Both the position numbers and the translations under genes were made by a program. A stretch of 37,840 bases of DNA from Gammaproteobacteria bacterium (GTDB lineage: Bacteria; Pseudomonadota; Gammaproteobacteria; GRL18). The stretch covers positions 1 through 37,840 of the forward strand of contig JAPHSW010000011.1 of assembly GCA_026196615.1 (NCBI GenBank), in the 5' to 3' direction. The notes below the pieces were generated by a model, which saw nothing but the letters and a program-made list of their open reading frames with translations, had not been told where the DNA came from and did not search any database. Shown one piece after another: positions 1 through 37,840 of this stretch. The first letter of the stretch is position 1, and each line of letters starts with the position of its first letter.

Positions 1-80
1 ATAAAATTTACATGAAGGATTTAAAGCATGTATTTAAACAATTGAACCAAGATGTGATGTGTCTCGGAACAATGGCTTAA
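1..80 (+). CDS. Possible 3' end of a gene entering from the left edge
   Basis: An open frame runs from the left edge (codons in phase from base 3) to a TAA at 78-80. The visible tail is about 25 residues, contains MKDLKHVFKQL and ends in GTMA. I do not recognise it. An ATG at 12-14 would also permit a very short ORF, but a truncated C-terminus is more likely. Too short for a function; it may be chance coding. Confidence 0.25.
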   Translation, partial: KIYMKDLKHVFKQLNQDVMCLGTMA

Positions 81-162
81 ATTTGTGGGGATCCTTCAGG
101 TCTAGATATAAAAAATAATTTTTCTAGTAGGATAAAAATAACATTCAAAGTGTAGTGATTAA

Positions 163-630
163 TTATGGTAGTTCAACCATATCTTTTTTGGTGCTTTCCA
201 TGAAATCAATAACATCTTTTCTTTCTCTTGGTGGTAGTTTAAATTTATCTAATGTAGCGTCCAGATGTTTCATAAAGATTTTCCAGTCATCTTCACTGAT
301 ACGCATTCCAACATGGCTTTCTTTTATCTCTCTCCCTGTATAATAAAGTTTACCTCCAGCTTTATTTGCAATAAAATCAATAACCAATTGAACTTCTCTA
401 TCTATGCCATCATCACCTCTATGTGCCCAGAAACGACCCAACTTTTTATCTTTAGCCAGTCTAGGAACAAGGTCGTTGACTACTGCGACAACTGCATCAT
501 ATCCTCCAAGCCTTTCATATAAGGTTCTATTATCTTGTGACGTTGAAGCACATGATACACTTGATAATGTTAGTCCTATAATAAAAAACAGTGATGACAA
601 ATACTTTGTTTTCATATTATTTATTTTCAT
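163..630 (-). CDS. Exported group I truncated hemoglobin, probable lipoprotein
   Basis: 155 aa. The N-terminus is a signal peptide (basic MKINNMKTKY, then a hydrophobic run) ending in a lipobox-like SSVSC with Cys27, so the protein is probably tethered outside the cytoplasm. The mature part is a truncated globin of the trHbN type: YERLGGYDAV opens the fold and His106 in KESHVGMRI is the expected proximal heme ligand. The position that usually carries the distal B10 tyrosine (FYxR in the family) reads LVPR, so Val55 appears to replace it. The upstream start at 630 is chosen because GAGG lies about 8 nt before it. It is divergent from the LysR gene. Family assignment is firm. The role (NO or O2 chemistry, or heme-based sensing in the periplasm) is inference. 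Confidence 0.85.
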   Translation of the reverse strand: MKINNMKTKYLSSLFFIIGLTLSSVSCASTSQDNRTLYERLGGYDAVVAVVNDLVPRLAKDKKLGRFWAHRGDDGIDREVQLVIDFIANKAGGKLYYTGREIKESHVGMRISEDDWKIFMKHLDATLDKFKLPPRERKDVIDFMESTKKDMVELP

Positions 631-765
631 TAGTAATACCTCATTTATTGTTTAAAAAATTTACAATGTATGTTTTTATTTAACACAAAATAATGTTAAA
701 ACATGTTAGAATGATTTAGAAATTCTATTTATGAATATGATTTATAAAAAAAAACAATAAATAAT

Positions 766-1689
766 ATGAACCTTAAACAACTTCGTTTTGCACAATCTGT
801 AGCTAAAACACATTCATTTAGCAAAGCTGCTGAAATGTGTTTTGCAACACAACCAACGCTTTCAAATTCAATTGCTCAATTGGAAAAAGAACTGGGTGGT
901 AAAATATTTATCAGGACGACGAGAAAAGTTGAATTAACTCCGTTTGGAGAATATATTCTACCTTTTTTAACTGGTGTGTTAGATAGTAAAAATGAGCTTG
1001 AAAAAGCAGCTCATTCCTATCATAATCCAGAACATTCCCTTTTACGTATTGGGCTTTCACCCTTAATTGACATTAACCTGGTCAATCATGTATTAGCTCC
1101 ATTTAGACAGGCCAATCCTAATATCAGTATTTTTTTTAAAGAATGCCTATTGGATGATCTTTCTGAAAGAATTAATAATCAGCAGATTGATTTTGCAATT
1201 CTTCCAGATAACATTGATGTTAAAAATTCTGAAAGTCTTTTTTTCTATGATGAACCTCTTTATTATATTCCTCAGGAAGTTGGTTTATCTTCACATGAGA
1301 TGAGAAACTATAAAATCAGTGAACTTTCTGATATCCCAATTATCCTTACGGGTGGAGGCTGCGGGCTTAATGGCTTACTAGAAAATTTATTTAAAAGTGA
1401 TGATGTGCATCTAACAAGTTATCCCGGTCAGGCGTTGAGTTATACCGTTATAGAGGAATGGGCATCACATGGCATTGGAGCGGGAATTTTGCCAAAAGCT
1501 AAAATTTCATTATCCAGTAAAGTAGCTTGTGCATTATTTTTAAGTAGCGATAAACCAGCAAAATTTTCTTATAAATGGATTTGGCATAATGATATTTCAT
1601 CTAACAATGATTTATCTTGTTTTGTTGAATTTCTCCAAACTAAAATGCCGTCTTTGCTAAAGCAGCAAATCAGGCTGGCTGTTGCTTAA
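766..1689 (+). CDS. LysR-family transcriptional regulator
   Basis: 307 aa, the usual LysR length. Residues 1-60 are the winged helix-turn-helix (MNLKQLRFAQSVAKTHSFS, then AAEMCFATQPTLSNSIAQLE), followed by the family's EKELGGKIFIRTTRKVELT. Residues from about 90 onward form the periplasmic-binding-protein-like effector domain. The ligand cannot be read from sequence. It is divergent from the globin gene across a 135-bp AT-rich gap, the classic arrangement for a LysR protein controlling its neighbour, so the globin is one candidate target. The AraC gene follows 62 bp downstream on the same strand. There is no strong ribosome binding site before the ATG. Confidence 0.9.
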   Translation: MNLKQLRFAQSVAKTHSFSKAAEMCFATQPTLSNSIAQLEKELGGKIFIRTTRKVELTPFGEYILPFLTGVLDSKNELEKAAHSYHNPEHSLLRIGLSPLIDINLVNHVLAPFRQANPNISIFFKECLLDDLSERINNQQIDFAILPDNIDVKNSESLFFYDEPLYYIPQEVGLSSHEMRNYKISELSDIPIILTGGGCGLNGLLENLFKSDDVHLTSYPGQALSYTVIEEWASHGIGAGILPKAKISLSSKVACALFLSSDKPAKFSYKWIWHNDISSNNDLSCFVEFLQTKMPSLLKQQIRLAVA

Positions 1690-1751
1690 ATCTTTGAAAT
1701 TAATAGATTATATTTTTGTTTGATGTTTTTATCTTATTTTTGTGAACTGTC

Positions 1752-2540
1752 ATGAATAAAACAGATGTCGTTAGTCATTCTTCGGAAGGGGATATTGTAA
1801 ATGAGAAAAGACCAATAATTGCTGTATCAGCAAATATTGATTGCTCTCATCTTATTTCACCACACAAGCATCATCGTGGTCAGTTAATTTATTCCTTAAG
1901 AGGAGCATTATCTGTCAAAACTGAAAATAAAACCTGGCATGTGACTCCCGAGTATGGAATATGGATTGCTCCAAATGAAATTCATCAAATTAAAGCAATC
2001 AAAGCAGTTTCATATCGTAGTGCTTTTTTAGAGCCCGATGCATTATCTCCAAGATTCAATTTTAGTCATGCGATATCCATACCTCTTCTGTTTAAGGAAT
2101 TATTAAATGAGGCCTCATCTATAAATTTTGAATATCAAAATAACACTGCAGAATCACGCTTGCATGAAGTTTTATTTGATCGCTTTTGCTTTCTTGAACC
2201 TGAAAAGTTTTCGATACCAATGCCTAATAATGAGCTTTTAAAAATTTTAGTTAAAGATGTTTTTCTTGAACCTAATAGTATGATAAGTCTAAAAGATTTG
2301 AGCCAAAAATTTAATGTTTGTGAGAAGACTCTTTCCAGAAAGTTCAAGAGAGAAACAGGTTTATCTTTTAGCCAATGGAAACAACATGTTTGTATTGCTT
2401 TAGCGGTGGAAAAAATCAAAAACGGTGAATCTCTAACATCAATTTCTTTTGATTTAGGATACAACTCTCCAAGTGCTTTTAGCACTATGTTTCGACGCGT
2501 AACAGGCATGAAGCCTAGTCAATATTTACTATCTAAATAA
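1752..2540 (+). CDS. AraC-family regulator with N-terminal cupin sensor domain
   Basis: 262 aa. The N-terminal half is a cupin-like ligand domain (HKHHRGQLIYSLRGAL near residues 38-52, then WIAPNEIHQIKA). The C-terminal third is the double helix-turn-helix of AraC/XylS proteins: ISLKDLSQKFNVCEKTLSRKF, then ISFDLGYNSPSAFSTMFRR and VTGMKPSQY. This layout is common in small-molecule-responsive AraC regulators. It lies between a LysR regulator and a GlcG/HbpS-like exported protein on the same strand and could control the latter, 92-104 bp downstream. No effector can be assigned. Confidence 0.9.
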   Translation: MNKTDVVSHSSEGDIVNEKRPIIAVSANIDCSHLISPHKHHRGQLIYSLRGALSVKTENKTWHVTPEYGIWIAPNEIHQIKAIKAVSYRSAFLEPDALSPRFNFSHAISIPLLFKELLNEASSINFEYQNNTAESRLHEVLFDRFCFLEPEKFSIPMPNNELLKILVKDVFLEPNSMISLKDLSQKFNVCEKTLSRKFKRETGLSFSQWKQHVCIALAVEKIKNGESLTSISFDLGYNSPSAFSTMFRRVTGMKPSQYLLSK

Positions 2541-2644
2541 TCCATATATCAAATTGTCCTTTTCTCATAAGTGAATGTCTTTTTCTCGAAAGATATTATC
2601 CGTAAAACTGAGTATCATGTTCTTTATTTGAATTGGAGAATATG

Positions 2645-3163
2645 ATGAATAAAATAATACTTTTAATCCTTATTATGCTTATGTCCATTACTGTTCAAGC
2701 AGAAGAATCGGAAGTAGTTTACAATTTTAAGACTCTGTCTTTAGAAATGGCAAATAAAGCTGCATGGGGTGCTATTAATACCTGCCGACAAAAAGGTTTT
2801 TCTGTTGCAGTTGCTGTCATTGATCGAGGTGGTAATTTACAAGCTTATTTACGTGATCGATTTGCGGGACCACATACCACTAAAACGGCTATCAGTAAGG
2901 CATGGACTGCTAATAGTTTTCGTCAATCTACAGCCGATCTGGCCGATATGTTAAAACGAGGTATCATTCCAAATCAAGTGCAGCATAATCCTGGAGCATT
3001 GCTTGTAGGTGGTGGTGTTATGATACAGGCTCAGGGTCAGGTTATTGGTGGTATTGGTGTAGCAGGTGCACCTCCAGGTAAATCAGAAAAAGACAGTATC
3101 GATGGCGCTTGTGCTTTAGGGGGTATTGAAGCAATTCAAGAAGAACTGGATTTTTTAGAGTAA
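2645..3163 (+). CDS. Exported GlcG/HbpS (DUF336) family protein
   Basis: 172 aa from the ATG at 2645. The frame is open from a TTG at 2633 and has a second ATG at 2642, but GGAGA at 2635-2639 is best spaced for 2645. Residues 1-20 are a cleavable signal peptide (MNKIILLILIMLMSITVQAE). The remainder is the DUF336 fold: AVAVIDRGGNLQAYLRD, the FAGPHTTKTAISKAWTA segment, then GGVMIQAQGQVIGGIGVAGAPP and the closing DGACALGGI. Relatives include heme-binding HbpS and the GlcG proteins of glycolate operons, but exported stand-alone copies have no agreed function. It sits after two regulators and before a hairpin at 3214-3236. Confidence 0.85.
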   Translation: MNKIILLILIMLMSITVQAEESEVVYNFKTLSLEMANKAAWGAINTCRQKGFSVAVAVIDRGGNLQAYLRDRFAGPHTTKTAISKAWTANSFRQSTADLADMLKRGIIPNQVQHNPGALLVGGGVMIQAQGQVIGGIGVAGAPPGKSEKDSIDGACALGGIEAIQEELDFLE

Positions 3164-3494
3164 AAATTTATTATTAATTCTGTGATATCTATTATTAGTC
3201 ATTCCCATCATCAAAGCATGAAAAGGTTTCATGCTTCTTCTACTATAAAATACTTCAGTATTCCCGTTCTCAAATATTTATCATTATTTTTATAATCACC
3301 CAATGTGATGAATGTCACTGCCAGAATAAAAAATTCACCATAGACTCTTCAAAAAGAACTCATACGCTTACAATTCAAGATACTTATAATAAATAAGTAC
3401 AGTGTCATCATAATTTTATTTATGGCAAATGACTATTATGGAATCAGGAGGGAAACTTAATCATTATGTATTTTAAAACTAGAGGATTTATTTC
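3164..3494. other. 331-bp gap with a terminator hairpin and leader of the Spy-like gene
   Basis: Contains the hairpin at 3214-3236. Near its right end is a strong Shine-Dalgarno-like AGGAGGG at 3447-3453. A 10-codon frame, ATG 3466 to TGA 3498, overlaps the next gene's start as ATGA. The spacing from that purine-rich tract to the ATG (12-13 nt) is long, so the mini-ORF is not called as a gene. No other coding signal was seen. Confidence 0.5.
3214..3236 (+). terminator. Hairpin after the GlcG-like gene
   Basis: AAGCATGAAA at 3214-3223 pairs perfectly with TTTCATGCTT at 3227-3236 around a 3-nt loop, followed by the pyrimidine-rich CTTCTTCTACT. The position 51 bp after the stop fits an intrinsic terminator, though there is no clean U tract. 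Confidence 0.55.
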
Positions 3495-3920
3495 ATGAAA
3501 AAACGATTAGTCAGCCTTCTTTTAAGTTTAATTTTTAGCACATCATTAGTATATGCTGATCAAAATGAATTTATGCGTCATATGGCTCATGCTAACCCAG
3601 TACCAAACTATATGTCGATTATTAAAGTCAATGCTGATAAATTGGGCTTAAATGAAGAGCAAAAATCCAAGGTTATGGCCTGGAAGAAAAAGAATGGTAA
3701 AAAAATGGCTGACATGGTCAGTAGTGTGATTGAAGGGGAGGCACAGATAAAAAATGCATCAATGGATGGTGTTTCTCAATCTGAAATAAGTATTATGACT
3801 AAAAAATTAATGGATACTCGTGCAAAGATCATTGCTGGAAAAACAATATGCCGTGATTATATGATGGATGTATTAAGTAAAGAACAATGGCAACAATTAG
3901 TTGCTATTATAAAAGCCTAA
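3495..3920 (+). CDS. Periplasmic Spy/CpxP-like protein
   Basis: 141 aa. A signal peptide (residues 1-21, MKKRLVSLLLSLIFSTSLVYA) is followed by an all-helical mature chain. LGLNEEQKSKVMAWKK resembles the LTxxQ-type segment of Spy, CpxP and ZraP-like proteins, and a second helix ends in VLSKEQWQQLVAIIK. Methionines and histidines cluster early (FMRHMAHANPVPNYM), and one cysteine is present. Family members are periplasmic chaperones or metal-stress proteins. Given the copper locus downstream, a metal-stress role is plausible but is inference. The start is supported by AGAGGA at 3481-3486. Medium similarity, so it could be a distant helical protein instead. Confidence 0.65.
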   Translation: MKKRLVSLLLSLIFSTSLVYADQNEFMRHMAHANPVPNYMSIIKVNADKLGLNEEQKSKVMAWKKKNGKKMADMVSSVIEGEAQIKNASMDGVSQSEISIMTKKLMDTRAKIIAGKTICRDYMMDVLSKEQWQQLVAIIKA

Positions 3921-3961
3921 TAATTAACTCTAAACATTAAAAAATGTCGGATGACCCATAG

Positions 3962-4006
3962 ATTGGCCTATTGGTTATTAATTGCTTCAAATCAAGCAAG
4001 GCCAAT
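3962..4006. other. Nested inverted repeat, possible structured RNA or terminator
   Basis: ATTGGCCT at 3962-3969 pairs with AGGCCAAT at 3999-4006. Inside it TTGCTT pairs with AAGCAA around CAAATC, giving a bulged two-part stem. It lies about 40 bp after the Spy-like gene and just upstream of the longer hairpin at 4039. It could be part of a 3' UTR structure or a small RNA. Confidence 0.4.
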
Positions 4007-4038
4007 TTATGCTTCAAACATCACACATTTAAGTCTCT

Positions 4039-4072
4039 AAGTAAAAGGTAGAAATGTTTCTACCTTTTACTT
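4039..4072. terminator. Very strong 16-bp hairpin
   Basis: AAGTAAAAGGTAGAAA at 4039-4054 is exactly complementary to TTTCTACCTTTTACTT at 4057-4072, with TG between, so effectively a 15-bp stem and 4-nt loop. The right arm is T-rich and followed by ATTTGGGG. It is about 120 bp from the end of the Spy-like gene and may terminate its transcript or that of a small RNA. Confidence 0.55.
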
Positions 4073-4628
4073 ATTTGGGGAATAAATGATGGGATGGATA
4101 AGTGAACAGGCTATGAAAGGCATGAGAATTGATGGCTACAACCCGAATAGTTGCACCACTTCGGAAAATCATTAAATGATGGAGTATTGCAGACAATATG
4201 TTTGATCATGATTGGGTGTTGCTGGAGTGTGGTCATTAAACTAATTTAAACAGTGCATATTGAGCAAGGTGCGTTGAAGACACTTTTTTGTCAACTAATA
4301 TGATTAAGCTGATGAATGGTTTGTATTGACCTATTGCAGACACTGACGACCAAACAAGGTTGGTTCTCAAATTTCCAAATAGCGTTAATTCAGGATGATT
4401 TATTCTGAGAATAATATTGCCATTAATACGTCTGAAATCTACGTAAAGTGATCATTTAGTAGAAAATAAAATTTTGAATTTCTACCTGTTTTAATTAATA
4501 TTCAGTTAAAGTGACCAAAATCTTAATAATAAATTTTATAGATACATCATTATTCAGGATAAAAATTTATCTAAAGTAGCTATTACATAAGATTTTTATT
4601 TCTCATCAAGCATCCGAATAACAGTAAT

Positions 4629-4946
4629 TTATGGAACTCGAATATCAATAGCAACACTATTATTGTTATAAATTAGTTTCGCATTTTTGTATTTAGACAG
4701 TTTTACTATTTTTGATAATTTTTTGAAAGTATTATAAGGAGTCACTTCAACTAATTGGTTAGCTAACAAACTAGGCAAGTTTCCACAAGGATTTGTATCT
4801 TGAATCAAAGTAATTGTAGCACCCTTTGAATCTGTTTCTAACTTAAATTCTCCAAGAAATTTAGCTACTCGAACCAATTCAGCCTGTCTTGTCTTATTAC
4901 ATTCCTCTGTTTTGTTATCAATACAATAATCCGACACAGATTCCAT
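4629..4946 (-). CDS. Hypothetical small protein
   Basis: 105 aa, not recognised. It has no signal peptide or membrane segment. It contains three cysteines (CIDNKTEEC near the start and NPCGNLPS in the middle), a hydrophobic VRVAKFLGEFKLE segment and a lysine-rich C-terminal part (FKKLSKIVKLSKYKNAKLI). No Shine-Dalgarno precedes the ATG, and the surroundings are gene-poor and partly degraded, so this may be a short gene of its own or the tail of a broken one. Its composition is protein-like rather than random (balanced charge, alternating hydrophobics). Confidence 0.4.
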   Translation of the reverse strand: MESVSDYCIDNKTEECNKTRQAELVRVAKFLGEFKLETDSKGATITLIQDTNPCGNLPSLLANQLVEVTPYNTFKKLSKIVKLSKYKNAKLIYNNNSVAIDIRVP

Positions 4947-4985
4947 TTTAATAAAAAAGATTTATCTTTTTATTCAGATAAAGGG

Positions 4986-5105
4986 TCAGAATATGTGTCT
5001 TATAAATAATGGTATAGCTAAATCGGTACTTAACTTAAAGCGCAAAGTTATATCGAATAATTCTTGATTTTTTTCAGGAACAATTGTTTTAGTTTTAAGC
5101 GCCAT
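4986..5105 (-). pseudogene. 39-codon frame, possible C-terminal fragment of a lost gene
   Basis: A frame from ATG 5105 to TGA 4986 encodes MALKTKTIVPEKNQELFDI and continues with a hydrophobic, mixed-charge tail ending in IRHIF. In the same frame a few more protein-like codons precede the ATG (LDNYPKYG) until a stop inside the 10-bp repeat at 5126. It reads like the C-terminus of a real protein whose upstream part was cut by the repeat, but the family is not recognised. Confidence 0.3.
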
Positions 5106-5125
5106 ACCATACTTTGGATAATTAT

Positions 5126-5170
5126 CTAGATGATTCTAGATGATTCTAGATGATTCTAAATGATTCTGAA
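5126..5170. repeat. 10-bp tandem repeat, about 4.5 copies
   Basis: The decamer TGATTCTAGA repeats head to tail from 5131 to 5170 with drift in the last copies (TGATTCTAAA, TGATTCTGAA), and a partial copy lies at 5126-5130. Its phase introduces stops into the minus-strand frame that seems to continue from 4986-5105. It may be a slippage-generated minisatellite or a site of past rearrangement. Confidence 0.7.
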
Positions 5171-5280
5171 TTATTTTGGGTGCATTGGTCAGGCATAAAG
5201 TGTTGTATTATCATGAGTTGACTCATTCACTGTGTTGTTAATGGAATTAGAAACATTATGGATTTTATCATGTATATGCT

Positions 5281-5450
5281 TCAAACCTTCTTTATCTTTG
5301 AACTGACTGAATTTTTAGGTTGAACAATAAATTTATCTTTACAACCAGAACTACAGAATAAGTATTTCTGTCCATTATAATTTTGGTAATAACCACTGTC
5401 TTATGATAGTCGTTTTCACAGGTGACAAATAAATTAACGATCATAATCAT
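5281..5450 (-). pseudogene. Frame-disrupted YHS-domain remnant
   Basis: Between an in-frame TAA (5401-5403) and the TGA at 5281-5283 the minus strand encodes YYQNYNGQKYLFCSSGCKDKF and then IVQPKNSV. This is the second half of a YHS metal-binding domain (the family reads Y-x-G-x-x-Y-x-F-C-S-x-x-C-x-x-x-F-x-x-x-P). The first half, with its own cysteine (VTCENDYHKTVV), lies in another frame beginning near 5450. A single indel around 5390-5400 would join them. YHS domains occur in copper-handling proteins, for example fused to P-type ATPases, which fits the adjacent copper island. I read it as a decayed or frameshifted small metal-binding gene. A sequencing indel is the alternative. Confidence 0.55.
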
Positions 5451-5521
5451 TTTTCAAATTAATTTACCGGAAACTAAAAATTAACTTATATTCTGTATAA
5501 TTGACAAGATATTACAAGAGG

Positions 5522-5653
5522 CTTACACCAACATTAAATATATTTAAGAAACGTTATATGTGTGATAACACGACTCATAATAACGAAAAGTATTACATTA
5601 CAAATATTTAATGTTCATGTAAGGTTATTGAAAGAGAGCGTATGAAATAATAA
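5522..5653 (+). promoter_or_regulatory. Putative CopR-type operator and promoter of the first cytochrome c gene
   Basis: The left arm CTTACACCAACATTAAATA (5522-5540) is inverted relative to the right arm TTTAATGTTCATGTAAGG (5607-5624). The segment 5592-5630 is almost identical to the one at 6880-6914 upstream of the SHOCT gene. A -10-like TAATAA begins 23 bp after the right arm (5648), so the box sits where a -35 would be, as expected for an OmpR-class activator. The link to CopR is inferred from co-occurrence. Confidence 0.55.
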
Positions 5654-5722
5654 TAATATGAAAAATAATTTAGGATATGAAGAGCTTAATATTTATTTCA
5701 TTATTCAAAAAAGAAAATAAAA

Positions 5723-6196
5723 ATGTTAAAAACAATTATTATTTTAGGTTCATTATTTCTTATGGTGTCTTGTAACCAGGCAAGTAATGCTATGACACAG
5801 GGTAAACCAGGCACGCAACAAAAAAATACACCGGAAGATATGAAGTTGCCACCACGCGCCAGTTTTTCACAAGTCACACGTGGAGGCAAATTATATCAAG
5901 CGAATTGCGCCACTTGTCATGGCACTCAAGGAGAAGGTGAACCCAATTGGCGTCAAACAAGAGCAGATGGAGTAAATCCAGCGCCACCACTTAATGGTAC
6001 TGGACATGCATGGCATCATCCAAAAAAAATTTTAATTTATACCATTAAAAATGGTACTCCTGGCGGTAAGAGTCGCATGCAACCCTGGAAAGAAAAATTA
6101 AACCATCAGGAAATTGAGGATATTATTGCCTGGTTCATTTCCCGATGGCCAAAAGAAATATATGCAGCTTGGTATAAACGAAATAAGGGAATGTAA
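5723..6196 (+). CDS. c-type cytochrome lipoprotein
   Basis: 157 aa. The N-terminal signal ends in the lipobox LMVSC (Cys17), so it is membrane-tethered and periplasmic. A Pro/Lys-rich linker precedes one cytochrome c domain. The heme site is CATCH at 62-66, preceded by GGKLYQAN. Met119 in SRMQPW is the likely sixth ligand, and the closing helix is IEDIIAWFISRWP. A His cluster (HAWHHP, 95-100) in the middle is unusual and could bind metal. It lies downstream of a putative copper-response promoter and 108 bp before a second cytochrome c gene. It is a plausible electron partner of the island's redox chemistry; the physiological partner is unknown. Confidence 0.85.
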   Translation: MLKTIIILGSLFLMVSCNQASNAMTQGKPGTQQKNTPEDMKLPPRASFSQVTRGGKLYQANCATCHGTQGEGEPNWRQTRADGVNPAPPLNGTGHAWHHPKKILIYTIKNGTPGGKSRMQPWKEKLNHQEIEDIIAWFISRWPKEIYAAWYKRNKGM

Positions 6197-6304
6197 TAAT
6201 GATTGAAACTAGCCTCAATCTGTATTCTAAATGTTACATTTTACGGTTGCTCTATTATCATTTTCAATGCATAAGCATAAATAACAATTTAAGCGGAGAG
6301 TATT

Positions 6305-6760
6305 ATGACTAGTGATAAGTCATGGATTTTTCCTACTATACTTCTTATTGGTTGCGTATTTATGTATGCAGGTGGTTGGCGCTTATTACCTAATTTTAGT
6401 GGTGGCATGGCCAGGCATCATTCAAGTATGTCAGGAGGTGTACCAGACGCTTATAAGGGTAGACGAAATCCACTTCCATTAACTCAAAACAACATTATAA
6501 AAGGTTCATCCCTATATACTAAAAACTGTGTAACATGTCATGGTAATAAAGGGAGAGGAAATGGGCCTGTAGCTGGCTCTCTCTATCCACCACCCGCAGA
6601 TTTAGCATCACTAATAAGAATGCCTATTGCACAAGATGACTACTTATTATGGGCTATCAGTGAAGGAGGAGTTCAACTTAAAACATCAATGCCTGCATTT
6701 AAAGATAATCTAAATGAAGCCGAGCGTTGGAAGATTATTCATTATTTACGTCAACTTTAA
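6305..6760 (+). CDS. Membrane-anchored c-type cytochrome
   Basis: 151 aa. Residues 8-26 form an uncleaved hydrophobic anchor (WIFPTILLIGCVFMYAGGW), followed by a Met/His-rich linker (MARHHSSMSGG). A single cytochrome c domain follows, with CVTCH at 75-79, the Gly-rich GNKGRGNGPV typical of class I mono-heme domains, and Met129 in TSMPAF as probable axial ligand. The C-terminal helix is AERWKIIHYLRQL. GGAGAG just upstream of the ATG supports the start. No separate operator was seen before it, so it is probably co-transcribed with the cytochrome upstream. Together they suggest copper-controlled periplasmic electron transfer. Confidence 0.87.
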   Translation: MTSDKSWIFPTILLIGCVFMYAGGWRLLPNFSGGMARHHSSMSGGVPDAYKGRRNPLPLTQNNIIKGSSLYTKNCVTCHGNKGRGNGPVAGSLYPPPADLASLIRMPIAQDDYLLWAISEGGVQLKTSMPAFKDNLNEAERWKIIHYLRQL

Positions 6761-6812
6761 AATTAACTAGCAGGAATATTTTTTATTCAGCAAGTTTCAC
6801 AAGAAATGACCC

Positions 6813-6936
6813 ACATTAAATATATTTAAGAAAAATTTCTATATGTGCACATATCTATTCAGCATGCCGAAAATTATAACATTACAAATGTTTAATGTTC
6901 ATGTAAGGTTGTTGTAATCATCTTCTGTCATAATAT
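6813..6936 (+). promoter_or_regulatory. Putative CopR-type operator and promoter of the SHOCT gene
   Basis: Left arm ACATTAAATATATTTAAG (6813-6830) is identical to 5531-5548. Right arm TTTAATGTTCATGTAAGG (6891-6908) is identical to 5607-5624. The spacing between arms (78 bp here, 76 bp there) is nearly the same. TAATAT at 6931-6936 lies 22 bp after the right arm and is a good -10. Confidence 0.55.
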
Positions 6937-6972
6937 TATATGTGAAAAAAGCATTATTAAGGGGACATTCTA

Positions 6973-7218
6973 ATGAGTGAAAATTTTGGAATGATACATG
7001 GTGTGAGTTGGATATTCTGGTTATCTTTTATTGTCCTTATCTTATGGTTATATACTGTTTTAACCAATAGAAATGTTAAATCTAAACATTCAAAGAAAAT
7101 ACGAATTAATAATAAGACAGCACTAGAAATTCTCGAAAAAAGATATGTTGAAGGTGAAATAAATGACAACGAATATAAAGAGCGTAAAGAAAATTTGCTT
7201 AAAGATGTTATGCCTTGA
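6973..7218 (+). CDS. Small membrane protein with C-terminal SHOCT domain
   Basis: 81 aa. One transmembrane helix (about residues 12-30, WIFWLSFIVLILWLYTVL), a basic linker, then a SHOCT motif: ALEILEKRYVEGEINDNEY followed by a Lys/Glu-rich end. SHOCT domains are short helical modules found at the ends of many small membrane proteins; their molecular role is unclear. A paralogue with the same layout is at 11064-11255 inside the copR operon. AGGGGA upstream supports the start, and the promoter carries the shared operator. Confidence 0.75.
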   Translation: MSENFGMIHGVSWIFWLSFIVLILWLYTVLTNRNVKSKHSKKIRINNKTALEILEKRYVEGEINDNEYKERKENLLKDVMP

Positions 7219-7248
7219 ATTTTTTTTAGTTCTCAGGCATATAATTTC

Positions 7249-7279
7249 CTAAGAACAAGTCATTTTTTAAGGTTCTTAG
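7249..7279. terminator. Hairpin between convergent SHOCT and copB genes
   Basis: CTAAGAAC at 7249-7256 pairs with GTTCTTAG at 7272-7279 around a T-rich 15-nt loop, located between two convergent genes, so it may serve both directions. Confidence 0.45.
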
Positions 7280-7307
7280 ATTAGGTAAATTAAAGCAAAT
7301 TTCTGAT

Positions 7308-8012
7308 TTAAAACCATGCTTTTATACCTAATACAAATTGCACGTCATCATCCTCTTCACCTTCCTCTTTTGCGTAATCTTTTGTATTACCATATTTTTT
7401 GTTCCAATTAACACCAATATAGGGTGCAAATTCACGTTTGAACTCATAACGCAATCTTAAACCTAACTGAGTATCTGATAAACCAGAACCCGTTCCGGTT
7501 TCTTTGTCATTTTTCGCATGAAAATTAATTTCAAATTCAGGTGATAACACCACTTTTTGTGTAAACATCCATTCATATTCCGCCTCAAAGCGAAAATTTG
7601 ACTGACCTGATTCACCAAGAAACAATGCGGCATTGACCTCAAACCAATACGGTGCCAGACCTTCGATACCCACAGCCAGCCAATCTCTGGTTGGTCTTGG
7701 TTTTTCATCATGACGCCATCCTATTTGGAAATCCCAGTATGGAGATATGGCACGACTGTAAAGCGCCTGTAATTCCAACTCCTCATTATCACCATCGACC
7801 CACTCACTATCAATTTTGTACCAGAATTTATTCAGGTCTTTTCCTATCCATCCTTGTGCCTCCAGTACCAGAGGATCATCACCATCGGTCATTCGTGTTT
7901 CAAATTGATCAATCATAAATTTTGCTACAACAGGATCATCTTCCATTCCGTCTGCATAAACGACATTAGTTAATAGACCAACCAAAGTTGTGGCTAATAA
8001 TATTTTTTTCAT
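7308..8012 (-). CDS. copB: Copper resistance protein B, outer-membrane beta-barrel
   Basis: 234 aa from the ATG at 8012. The frame is open further upstream into copA, but AAGGAGA immediately before 8012 and a clear signal peptide (MKKILLATTLVGLLTNVVYA) fix the start. The mature protein is a CopB-type barrel with amphipathic strands such as YWFEVNAALFL and LGLRLRYEF, YSRAISPYWDFQIGWRHD, and the C-terminal aromatic QFVLGIKAWF usual in outer-membrane proteins. The acidic loop EEGEEDDDVQF is near the end. It lacks the long Met-rich N-terminal region found in some CopB proteins. It follows copA by 12 nt, the standard copAB order. Likely role: copper handling or efflux at the outer membrane. Confidence 0.92.
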   Translation of the reverse strand: MKKILLATTLVGLLTNVVYADGMEDDPVVAKFMIDQFETRMTDGDDPLVLEAQGWIGKDLNKFWYKIDSEWVDGDNEELELQALYSRAISPYWDFQIGWRHDEKPRPTRDWLAVGIEGLAPYWFEVNAALFLGESGQSNFRFEAEYEWMFTQKVVLSPEFEINFHAKNDKETGTGSGLSDTQLGLRLRYEFKREFAPYIGVNWNKKYGNTKDYAKEEGEEDDDVQFVLGIKAWF

Positions 8013-8023
8013 TGATATTCTCC

Positions 8024-10021
8024 TTAACTCACCACTACTTTTCTGAACATACCCAGCATATGATATAGAAGATGGCAATGATAAGCCCATCCCCCCATCG
8101 CATCAGCTGTGACCAGATAGCTTATTTGAGCTCCTGGCTGAACAATAATAGTATGTTTCCTTGGAATGTAATCGGGATCACCCGTTTCTAAATCGCTCCA
8201 CATACCGTGAAGGTGAATGGGATGATTCATCATCGTGTCGTTTATAAGATTGATTCTGACTCGCTCTCCATATTTAAGCTGTAGCGGCTCAGCGTCAGCA
8301 AATTTAATACCGTTCATAGACCACATATAACGGCTCATATTACCTGTTAGATGCAGGTTTATCTCCCGACCAGGTTCTCTTGGATCTGGTGTCTTATTTA
8401 GATTTTTTAAATCTGAATAGGTTAACACCCTTCGGTTGTTATTGCGTAAACCAACCCCTGGATCGTCCAGTCTGTACATGGGTGCATCCGCTCTCATATC
8501 AACATGAGGGCCATATTCTGACTTTTCATGAACAATTTTTTGATTGCTGCCAAACCCTGCTTTTCCTGTACCCATTTTTTCTGTCGATATATTGTGTTCA
8601 TTAGGATCCATTGCTGGCATATCATGTCCCATTTTAGAATGATCCATAGTTGAATGATCAATCGTGGATGGTTTGGCAGCTGGCATATCATGCCCCATTT
8701 TTGAGTGATCCATCTTTGAATGGTCAACGACAGGAGGCTTACTTGTCGGCATATCATGTCCCATCTTAGAATGATCCATTTGTCCCATTGAGTCATGATC
8801 CATACCTCCGTGATCCATCATACTCATATCCATACCCATATCCCCATGACTGAGTATTGGAGCTGGATCCATTGGTGGAACATCAATGGTTAAAGAATGA
8901 TCTGGCGTTAGGGTGCCTCTTGCGTATCCTGAACGATCAATTGCCTGAGAAAAAATACTATAGGCTCTATCATCACTGGGTTCGACAATTACATCATAGG
9001 TTTCTGCTACGCCAATTCTAAACTCATCTATGCTGACGGGCTGAACGTATTGCCCATCAGCGGCAACAACAGTCATTTTTAAACCTGGGATACGGACATC
9101 AAAGAATGTCATGGCCGCTGCATTAATAAAGCGTAATAAGATTTTTTCACCTTTTTTGAATAATCCCGTCCAACCGACATCGGGTGTCTGGCCGTTTGTT
9201 AAAAAGGTATAGGTATATCCTGTTATATCAGAAATATCTCGATCAGACATTCTCATATCATTCCACATGCCACGGTTAGCCCAAAAATTTTCCCAGCCAC
9301 TTTCATTAATTTCCTTCATTGCATCACTAATGGTTCGTTCTCTAAAATTGTAATAATGGCTGAGCTTTTTGAGTTTGTGATAAACGTTATCAGGATCTTC
9401 ATCACTCCAATCGGATAGCACCACTACATAATCCCGATCATATTGATAAGGTGGCGGCTCAATGGGATCAATGACAATAGCACCATAAGCACCTGTCTGT
9501 TCCTGAAAGCCGGAATGGCTATGATACCAGTAAGTACCACTTTGAATGACGGGGAATTGATAACGAAAGGTTTCTCCTGGTTTAATCCCCTTAAAGCCGT
9601 CACTAATATTAGGCACTCCATCCTGAGAACTGGGTAAAATTAGACCATGCCAGTGTATTGAGGTGTCATAGGGCATATTGTTTGTTACATTTAATGCTAC
9701 TGTTTCACCTTCTTTGAAACGTAACACAGGTGCGGGAACTGAGCCATTAATTGCCGTTGCAATACGCTGCTTTCCAGTTAAATTAATGGGAGTCTCTGAA
9801 TAACTCAGATTAAATTGATTACCTCTTAATACTGTTGGGCCAATATTCGACTTTAATGCATAGGCTGATTGAGAACTAAATCCCAGCCCAAGCCCCATCA
9901 TGGCACCGCCTGTCGCCAGACCAGTTACAAATCGACGCCGACTCAAATCAGTTATAGAATGATTAATTTCGTTGCAGTGAAACAGTTCTGATAAGAGCTT
10001 CTGATGTTTTTCAGTAGTCAT
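8024..10021 (-). CDS. copA: Tat-exported multicopper oxidase of copper resistance (CopA type)
   Basis: 665 aa from ATG 10021, preferred over ATG 10045 because GGTGAG precedes it. A twin-arginine signal (SRRRFV at 27-32) exports the folded enzyme. All four copper-site motifs are present: HWHG (123-126), WYHSHS (165-170), HPIHLHG (600-606) and HCHLLYHM (648-655), so the T1 and trinuclear sites look intact. Around residues 405-490 is a Met/His-rich region with a 22-residue tandem repeat built on MDHSKMGHDMP, probably for binding Cu(I). Likely activity: oxidation and sequestration of periplasmic copper. It heads a copA-copB pair and reads away from the DUF411 gene in the same direction, so it is probably driven by the promoter at 10636. 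Confidence 0.95.
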   Translation of the reverse strand: MTTEKHQKLLSELFHCNEINHSITDLSRRRFVTGLATGGAMMGLGLGFSSQSAYALKSNIGPTVLRGNQFNLSYSETPINLTGKQRIATAINGSVPAPVLRFKEGETVALNVTNNMPYDTSIHWHGLILPSSQDGVPNISDGFKGIKPGETFRYQFPVIQSGTYWYHSHSGFQEQTGAYGAIVIDPIEPPPYQYDRDYVVVLSDWSDEDPDNVYHKLKKLSHYYNFRERTISDAMKEINESGWENFWANRGMWNDMRMSDRDISDITGYTYTFLTNGQTPDVGWTGLFKKGEKILLRFINAAAMTFFDVRIPGLKMTVVAADGQYVQPVSIDEFRIGVAETYDVIVEPSDDRAYSIFSQAIDRSGYARGTLTPDHSLTIDVPPMDPAPILSHGDMGMDMSMMDHGGMDHDSMGQMDHSKMGHDMPTSKPPVVDHSKMDHSKMGHDMPAAKPSTIDHSTMDHSKMGHDMPAMDPNEHNISTEKMGTGKAGFGSNQKIVHEKSEYGPHVDMRADAPMYRLDDPGVGLRNNNRRVLTYSDLKNLNKTPDPREPGREINLHLTGNMSRYMWSMNGIKFADAEPLQLKYGERVRINLINDTMMNHPIHLHGMWSDLETGDPDYIPRKHTIIVQPGAQISYLVTADAMGGWAYHCHLLYHMLGMFRKVVVS
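8615..8779 (-). repeat. 66-bp in-frame tandem repeat in copA
   Basis: Two and a half copies with start codons of the unit (Met of MDHSKMGHDMP) at 8779, 8713 and 8647, exactly 66 bp apart. Each unit adds one Met/His copper-binding motif, so unit number would change metal capacity without breaking the frame. Confidence 0.85.
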
Positions 10022-10067
10022 ATTTTTCTCACCATTGATGTACAATTATCGATGTGCATTTTTTTGA

Positions 10068-10565
10068 TTAGTATTGATTAACTTCTTTAAGTTTGCCTTG
10101 CTTATCAAACTCATAGACCGAGTATCTATCCTTTCTATTGCCTTCCATACCAGATGAGCCCATTGGCATACCAGGAACCGTTAATCCTGCAACATTCCTT
10201 TTCTCAGCTAATAATTTTTTAATATCATTTGCGGGAACGTGACCTTCAATGACATAGTCATCAATAAAAGCAGTGTGACAGGAACCCGCACCAGCTGGAA
10301 TGCCAGCTTTTTGTTTAATTTTCGATAAGTTAGTTTTATCGATAGCTTTGACTTTAAAGCCATTTTCCTCCAGATGTGTTATCCATTCTTTACAACATCC
10401 ACAGGTAGGTGATTTATAAACCGTGACAATACTCTCTTCGGCATAACTTTGCCCTCTTGTATTGAACTGGGTCACTACTATCGAAATTAAAAGAAAGCCA
10501 AATGCACCTAATAATGAATATCGAAGATATTTCTTACTCGCTTTGTTGTGTTTTTGTTGTTTCAC
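10068..10565 (-). CDS. Membrane-anchored DUF411 (CopG-like) copper protein
   Basis: 165 aa from GTG 10565. AGGAG lies 9 nt before it, whereas the ATG at 10592 has no ribosome site. One transmembrane helix (LLGAFGFLLISIVV) anchors a DUF411 domain: VYKSPTCGCCKEW with three cysteines, GAGSCHTAFID, VIEGHVPANDIKKLL, and the Met-rich VPGMPMGSSGME. DUF411 proteins have a thioredoxin-like fold and in other bacteria (where called CopG) bind copper at the Cys cluster. It lies 46 bp upstream of copA on the same strand, and its promoter region carries the shared operator. Likely a periplasmic copper-binding or redox partner of CopA. Confidence 0.88.
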   Translation of the reverse strand: MKQQKHNKASKKYLRYSLLGAFGFLLISIVVTQFNTRGQSYAEESIVTVYKSPTCGCCKEWITHLEENGFKVKAIDKTNLSKIKQKAGIPAGAGSCHTAFIDDYVIEGHVPANDIKKLLAEKRNVAGLTVPGMPMGSSGMEGNRKDRYSVYEFDKQGKLKEVNQY

Positions 10566-10635
10566 AATTTTAGTCTCCTGAAAGTGACTCATAATTGAAC
10601 TTGAACAGTTTTACATCTCTTTAGCTACTAGGTAC

Positions 10636-10758
10636 ATTTTACGGACATGACTTAACACGAACCTTACACAAACATTAAATAAATTTAATGTTTATACAAA
10701 GATGAATTAAATTTAATGTTTGTGTAAGGTTTCAGAAAGATTCCATATGAGACAATAA
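10636..10758. promoter_or_regulatory. Divergent CopR-type promoter region with triple operator
   Basis: CCTTACACAAACATTAAAT (10662-10680) and ATTTAATGTTTGTGTAAGG (10711-10729) are perfect inverted repeats. A third, imperfect arm ATTTAATGTTTATACAAAG (10683-10701) makes a compact palindrome with the first. On the minus strand TAAAAT (10641-10636) is 20 bp beyond the left arm, toward the DUF411-copA-copB genes. On the plus strand CAATAA (10753-10758) is 23 bp beyond the right arm, toward the copRS operon. One regulator could thus drive both sides. CopR is the natural candidate; this is inference. Confidence 0.6.
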
Positions 10759-10826
10759 AGTCATAGAAAATACTTATTCATATAAAGATTAATCATAATT
10801 TTCTGGTTATTTATTGGAGAACCCTC

Positions 10827-11021
10827 ATGAAAGATACAAACAAAAAGAATCTGGCAGTTAACGCACTGATACTATTAATGTTACTCCTGCTATTCTTCTC
10901 AGGGTCACTCATGTGGACACAACATAACCAGTACCACAAAACATTTTGGAATACTGATAGCAATACACAATACAATTCAACCAATCACATGAACTGGCTT
11001 AATAGCAATAGTTCTCGTTAA
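10827..11021 (+). CDS. Small single-pass membrane protein
   Basis: 64 aa, not recognised as a named family. One helix (about residues 10-29, VNALILLMLLLLFFSGSLMW) is followed by a polar tail rich in Asn, His, Trp and Ser (TQHNQYHKTFWNTDSN), which should face the periplasm. GGAGA 7 nt before the ATG supports translation. It is the first gene after the divergent copper promoter and leads a co-directional run ending in copS. The His/Trp/Asn-rich tail could bind metal or serve as a lure for the sensor; this is speculation. Confidence 0.6.
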   Translation: MKDTNKKNLAVNALILLMLLLLFFSGSLMWTQHNQYHKTFWNTDSNTQYNSTNHMNWLNSNSSR

Positions 11022-11063
11022 TTATAAAAAACACTTGGGACTCTATCTTTTTGGAGGTTTATT

Positions 11064-11255
11064 ATGTTCTGGATCTTATTATTAATTACTGTGGCGGTTA
11101 TTGCTCTATCATTAAACCAATCTGATTTTTTTGAATCAGAGAATAATATCTCTAAACAATCAAAATATCCCATAGAAATCTTAAATGAGCGTTATGCTCG
11201 TGGTGAAGTAGAGACGTCTGAATACAGAAAACTCAAGAAAGAGCTTTTAAATTAA
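11064..11255 (+). CDS. Small SHOCT-domain membrane protein, paralogue of 6973-7218
   Basis: 63 aa. One N-terminal transmembrane helix (FWILLLITVAVIALSL), an acidic linker, and a SHOCT module PIEILNERYARGEVETSEY followed by RKLKKELLN. The SHOCT part aligns closely with that of the protein at 6973-7218 (EILxxRYxxGExxxxEYKxxK). GGAGG lies 8 nt before the ATG. It is in the putative copRS operon, 42 bp after the previous gene. Function unknown; both copies are under putative copper-response promoters. Confidence 0.72.
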   Translation: MFWILLLITVAVIALSLNQSDFFESENNISKQSKYPIEILNERYARGEVETSEYRKLKKELLN

Positions 11256-11300
11256 AAGCTCTCATCACACAATGCTTTCTATATTTTAACGTGGATTGAA

Positions 11301-11714
11301 ATGAATAAACTGATATTACTTGTTATAACGAGCATCATTTCTATTAATACCAGCTGGTCTCATGGGGTTAGCAATACGGCATCAACTTTTATTGCTTCAC
11401 CACAAAATGGTGCCAAAGTGACCAATCCTATTACAGTCAAATTTGGTATTAAACATTTCAAGATTGCCCCTGCTGGAGAAAATATCCATAAAGCAGGCCA
11501 TTATCATCTTTTGATTGATTTAAAGTCTGAATTATCAATGGATAAGCCTATTCCTTCTGATATTAACCACCGACATTTCGATAAAGGTGAATCAGAAACC
11601 ACTATATCATTGAATCCTGGTACACATAGCTTACAATTAGTGGTAGGGGATGAGGAACATGAACCCTTTGAAGAACTTATTTCTGAAAAAATCATGATTG
11701 AAGTGATTAAATAA
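11301..11714 (+). CDS. Exported DUF4399 family protein
   Basis: 137 aa. Signal peptide residues 1-20 (MNKLILLVITSIISINTSWS), then an immunoglobulin-like beta domain: FIASPQNGAKVTNPITVKFG, KIAPAGENIHKAGHYHLLID, the HRHFDKGESETTISLNPG segment and LQLVVGDEEHEPF. These match the DUF4399 pattern, which resembles CopC only loosely. The conserved GHYHLLID histidines and HRHF are plausible copper ligands. It ends 1 nt before copR, so the two are translationally linked. Likely a periplasmic copper-binding accessory; the biochemical role is not established. Confidence 0.82.
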   Translation: MNKLILLVITSIISINTSWSHGVSNTASTFIASPQNGAKVTNPITVKFGIKHFKIAPAGENIHKAGHYHLLIDLKSELSMDKPIPSDINHRHFDKGESETTISLNPGTHSLQLVVGDEEHEPFEELISEKIMIEVIK

Positions 11715-11715
11715 T

Positions 11716-12393
11716 ATGCGAATTCTACTTATTGAAGATGATAAAAATGTTGCTGATTTTATTGTCAAAGGTCTGAGCGAAAATAATCATGTCGTTGATC
11801 ATCAGCTTGACGGTAAAGAAGGTCTTTTCTTTGCCACAACTGAATCCTATGATGTGATGATAATCGATAGAATGCTTCCCTATGTGGATGGGTTAACCAT
11901 TATCCGTACTATCAGAGCCTCTAAAATCAAAACGCCTGTCATTATTCTCAGTGCTATGGCTGATGTAGAACAACGAGTTGAAGGCCTACAAAACGGTGCT
12001 GATGACTATCTGGTGAAACCATTTGCTTTTGCCGAATTGTTGGCAAGAGTTGAAATATTGGGAAAACGAATCAATAGCTCTGAGTCTCAGGAAACAAAAC
12101 TGCAACTGGCAGATTTGACCATTGATTTACTGACCCATACGGTTACACGTAATAATCAAAGCATTAACCTGTTAGCAACAGAATATCGATTGCTTGAATA
12201 TCTTATGAGAAACGCTGGTCATGTCGTCTCTCGTATTATGTTGTTTGAACATGTCTGGGATTACAATTTTGATCCGCAAACGAATGTTATTGACGTTCAT
12301 ATGAGTCGTTTAAGAAAAAAAATTGATAAACCATTTGATAAAGCACTCATCCATACAATACGAGGATCGGGTTATGTAATTAAAAATACATAA
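11716..12393 (+). CDS. copR: OmpR-family response regulator, CopR/CusR type
   Basis: 225 aa. Receiver domain 1-115 with acidic pocket EDD (7-9), phospho-acceptor Asp51 in MIIDRMLP, and the conserved Lys in YLVKPFAFAEL. The C-terminal winged helix (about 130-225) contains INLLATEYRLLEYLMRNAG, FDPQTNVIDVHMSRLRKK and the closing IRGSGYVI. It is co-transcribed with the histidine kinase 7 bp downstream, and copper-resistance genes surround it. The assignment to copper rests on context: this is the only response regulator in the copper island, so it is the leading candidate to bind the inverted-repeat boxes at 5522, 6813 and 10662. Confidence 0.9.
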   Translation: MRILLIEDDKNVADFIVKGLSENNHVVDHQLDGKEGLFFATTESYDVMIIDRMLPYVDGLTIIRTIRASKIKTPVIILSAMADVEQRVEGLQNGADDYLVKPFAFAELLARVEILGKRINSSESQETKLQLADLTIDLLTHTVTRNNQSINLLATEYRLLEYLMRNAGHVVSRIMLFEHVWDYNFDPQTNVIDVHMSRLRKKIDKPFDKALIHTIRGSGYVIKNT

Positions 12394-12400
12394 TTTAGAA

Positions 12401-13804
12401 ATGATAAATAACATGAACTTAAGTTTTTACCATAAATTTAGAAAATTATCTCACAATTCAACCTATAGAATGGTTGTATTGTACTTCTTACTATTTATAC
12501 TTTCCTCTCTGATCTTATTGAGCTTTATTTACTGGTCAGCAGTTGGATACATTTATAAACAATTAGATCATCATATTGAATATGATAAGGAACGCCTGGA
12601 AACAATTTACAAAACCGAAGGCAAAAAACAACTTATTTTTTCGATAGAAAATGCTTTAAAGCAGAAAAATTACGACTCCATTTATCTCTTATATGATCAG
12701 AAAACAAAAAAATCTCTCATTGGTAACTTAGTTAACATTCCTGATGTACAACTATCTGGTTGGCATATTATTGATTTAACACGTTTAAGCGGCTCGACTG
12801 AAAAACAAAATCATTCAGCTCGGATTCTAATGACTATACTCTCAGATGAGCTTATCTTAATTAATGGATTGGATATTGAATCTGCTCATGAACAGGAGCA
12901 TATGATATTTAATTCCTTAATAGCTGGTATTGCGATAATACTATTACTAGGCACTATTGGCGGATTTATTATCAGTATTAGTACTATTAAGAAAATTAAT
13001 ATCATTAATGATACGATTAATGATATTAAAGAAGGAAATCTTTCTCTTCGCATACCGTCAAGAGGCACTGATGATGATTATGATCTGTTGGCAAATAATA
13101 TTAATCAGATGCTCGATCAAATACATCAATTAATGCAAGGGATGCAAAACATATCCAATAATATTGCCCATGACCTTCGCACGCCATTGACTCGTTTGCG
13201 AGCACATTTGGAATTAATCGAAATTGATTGCAGTGAAAAAACATCCGATGGTATTCGTGAAGCGTTAAAAGAAACTGATAATTTATTGTCCACTTTTAAT
13301 GCCATGTTACGCATTAATAAAGTAGAGAGTGGAGTTGATAAAGGTCAATTTAAAACATTGTCCATAGATTCCTTGTTACAGGATGTCATAGAGTTTTACG
13401 AACCTTTAGCTGAAAGCAAATCCATTGTTCTTAGCTTTGAAAACAATAATTCCTCTGAAATAAAAGCAGACAGAGACATGCTGTTTCAGGTATTCGCAAA
13501 CCTGATGGACAATGCGATAAAATATACGCCAGAACATGGAAAAATTTCTATTAGCATCAGCTCTATAAACAAAAATAGCAACCATCAGATCAAAGTTTCT
13601 TTTGCTGATACAGGAAAAGGTATTCCTGTAGATGAACAAGAAAAAGTTTTAGAACCTTTTTATCGTCTTGAAAAGCATCGGGATCAACATGGAAATGGAC
13701 TTGGTTTAAGTCTAGTTTCTGCTATTGTCAAATTACATGGTGGGAGTATGATCTTTGAAAATAACAAGCCTGGACTTATCATTAATATTATTTTTCCAGT
13801 TTAG
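12401..13804 (+). CDS. copS: Membrane sensor histidine kinase, CopS/CusS type
   Basis: 467 aa. TM1 about 23-45 and TM2 about 172-194 flank a periplasmic domain of roughly 125 residues. A HAMP linker follows (INDIKEGNLSLRIPSRGTDD). The phospho-acceptor His257 is in IAHDLRTPLTRLRAHLE. ATPase boxes are FANLMDNAIKYTP (N box), FADTGKGIP (G1) and GNGLGLSLVSAIVKLHGG (G2). Two ATGs, 12401 and 12413, are equally possible and neither has a strong ribosome site. It is paired with CopR. The periplasmic domain is not especially Met/His-rich, so copper as its signal is inferred from location. Confidence 0.9.
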   Translation: MINNMNLSFYHKFRKLSHNSTYRMVVLYFLLFILSSLILLSFIYWSAVGYIYKQLDHHIEYDKERLETIYKTEGKKQLIFSIENALKQKNYDSIYLLYDQKTKKSLIGNLVNIPDVQLSGWHIIDLTRLSGSTEKQNHSARILMTILSDELILINGLDIESAHEQEHMIFNSLIAGIAIILLLGTIGGFIISISTIKKINIINDTINDIKEGNLSLRIPSRGTDDDYDLLANNINQMLDQIHQLMQGMQNISNNIAHDLRTPLTRLRAHLELIEIDCSEKTSDGIREALKETDNLLSTFNAMLRINKVESGVDKGQFKTLSIDSLLQDVIEFYEPLAESKSIVLSFENNNSSEIKADRDMLFQVFANLMDNAIKYTPEHGKISISISSINKNSNHQIKVSFADTGKGIPVDEQEKVLEPFYRLEKHRDQHGNGLGLSLVSAIVKLHGGSMIFENNKPGLIINIIFPV

Positions 13805-13990
13805 GATATTTTTATTGTAAAATTTATTATAGCTTTACTATTATCATTTTTTTTGAATTGATTTTTAAAATGTCTTTCTACCTACTTTTGTGATTTATTA
13901 GTTGAATCTGCGCAGAATTAAAAAAATAGTTTTATTTTTTTTTCCAATTGTTTTAATCTGAAATCAATTAAATTGGTATGAGATATAAAA

Positions 13991-14329
13991 ATGGATATGG
14001 ATAAGACTCTTAATAGTCTAAGTGAAATAAATACAAAATTACAAGATGAAATGGCGCTTGTTATTTATTTTAGCTCACCGACATGTAGTGTGTGCAAGAT
14101 TCTAAGACCTAAAATTATGCAGGCACTTGCAAAAGAATATCCTTCTATTGGTCGATATCATGCGGATTTGACTCTTACGCCAGACTTTGCAGAGAAATTT
14201 CAGGTCTTTTCGGCACCAACAATTATTGTTTTTTTTGAAGGACGTGAATTTATTCGAAAGGGAATAGCAATGAGTGTTAACGGTTTACTTCAAGAAATTA
14301 AGCGTCCATATGAATTGATGATGTCATGA
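13991..14329 (+). CDS. Thioredoxin-like protein with CSVC active site
   Basis: 112 aa, the length of a thioredoxin. The redox motif is CSVC (Cys32-Cys35) in YFSSPTCSVCKILRP instead of the usual CGPC. The cis-proline segment VFSAPTIIVFFEG is intact, and no signal peptide is present, so it is cytoplasmic. It is convergent with the tandem TusE gene across a strong hairpin and lies just outside the hydrogenase operon. A reductant for the neighbouring TusE-type cysteine is conceivable but unproven. The altered CxxC dipeptide should change redox potential relative to standard thioredoxin. Confidence 0.85.
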   Translation: MDMDKTLNSLSEINTKLQDEMALVIYFSSPTCSVCKILRPKIMQALAKEYPSIGRYHADLTLTPDFAEKFQVFSAPTIIVFFEGREFIRKGIAMSVNGLLQEIKRPYELMMS

Positions 14330-14342
14330 ACGGTATAAGGTA

Positions 14343-14369
14343 AGTACGGATTACAAATTAATCCGTACT
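14343..14369. terminator. Strong hairpin between convergent genes
   Basis: AGTACGGATTA at 14343-14353 is exactly complementary to TAATCCGTACT at 14359-14369, with loop CAAAT. It sits 13 bp after the thioredoxin-like gene and 42 bp from the end of the opposing TusE gene. There is no U tract, but the 11-bp stem could act in both directions. Confidence 0.6.
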
Positions 14370-14411
14370 CTATAGAGTGAGAAAATCAACAATTGAACTG
14401 CTTTATAACTC

Positions 14412-15170
14412 TTAATCAATACACCCCTGAGGTTCTGGTAAACCAGCAATACGACTACCTTGGCGGGAAGGACCTAATGGGAATAATTTGTAGAGATATT
14501 TTTCAGTAATATGGTCACCATATTGTTGATGCATATATTTCGTCAGTAATCTGACCATGGGAGTCAATCCATATTTGAAGTAAAATTTACGCAAAAAATC
14601 AATAACTTCCCAATGCTCTTCGGTGAGTTTTATATTCTCTTTATTGGCCATATATTCAGCTAGATCATCATTCCAGGAATCCTGATAATCCTCCAGAAGA
14701 TTGCCAAAGCGGCTGACTTTATAAGTTCTACCTTCATAGCTAAATTCACCTTCAAAATGCTTATTTAATTCTTCGGCAGATTTGACTATTTTCAAATTAG
14801 CTCTGTTATTCCCCCAGGTTTCATGTTCCAGTTCAGCATCGAGCATGGGCATTGGGAGGCCAGCAATTCGAGTACCTTGAAGTAGTACATTTCCTGGAAA
14901 AAGAGTGTCAAGATATTCATCTGTTGCTTTATTTGTATCATCCAGTTTTTCTCGAATACAATTTTTTAGCAATTTCTTGATTGGTGATATATTAAATTGG
15001 GTATAAAATTCTCTCATAATATTAATGATATCCCAATGTGCATCGGAGAGATTAATATTGTCTTTTTCAGCTAGAATTTTGGCAGCATCATCGTTCCAGT
15101 CTTCCATGTGTAAAAGACGTCCGTCAGCAGTAGTTTCTAAATCTCTTTGGCTAACAGTAATAGTAGACAT
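14412..15170 (-). CDS. Tandem two-domain TusE/DsrC-family sulfur-relay protein
   Basis: 252 aa from ATG 15170; AAGGGGG upstream decides this start over 15218. It consists of two TusE/DsrC domains joined in one chain. Domain 1 (about 8-110) has DWNDDAAKILAEKDNINLS, HWDIINIMREFY and GTRIAGLPMPM. Domain 2 (about 140-252) has SWNDDLAEYMANKENIKLT, HWEVIDFLRKFYFKYGLTP, YLYKLFPLGPSRQGSRIAGLP and the terminal EPQGCID. Only domain 2 keeps the C-terminal reactive cysteine (Cys250); domain 1 ends PMPML without it. The second cysteine of true DsrC is absent in both, so chemistry should be TusE-like persulfide transfer. TusE and DsrC are normally single domains of about 110 aa. It is divergent from the hydrogenase operon. 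Confidence 0.85.
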   Translation of the reverse strand: MSTITVSQRDLETTADGRLLHMEDWNDDAAKILAEKDNINLSDAHWDIINIMREFYTQFNISPIKKLLKNCIREKLDDTNKATDEYLDTLFPGNVLLQGTRIAGLPMPMLDAELEHETWGNNRANLKIVKSAEELNKHFEGEFSYEGRTYKVSRFGNLLEDYQDSWNDDLAEYMANKENIKLTEEHWEVIDFLRKFYFKYGLTPMVRLLTKYMHQQYGDHITEKYLYKLFPLGPSRQGSRIAGLPEPQGCID

Positions 15171-15480
15171 TTGTGGATTCCCCCTTATTAGTACTCTGTA
15201 TATAAAGATTAGGAACAAGTTTTAAATATTGCAAGAAACACCTACAAAAAAACTCAGTTATTGGGTATATGCAAATTTGTGTCCATTTTTATATCATGCT
15301 TTTTAGCTCAGGATATTGACTATGAAATACCGAGAGAAAAGTTTTCTTTAATCGAGTGGCTAGCTTTTAATCTCTCATTTATATAGAACCGTGAGACATA
15401 AGTAGAATAATAATCAAAATGACTAATGCGCTTTCACTTTTCTTTAAATATTAATCAATATGTTCTTCTGTGCGGATAGT

Positions 15481-15512
15481 AATAATACAAATATCAATCT
15501 AATTGTATTATT
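15481..15512. promoter_or_regulatory. Candidate HoxA enhancer (upstream activating sequence)
   Basis: AATAATACAA (15481-15490) and TTGTATTATT (15503-15512) are perfect 10-bp inverted repeats separated by 12 nt. The centre is about 100 bp upstream of the -24 element, the usual distance for NtrC-type activator sites. Assignment to HoxA is inference. Confidence 0.5.
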
Positions 15513-15593
15513 TGTATTCACTATGTATTTATAAAATCATTGATCGTCTATAATTATTGATAGATAACAAAAACTTATTTATTGAAAATTTAT

Positions 15594-15609
15594 TGGCATA
15601 TGCCTTGCA
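15594..15609 (+). promoter_or_regulatory. Sigma-54 (-24/-12) promoter of the hox/hyp operon
   Basis: TGGCATATGCCTTGCA matches the consensus TGGCAC-N5-TTGCA with exact spacing of the GG and GC doublets. The predicted transcript start is near 15620, about 29 nt before the hoxV ATG, leaving room for the AGAGG ribosome site. The operon itself encodes a sigma-54 activator, HoxA. Confidence 0.8.
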
Positions 15610-15648
15610 GATAAGTAATTGATAGATTTATTAAAATAGAGGTTTTTG

Positions 15649-16845
15649 ATGGGAATAGAAGGTTTCCTTGATATTCAGCTGACAATGAACGACAGCATAA
15701 TAAGTGATGTTGAGATTCAGTCCTCCCGTCCGGTTTATGCTTCTCAGGTATTTCTTGGTAAGTCTGTGAATGAGTCATTGAGTATGTTGCCTTTGCTGTT
15801 TAGCATTTGCGGGGTTGCACAGGCGTGTTCTGGTATTCGTGCTTGTGAGCAGACACTGGGCCGTCAGGTATCTGCACATGTTGAACATGTGCGTGATAGC
15901 TTAGTGGATATGGAAACCTTACGTGAACATTTATGGAGAATTCTTCTCGATTGGCCAAAATTACTTGATAAACAATTGCTTAATAAAAACTTATTGACTC
16001 AGGAAATGTCTGAGATTATTAAGTACCAACAGGATTATCGAAATTTATTGACGTCAGGTAGTAATCCGTTTTTATTGGATCAAGATATTCCAGCGGTCAG
16101 TGCGGAAAGTTCTCAGCCAATTAAACAACTCAATCAATTATTAGAAAGGTCTATTTTTTCTATGTCACCAGCTCAATGGTTGGAAATTGATTCTATTGAA
16201 AAACTACAACACTGGTTTGAATCCTCTGAAACCGTTGCAGCTCATTTATTAAAAAAAATTCAACGTAATGAATGGCAAGGGTTGGGACGTAATAATACTA
16301 GAGGACTTGTTTTAGAATTAGATGTTTTAGAATCAGATGCTTTAGATTTTTCCAAATTGTATGAACTGTTTGAAGATAATAATTTTGTTAAACAACCTCA
16401 ATGGCAAGGAACATGTTATGAGACAAGCAGTCTAACTCGTGTTGATAGTATTTTGTTACAGAACTTACACCAGAATTTTGGTAATGGACTAATAAGCCGG
16501 TTGGTTGCACGATTGACTGAGATGGCACAAATAGCTCAGAAGCTGCTTGGTGATGTCAAAAAGAAAGCACATAATATAAGCCAAAAGAGAAATGATATTC
16601 CAGGGGATGGCATTGGCGTTGTTAGTGCTGCAAGAGGACTTTTAATGCATCATGTTTCTATTGAGAAAAATAAAATAAAAAAATATCAAATACTTGCTCC
16701 TACCGAATGGAATTTTCACCCACAGGGGGTTGTGACTCAAAGTCTTGTCGGCTTACAGGGAGACACAGAACAAATCAATTCTCAGGTTGATTTAATCATC
16801 AATGCGATAGATCCCTGTGTTGGTTATAAATTTCATATAGTATAA
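15649..16845 (+). CDS. hoxV: Hydrogenase large-subunit-like assembly protein HoxV/HupK
   Basis: 398 aa from ATG 15649; AGAGG at 15637-15641 places the start here rather than at the TTG at 15646. The chain resembles a [NiFe]-hydrogenase large subunit that has lost its nickel ligands: the N-terminal RICGxC motif is SICGVAQAC (52-60), and the C-terminal DPCxxCxxH has become DPCVGYKFHIV (388-398), keeping one cysteine. The mid-C-terminal ARGLLMHH and APTEWNFHPQG match the large-subunit fold. HupK/HoxV proteins are thought to scaffold the Fe(CN)2CO unit during maturation of uptake hydrogenases. It is the first gene of the operon, right after the sigma-54 promoter, with hypA 13 bp downstream. Confidence 0.85.
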   Translation: MGIEGFLDIQLTMNDSIISDVEIQSSRPVYASQVFLGKSVNESLSMLPLLFSICGVAQACSGIRACEQTLGRQVSAHVEHVRDSLVDMETLREHLWRILLDWPKLLDKQLLNKNLLTQEMSEIIKYQQDYRNLLTSGSNPFLLDQDIPAVSAESSQPIKQLNQLLERSIFSMSPAQWLEIDSIEKLQHWFESSETVAAHLLKKIQRNEWQGLGRNNTRGLVLELDVLESDALDFSKLYELFEDNNFVKQPQWQGTCYETSSLTRVDSILLQNLHQNFGNGLISRLVARLTEMAQIAQKLLGDVKKKAHNISQKRNDIPGDGIGVVSAARGLLMHHVSIEKNKIKKYQILAPTEWNFHPQGVVTQSLVGLQGDTEQINSQVDLIINAIDPCVGYKFHIV

Positions 16846-16858
16846 GAGAGAATGAATA

Positions 16859-17200
16859 ATGCATGAAATGTCCTTATGTGAAGGCATTTTACAAATCCTT
16901 GAAGATAACGCTAAAAGTCAGGGGTTTAAAAAAGTAAAATCAGTCTGGCTTGAAATTGGTGCACTTTCTGGAGTAGAAATTGAAGCAATGAAATTTTGTT
17001 TTGATGCTGTTACTAGAAATACTCTTGCAGAAAAGGCTGCTTTGGAAATTATTAATAAGCCGGGTTTGGCCTGGTGTATGAAATGCTCAAAAAATGTTGA
17101 AGTTTCACAACGTTTTGATGAATGCCCGGATTGTGGTAGTTATCAATTGCAAGTTGTTGGTGGAGATGAAATGAAAATTAAAGAACTGGAGGTCGAATAA
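16859..17200 (+). CDS. hypA: Hydrogenase nickel incorporation protein HypA
   Basis: 113 aa, full length. It starts MHEMSLCEG, where His2 is the known nickel ligand. The zinc domain has Cys73-x2-Cys76 and Cys89-x2-Cys92 (CMKC, CPDC). It helps deliver Ni to the hydrogenase large subunit together with HypB. Its stop overlaps the hypB ATG by one base (TAATG), so the two are translationally coupled. Confidence 0.97.
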
Positions 17201-18066
17201 TGTGTACAGTATGCGGATGTGGTGAAGGTGAAACCACTATTGAGGGACATAGCCATTCTCATGAACACTCACATGACCATGACCATGACCATGACCATGA
17301 CCATTCACACAGTCACGATCACAGCCATAGCCATGATCACGACCATGAGCACCATGACTATGGTCAGGGTGCAGCACATGCACATGCTCCGGGGATGAGT
17401 CAGTCCCGAATGGTACAAATTGAGACTGATATTTTAGGAAAAAATAATGAATATGCCGCACTGAATCGACGTTGGTTTGCTGAACATCATGTGTTGACAT
17501 TAAATCTGGTTTCTAGTCCTGGCTCGGGGAAGACGACTTTATTAACACGTTCCATAGATGATTTAAAAGATGACTTAAATGTTTCAGTTATTGAAGGTGA
17601 TCAACAAACTGCCAATGATGCTGAACGTATTCGTGAGACAGGTGTTAAAGCATTACAAATAAATACGGGTAAAGGCTGTCATCTTGATGCACATATGATT
17701 GGCCATGCATTGGAAAGCCTTCAACCTGAAGATAAAGGCGTATTGTTCATTGAAAATGTGGGTAATCTGGTATGTCCCGCGGCTTTTGATTTAGGTGAGG
17801 CCCATAAAGTCGCTATTTTATCTGTGACAGAAGGTGAAGATAAACCATTGAAATATCCTGACATGTTTCATGCTGCTGATATTATGTTGTTGAATAAAAT
17901 TGATTTACTGCCTTATCTGAATTTTGATGTTGAAAAATGCATTGAATATGCTCGCCGTGTTAACCCTGGAATTAAGATATTACAGGTTTCAGCCACTACT
18001 GGTGAAGGCATGGATTTATGGTATCAGTGGATTAAAACCACTCAACAACTTTCTTTAATAGGATAG
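17200..18066 (+). CDS. hypB: Hydrogenase nickel incorporation GTPase HypB
   Basis: 288 aa. The N-terminus carries the high-affinity Ni motif MCTVCGCG, followed by a histidine-rich stretch from residue 17 to 62 with 21 histidines, mostly HD and HS dipeptides, useful for nickel storage. The GTPase domain has Walker [12 protein letters not shown] (about 105-115), the [10 protein letters not shown] metal-site segment, [11 protein letters not shown], and [10 protein letters not shown] for guanine recognition. It overlaps hypA by 1 bp and precedes hypC by 5 bp. It supplies GTP-driven Ni insertion for the regulatory hydrogenase and any other [NiFe] enzyme in the cell. Confidence 0.97.
17272..17301 (+). 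repeat. CATGAC hexamer array within hypB
   Basis: Five perfect head-to-tail copies of CATGAC, encoding alternating His and Asp in the nickel-binding tract. The unit is a multiple of three, so slippage would lengthen or shorten the His tract without frameshift. Confidence 0.85.
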
Positions 18067-18071
18067 TCACT

Positions 18072-18296
18072 ATGTGTCTGGCATTACCTGCAAAAATTAT
18101 TGCTATTGATGAAACAAATGATATGGCAACTGTCGCCCTTGGCGAAGTTAAAAAAGAAGTGTCTATTGCTCTGGTTGAAGATGCACAAATCAATGATTTT
18201 GTTCTAATTCACGTAGGCTATGCACTCAATAAAATAAGTCCTGAAGAAGCTGAACGTACTTTGCAATTATTTGCTGAAGCTGGATTAACTGAATAG
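18072..18296 (+). CDS. hypC: Hydrogenase maturation chaperone HypC
   Basis: 74 aa. The sequence starts MCLALPAKI, with the essential Cys2, and includes the central LIHVGYALNKISPEEAE motif. HypC works with HypD to carry the Fe(CN)2CO group and to chaperone the large subunit. There is only one HypC-type protein in the operon (no HupF), so it may serve the sensor and any other [NiFe] hydrogenase. It lies between hypB (5 bp) and hypD (33 bp). Confidence 0.96.
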   Translation: MCLALPAKIIAIDETNDMATVALGEVKKEVSIALVEDAQINDFVLIHVGYALNKISPEEAERTLQLFAEAGLTE

Positions 18297-18329
18297 TTAG
18301 CGGAAACCTAAGTTAGTGGAAAGAGTGAA

Positions 18330-19574
18330 ATGATTAAATATGTAGATGAATTTCGTCGGCATGATTTGGCACAGAAGTTGTCAGCAGCCATTAAAAAAGA
18401 AAGTGATCCGCAACGTCAGTATAATCTGATGGAATTTTGTGGTGGTCATACTCATGCCATTTTTCGCTATGGTGTGCAGGACCTCATGCCTGAGAATGTT
18501 AAGTTTGTTCATGGTCCTGGTTGTCCTGTGTGTGTCTTACCTATTGGAAGAATTGATAATGCCATTCAACTGACACAGCAACATGATGTGATTCTATGTA
18601 CCTATGGTGACTTAATGAGAGTTCCTGCCAGTGGTCGTAAAAGTCTTCTTAAAGTTAAGGCTGAAGGCTCTGATGTTCGCATGGTGTATTCAACACAAGA
18701 TGCTTTGAAAATTGCTCGTGAAAACCCAGCCAAAGAAGTAGTTTTCTTTGCTATTGGTTTTGAAACTACGACACCACCTACAGCAGTGGCTATTAAGCAG
18801 GCTCAAAAAGAAGGACTGAAAAATTTCAGTGTTTTTTGTAATCATGTTCTGACTCCAGCAGCTATTCAAAATATTTTAGAGTCACCAGAAGTGCGTGAAA
18901 TGAGTTCCGTCGTGATAGATGGTTTTTTTGGACCGTCTCATGTGAGTTCTATTATTGGCAGTCAGCCCTATGAATTTTTTGCAGAAGAATTTCAAAAACC
19001 TGTTGTGATTGCTGGCTTTGAACCTTTAGATGTGATGCAGTCGGCTTTGATGCTAATACGTCAGATTAATAATGGACAACATGAAGTTGAAAATGAATAT
19101 ACACGGGTGGTTTCTCGTGAAGGTAATCAAAAAGCACAGGCTTTGGTTGCTGAAGTAATGGAGCTTCGTCGTAACTTTGAATGGCGTGGTTTAGGAATGG
19201 TGCCTTATAGTGCCTTACAGATAAAACAATCGTATGCTGATTTTGATGCTGAAAAACGTTTTGATGTACCACAAATTCATGCTTCAGATATAAAAGGCTG
19301 TGAATGTCCTCGTATTTTGCGAGGTGTTAAAAAGCCAACAGATTGTAAATTGTTCGGTACTGTTTGTACGCCTGAAAATCCTATGGGTTCCTGTATGGTT
19401 TCATCAGAGGGTGCTTGTGCTGCCTATTGGAGTTATGGGCGATTTCGTCAAACGAACAACTCATCAGTCGAAGCTAAGCCTGTAAAATCTGAGCCTGTAA
19501 AATCAGACCCTGAAGAAATGACTTCTGCTGAATTAACTCATGATGAATTAAAGGGAACCACCTCATGCCAATAA
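18330..19574 (+). CDS. hypD: Hydrogenase Fe-cofactor assembly protein HypD, with C-terminal extension
   Basis: 414 aa; most HypD proteins are about 370-385. Core motifs are intact: MEFCGGHTHAIFRYG, HGPGCPVCVLP, the FFAIGFETTTPP segment, VIAGFEPLD, and the C-terminal [4Fe-4S] cysteines in KGCECPRILRG and DCKLFGTVCTPENPMGSCMVS. The core ends with the usual SSEGACAAYWSYG. About 35 extra residues follow, with a short internal repeat (KPVKSEPVKSDPEE) and a terminal Cys-Gln. HypD provides the scaffold and reductant for Fe(CN)2CO assembly with HypC and HypE. It overlaps hypE by 10 bp, so the extension is fixed by the next gene's start. Confidence 0.96.
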   Translation: MIKYVDEFRRHDLAQKLSAAIKKESDPQRQYNLMEFCGGHTHAIFRYGVQDLMPENVKFVHGPGCPVCVLPIGRIDNAIQLTQQHDVILCTYGDLMRVPASGRKSLLKVKAEGSDVRMVYSTQDALKIARENPAKEVVFFAIGFETTTPPTAVAIKQAQKEGLKNFSVFCNHVLTPAAIQNILESPEVREMSSVVIDGFFGPSHVSSIIGSQPYEFFAEEFQKPVVIAGFEPLDVMQSALMLIRQINNGQHEVENEYTRVVSREGNQKAQALVAEVMELRRNFEWRGLGMVPYSALQIKQSYADFDAEKRFDVPQIHASDIKGCECPRILRGVKKPTDCKLFGTVCTPENPMGSCMVSSEGACAAYWSYGRFRQTNNSSVEAKPVKSEPVKSDPEEMTSAELTHDELKGTTSCQ

Positions 19575-20614
19575 ATATGAAACGTTTTCCTGTACGTTTG
19601 AATCTTCGTGATGGTACGGTTGATATGACTCACGGAAGTGGTGGGCATGCAATGGCACAGTTGATTGAAGAATTGTTTTTTAAACATTTAGATAATGATT
19701 TACTTCGTCAGGCAAATGATCAGGCTGCTTTTGATGTGCCTGCAGGACGTATGGTGATGAGTACTGATGGTCATGTGATCTCACCTCTGTTTTTTCCTGG
19801 TGGTGATATTGGCTCTTTATCTGTACATGGTACTGTTAATGATGTGGCCATGTCAGGAGCCAAACCTCTTTACCTGTCAGCAGGCTTTATTCTTGAAGAA
19901 GGTTTTTCTCTCTCAGAACTGGAAAGAATTGTGATTAGTATGAGCGAAGCTGCTGAGAAAGCAGGTGTTCCTGTCGTGACTGGAGATACCAAGGTTGTAG
20001 AAAAAGGTAAAGGTGATGGTATTTTTATTACCACAACGGGTGTGGGTGTCGTGCCAGATGGGGTAAATATTTCTGGCAACAGAGCAGAGCCAGGAGACAC
20101 TATTTTAGTCAGTGGCACGATGGGTGATCATGGTGTGGCTATTATGTCGAGTCGTGAGAATCTGGAATTTGAAACCACTATCCAATCAGACTCAGCGGCA
20201 TTACATACCTTGATTGCCGATATGGTTGCAGCAGTTCCTGATATTCATTGTTTACGTGATCCGACTCGAGGTGGTTTGGCAACAACCCTAAATGAGTTGG
20301 CACAACAATCTGATGTTGGCATGAAATTATATGAAACAATGATCCCGGTTAATTCTGCTGTATCAGCAGCCTGTGAATTATTAGGATTAGACCCTCTTTA
20401 CGTAGCGAATGAAGGCAAACTTATTTGTATCTGTAAGCAACAGGACAGTGAAAAATTATTGAAAATTATGCAAGCACATCCATTGGGAAAAGATGCTGCG
20501 ATTGTGGGTGAAGTGATTGAAGATGATAATGGCTTTGTACAAATGGAAACCAGTTTTGGCGGCAGTCGTGTAGTTGATTGGCTGGCGGGAGAACAATTAC
20601 CGAGAATTTGTTAA
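19565..20614 (+). CDS. hypE: Carbamoyl dehydratase HypE
   Basis: 349 aa. PurM-like fold: MTHGSGGHAMAQLIEELF near the start, STDGHVISPLFFPGGDIG, VVTGDTKVVEKGKGDGIFIT (ATP site) and RDPTRGGLATTLNELAQQS. The C-terminus is LPRIC, whose final cysteine is the thiocarboxamide/thiocyanate carrier, so it should be active in making the CN ligands with HypF. The start overlaps hypD. The stop abuts the hoxX ATG with no gap. Confidence 0.97.
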   Translation: MPINMKRFPVRLNLRDGTVDMTHGSGGHAMAQLIEELFFKHLDNDLLRQANDQAAFDVPAGRMVMSTDGHVISPLFFPGGDIGSLSVHGTVNDVAMSGAKPLYLSAGFILEEGFSLSELERIVISMSEAAEKAGVPVVTGDTKVVEKGKGDGIFITTTGVGVVPDGVNISGNRAEPGDTILVSGTMGDHGVAIMSSRENLEFETTIQSDSAALHTLIADMVAAVPDIHCLRDPTRGGLATTLNELAQQSDVGMKLYETMIPVNSAVSAACELLGLDPLYVANEGKLICICKQQDSEKLLKIMQAHPLGKDAAIVGEVIEDDNGFVQMETSFGGSRVVDWLAGEQLPRIC

Positions 20615-22369
20615 ATGTTACGAATCTTGTTTTTAACACATGCGTTTAATAGTTTAACTCAGCGCTTGTATATTGAACTACAGCAGCAGGGGCATGAAGT
20701 TTCTGTGGAATTTGATATTAATGACACAGTTGCCATTGAAGCAGTTAATCTTTATCAGCCAGATTTAATTATTGCCCCTTTTCTAAAGCGTGCAATACCT
20801 GAGTCGATATGGAAAAAAACGACTTGCCTTATTGTTCACCCTGGCATTGCTGGTGATCGTGGACCATCGGCACTGGATTGGGCCATAATCAATAATGAAA
20901 TATTATGGGGCGTGACTGTATTACAAGCTAATGAAGAAATGGATGCGGGTGATATATGGGCCACTCAGGAGTTTATGACACGCCATGTGAGCAAGGCCAG
21001 TTTGTATCGTAATGAAGTGACAGAAGCGGCAACCCTTGCTGTATTAAAATCCGTTAAACTATACGAAGGAGGCAGTTTTATCCCTCAGCCTCTGGATTAT
21101 AGCAATGCCGAAAATCTAATAGAACCGAGAAAATCACTAGTAAAAATTAAAGGACAATTTCAGCCCTTAATGACCCAAACCGATCGAAAAATTCATTGGT
21201 ATGAAGATACAACAGAAACGGTTCTACGCAAAATCAGAAGTGCTGATGGGTTTCCTGGAGTGCTGGATGACATCATGGGGAGAGAGTTTTTTCTCTATGA
21301 TGCACATGAGGAGCAACAACTAAGAGGTAAACCTGGTGAGCTAATTGCTTACTGTGGTGGAGCAATCTGTCGAGCAACCACTGATGGCGCTGTCTGGATT
21401 GGTCATTTACGTGATAAACAAGCCCATCATCCTTTTAAACTGCCTGCAACACATTTATTAGAACAGACTATACAACATTTACCTGAAATTGTAGCTGATC
21501 AGATGACAGGCTATCGTGATATCTGGTATGAGCAAGAAGGTGATGTTGGCTATCTGCATTTTCCTTTTTACAATGGAGCAATGGGTACAGAACAATGTCA
21601 ACGCTTACACCGTGCTTATATCGAAGCATGTCAGCAAAAGACTAAAGTAATTGTTTTAATGGGTGGCGCAGATTTCTGGTCTAATGGTATGCATCTAAAT
21701 CTTATTGAAGCAGCCCAGAGCGCAGCAGATGAATCCTGGAATAATATTAATGCTATCAATGATCTTGCTTTGGAAATTATTAATACCAATTCACATTTGA
21801 CAATAGCCGCTTTACAGGGAAATGCTGGAGCTGGTGGAGTGTTCCTTGCTCGTGCAGTAGATGAAATTTGGGCTAGCCAGGGCGTTATTCTTAATCCTCA
21901 TTATAAAGATATGGGGAATCTTTACGGTTCGGAATACTGGACATATTTATTGCCACGATATGCAGGACAAGAGAACGCTGAACGTATTATACAAGCACGT
22001 TTACCTATAGGTACTCAGGATGCTTTATCCTTAGGTTTGATTAATGAAGTGATTGAAAAAAAAGGTGCATTCTTTGTTCAGGATGTTAAAAAACGTGCAG
22101 CTGATATGGCAGATGTGCCTGCTTACTCATCTCGTTTGGAATATAAAAGAAAGCGTCGTGAGGTGGATGAACAATATAAACCCCTTGCTGAATATCGAAA
22201 GTCTGAATTGGATAAAATGCATATGAATTTTTTTGGTTTTGATCCTAGCTATCATATTGCACGTTACAATTTTGTCTATAAAGTAGCGAAATCTCGAACA
22301 CCACTGACCATTGCTCTTCATCGGCGCACATCATCCATAATTAATAATAAGACCAGGAGAGCAGTATGA
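20615..22369 (+). CDS. hoxX: Hydrogenase maturation factor HoxX (CO ligand synthesis under oxygen)
   Basis: 584 aa. The N-terminal part resembles formyltransferases of the methionyl-tRNA formyltransferase type (VHPGIAGDRGPSALDWAI, ANEEMDAGDIWATQEF). The C-terminal half resembles enoyl-CoA hydratases (LMGGADFWSNGMHLNLIEAA, ALQGNAGAGGVFLARAVDEI). This fusion is HoxX, which in aerobic H2 oxidisers makes the active-site CO from formyl-tetrahydrofolate through formyl-CoA. Its presence implies hydrogenase assembly in air. It is fused into the operon: zero gap from hypE and an ATGA overlap with hoxA. Confidence 0.95.
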   Translation: MLRILFLTHAFNSLTQRLYIELQQQGHEVSVEFDINDTVAIEAVNLYQPDLIIAPFLKRAIPESIWKKTTCLIVHPGIAGDRGPSALDWAIINNEILWGVTVLQANEEMDAGDIWATQEFMTRHVSKASLYRNEVTEAATLAVLKSVKLYEGGSFIPQPLDYSNAENLIEPRKSLVKIKGQFQPLMTQTDRKIHWYEDTTETVLRKIRSADGFPGVLDDIMGREFFLYDAHEEQQLRGKPGELIAYCGGAICRATTDGAVWIGHLRDKQAHHPFKLPATHLLEQTIQHLPEIVADQMTGYRDIWYEQEGDVGYLHFPFYNGAMGTEQCQRLHRAYIEACQQKTKVIVLMGGADFWSNGMHLNLIEAAQSAADESWNNINAINDLALEIINTNSHLTIAALQGNAGAGGVFLARAVDEIWASQGVILNPHYKDMGNLYGSEYWTYLLPRYAGQENAERIIQARLPIGTQDALSLGLINEVIEKKGAFFVQDVKKRAADMADVPAYSSRLEYKRKRREVDEQYKPLAEYRKSELDKMHMNFFGFDPSYHIARYNFVYKVAKSRTPLTIALHRRTSSIINNKTRRAV

Positions 22370-23919
22370 CGAGCACGCCAATAATCCTGCCAACTATCTT
22401 AGTTGTAGATGATGAACAACGAAGTTTGGAATCATTGTATCGCATTCTTGAAGATGATTTTGATGTCAGGACGGCATTAACCATTCAGGAAGCTGAACAC
22501 GTGTTACAGCAGGAGTGGGTACAGGTCATTCTTTGTGATCAACGTATGCCAGAGTTGACCGGTGTTGAGTTTTTAAAACAAGTTCGTGAAAAATGGCCAG
22601 ATGTAATCCGTATGATTATTTCAGGTTATACGGATTCAGATGATATTATTCATGCGTTGAATGATGCAGGAATATATCAATATATTTCAAAACCATGGCA
22701 TCCTGATAAACTAATTCCTTTGCTAAAAAATGCTTGTCAGATGTTTGATTTACAACGCCAGAACGAATCGTTGTCAATTGAATTAAAACGTATGTCAAAA
22801 CATGTGGATGAATCAATAACTGCAAAACGTGAAAAATTACGTGATAATTATCAACTGAATAAAGAACTTAATGCTGATGGTGAACAGTGTCCTGATGACG
22901 GTATTATTCGAACCTCTGAAAGCAGTATGAATGAGGTTTGTGAAAAAATAAGCCGTGTTGCTCCTTATGATGTATCCGTATTGCTGACTGGTGAATCTGG
23001 TACTGGTAAAGAATTGGCTGCTCGCAAACTACATTATAATAGTTTGCGTTGGGATAAAGCTTTTGTGGTGGAAAACTGTGGTGCATTACCCGATGAATTA
23101 TTAGAAAGTGAACTTTTTGGTTATAAACGAGGCGCATTTACTGGAGCCGTTGAAGATCGAATTGGATTATTTGAACGGGCAAATGGTGGCACTGTTTTTC
23201 TGGATGAAATTGGAGATGTGTCACCTGCGTTTCAGGTGAAATTATTACGAGTGCTTCAAGAAGGTGAAATCAGGCCTTTGGGTAGTGGTAAGACACGTCA
23301 TGTTGATGTACGAGTTATTGCAGCTACGAATAAGCATCTTGAATCAGAAGTAAAGGAAGGGAGATTTCGAGAAGATTTGTTTTATCGTTTAGCTTCTGTC
23401 ACTATTGCACTTCCTTCATTGAGAGAACGAAAGATTGATATACCTGTTTTAGCCAATGAACTTTTAGAAAATGCTATGCATGATTTAAGTAAACAGGTCA
23501 GTGGTTTTTCTGATGAAGCTTTAGTTTGTCTGCAAGCCTATCATTGGCCTGGAAATGTACGTGAACTACAAAATGAAATTCGTCATATGCTGATCATGAG
23601 TAATGATGAACAATTGGGCGCAGATCTTTTATCTAGCAGAATTTTACATGCAACACCTAATACAACAAGTCATGCAGTATATGGGGATGAAATAGATAGC
23701 CTTGGTAATTTAGCTGATTTAGAAGGTTCATTAAAAGATCGAGTCGAAGCTTTAGAAGCCACAATTTTGCGTGAAACTCTGATAAGACTCAGATGGAATA
23801 AAAGTCGAGCAGCAAAGGAGTTAGGACTTTCTCGAGTGGGCTTGCGCGGCAAACTTGAACGTTATGGTTTGGAAAAAATTGAACAACTTGATGTGAATTC
23901 TAACGAAGCCATTGGTTAA
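22366..23919 (+). CDS. hoxA: NtrC-family sigma-54 activator HoxA/HupR
   Basis: 517 aa. Receiver domain 10-125 with acidic pocket DDE (15-17), Asp58 in ILCDQRMPE, and the ISKPW lysine. AAA+ domain has Walker A GESGTGKE (209-216), the sigma-54 contact loop GAFTGA (256-261), Walker [12 protein letters not shown], and the REDLFYRL arginine-finger segment. A Fis-type HTH closes the protein ([21 protein letters not shown]). In H2-oxidising bacteria HoxA/HupR drives sigma-54 hydrogenase promoters in response to H2 sensing. All contact residues for sigma-54 are intact, and a sigma-54 promoter heads this same operon, so positive autoregulation is likely. In known systems the non-phosphorylated form can be the active one. 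Confidence 0.95.
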
Positions 23920-23928
23920 AAAATTACT

Positions 23929-25305
23929 ATGACTCATCGTAGCTATAATCAAAAAGCGACTCAACAAGACAGTCTCATTAAAGAAGCTGGAGTGATGGAT
24001 TCTTTATCCCAAGTTGATTCTACTGAGGAAGCCTGGATTGAAGTCATCCATAAAATGGATTCAGTATATGCTGATTTAGTTCATTCACAAGTTGAGTTAG
24101 AAGTTAAAAATACAGAACTTGAAGACGCTCAGCTTTTTATTAATAGTGTTCTTTCGGCGATGACAGATACTTTAATTGTTTGTGATACTGAGGGTATCAT
24201 TCTTCAAGTGAATTCTGCCCTGGAAACATTAACAGGTAAAACTAAAGAAGACTATCTTCAACATTCTCTTCAAGAAGTGTTTGCTGAAGATTCTCAAGCC
24301 ATGCTGGATTTCTTTCCAGAAAAAATGAGACATGAATCATTGATTGATTGTGAAGTCAGTGTTATCTGCTCTGATGGTACAACAACACCATTGTCCATGA
24401 ATTGCTCCTCCCGTTTTGATGCCAGTGGTACCTTAACAGGAATGGTGTTAATTGGACGACCATTAGGTGAATTACGTCATGCCTATAAAAAACTGAACTC
24501 TGCTCATAATGAACTTCAGCGTACTCAGCAACAACTGATTCATTCTGAAAAAATGGCATCACTGGGTCGTCTTATTGCTGGTGTTGCTCATGAATTAAAT
24601 AACCCCATTAGTTTTATTTTTGGAAATATGCATGCATTGGAACGTTACGGTTCTCGGATAAATACCTATCTCAATGCTGTTGATGTACAGGTTGATTCCC
24701 CTGAACTTAAAAAACTTCATACAGAACTTAAAGTGGGTAGAATTCAAGATGATATGGGCTCACTGATTGAAGGTTCTTTGGAAGGGGCCGAACGAGTTAA
24801 TAATATTATTCAGGATTTACGTAATTACTCCGGTGCTCAAAAAGAAGAGTATAGTGTATTTGAATTGAACAATGTGATCAAAAAAGCGCTTAACTGGGCT
24901 TTGAAAACCGAAAAAAACAAGCCTGAAATTCAATATAAATTAGCAGATGATATTAAAATCAATAGTTGTAAAGGGCAGATTCATCAGGTGTTGGTTAATT
25001 TAATCCAAAATGCCCGTGATGCAATGGAAAATGTAACAAACCCTAAACTCATCCTGAGTACTGAACTATCAGATGATGCTGTCACAATTCATGTGATTGA
25101 TCAGGGGGGTGGTATTTCAGAACAAGATGCTAAAACTATTTTCGATCCTTTTTTTACTAGTAAACCTGTAGGTCAGGGGACGGGACTTGGCCTGTATATT
25201 AGTTATGGTCTTGCTCATGAATTAAAAGGAGATTTAATTTTTAAAAATAATCCACAAGGCGGGGCTGAATTTATTTTATCCTTACCTGTTGATAAAAAGG
25301 ATTAG
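23929..25305 (+). CDS. hoxJ: Soluble PAS histidine kinase HoxJ/HupT
   Basis: 458 aa, no transmembrane segments. A coiled-coil start (VHSQVELEVKNTELEDAQLF) precedes a PAS domain at about 70-180 (DTEGIILQVNSALETLTGK, LSMNCSSRFDASG). A second coil and the kinase core follow, with His221 in GVAHELNNPISFIFGN. ATPase boxes are LVNLIQNARDAMEN, VIDQGGGIS and GQGTGLGLYISYGLAHELKG. This is the H2-responsive kinase that receives the signal from the HoxBC hydrogenase, for which the PAS domain is the usual contact. hoxA lies 9 bp upstream and hoxB just downstream. Confidence 0.93.
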   Translation: MTHRSYNQKATQQDSLIKEAGVMDSLSQVDSTEEAWIEVIHKMDSVYADLVHSQVELEVKNTELEDAQLFINSVLSAMTDTLIVCDTEGIILQVNSALETLTGKTKEDYLQHSLQEVFAEDSQAMLDFFPEKMRHESLIDCEVSVICSDGTTTPLSMNCSSRFDASGTLTGMVLIGRPLGELRHAYKKLNSAHNELQRTQQQLIHSEKMASLGRLIAGVAHELNNPISFIFGNMHALERYGSRINTYLNAVDVQVDSPELKKLHTELKVGRIQDDMGSLIEGSLEGAERVNNIIQDLRNYSGAQKEEYSVFELNNVIKKALNWALKTEKNKPEIQYKLADDIKINSCKGQIHQVLVNLIQNARDAMENVTNPKLILSTELSDDAVTIHVIDQGGGISEQDAKTIFDPFFTSKPVGQGTGLGLYISYGLAHELKGDLIFKNNPQGGAEFILSLPVDKKD

Positions 25306-25312
25306 CAGTGAA

Positions 25313-26326
25313 ATGAATGAATGTGAACAACCATTAAATCTTCTCTGGCTGCAATCAGGTGGTTGCGGTGGTTGTTCTATGTCATTAATATCGGCAGAAT
25401 CACCAGATTTATTACGTTCACTGCAAAGTGTTAATATTAATCTGCTCTGGCATCCTTCTCTGAGTGAACAAAGTGGTTCTGAACTGCTGGAACTGATACA
25501 GAAAATTGTTGCTGGAGAAATTAAACTGGACATTCTTTGTCTGGAAGGTTCAGTGATTCAAGGGCCTGATGGCAGTGGTCTATTTCATCGCTTATCAGGC
25601 ACACAAAGTCCAATGCGTGACTCTATCAAAGAACTTTCTTTACTATCAGATCATGTCCTTGCGGTGGGTTCATGTGCCGCATTTGGTGGTATTACTGCGG
25701 GTGGTGGTAATCCAAGTGAGGCCTGTGGTCTTCAGTATGATGGTAGTCAATCCGGTGGTTTACTGGGTAAAGATTTCAATAGTAAGAGTGGCTTGCCTGT
25801 TATTAATATTGCTGGTTGTCCAACTCACCCTAACTGGATCATTGAAACTTTATCTCAAATTGCGATGTCTGATATGGATATGACGGGACTCGATGAATTC
25901 AATCGACCACGAAGTTATACTGATCATCTGGTACATCATGCTTGTCCTAGAAATGAATATTATGAATATAAAGCCAGTGCTCAGAAAGCATCTGATTTAG
26001 GATGTATGATGGAAAATATGGGCTGTCTTGGAACGATTGCTCAAGCAGATTGTAATACCCGTTTATGGAATGGTGAAGGTTCTTGTTTACGGGGAGGATA
26101 TGCCTGTATTAATTGTACAGCTCCAGAGTTTGAAGAGCCGGGACATCGTTTTGACAAAACGCCTAAAATTGCAGGTATTCCAATTGGCTTACCAACTGAT
26201 ATGCCCAAGGCATGGTTTGTTGCATTGGCTTCGTTATCAAAAGCTGCCACACCTGTACGCTTGAGGCGAAATGCTGTCGCTGACCATATTGTGATTAAAC
26301 CGTTAAAGAAAATAAAAGATAAATAA
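25313..26326 (+). CDS. hoxB: Regulatory [NiFe] hydrogenase small subunit HoxB/HupU
   Basis: 337 aa from ATG 25313, just after the hoxJ stop; the open frame extends back to 25289 inside hoxJ, but that would add an unusual leader. There is no Tat signal, which separates sensor hydrogenases from exported uptake enzymes. The proximal-cluster motif is LLWLQSGGCGGCSMSL, with Cys18 and Cys21, followed by VGSCAAFGG and NIAGCPTHPNW. The medial and distal cluster cysteines are in HACPRNEYYE, MENMGCLGTIAQADCNTR and GYACINCTAPEFEEPG. The hoxC ATG overlaps its TAA. Confidence 0.95.
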   Translation: MNECEQPLNLLWLQSGGCGGCSMSLISAESPDLLRSLQSVNINLLWHPSLSEQSGSELLELIQKIVAGEIKLDILCLEGSVIQGPDGSGLFHRLSGTQSPMRDSIKELSLLSDHVLAVGSCAAFGGITAGGGNPSEACGLQYDGSQSGGLLGKDFNSKSGLPVINIAGCPTHPNWIIETLSQIAMSDMDMTGLDEFNRPRSYTDHLVHHACPRNEYYEYKASAQKASDLGCMMENMGCLGTIAQADCNTRLWNGEGSCLRGGYACINCTAPEFEEPGHRFDKTPKIAGIPIGLPTDMPKAWFVALASLSKAATPVRLRRNAVADHIVIKPLKKIKDK

Positions 26327-27798
26327 TGAGCAGACGTATTATTGGCCCTTTCAACCGAGTTGAAGGTGATCTTGAAGTGCAACTTTCAATAGAAGACGGA
26401 CTGGTCACAGATGCCTGGGTTGTCTCATCTTTATATCGAGGATTTGAGCAAATTCTCCAAGGCAAAGATCCGATGGATGCTTTGGTGTATGTGCCTCGAA
26501 TTTGTGGAATTTGTTCGGTATCTCAATCAGTTGCTGCGGCAAACGCTCTGGCTAATCTTCAGGGACTGACACCACCGCCAAATGGTGAAATAGCCACCAA
26601 TCTGATTTTGGCGAATGAAAATCTTGCCGATCATCTGACTCATTTTTATCTTTTTTTTATGCCGGATTTTGCCCGTGATGTATACCAGAAAGAATCCTGG
26701 TTTCCAGCTGCGCATGCTCGCTTTAAAGCAATTAAAGGCACTGCCTGTCAAGAAGTGTTACCAGCCAGAGCAGAGTTTTTACACTTAATGGGCTTGTTAG
26801 CTGGAAAATGGCCACATAGTTTGGCAATACAACCTGGGGGAACGACACGTTCAATAGAAATACAGGAAAAAAGTCGAATCCTCTCGATACTTTTTTCTTT
26901 TCGACAATTTTTGCAGCAGACTTTATTTGGAGATCAACTGGAAAATATTATTGCTTTAGATTCTGCTGATGCATTGTCTAACTGGTTAGAGCGACCGGAA
27001 TCATCTCGTAGTGATTTTGGACATTTTTTACATATTGCTGATGCTTTGAATTTGGAGACACTTGGCAGAGCTGGCGAACAGTTTATGAGCTATGGTGTTT
27101 ATCCTGAGCAAGGCAATCCGCTGTTTTCTATGGGGACCTGGAATGGTACTTATAATGAACTGGATCACTCTCTAATTCGAGAAGACATCAGTCATAGCTG
27201 GATGAAATTTCAAAATGAGCCCAAACATCCCTTTGATGGCGTGACTATTCCTTCAGTAGATTCACCCGATGGTTATACCTGGTGCAAAGCCCCGAGACTT
27301 AATGGACAAGTTATGGAAGTGGGAGCAATCGCACGACAAGTGGTTAATGGTCATCCGTTAATACGCGATCTGGTGTCAAAAAATGGCAGTAATGTTCGTG
27401 ATCGAGTGATTGCCAGATTGCTTGAAATTGCTCTTGTAGTGCCTGCAATGGAAGCTTGGGCAAAAGCATTGAAACCTAAAGAGCCTTTTTGTTCACATGC
27501 AAAACTTCCTGATGATGTTGAAGGTTATGGCATGATGGAAGCAGCACGCGGCAGCTTGGGACATTGGTTGAAAGTTAAAAATGGCCGTATTCTCAATTAC
27601 CAAATTATTGCACCAACAACCTGGAATTTTTCACCACGTGATGCTGAAGGCATACCTGGTGCGTTGGAGCAAGCGTTGATCAATACAAGGCTACAGGGTG
27701 ATAGAAAGGGCGATTTAAGTAAAGATGAAAAAATGCCGGTAGAAGTACAACATATTGTTCGCTCATTTGATCCCTGTATGGTTTGTACAGTTCATTAG
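26326..27798 (+). CDS. hoxC: Regulatory [NiFe] hydrogenase large subunit HoxC/HupV
   Basis: 490 aa. Nickel ligands are Cys60 and Cys63 in RICGICSVSQ, and the C-terminal pair in DPCMVCTVH. The protein ends at that histidine, so there is no tail for endopeptidase removal, a hallmark of H2-sensing hydrogenases (catalytic enzymes end with a 15-25 residue extension). N-terminal FNRVEGDLEVQL is the L0-type glutamate region. Other conserved parts are ARGSLGHWLKVKNGRILNYQ and APTTWNFSPRDAEG. With HoxB it forms the H2 receptor of the HoxJ/HoxA pathway. Adjacent to hypF with a gap of 14 bp. Confidence 0.96.
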   Translation: MSRRIIGPFNRVEGDLEVQLSIEDGLVTDAWVVSSLYRGFEQILQGKDPMDALVYVPRICGICSVSQSVAAANALANLQGLTPPPNGEIATNLILANENLADHLTHFYLFFMPDFARDVYQKESWFPAAHARFKAIKGTACQEVLPARAEFLHLMGLLAGKWPHSLAIQPGGTTRSIEIQEKSRILSILFSFRQFLQQTLFGDQLENIIALDSADALSNWLERPESSRSDFGHFLHIADALNLETLGRAGEQFMSYGVYPEQGNPLFSMGTWNGTYNELDHSLIREDISHSWMKFQNEPKHPFDGVTIPSVDSPDGYTWCKAPRLNGQVMEVGAIARQVVNGHPLIRDLVSKNGSNVRDRVIARLLEIALVVPAMEAWAKALKPKEPFCSHAKLPDDVEGYGMMEAARGSLGHWLKVKNGRILNYQIIAPTTWNFSPRDAEGIPGALEQALINTRLQGDRKGDLSKDEKMPVEVQHIVRSFDPCMVCTVH

Positions 27799-27812
27799 TT
27801 AAAGGTGAAGAA

Positions 27813-30173
27813 TTGAAAGGAGAAGAGATCAGAGTCAGTGGTATCGTTCAAGGCGTTGGCTTTCGACCTACGGTATGGACGCTGGCTCATGAGTCAGGAC
27901 TTGTGGGGCAGGTTTGGAATGATAGTGAAGGTGTCTTGATCCATATATGGGGAAGTGTTGAAGACCTGGATAATTTTGCTGCCCGTTTAGAGTCAGAAGT
28001 ACCACCATTAGCACAGATTGATTGTATTCAACGTACGCCTCTGGAATTGAACAAAGCGATACCGAGTGATTTTCAAATTATCATCAGTCAATCAGGACTG
28101 GTGAATACTCGTGTGGCATCTGATGCGGCAACCTGTCCTGAATGCCTTGAGGAGGTATTTGATCCCTCAAATCGCAGATATCGTTATCCGTTTACCAATT
28201 GCACTCATTGTGGACCTAGAATGTCTATTATCAAAAGCATTCCATATGATCGTGCAAATACCAGCATGTCCGCTTTTCAAATGTGCCCACAGTGTCAAAA
28301 TGAATATGATGATCCAGCCGATCGTCGTTTCCATGCACAGCCTAATGCCTGCCATAAATGTGGTCCCAAAATCTGGCTGGAGGATCGACAAGGTAATAGG
28401 GTGTATGAAAAGAGTGATGTTATTGATACAGCAGCCGATTTAATACGTCAGGGTAAAATTGTTGCAATCAAGGGTATCGGAGGTATTCATCTTGCCTGTG
28501 ATGCAACGAATCATTCAACGGTGCAAAATCTGCGTCAACGTAAGCACCGTTATCAAAAACCTTTTGCTTTAATGGCAAAAAATATGACGATGGTGAAAAC
28601 TTATGCCAATGTGAACGAAGTTGAAGAACAACAACTCAATAGTCGTTCTGCTCCCATAGTGATTTTGAAAACTGTCAATAATGTTCAAATTGATGACGCT
28701 TTGTTAGCTGAGTCTCTGTTTATTGAAGAGTTGTCGGTTGCTTTAGCACCTGGACAGAATTCACTAGGCTTTATGTTGCCTTATACTCCACTGCACCATT
28801 TATTGATGCAAAACATGGTACACCCTATTGTATTAACCTCGGCAAATCAAAGTGATGAACCTCAGGTCACTCGTAATGGCGAAGCTCATCAACGTCTGGA
28901 TCAGATTGCTGATTATTACTTAATGCACGACCGTGATATTGTTAATCGTCTTGATGATTCAGTCGTACGATTAATGGATGATGAGTCTCGATTTTTACGT
29001 TTGGCTCGTGGTTATGCGCCAATGACTTTAGCATTACCGGATGACTTTCCAGATAGTGAGAACATTCTGGCCATGGGGGGAGAATTAAAAAATACTTTCT
29101 GTTTGTTAAAGAAAGGTAAAGTAAATTTATCTCAATACATCGGTGATTTGGAAAATGCTGCAACTTTTCAGGATTACAAGCATAACCTGTTACTCTATCA
29201 ACAACTCTTTGACTTTAAAACAGAAGTAATTGCCGTTGATATGCATCCAAATTATTTATCAACACAATTAGGCCAACAAATGGCGGCTGAGGATGATATC
29301 AAGCTGTTTTCTATACAGCATCATCATGCCCACATTGCTTCTTGTATGCTTGAACATGGCTTAGCGTATAAAACTCAAGCTGTATTGGGTATTGCTCTAG
29401 ATGGTTTGGGGTATGGCATGGATAAGAACATTTGGGGGGGAGAATTTCTACTGGCCAATTATCATGAATGTCAGCGACTGGCGTATTTCCAACCGACGCA
29501 GATGCTTGGTGGAGCTCAGGCTATGCATGAACCCTGGCGTAATACTCTCGCTTATTTATTGAAGGCATTTGACTGGGGCGAGCTAACTAAAAAATACAGT
29601 CACCTTGAAATTATTCGATTTTTAAAAACTAAGCCTATTAAAAACTTACAGATAATGGCTGAAAAAGGTTTAAACAGTCCAAATGCTTCATCGGCAGGAC
29701 GTCTTTTTGATGCGGTTGCTGCTGCATTGGGGGTTTGTTGTGAGCATGCTGCTTATGAAGGGCAGGCGGCCATTGAACTGGAAGCATTGGCAAGTCTTCA
29801 TTTTGATTCTCAGGCCGAGCATGCTTATGGTTTTAATTATCAAGAGCAACAAATAATATGGCAGCCTATGTGGACTGCTTTACTGGATGATTTGAGTCAG
29901 AATATTGAGCCAGCTATTATTGCCGCAAGGTTTCATCATTGTGTGGCGCAGGCTGTTGCACAGACCGCAGTTTCTTTGTGTGCTCAGAAAAATATACAAA
30001 CGGTTGTTTTAAGTGGTGGTGTTTTTCAAAATGCCTTGTTACTTGAACGCACGAGTCTTTTATTACGGGAGCAACAACTCACAGTTCTGTCGCCTCTCTC
30101 AGCACCAATGAATGACGCTGGTTTATCCATTGGCCAGGCTGCAATTGCTTTAGCTCTTTCTCACCAGGAATGA
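27813..30173 (+). CDS. hypF: Carbamoyltransferase HypF
   Basis: 786 aa when started at the TTG at 27813, which has AAAGGTG 5 nt upstream. The TTG at 27783 overlaps the hoxC end and lacks a ribosome site. Domain order: acylphosphatase-like (VSGIVQGVGFRPTVWTLA), two zinc fingers (CPECLEEVF, NCTHCGPR, CPQCQNEYDDP and ACHKCGPK), a YrdC-like domain (AIKGIGGIHLACDAT), and the Kae1/carbamoyltransferase domain (HHHAHIASCMLEHG, LDGLGYGMD, SGGVFQNALLLERT). It makes carbamoyl-adenylate for HypE and so the CN ligands. A hypF at the far end of the sensor genes, away from hypA-E, is a slightly unusual order. No terminator was seen in the 20 bp before the opposing YlqF gene. Confidence 0.96.
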   Translation: MKGEEIRVSGIVQGVGFRPTVWTLAHESGLVGQVWNDSEGVLIHIWGSVEDLDNFAARLESEVPPLAQIDCIQRTPLELNKAIPSDFQIIISQSGLVNTRVASDAATCPECLEEVFDPSNRRYRYPFTNCTHCGPRMSIIKSIPYDRANTSMSAFQMCPQCQNEYDDPADRRFHAQPNACHKCGPKIWLEDRQGNRVYEKSDVIDTAADLIRQGKIVAIKGIGGIHLACDATNHSTVQNLRQRKHRYQKPFALMAKNMTMVKTYANVNEVEEQQLNSRSAPIVILKTVNNVQIDDALLAESLFIEELSVALAPGQNSLGFMLPYTPLHHLLMQNMVHPIVLTSANQSDEPQVTRNGEAHQRLDQIADYYLMHDRDIVNRLDDSVVRLMDDESRFLRLARGYAPMTLALPDDFPDSENILAMGGELKNTFCLLKKGKVNLSQYIGDLENAATFQDYKHNLLLYQQLFDFKTEVIAVDMHPNYLSTQLGQQMAAEDDIKLFSIQHHHAHIASCMLEHGLAYKTQAVLGIALDGLGYGMDKNIWGGEFLLANYHECQRLAYFQPTQMLGGAQAMHEPWRNTLAYLLKAFDWGELTKKYSHLEIIRFLKTKPIKNLQIMAEKGLNSPNASSAGRLFDAVAAALGVCCEHAAYEGQAAIELEALASLHFDSQAEHAYGFNYQEQQIIWQPMWTALLDDLSQNIEPAIIAARFHHCVAQAVAQTAVSLCAQKNIQTVVLSGGVFQNALLLERTSLLLREQQLTVLSPLSAPMNDAGLSIGQAAIALALSHQE

Positions 30174-30193
30174 AATCATCATAAAGAGAAGAC

Positions 30194-31120
30194 TCAGGGA
30201 CGATAGGCTCTTTTTTTCTTTTTACCTTTCTTTGACTGAGTTTCTTTTTTTAATTCTTCTTTTAGTTTAACCTCAATGAGTTCCTGCTCAATCATTTTAG
30301 GGGATTCAAGAGTGATTCGTCCCAATTTACAAGCACGTAATTCAGTTAATAAGATCTTACTGGCTTTATCCAGATCAACTCGTCCACCACCACGTAAACA
30401 GCCTCGTTTACGTCCAATGGCCTCAATGAGTTCCAATTCGTTTTGAGGTAATATTTCAAGCTTATATCGCTCCAAAATATTGTCGGGATACGCCTGAAGC
30501 AGATAGTCAGCTGCAAAAAAAGCAATATCATCATATTCAAATGCCGTATCCTTGACTGCTCCAGACACTGCAAGACGGTACATGCTGGGTTCATTTTCTA
30601 CTTTTGGCCAAAGTACTCCAGGTGTATCAAACAAGACGAAATCATTACTTAGGTTAATGCGTTGTTGAGATTTGGTCACAGCAGGTTCATTGCCAGTTTT
30701 AGCAATCATTTTACCTGCTAAAATATTAATTAAACTGGATTTTCCGACATTTGGAATGCCCATGATCAGAGTGTTATAGACCTGTCGTTGAGCTGGGAGT
30801 TCAGGGATCATTTTACGGCTTAAATCAATAAGCTGGCGCATTCTATCCGGTTGTTCAGTGGTTAATGACAGCGTTTTCACCCCTTGTTCCTGCTCAAGCC
30901 AATTTTGCCACTCTCGTGTTAAATCGGGATCGGCTAAATCACTTTTTGTTAACACTTTAATGCAGGGTTTATTACCACGTAAACTGGATAGTAGAGGGTT
31001 TTGACTGCTATAAGGAATACGGGCGTCCAGCACCTCTATGATTAAATCAATTTGAGACAATATTTCTTTAATCTCTTTGTTGGCCTTATGCATATGGCCA
31101 GGATACCAGTGAATTGCCAT
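30194..31120 (-). CDS. ylqF: Circularly permuted GTPase, YlqF/RbgA type
   Basis: 308 aa from ATG 31120 (MAIHWYPGHMHKANKEI, the usual YlqF start). A longer frame to 31273 adds 51 residues of no family similarity. G motifs occur in permuted order: TKSDLAD (G4) first, then GIPNVGKSSLINILAG (G1) and FDTPGVLWP (G3). The C-terminus is Lys-rich. YlqF proteins act in late 50S ribosome assembly. Its 3' end faces hypF, and it is not functionally linked to it. Confidence 0.9.
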   Translation of the reverse strand: MAIHWYPGHMHKANKEIKEILSQIDLIIEVLDARIPYSSQNPLLSSLRGNKPCIKVLTKSDLADPDLTREWQNWLEQEQGVKTLSLTTEQPDRMRQLIDLSRKMIPELPAQRQVYNTLIMGIPNVGKSSLINILAGKMIAKTGNEPAVTKSQQRINLSNDFVLFDTPGVLWPKVENEPSMYRLAVSGAVKDTAFEYDDIAFFAADYLLQAYPDNILERYKLEILPQNELELIEAIGRKRGCLRGGGRVDLDKASKILLTELRACKLGRITLESPKMIEQELIEVKLKEELKKETQSKKGKKKKRAYRP

Positions 31121-31581
31121 TATTAGGATCTTTCGCTTTGATTGAGTTGGGAGTGGGTATTTTAGGAGGGCTGGAGACTTATGTAAAGAGCGGGATAAAA
31201 TGAGACAAAAACTTATGTTTGTCAAATACTTATTTATTTCAAAATTAATATATCCTGCCCCTAACTTTTTCAATATAAATCAATCTGTGTCAGAAATTTT
31301 TACAATAAATTAATGTATTTTTTTAATGTGACTAGAAACTTTATTTGTTTAGTCTTTTTTTATTGACAATTATCAAAAAAATATAATTTCAATGAGCAAA
31401 ATTTATCTTAAAAAAGAGAAAAAAACATACTATATGTCTGATATTTTTACATTTATTTATTTATATTTTCCAGGAAAAAATAAAAACCTTATTAAACATG
31501 TGGTTAAATTCTTAGGTACGTTTTTTGCGTCTTTTAATATTGTAAACATTTTTTTGGTTTTATTATATAAAGGTGAAAATT
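31121..31581. other. 461-bp non-coding interval before the PEP-CTERM gene
   Basis: Very AT-rich. A frame from 31392 overlaps the PEP-CTERM gene and looks non-biological, so it was rejected. A TTGACA (31363-31368) and a TATAAT (31382-31387) occur but only 13 bp apart, so they are not a standard sigma-70 pair. The leader to the PEP-CTERM start would be about 190 nt if transcription began there. No further structure recognised. Confidence 0.4.
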
Positions 31582-32382
31582 ATGAATTTTCGAATGTTGT
31601 TTTTCATTTTTTATGGGGTGATATTAAGCTTTCCAAATGTTGCAATGTCTACAGTTGTTGGTTCTGGAAATATGAGCCTTCAATTGCCTTCAGGTGGGAC
31701 AGTTTATTCACGTTATAATTATACTAATAGGCAATATGCCCAGTTGTCTGATTCAAACTTGAGTGATGTTACAGCCTATTTAGATCCAAATTATAGCAAT
31801 GTAACTTCTAATGGTTCTTCTACTGTGAGTGGAAGTTACGATTCATCTTCAGCAACTCAATCTTTTTCATTTGAAGCAAATTCAAGTGTTCCTTCTTCTT
31901 CAAATATGGGAACAGTAAGCGTGGATTTATTTGCCTCAACTTTCTATACAGGTACACTTTCCAGCTTTTCTTATGCGTATGATTTCCTGGGAACCAAAGA
32001 TACTGTTTCTGATCTCTTATGGTTAACCATACAAATGGAAATTGCCTATTTAGATAGTAATAATAATTGGGTCAATGTCTATTCTGATTATACGCCACAT
32101 GATTATGCTCCAGGTCTAGATGGTTCTCAAATATGGAGAACCAAAATGGTGAGATTAAGAGATCAAACAAACACTGGAATTAATACTAGTGGTATTGTAG
32201 ATTTTGGTGACTTCAGTAGTTATGGAGTCCAAAGATGGGCTTTAAGATATGATTTTATGGGAGGTGGTAGAGACACAGAAGGAGAAGATCAAAATCCAGC
32301 TTCTATCCCTGAGCCAGCTACAATTGCTTTGATGAGTCTTGGCTTGGTCGGTATCGGCTATAGGCGTAAAAAAGCCATATAA
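31582..32382 (+). CDS. PEP-CTERM sorting-domain protein
   Basis: 266 aa from ATG 31582, with AAAGGTG upstream. A signal peptide (FRMLFFIFYGVILSFPNVAMS) leads a Ser/Thr/Asn/Tyr-rich extracellular domain with low complexity. The C-terminus is a PEP-CTERM signal: IPEPATIALMSLGLVGIGYR followed by RKK and a short tail, giving the Pro-Glu-Pro, hydrophobic and basic pattern recognised by exosortase. Such proteins are processed for the cell surface or exopolysaccharide matrix. The central domain is not recognised, and no exosortase is in the window. Confidence 0.85.
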   Translation: MNFRMLFFIFYGVILSFPNVAMSTVVGSGNMSLQLPSGGTVYSRYNYTNRQYAQLSDSNLSDVTAYLDPNYSNVTSNGSSTVSGSYDSSSATQSFSFEANSSVPSSSNMGTVSVDLFASTFYTGTLSSFSYAYDFLGTKDTVSDLLWLTIQMEIAYLDSNNNWVNVYSDYTPHDYAPGLDGSQIWRTKMVRLRDQTNTGINTSGIVDFGDFSSYGVQRWALRYDFMGGGRDTEGEDQNPASIPEPATIALMSLGLVGIGYRRKKAI

Positions 32383-32401
32383 TTACCATAGACTCTCAAA
32401 T

Positions 32402-32431
32402 GACCTCATTATGGTTTGCCCTGATGAGGTC
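32402..32431. terminator. Terminator between convergent PEP-CTERM and TauE/SafE genes
   Basis: GACCTCAT at 32402-32409 pairs with ATGAGGTC at 32424-32431 around a 14-nt loop, followed by CCTTTATGTTTGTTCTTT. The T-rich run favours termination of the plus-strand gene. Confidence 0.55.
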
Positions 32432-32433
32432 CT

Positions 32434-33222
32434 TTATGTTTGTTCTTTATTTAAAAAATATAAATCCAGGAAGAAGTAAAAAGTAATACTACAACTAGCG
32501 ACAATAACAAACCCTCTTATATATTTTTGAGGAAACTGACGAGAAATATTAGCTGCAACATAACCTCCAGTTAAAGTGCCTAACATGACGATGAAGCCTT
32601 CATACCAGGCGATTAAATCATCATAAATAAATAGAGATATTGCTATCAATGACACGGTAGATGAAACAAGTAACTTAAGACCATTCATTGCATTTATATT
32701 AGAATATCCAGCCAATGCCAAATAACTAAGAATTATGATGCCTAATCCTGCATTAAAGAATCCGCCATATATCGATGTTCCCAATAACATCAGCGATAGT
32801 AAAAATGTTCCAATGGATGATGCGTGTTGGTGATGTGAAGATAGTTTTTTTAAAACTCTGTTAAGTTTACCACCAAAGATAAAGAGGATGGTTGCAAATA
32901 AAAGTAACCAGGGAATAGCTTTCTGAAAAAGTGATTCAGGTATATGAAGCAGTAACCATGCGCCTATAATGCCACCAATTAAACTGATAAAAAGAATCTT
33001 AGGTAATTCTTGTTTGTGTTCGTATAACTCTTTTCGAAGTGCATAAGTACCACTCAGATACCCAGCACATGAAGCAAAAGTATTTGTTGCATTAGCACTA
33101 ATAGGAGGCACTCCCACAATGAGCAGAGCTGGAAATGTTAGAAAACTACCCCCACCTGCGATTGAGTTAAGAATACCCCCAAAAAAACCTGCTCCAAAAA
33201 GAAATACTAGTTCAAATGGCAT
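32434..33222 (-). CDS. TauE/SafE family membrane permease
   Basis: 262 aa with about eight hydrophobic segments. The N-terminus FGAGFFGGILNSIAGGGSFL matches the family glycine-rich first repeat, and a second related pattern GGFFNAGLGIIILSYLALAG sits mid-protein, as in the inverted-repeat TauE/SafE fold. The family moves anions such as sulfite or sulfoacetate; the substrate here is not defined. It is divergent from the ABM-domain gene across a 298-bp gap. The possible link to sulfur metabolism through the TusE-type protein is only thematic. Confidence 0.85.
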   Translation of the reverse strand: MPFELVFLFGAGFFGGILNSIAGGGSFLTFPALLIVGVPPISANATNTFASCAGYLSGTYALRKELYEHKQELPKILFISLIGGIIGAWLLLHIPESLFQKAIPWLLLFATILFIFGGKLNRVLKKLSSHHQHASSIGTFLLSLMLLGTSIYGGFFNAGLGIIILSYLALAGYSNINAMNGLKLLVSSTVSLIAISLFIYDDLIAWYEGFIVMLGTLTGGYVAANISRQFPQKYIRGFVIVASCSITFYFFLDLYFLNKEQT

Positions 33223-33520
33223 AAAATTTTCTTTATTAAAATAAACGATTTATCTTAACTGAATGGATTACTTTTGAAAATAAAGTAGTATCGTTGATTA
33301 TTTTATATACTCATTTTTTACCAGAATTAATGAAATAACGAATAACATTACAAAATATAATTATATAAAAAACAAGGTATTAGATTGTTTCGTGAAAAAT
33401 TGTTGAGAAACCCATTTTTTTATAAAAAAGAGATTGAAAATTTTTTCAGTGTCCCAAAGTGTAAATTTATAAGCGTAATAATTTAAAATTAAATCACTTA
33501 ATTATGGTGGGGAAATAATA
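33223..33520. other. Divergent intergenic region
   Basis: 298 bp, AT-rich, with no hairpin or operator recognised. It holds the ribosome site GGTGGGGA before the ABM gene. The segment TAAATTTATAAGC at about 33464 recurs at about 34011. Confidence 0.35.
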
Positions 33521-33814
33521 ATGGTTGCTGCAATTTTTGAAGTTTGTGCTGGTGAAAAGAGAAAAAGTGAGTATCTAAATATTACTAATGAATTAAAACC
33601 AATATTGCAAGATATTGATGGTTTTCTTTCAATAGAACGGTTTTCCAGTTTAGCTGAAGAGGGTAAAGTATTATCTCTTTCATTTTGGAGAGATGAAGAA
33701 GCAATACAAGAATGGAAAAAAATTGAAGAACATCATATGTCGAAAATAAAAGGTTGTGATGGGATTATGAATCATTGCCGCTTAAGAGTAGCAAATGTTT
33801 ATAGAGATAACTGA
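33521..33814 (+). CDS. Antibiotic-biosynthesis-monooxygenase (ABM)-like small protein
   Basis: 97 aa, the size of one ABM ferredoxin-like domain. It has the strand-helix start (AAIFEVCAGEKRKSEYLN), the central GFLSIERFSSLAEEGKVLSLSFW, and the helix EEAIQEWKKIEEHHMSKI with conserved Trp, Glu and His. Such proteins act on quinones or heme or remain uncharacterised. A strong ribosome site, GGGGA, precedes the ATG. Next to a TauE/SafE permease but not co-directional. Confidence 0.8.
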   Translation: MVAAIFEVCAGEKRKSEYLNITNELKPILQDIDGFLSIERFSSLAEEGKVLSLSFWRDEEAIQEWKKIEEHHMSKIKGCDGIMNHCRLRVANVYRDN

Positions 33815-34293
33815 TATGATAAGTAAAGATTTATCTTTGTGTTAGCTATGAACTATTGCTAAAGCCATGTAAATATAATTTTTGATCTTAATTGAAATAA
33901 TGTTTAACCAAATACAAATTTAAGCAATACTATATTTGGTTAATCAGCCCAATTTAATATTAGGCTAATTTTATACAAGTCGAAAAAATTATAACTCGTC
34001 ATTTTATGTCTAAATTTATAAGCTTAGACTGGTATCCCCATTTAAACCCCTAAATTCTTAAATAGATATTTATTGATAATTTTATTAATCAGTCTGTTTT
34101 ATAAAGATTGACGAATCTACTTTTTCTGAGAGAAAACGGTATAATATTAATAAAACTATGCTGTAGTAGGATAAATAATTTCTCAATTAATATATTCGAC
34201 TTAGCTTCAGCTGTAGTTAAATTTGAATTACTGTTAAAATTTTTTTCACTTGTTCATTTATATAGTCGTTATATCTATTCAGGAAATATTGTA
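33815..34293. other. 479-bp interval with a hairpin
   Basis: Holds the hairpin at 33904-33943. A frame continuing 5' from the next gene to a TTG at 34108 shows no ribosome site and a random-looking composition, so it was not used. Otherwise nothing recognised. Confidence 0.4.
33904..33943. terminator. Hairpin after the ABM-like gene
   Basis: TTAACCAAATA at 33904-33914 is exactly complementary to TATTTGGTTAA at 33933-33943, with an 18-nt loop. There is no clear T tract, so a terminator role is tentative. Confidence 0.35.
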
Positions 34294-34626
34294 TTGTCTG
34301 ATAAACAACTAAAAACATTATGTGATCTTGCCACTGAAGCACATCATCTCATTCAACAGAATTTTGAAGATATTAATCCAGTTGTTGGAGTTAACCATAA
34401 GATGCGTTCAAATGGTGTTCCTGCAGATGCAATGACGATTGATTGTTTGAAAAGTGGGAAGCGTATAATTCTGGTATTACATGATCAGCAACCTGATATC
34501 ATTCATTACCAGTTTTCTTTTAAAGATAAAGATCCAGACAGTAAATTTGAGTCTATCCCATTTAATGAATTAACAGCGAATACTATTTATGAATGGATGA
34601 GAGACTATTTTTCAAATCTTCAATAA
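34294..34626 (+). CDS. Conserved-type hypothetical protein, 110 aa
   Basis: Start chosen at TTG 34294, which has AGGAAA at 34281-34286. The upstream 62 codons of the open frame (to TTG 34108) look non-coding. The protein is soluble, with helix LSDKQLKTLCDLATEAHHLI, then a beta-rich section (MTIDCLKSGKRIILVLHD, DIIHYQFSFKD) and a final helix NTIYEWMRDYF. I do not recognise a named family. It is 19 bp upstream of the TerB-like gene and probably in one operon with it and mtgA. Confidence 0.6.
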   Translation: MSDKQLKTLCDLATEAHHLIQQNFEDINPVVGVNHKMRSNGVPADAMTIDCLKSGKRIILVLHDQQPDIIHYQFSFKDKDPDSKFESIPFNELTANTIYEWMRDYFSNLQ

Positions 34627-34645
34627 TCATTGCGTGAGAATCTAA

Positions 34646-35119
34646 ATGTTAAGTGCGATAAAAAATTTCTTTGAACAAAATATGTTATTTGATATGAATC
34701 CTGTAGTTAATTCAGAGACACAGGAACATCAGGTCAGATTAGCAACGGCTGCATTATTGGTTGAAATGATGAATCAGGATGAAAAAGTACTTGAGTCAGA
34801 AAAGCAGGCAGTTCGTGAAGCATTGAAGGATAATTTTAGTATAACTGAAAAAGAAGCGACTGAATTATGCACTTTAGCTGAAGAAGAAATTCACAACTCA
34901 ACAGATTATTATCAGTTTACTAAATTAATTGCGGAAAACTTTTCACAGCCGCAAAAAATACAGGTAATAGAATTACTCTGGCGTGTAGCTTATGCAGACA
35001 ATCATCTGGATTCGTATGAAGAACATATGGTTCGACGTATTGCTGATTTAATTTATGTGCCTCATCAAGATTTTATTCGAACAAAATTAAAAGCTCAAAA
35101 TCAGAATGAGAATTCATAG
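34646..35119 (+). CDS. TerB-like helical protein
   Basis: 157 aa. All-helical TerB fold: LATAALLVEMMNQDEKVLES, then EIHNSTDYYQFTKLIAENF, and QVIELLWRVAYADNHLDSYE with the family's acidic residues (DEKVLESE, DNHLDSYEEH), followed by RRIADLIYVPHQDFI. TerB-family members bind metal at the acidic residues and are often named tellurite resistance proteins, but single TerB proteins outside a ter cluster have no proven tellurite role. It lies between the 110-aa protein and mtgA on the same strand. Confidence 0.85.
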   Translation: MLSAIKNFFEQNMLFDMNPVVNSETQEHQVRLATAALLVEMMNQDEKVLESEKQAVREALKDNFSITEKEATELCTLAEEEIHNSTDYYQFTKLIAENFSQPQKIQVIELLWRVAYADNHLDSYEEHMVRRIADLIYVPHQDFIRTKLKAQNQNENS

Positions 35120-35146
35120 CGTTAAGCCAATTAAGACTGTTTTTTT

Positions 35147-35845
35147 ATGAATACTATAAGAGCTGTGTTCAAATATTTACTAAAAAAGCTATTATGGCTG
35201 TCAGCTGCTCTTATTTTGGTTTCAGTGATTCTGGTTGCCAGTCTTAAAATTTTAAATCCTCCTGTTTGGGGATGGAAACTTCAACGACAAATTATTCCTC
35301 CGGATAATTATCCATTACAAATTCAACATCAATGGCTTCAGTGGGATAAGATTTCGAATAATATGAAATTGGCAGTTATTGCGTCTGAAGATCAATTGTT
35401 TACACAACACTCTGGATTTGATTTTGATTCGATTATGAATGCTCTGGATGCTAATGCACAGGGAAAGCCCATCCGAGGTGCTAGCACAATCTCTCAGCAA
35501 ACAGCAAAAAATTTATTTTTGTGGCCAAGCAAAAGTTTTGTTCGAAAAGGAATAGAGGCGTGGTTTACCGTTTTGATGGAATTAATGCTTGAAAAGCAAC
35601 GCGTGCTGGAACTCTATCTTAATCTTGTGGAATTTGGTCCAGGTATTTTTGGCGTAGAAGCTGCCAGTCAGCAGTATTATAATAAAAGTGCTCAACAGCT
35701 TAGTGTCTCCCAGTCGGCGCGTCTTGCATCTGTTTTACCCAACCCTTATCGTTTTCATGTCAATAAGCCTTCCCCATATATCATTAAGAGAACTCAATGG
35801 ATTGAGAAACAAATGCGTCAATTAGGAGAAGGTACCTTACCTTAA
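35147..35845 (+). CDS. mtgA: Monofunctional peptidoglycan transglycosylase MtgA
   Basis: 232 aa, the normal length. An N-terminal membrane anchor (LLWLSAALILVSVILVASL) is followed by a GT51 domain: AVIASEDQLFTQHSGFDFDS with the catalytic glutamate, GASTISQQTAKNLFLWPSKS, and the second-glutamate region EKQRVLELYLNLVEFGPGIF, then LASVLPNPYRF. It polymerises lipid II glycan strands at the periplasmic face. Its stop shares the TTAA palindrome with the stop of the opposing membrane gene. Confidence 0.95.
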   Translation: MNTIRAVFKYLLKKLLWLSAALILVSVILVASLKILNPPVWGWKLQRQIIPPDNYPLQIQHQWLQWDKISNNMKLAVIASEDQLFTQHSGFDFDSIMNALDANAQGKPIRGASTISQQTAKNLFLWPSKSFVRKGIEAWFTVLMELMLEKQRVLELYLNLVEFGPGIFGVEAASQQYYNKSAQQLSVSQSARLASVLPNPYRFHVNKPSPYIIKRTQWIEKQMRQLGEGTLP

Positions 35846-36246
35846 GATGTTGTTTTTTGCTGATACTTTTGCCATATCCAACAGCCAATGACAGAAGAAA
35901 TAATACCGAAAATCAGAAAAAATAAGGCAATAGGAGTAAAAATTTCTTCTTGAAGTGATAAGTACAGTGAGATACTACTTCCGATAATTGAAGCAATAAT
36001 TGCTTTTGTGTAAGGATGAGTTATTGCAGCTCTGGCTGTGACTAAACCACCACTTGCCATTACTATAAAGAAACCAATACCTGCTAACACATAAGTGAAT
36101 AATTGGGACCATGGGATAAAGACAGGGGCAACTTTTATTAATGAGTTGTAACCCACTGCAGACATGATAAGAACCAGCTGGTTAACCAGACCTAAAATAA
36201 AAATGGTGATCACTCCAAGAGTGATGGCTTTTAGACTATTAATCAC
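35842..36246 (-). CDS. Four-helix membrane protein of unknown function
   Basis: 134 aa with four hydrophobic segments (ITLGVITIFILGLVNQLVLI, LFTYVLAGIGFFIVMASGGL, AIIASIIGSSISLYL and IALFFLIFGIISSVIGCWIW). It has a short cytoplasmic start and a basic end (QKYQQKTTS). No family recognised. The 3' end overlaps mtgA's stop by 4 bp on the opposite strand. Confidence 0.65.
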   Translation of the reverse strand: MINSLKAITLGVITIFILGLVNQLVLIMSAVGYNSLIKVAPVFIPWSQLFTYVLAGIGFFIVMASGGLVTARAAITHPYTKAIIASIIGSSISLYLSLQEEIFTPIALFFLIFGIISSVIGCWIWQKYQQKTTS

Positions 36247-36403
36247 ATTGAATCCACTACTTATAAGAATGAACAGTAATTTATATTACTTTTTTATAAA
36301 ACGCATTGATTAAAATCATGGGTAAAATGAACTGATTTTTCAGGCTGTTTCAGGGTACAATTCACGTTTTAATCCTTGCTTTAACTTAAATTGATTTAAA
36401 ACT

Positions 36404-37222
36404 ATGAGAAACATAATACAAAATTTTATAACAACTAAATACTTTCAACACTTTATAACTTTTCTGATTATTTTTAATGGTGTGACTCTGGGATTGGCTA
36501 CCTCCAGAGATTTTATGAGTGAATATGGTGGGCTTATCCATAATTTGGATATTTTTATCGTGACTATTTTTACAATAGAAATTTCCCTGAGAATTTATGT
36601 TTATAGGAAGAAATTTTTTAAAGATCCCTGGAGTCTATTTGATTTCTTTGTTGTTTCGATTTCATTGATTCCAGCAAATGATGGACTGTCCATTTTACGT
36701 GTTCTTAGAGTACTTCGTTTATTTAGATTATTGACTATTGTGCCTCAAATGCGATTGATTATTTCTGCAATATTGAGTGTGATTCCTGGTATGGCATCTG
36801 TTTCTCTTGTTTTGCTGCTCTTTTTTTATGTTTTCGCTATTATTGCGACCAATTTATTCAGTCTGACATTTCCTCAATGGTTTGGCAGCTTAGGTGAATC
36901 TATGTTTACTCTCTTTCAGATTATGACCTTAGAAAGTTGGTCAATGGGTATTGCCAGACCGATAATAGAAGTACATCCCTATGCCTGGATTTTCTTTGTT
37001 ATCTATATCTTAATAGTGACGTTTATTATGGTCAATTTGTTTATTGGTTTAGTAGTTGATGCGATTTTTACTATTAAGGGGAGTGAGAAAGAACAATCTG
37101 AAGAAGGCGAGGAGAGACCAGAAACAGCTAAAGAACTTGTTTATCAACATGAAATAAAAGTATTGAAAAATGAGTTAAAAGAAATGAAACAATTAATGTT
37201 AAAAATAGATCAAAAACTATAA
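36404..37222 (+). CDS. Bacterial voltage-gated sodium channel (NaChBac/BacNav family)
   Basis: 272 aa, single-domain six-helix channel as in BacNav. The voltage sensor S4 is [19 protein letters not shown] (about 96-113), with regularly spaced arginines. The selectivity filter TLESWS (175-180) matches the sodium-selective signature of NaChBac-type channels, and S6 ([16 protein letters not shown]) follows. A C-terminal coiled coil (about 240-272, [20 protein letters not shown]) should form the tetramer stalk. It ends near a hairpin, convergent with nemA. Likely role: sodium-driven electrical signalling or volume/pH homeostasis, common in marine or alkaliphilic bacteria. Confidence 0.93.
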
Positions 37223-37246
37223 TTTTTTTGAATTCCTGGATACTTC

Positions 37247-37277
37247 CCCCTTTCTAATTTTTAAAATAAGAAAGGGG
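37247..37277. terminator. Terminator between sodium channel and nemA
   Basis: CCCCTTTCT at 37247-37255 pairs with AGAAAGGGG at 37269-37277 around a 13-nt A/T loop; further bases beyond the stem (CTTCC/GGAAG) can pair with a bulge. Its place between two convergent genes fits a bidirectional terminator. Confidence 0.6.
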
Positions 37278-37319
37278 AGAGGAAGATAGGAGAGACTAAA
37301 CTATTATTGATAATAATGA

Positions 37320-37840
37320 TTAACTCTTTTTCATTGTTGGGTAGTCGGTGTAACCTTTTGGACCAGGTGAATAAAAAGTATCTGGATCAGCATCATTTAA
37401 TGTTGCTTTGGCTTTAATTCGTTCAGGTAAGTCAGGATTTGCAAGAAATGGAACACCAAAAGCAACTGCATCAAATTTATTGTTTTCAATACCAATACTG
37501 GCCTCTTCTGCTGTAAATCCCATATTTGCAATCAGTGTGCCAGTATAGTGTTGACGGATTGGAGTCATAATATCCCCCGTTTGTTGCTGAAAAAAATCAC
37601 CGCGCATAACATGTAAATAAGCTAAATTATAATGATTTAATTTTTTTGCAAGCCAGGTTGATAAACCAATGGGATCGCTATCAAGCATACTGTTGTAGCT
37701 ATTTAATGGTGAAATGCGTAAACCCACTTTACTACTTTCATAGATATTACAAACAACATCTAATACCTCAAGTAAGAGTCTGGCACGATTTTCAATGCTA
37801 CCACCATATTTTCCCTGGCGTTTATTGGAACCATCACGTA
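37320..37840 (-). CDS. nemA: Old-yellow-enzyme flavoprotein, 5' truncated (NemA type)
   Basis: The C-terminal 172 or so residues; the gene continues past the right edge. The frame enters as RDGSNKRQGKYGGSIENRAR, the OYE signature DGSNxRxDxYGGSxENR, then VGLRISP, the central LAYLHVMRG, LIANMGFTAEEAS, and the FMN-barrel closing part FDAVAFGVPFLANPDLPERI. The frame ends YTDYPTMKKS. Such enzymes reduce electrophilic alkenes (N-ethylmaleimide, nitro compounds) with NAD(P)H. The start, and thus regulation, lies outside the window. Confidence 0.9.
   Translation of the reverse strand, partial: RDGSNKRQGKYGGSIENRARLLLEVLDVVCNIYESSKVGLRISPLNSYNSMLDSDPIGLSTWLAKKLNHYNLAYLHVMRGDFFQQQTGDIMTPIRQHYTGTLIANMGFTAEEASIGIENNKFDAVAFGVPFLANPDLPERIKAKATLNDADPDTFYSPGPKGYTDYPTMKKS

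Follow-up and report, generated by a model that had tools for sequence, protein, structure and literature searches.

The window, the whole 37,840-nucleotide stretch of DNA analysed here, encodes on its minus strand (14412..15170) a 252-residue protein formed from two DsrC/TusE-family domains joined by a linker. It is a real and conserved variant within a known family, and one of which we have found no description, open-licence PMC papers yielding no account of a two-domain or tandem DsrC. The interpretation that we favour, and to which we give slightly under an even chance, is that it is a dedicated DsrC/TusE paralogue derived from one ancient fusion and serving as an accessory of some reverse-Dsr oxidizers, in which domain 2 would carry a persulfide and domain 1 would dock. 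The partner, the persulfide chemistry and the docking role of the protein are what we infer from the observations set out below.

The gene starts with an ATG at 15170 and ends with a TAA stop codon (14412-14414), and its assignment is based on profile matches, full-length homologues and dN/dS. An alternative longer frame opening with TTG reaches 15218, which the two-domain protein does not need. Upstream of the ATG the sequence contains a ribosome-binding-like AAGGGGG run (15180..15186, minus strand), with AGGGGGAAT kept in the sister genome described below. The protein matches PF04358 (Pfam DsrC; E 4.6e-63, 210.8 bits against a cut-off of 24.9) and TIGR03342 (E 5.6e-63, 210 against 53.5), each over two stretches, which places it in the DsrC/TusE/DsvC family. 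In a genome search both halves singly exceed the Pfam cut-off (117.7 bits for domain 2 and 96.6 bits for domain 1), and the two are identical at 39 of 98 positions. Domain 1 (residues ~1-112; 14835..15170, minus strand) is assigned a DsrC fold with an arm without cysteine by profile, alignment and structure match. A variable linker (residues ~113-141; 14748..14834, minus strand), recognized by low identity and low model confidence, then leads into domain 2 (residues ~142-252; 14415..14747, minus strand), which is assigned a TusE-like DsrC fold with one cysteine by profile, sequence and structure match. The C-terminus of domain 2 reads AGLPEPQGC(250)ID, while domain 1 has AGLPMPMLDAE in its arm. 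The only remaining cysteine of the protein is C71, the column of which is not invariant among the homologues. The original prediction of two TusE/DsrC domains in one protein, with a cysteine in the second only, was thus correct in its coordinates and its reading of the sequence, and for the second half a role as sulfur carrier would be the natural reading. The first half may, as was also proposed, be dimer-mimicking or regulatory.

An AlphaFold2 model built from the 18-row alignment of homologues has a mean pLDDT of 85.4 and a pTM of 0.64, the linker being poorly modelled (pLDDT <50 at residues 111-130). Eight DsrC-family chains superimpose on the model with Z scores of 12.3-17.6, seven of them on domain 1 and one on domain 2. 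The same eight chains are recovered by Foldseek (E 3e-7 to 9e-5, one half per match), and each half of the predicted model has the DsrC fold separately. DsrC from Allochromatium vinosum (PDB 1yx3) shares the fold predicted for domain 1 (Z 17.6 over 111 residues) and matches domain 2 in sequence (E 3.3e-26). It also shares the last cysteine, which PMC3397948 gives as the persulfide site in DsrC, persulfuration in A. vinosum occurring at the penultimate cysteine only. The window protein differs from A. vinosum DsrC in having two domains, in carrying Ser239 in place of the upstream cysteine, in that its last cysteine is not penultimate, and in lying outside a dsr cluster.

Residue conservation was counted over the alignment of 18 full-length loci from 17 genomes. 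Cys250 (codon 14421..14423, minus strand), the predicted persulfide carrier, is the sole cysteine conserved in all 18, and across the family it is followed by two, three or more residues and so is not penultimate. Ser239 (codon 14454..14456, minus strand) occupies the site of the upstream cysteine of two-Cys DsrC and is likewise serine in 18/18; the consensus of 36 rows with KPTGCV or KPTGCI tails has a cysteine (QAC) at this position. With Ser239 and Cys250 at every locus, the family has only one of the two C-terminal-arm cysteines of canonical DsrC. In an ungapped register the sulfur-carrying cysteine is faced in domain 1 by Asp111 (codon 14838..14840, minus strand; Asp in 18/18), and Asp252 lies opposite Glu113, which is also invariant (18/18). 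The residue two positions beyond the cysteine in domain 2 is acidic (Asp or Glu) at every one of the 18 loci, and K66-L67-L68 and other columns of domain 1 are invariant as well. The alignment makes it likely but not certain that Asp111 replaces the arm cysteine, because the register is alignment-dependent: a MAFFT run with other paralogues introduces a gap, so that Asp111 falls opposite Asp252 (the last Asp of domain 2) and not opposite Cys250.

Mean pairwise identity over the family is 51% for domain 1, 64% for domain 2 and 26% for residues 114-143, domain 1 diverging faster than domain 2. Both halves are under purifying selection (dN/dS ~0.04), the values for the window and its sister being 0.043 for domain 1 and 0.035 for domain 2; this is a single close pair with dS of 0.6 and 1.7, respectively, so that the value for domain 2 is approximate. 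The charge of the second helix of the helix–turn–helix (HTH), compared over stretches of 16-18 residues, is +1 to +6 in domain 1 and -2 to +4 in domain 2, where it is 0 in 10/18 loci, and it is +5 in 30 of 60 single-domain rows picked out by pattern. Both halves of the window protein are acidic overall. From these sequences, features that many single-domain DsrC combine seem to have been split, the basic helix going to domain 1 and the cysteine to domain 2.

The genome search for the two-domain architecture that the original prediction called for recovered the full-length protein at 18 loci in 17 genomes, comprising 16 of 369 genomes drawn from the class, that of the window included, and one sister (the class-wide search counted full-length matches with E no higher than 1e-30). 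Full-length copies in 16 genomes besides the window's lie well outside what chance would produce. The sister is a genome of the same genus (G007), with 91% identity to the window protein; the remaining class matches are at 47-58%. Only these two were positive among 57 genomes searched as relatives, and at the level of the genus the protein is present in 2/16 genomes. A phylum draw of 398 genomes returned the window's genome only, the 21 rows listed being all of the same class and other classes perhaps little tested. When genome contigs were scanned with one protein, the sister alone was recovered, on MAG contig JADGEK010000015.1 of isolate BB34. A marine bone microbiome study (PMC7883544) lists a BB34 as an unclassified gammaproteobacterium, which we infer to be the sister's bin. 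One genome (G121) carries two tandem copies of the two-domain gene on contig C147 (L064; 9261-10007 and 10331-11071). Viral or plasmid spread was considered and rejected. The 31 pattern matches obtained when viral contigs were scanned with the 18-row alignment include no relatives, and for the 18 plasmid records found by tblastn the 10 places listed are of 303-324 bases, single domains matched by both halves.

A tree was built from 127 domain rows, the short row L006 being dropped by length and long branches, including L007 and L059, being flagged. All 18 copies of domain 1 group together (100/99), as do all 18 copies of domain 2 (99/94), and neither clade includes a single-domain row. The distances of domain 1 and domain 2 correlate (r 0.72), a value as high being reached in 0/5000 permutations. 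Because each half forms one supported clade, the simple reading is one ancient fusion followed by joint descent of the two halves. On a second contig of G121 (C112, minus strand) a single-domain paralogue, L143, ends in RQGCRIAGLPMPNDCIDHS, with a CID tail like that of domain 2 and both cysteines; it is possibly related to the domain 2 that was fused, a matter which its tree position does not settle.

In this sample the protein is associated with genes of sulfur oxidation. Controls were 23 class-draw genomes without the protein, picked by us at about every fifth handle. A further 11 comparison genomes without it (9 for HoxV) were chosen otherwise, mostly for DsrC-family hits, and among the matches listed no comparison genome has another two-domain DsrC. 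dsrA was scored over the profile cut-off and HoxV at E 1e-15, and all p values are from Fisher tests in which the relatedness of the genomes is ignored. With kinship thus ignored, dsrA co-occurs with the protein as would be expected for a reverse-Dsr accessory, being present in 15/17 two-domain genomes against 6/23 controls (p 1e-4) and 16/34 of all genomes without the protein (p 0.006). On the same basis TusD/DsrE is found in 15/17 against 10/23 (p 0.007) and SoxB in 14/17 against 9/23 (p 0.01). The two-domain genomes without dsrA, G201 and G208, are both also without TusD/DsrE; G208 is 81% complete, and the G201 bin has 4% contamination. In the tree the closest copy to that of G201 (L067, contig C160) belongs to G219, a genome of another family, and the two share one neighbour; the G201 gene lies in a dsrA-less bin, on a contig of 3.9 kb, and mis-binning or transfer may be involved. 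The genomes that have dsrA and no two-domain protein include G003, G006, G016 and G021, which belong to the genus or family of the window. The protein looks like an accessory that is present in some dsr genomes and missing from many.

Profile search of the window's genome reveals five further DsrC-family genes. Because these include a two-Cys DsrC of its own, other genes fill the cysteine role in the main pathway. Close to this DsrC, on contig C134, are a TusD/DsrE hit and a dsrA-profile hit below the cut-off, the latter presumably dsrB. The same genome also has a Cys-less paralogue with an RKGGY tail (C104) and one ending LPDCHCRGL (C178). The remaining two, on contigs C258 and C40 of this genome (G000), are very divergent DsrC-family proteins without the usual C-terminal cysteine arm. 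The RKGGY-tailed paralogues, which we take to be RspA, lie near dsrA in G006 and G007; they share with domain 1 the absence of an arm cysteine, but are single-domain, have a different tail and form a separate clade. A. vinosum, a dsr organism that similarly holds paralogues, has the extra TusE/DsrC/DsvC genes Alvin_0028, 0345, 0732 and 1508, the role of which is unsettled, and the available parts of PMC3368242 and PMC11267869 make no mention of a two-domain form among them.

In the window the two-domain gene is divergent from an operon encoding HoxV-like, HypA, HypB, HypC-like, HypD, HypE and HypX-like proteins, together with a regulator of the NtrC type, a PAS histidine kinase, the small and the large hydrogenase subunit and HypF; the labels Hox, HypC and HypX were assigned by reading. 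On its other flank a thioredoxin-like ORF with a CSVC motif (13991-14329) is convergent with it. Both neighbours had been described correctly for the window. In the sister the hydrogenase-side arrangement is kept, whereas the thioredoxin adjacency is lost and an MFS transporter takes its place. The nearest thioredoxin homologue in the sister, at 40%, is on a different contig, and homologues at 40% occur in 4/10 other genomes of the genus that were searched. In the 15 further two-domain genomes there are 3 distant matches (27-29%), and in six dsr control genomes none. The thioredoxin was rejected as a partner on these grounds, not being adjacent in the sister and having few and distant homologues in two-domain genomes. 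Elsewhere in the window (7308-12393) genes for multicopper oxidase, DUF411 and DUF4399 proteins are followed by an apparent two-component pair, perhaps forming a copper-response cluster.

The 15 distant neighbourhoods, five of them shortened by contig ends (L061, L063, L066, L067 and L072), contain nothing that clusters with the hydrogenase genes of the window. As far as the clustering and reading of these 15 show, the window and its sister (91% identity) are the only places where hydrogenase genes adjoin the two-domain gene. No dsr genes were recognized by eye beside the two-domain gene in the window and the 15 distant neighbourhoods, over up to ~9 kb a side, and the window gene lacks the dsrAB/dsrEFH linkage of canonical DsrC. 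Similarly, no sulfur-relay genes were recognized by eye among the neighbours, ten of which were scanned with Pfam, and the neighbours differ between lineages. Three protein clusters recur, each in 3 loci (two in L065, L066 and L073, one in L066, L073 and L075), and a glmS/ssb/uvrA-like order, named by eye, is found in 2 loci (L071 and L074). The ORFs of these neighbourhoods come from a crude script, which kept false ORFs in GC-rich loci and missed the two-domain gene itself in L066 and L070. At L073 (G144) an ORF that is CysG (siroheme-synthase)-like by eye (606-2039) lies ~7 kb from the two-domain gene; dsrA in this genome is ~35 kb from it.

These neighbourhoods bear on the original proposal that the protein is a module for sulfur transfer linked to the H2-sensing operon, through hydrogenase expression or Fe-S supply, which we now regard as very improbable. 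The divergent arrangement in the window, with the same operon start adjoining the gene in the sister, speaks for it, as does the nominally higher frequency of HoxV with the protein (5/17 against 2/23, p 0.11; against 4/32, p 0.24). Two of these five genomes are, however, the window's and the sister, without which the count is 3/15 (p 0.36). There is no HoxV match at E 1e-15 in the other 12/17, and two genomes of the same genus, G004 and G014, have HoxV but not the two-domain protein. HypD is not enriched relative to controls (10/17 against 11/23, p 0.54; against 19/34, p 1), so that the co-occurrence with HoxV or HypD expected of a hydrogenase accessory was not seen. A sigma-54-type box, TGGCATATGCCTTGCA (15594..15609, plus strand), is an exact match to what we assume to be the sigma-54 consensus and is kept in the sister; it lies ~37 bases before the HoxV-like gene and faces that gene only, not the DsrC gene. 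It would fit control by the NtrC-type regulator of the same operon, but is suggestive only, the window having 5 such boxes with at most one mismatch against 3.7 expected and a second exact one at 37527. Comparison of the intergenic stretch with that of the sister shows both ends conserved and the middle diverged, which suggests that the two-domain gene and the hydrogenase operon are separately controlled. The hydrogenase link was therefore rejected as a general rule, HoxV and HypD being not significantly commoner and the 15 distant neighbourhoods being without hydrogenase genes, and the position beside the H2-sensing genes looks incidental. The outcome that had been named as counting against the proposal, that the architecture is common where hydrogenase is lacking, has largely come about, although it had been envisaged in dsr/tus clusters and the gene lies outside those too.

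The fold itself raises the alternative of a regulator, in which the two HTH-like halves would form a built-in pseudo-dimer on DNA (or RNA) and Cys250 would be a sulfane-sulfur or redox sensor; we allow this a small but real chance. The DsrC of A. vinosum binds DNA, which counts in favour, as does the retention of the basic second helix in domain 1 and mostly not in domain 2; a literature search for DNA binding by A. vinosum DsrC returned nothing related by title. The model also matches HTH regions of Zur/Fur, LexA and sigma factors, but weakly (Z under 5), and a Z score under 8 may reflect merely a common arrangement. An equally basic helix in many single-domain DsrC-family rows, the acidic character of both halves and the lack of a conserved target gene beside the two-domain gene argue against it further. 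It is quite improbable that the protein acts like TusE in the synthesis of 2-thiouridine in tRNA, delivering sulfur to MnmA while domain 1 helps to keep the tRNA in place. The one-Cys domain 2 does resemble Escherichia coli TusE, which has a single C-terminal cysteine and is identical to it at 45/105 residues, and the basic helix of domain 1 would suit such a role. TusE is, however, single-domain, whereas the window protein has an Asp-ended first half, and its presence in 2/16 genomes of the genus is too patchy for a housekeeping tRNA modification. It also scores below the cut-off of the NCBIfam TusE equivalog NF008562 (164.4 against 191 bits, in two stretches), and other one-Cys paralogues, with SANK...GCS tails, are co-resident in two of the two-domain genomes, G087 and G219. 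That domain 1 is a functionless, decaying remnant of a duplication is scarcely credible; its faster divergence is what such a remnant would show, but its dN/dS in the one close pair and the invariance of Asp111, Glu113 and K66-L67-L68 over the 18 loci are not.

In the preferred reading, that of a dedicated accessory paralogue, Cys250 of domain 2 would be persulfurated with sulfane sulfur, for which DsrE of DsrEFH is the most likely donor, and domain 2 would then pass the sulfur to an acceptor that we do not name. In A. vinosum persulfurated DsrEFH donates sulfur to DsrC, and DsrEFH binds DsrC with 1 or 2 DsrC suggested per DsrE2F2H2 hexamer, according to PMC3397948. Because the upstream cysteine is a serine, domain 2 could not run the two-cysteine DsrC cycle, which would be barred to it. 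It is the two-Cys form of DsrC that is used with DsrAB. Domain 1 would be a pseudo-carrier that has kept the fold and the basic second helix and has an acidic Asp-x-Glu in place of the arm cysteine; it would dock without carrying sulfur, perhaps by occupying the other site of a two-fold partner, for example the DsrEFH hexamer. Against this reading stand the differing neighbours, among which no sulfur-relay gene was recognized, the many dsr genomes without the protein and the weaker dsrA association over all 34 comparison genomes, the presence in 2/16 genomes of the genus, the non-penultimate cysteine and the alignment-dependent register of Asp111. A more specific form, which we consider distinctly unlikely, is a built-in two-site ligand, in which the acidic arm of domain 1 would mimic a persulfide arm and plug one site of the partner while the cysteine of domain 2 works the other, the candidate two-fold partner being DsrEFH or DsrAB.

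The oxidation of sulfur in the cytoplasm has DsrC-type carriers at its centre, and sulfur oxidizers hold several paralogues of unsettled role. If the protein is such a two-site ligand, a tethered pseudo-carrier would gate the flow of sulfur in these organisms, a form of control over the DsrC relay that was not met in the literature searched. This joining of an active to an inactive carrier domain, which in this sample is found in dsr genomes in 15/17 cases, offers a defined and testable handle both on the roles of the paralogues and on gating by pseudo-carriers.
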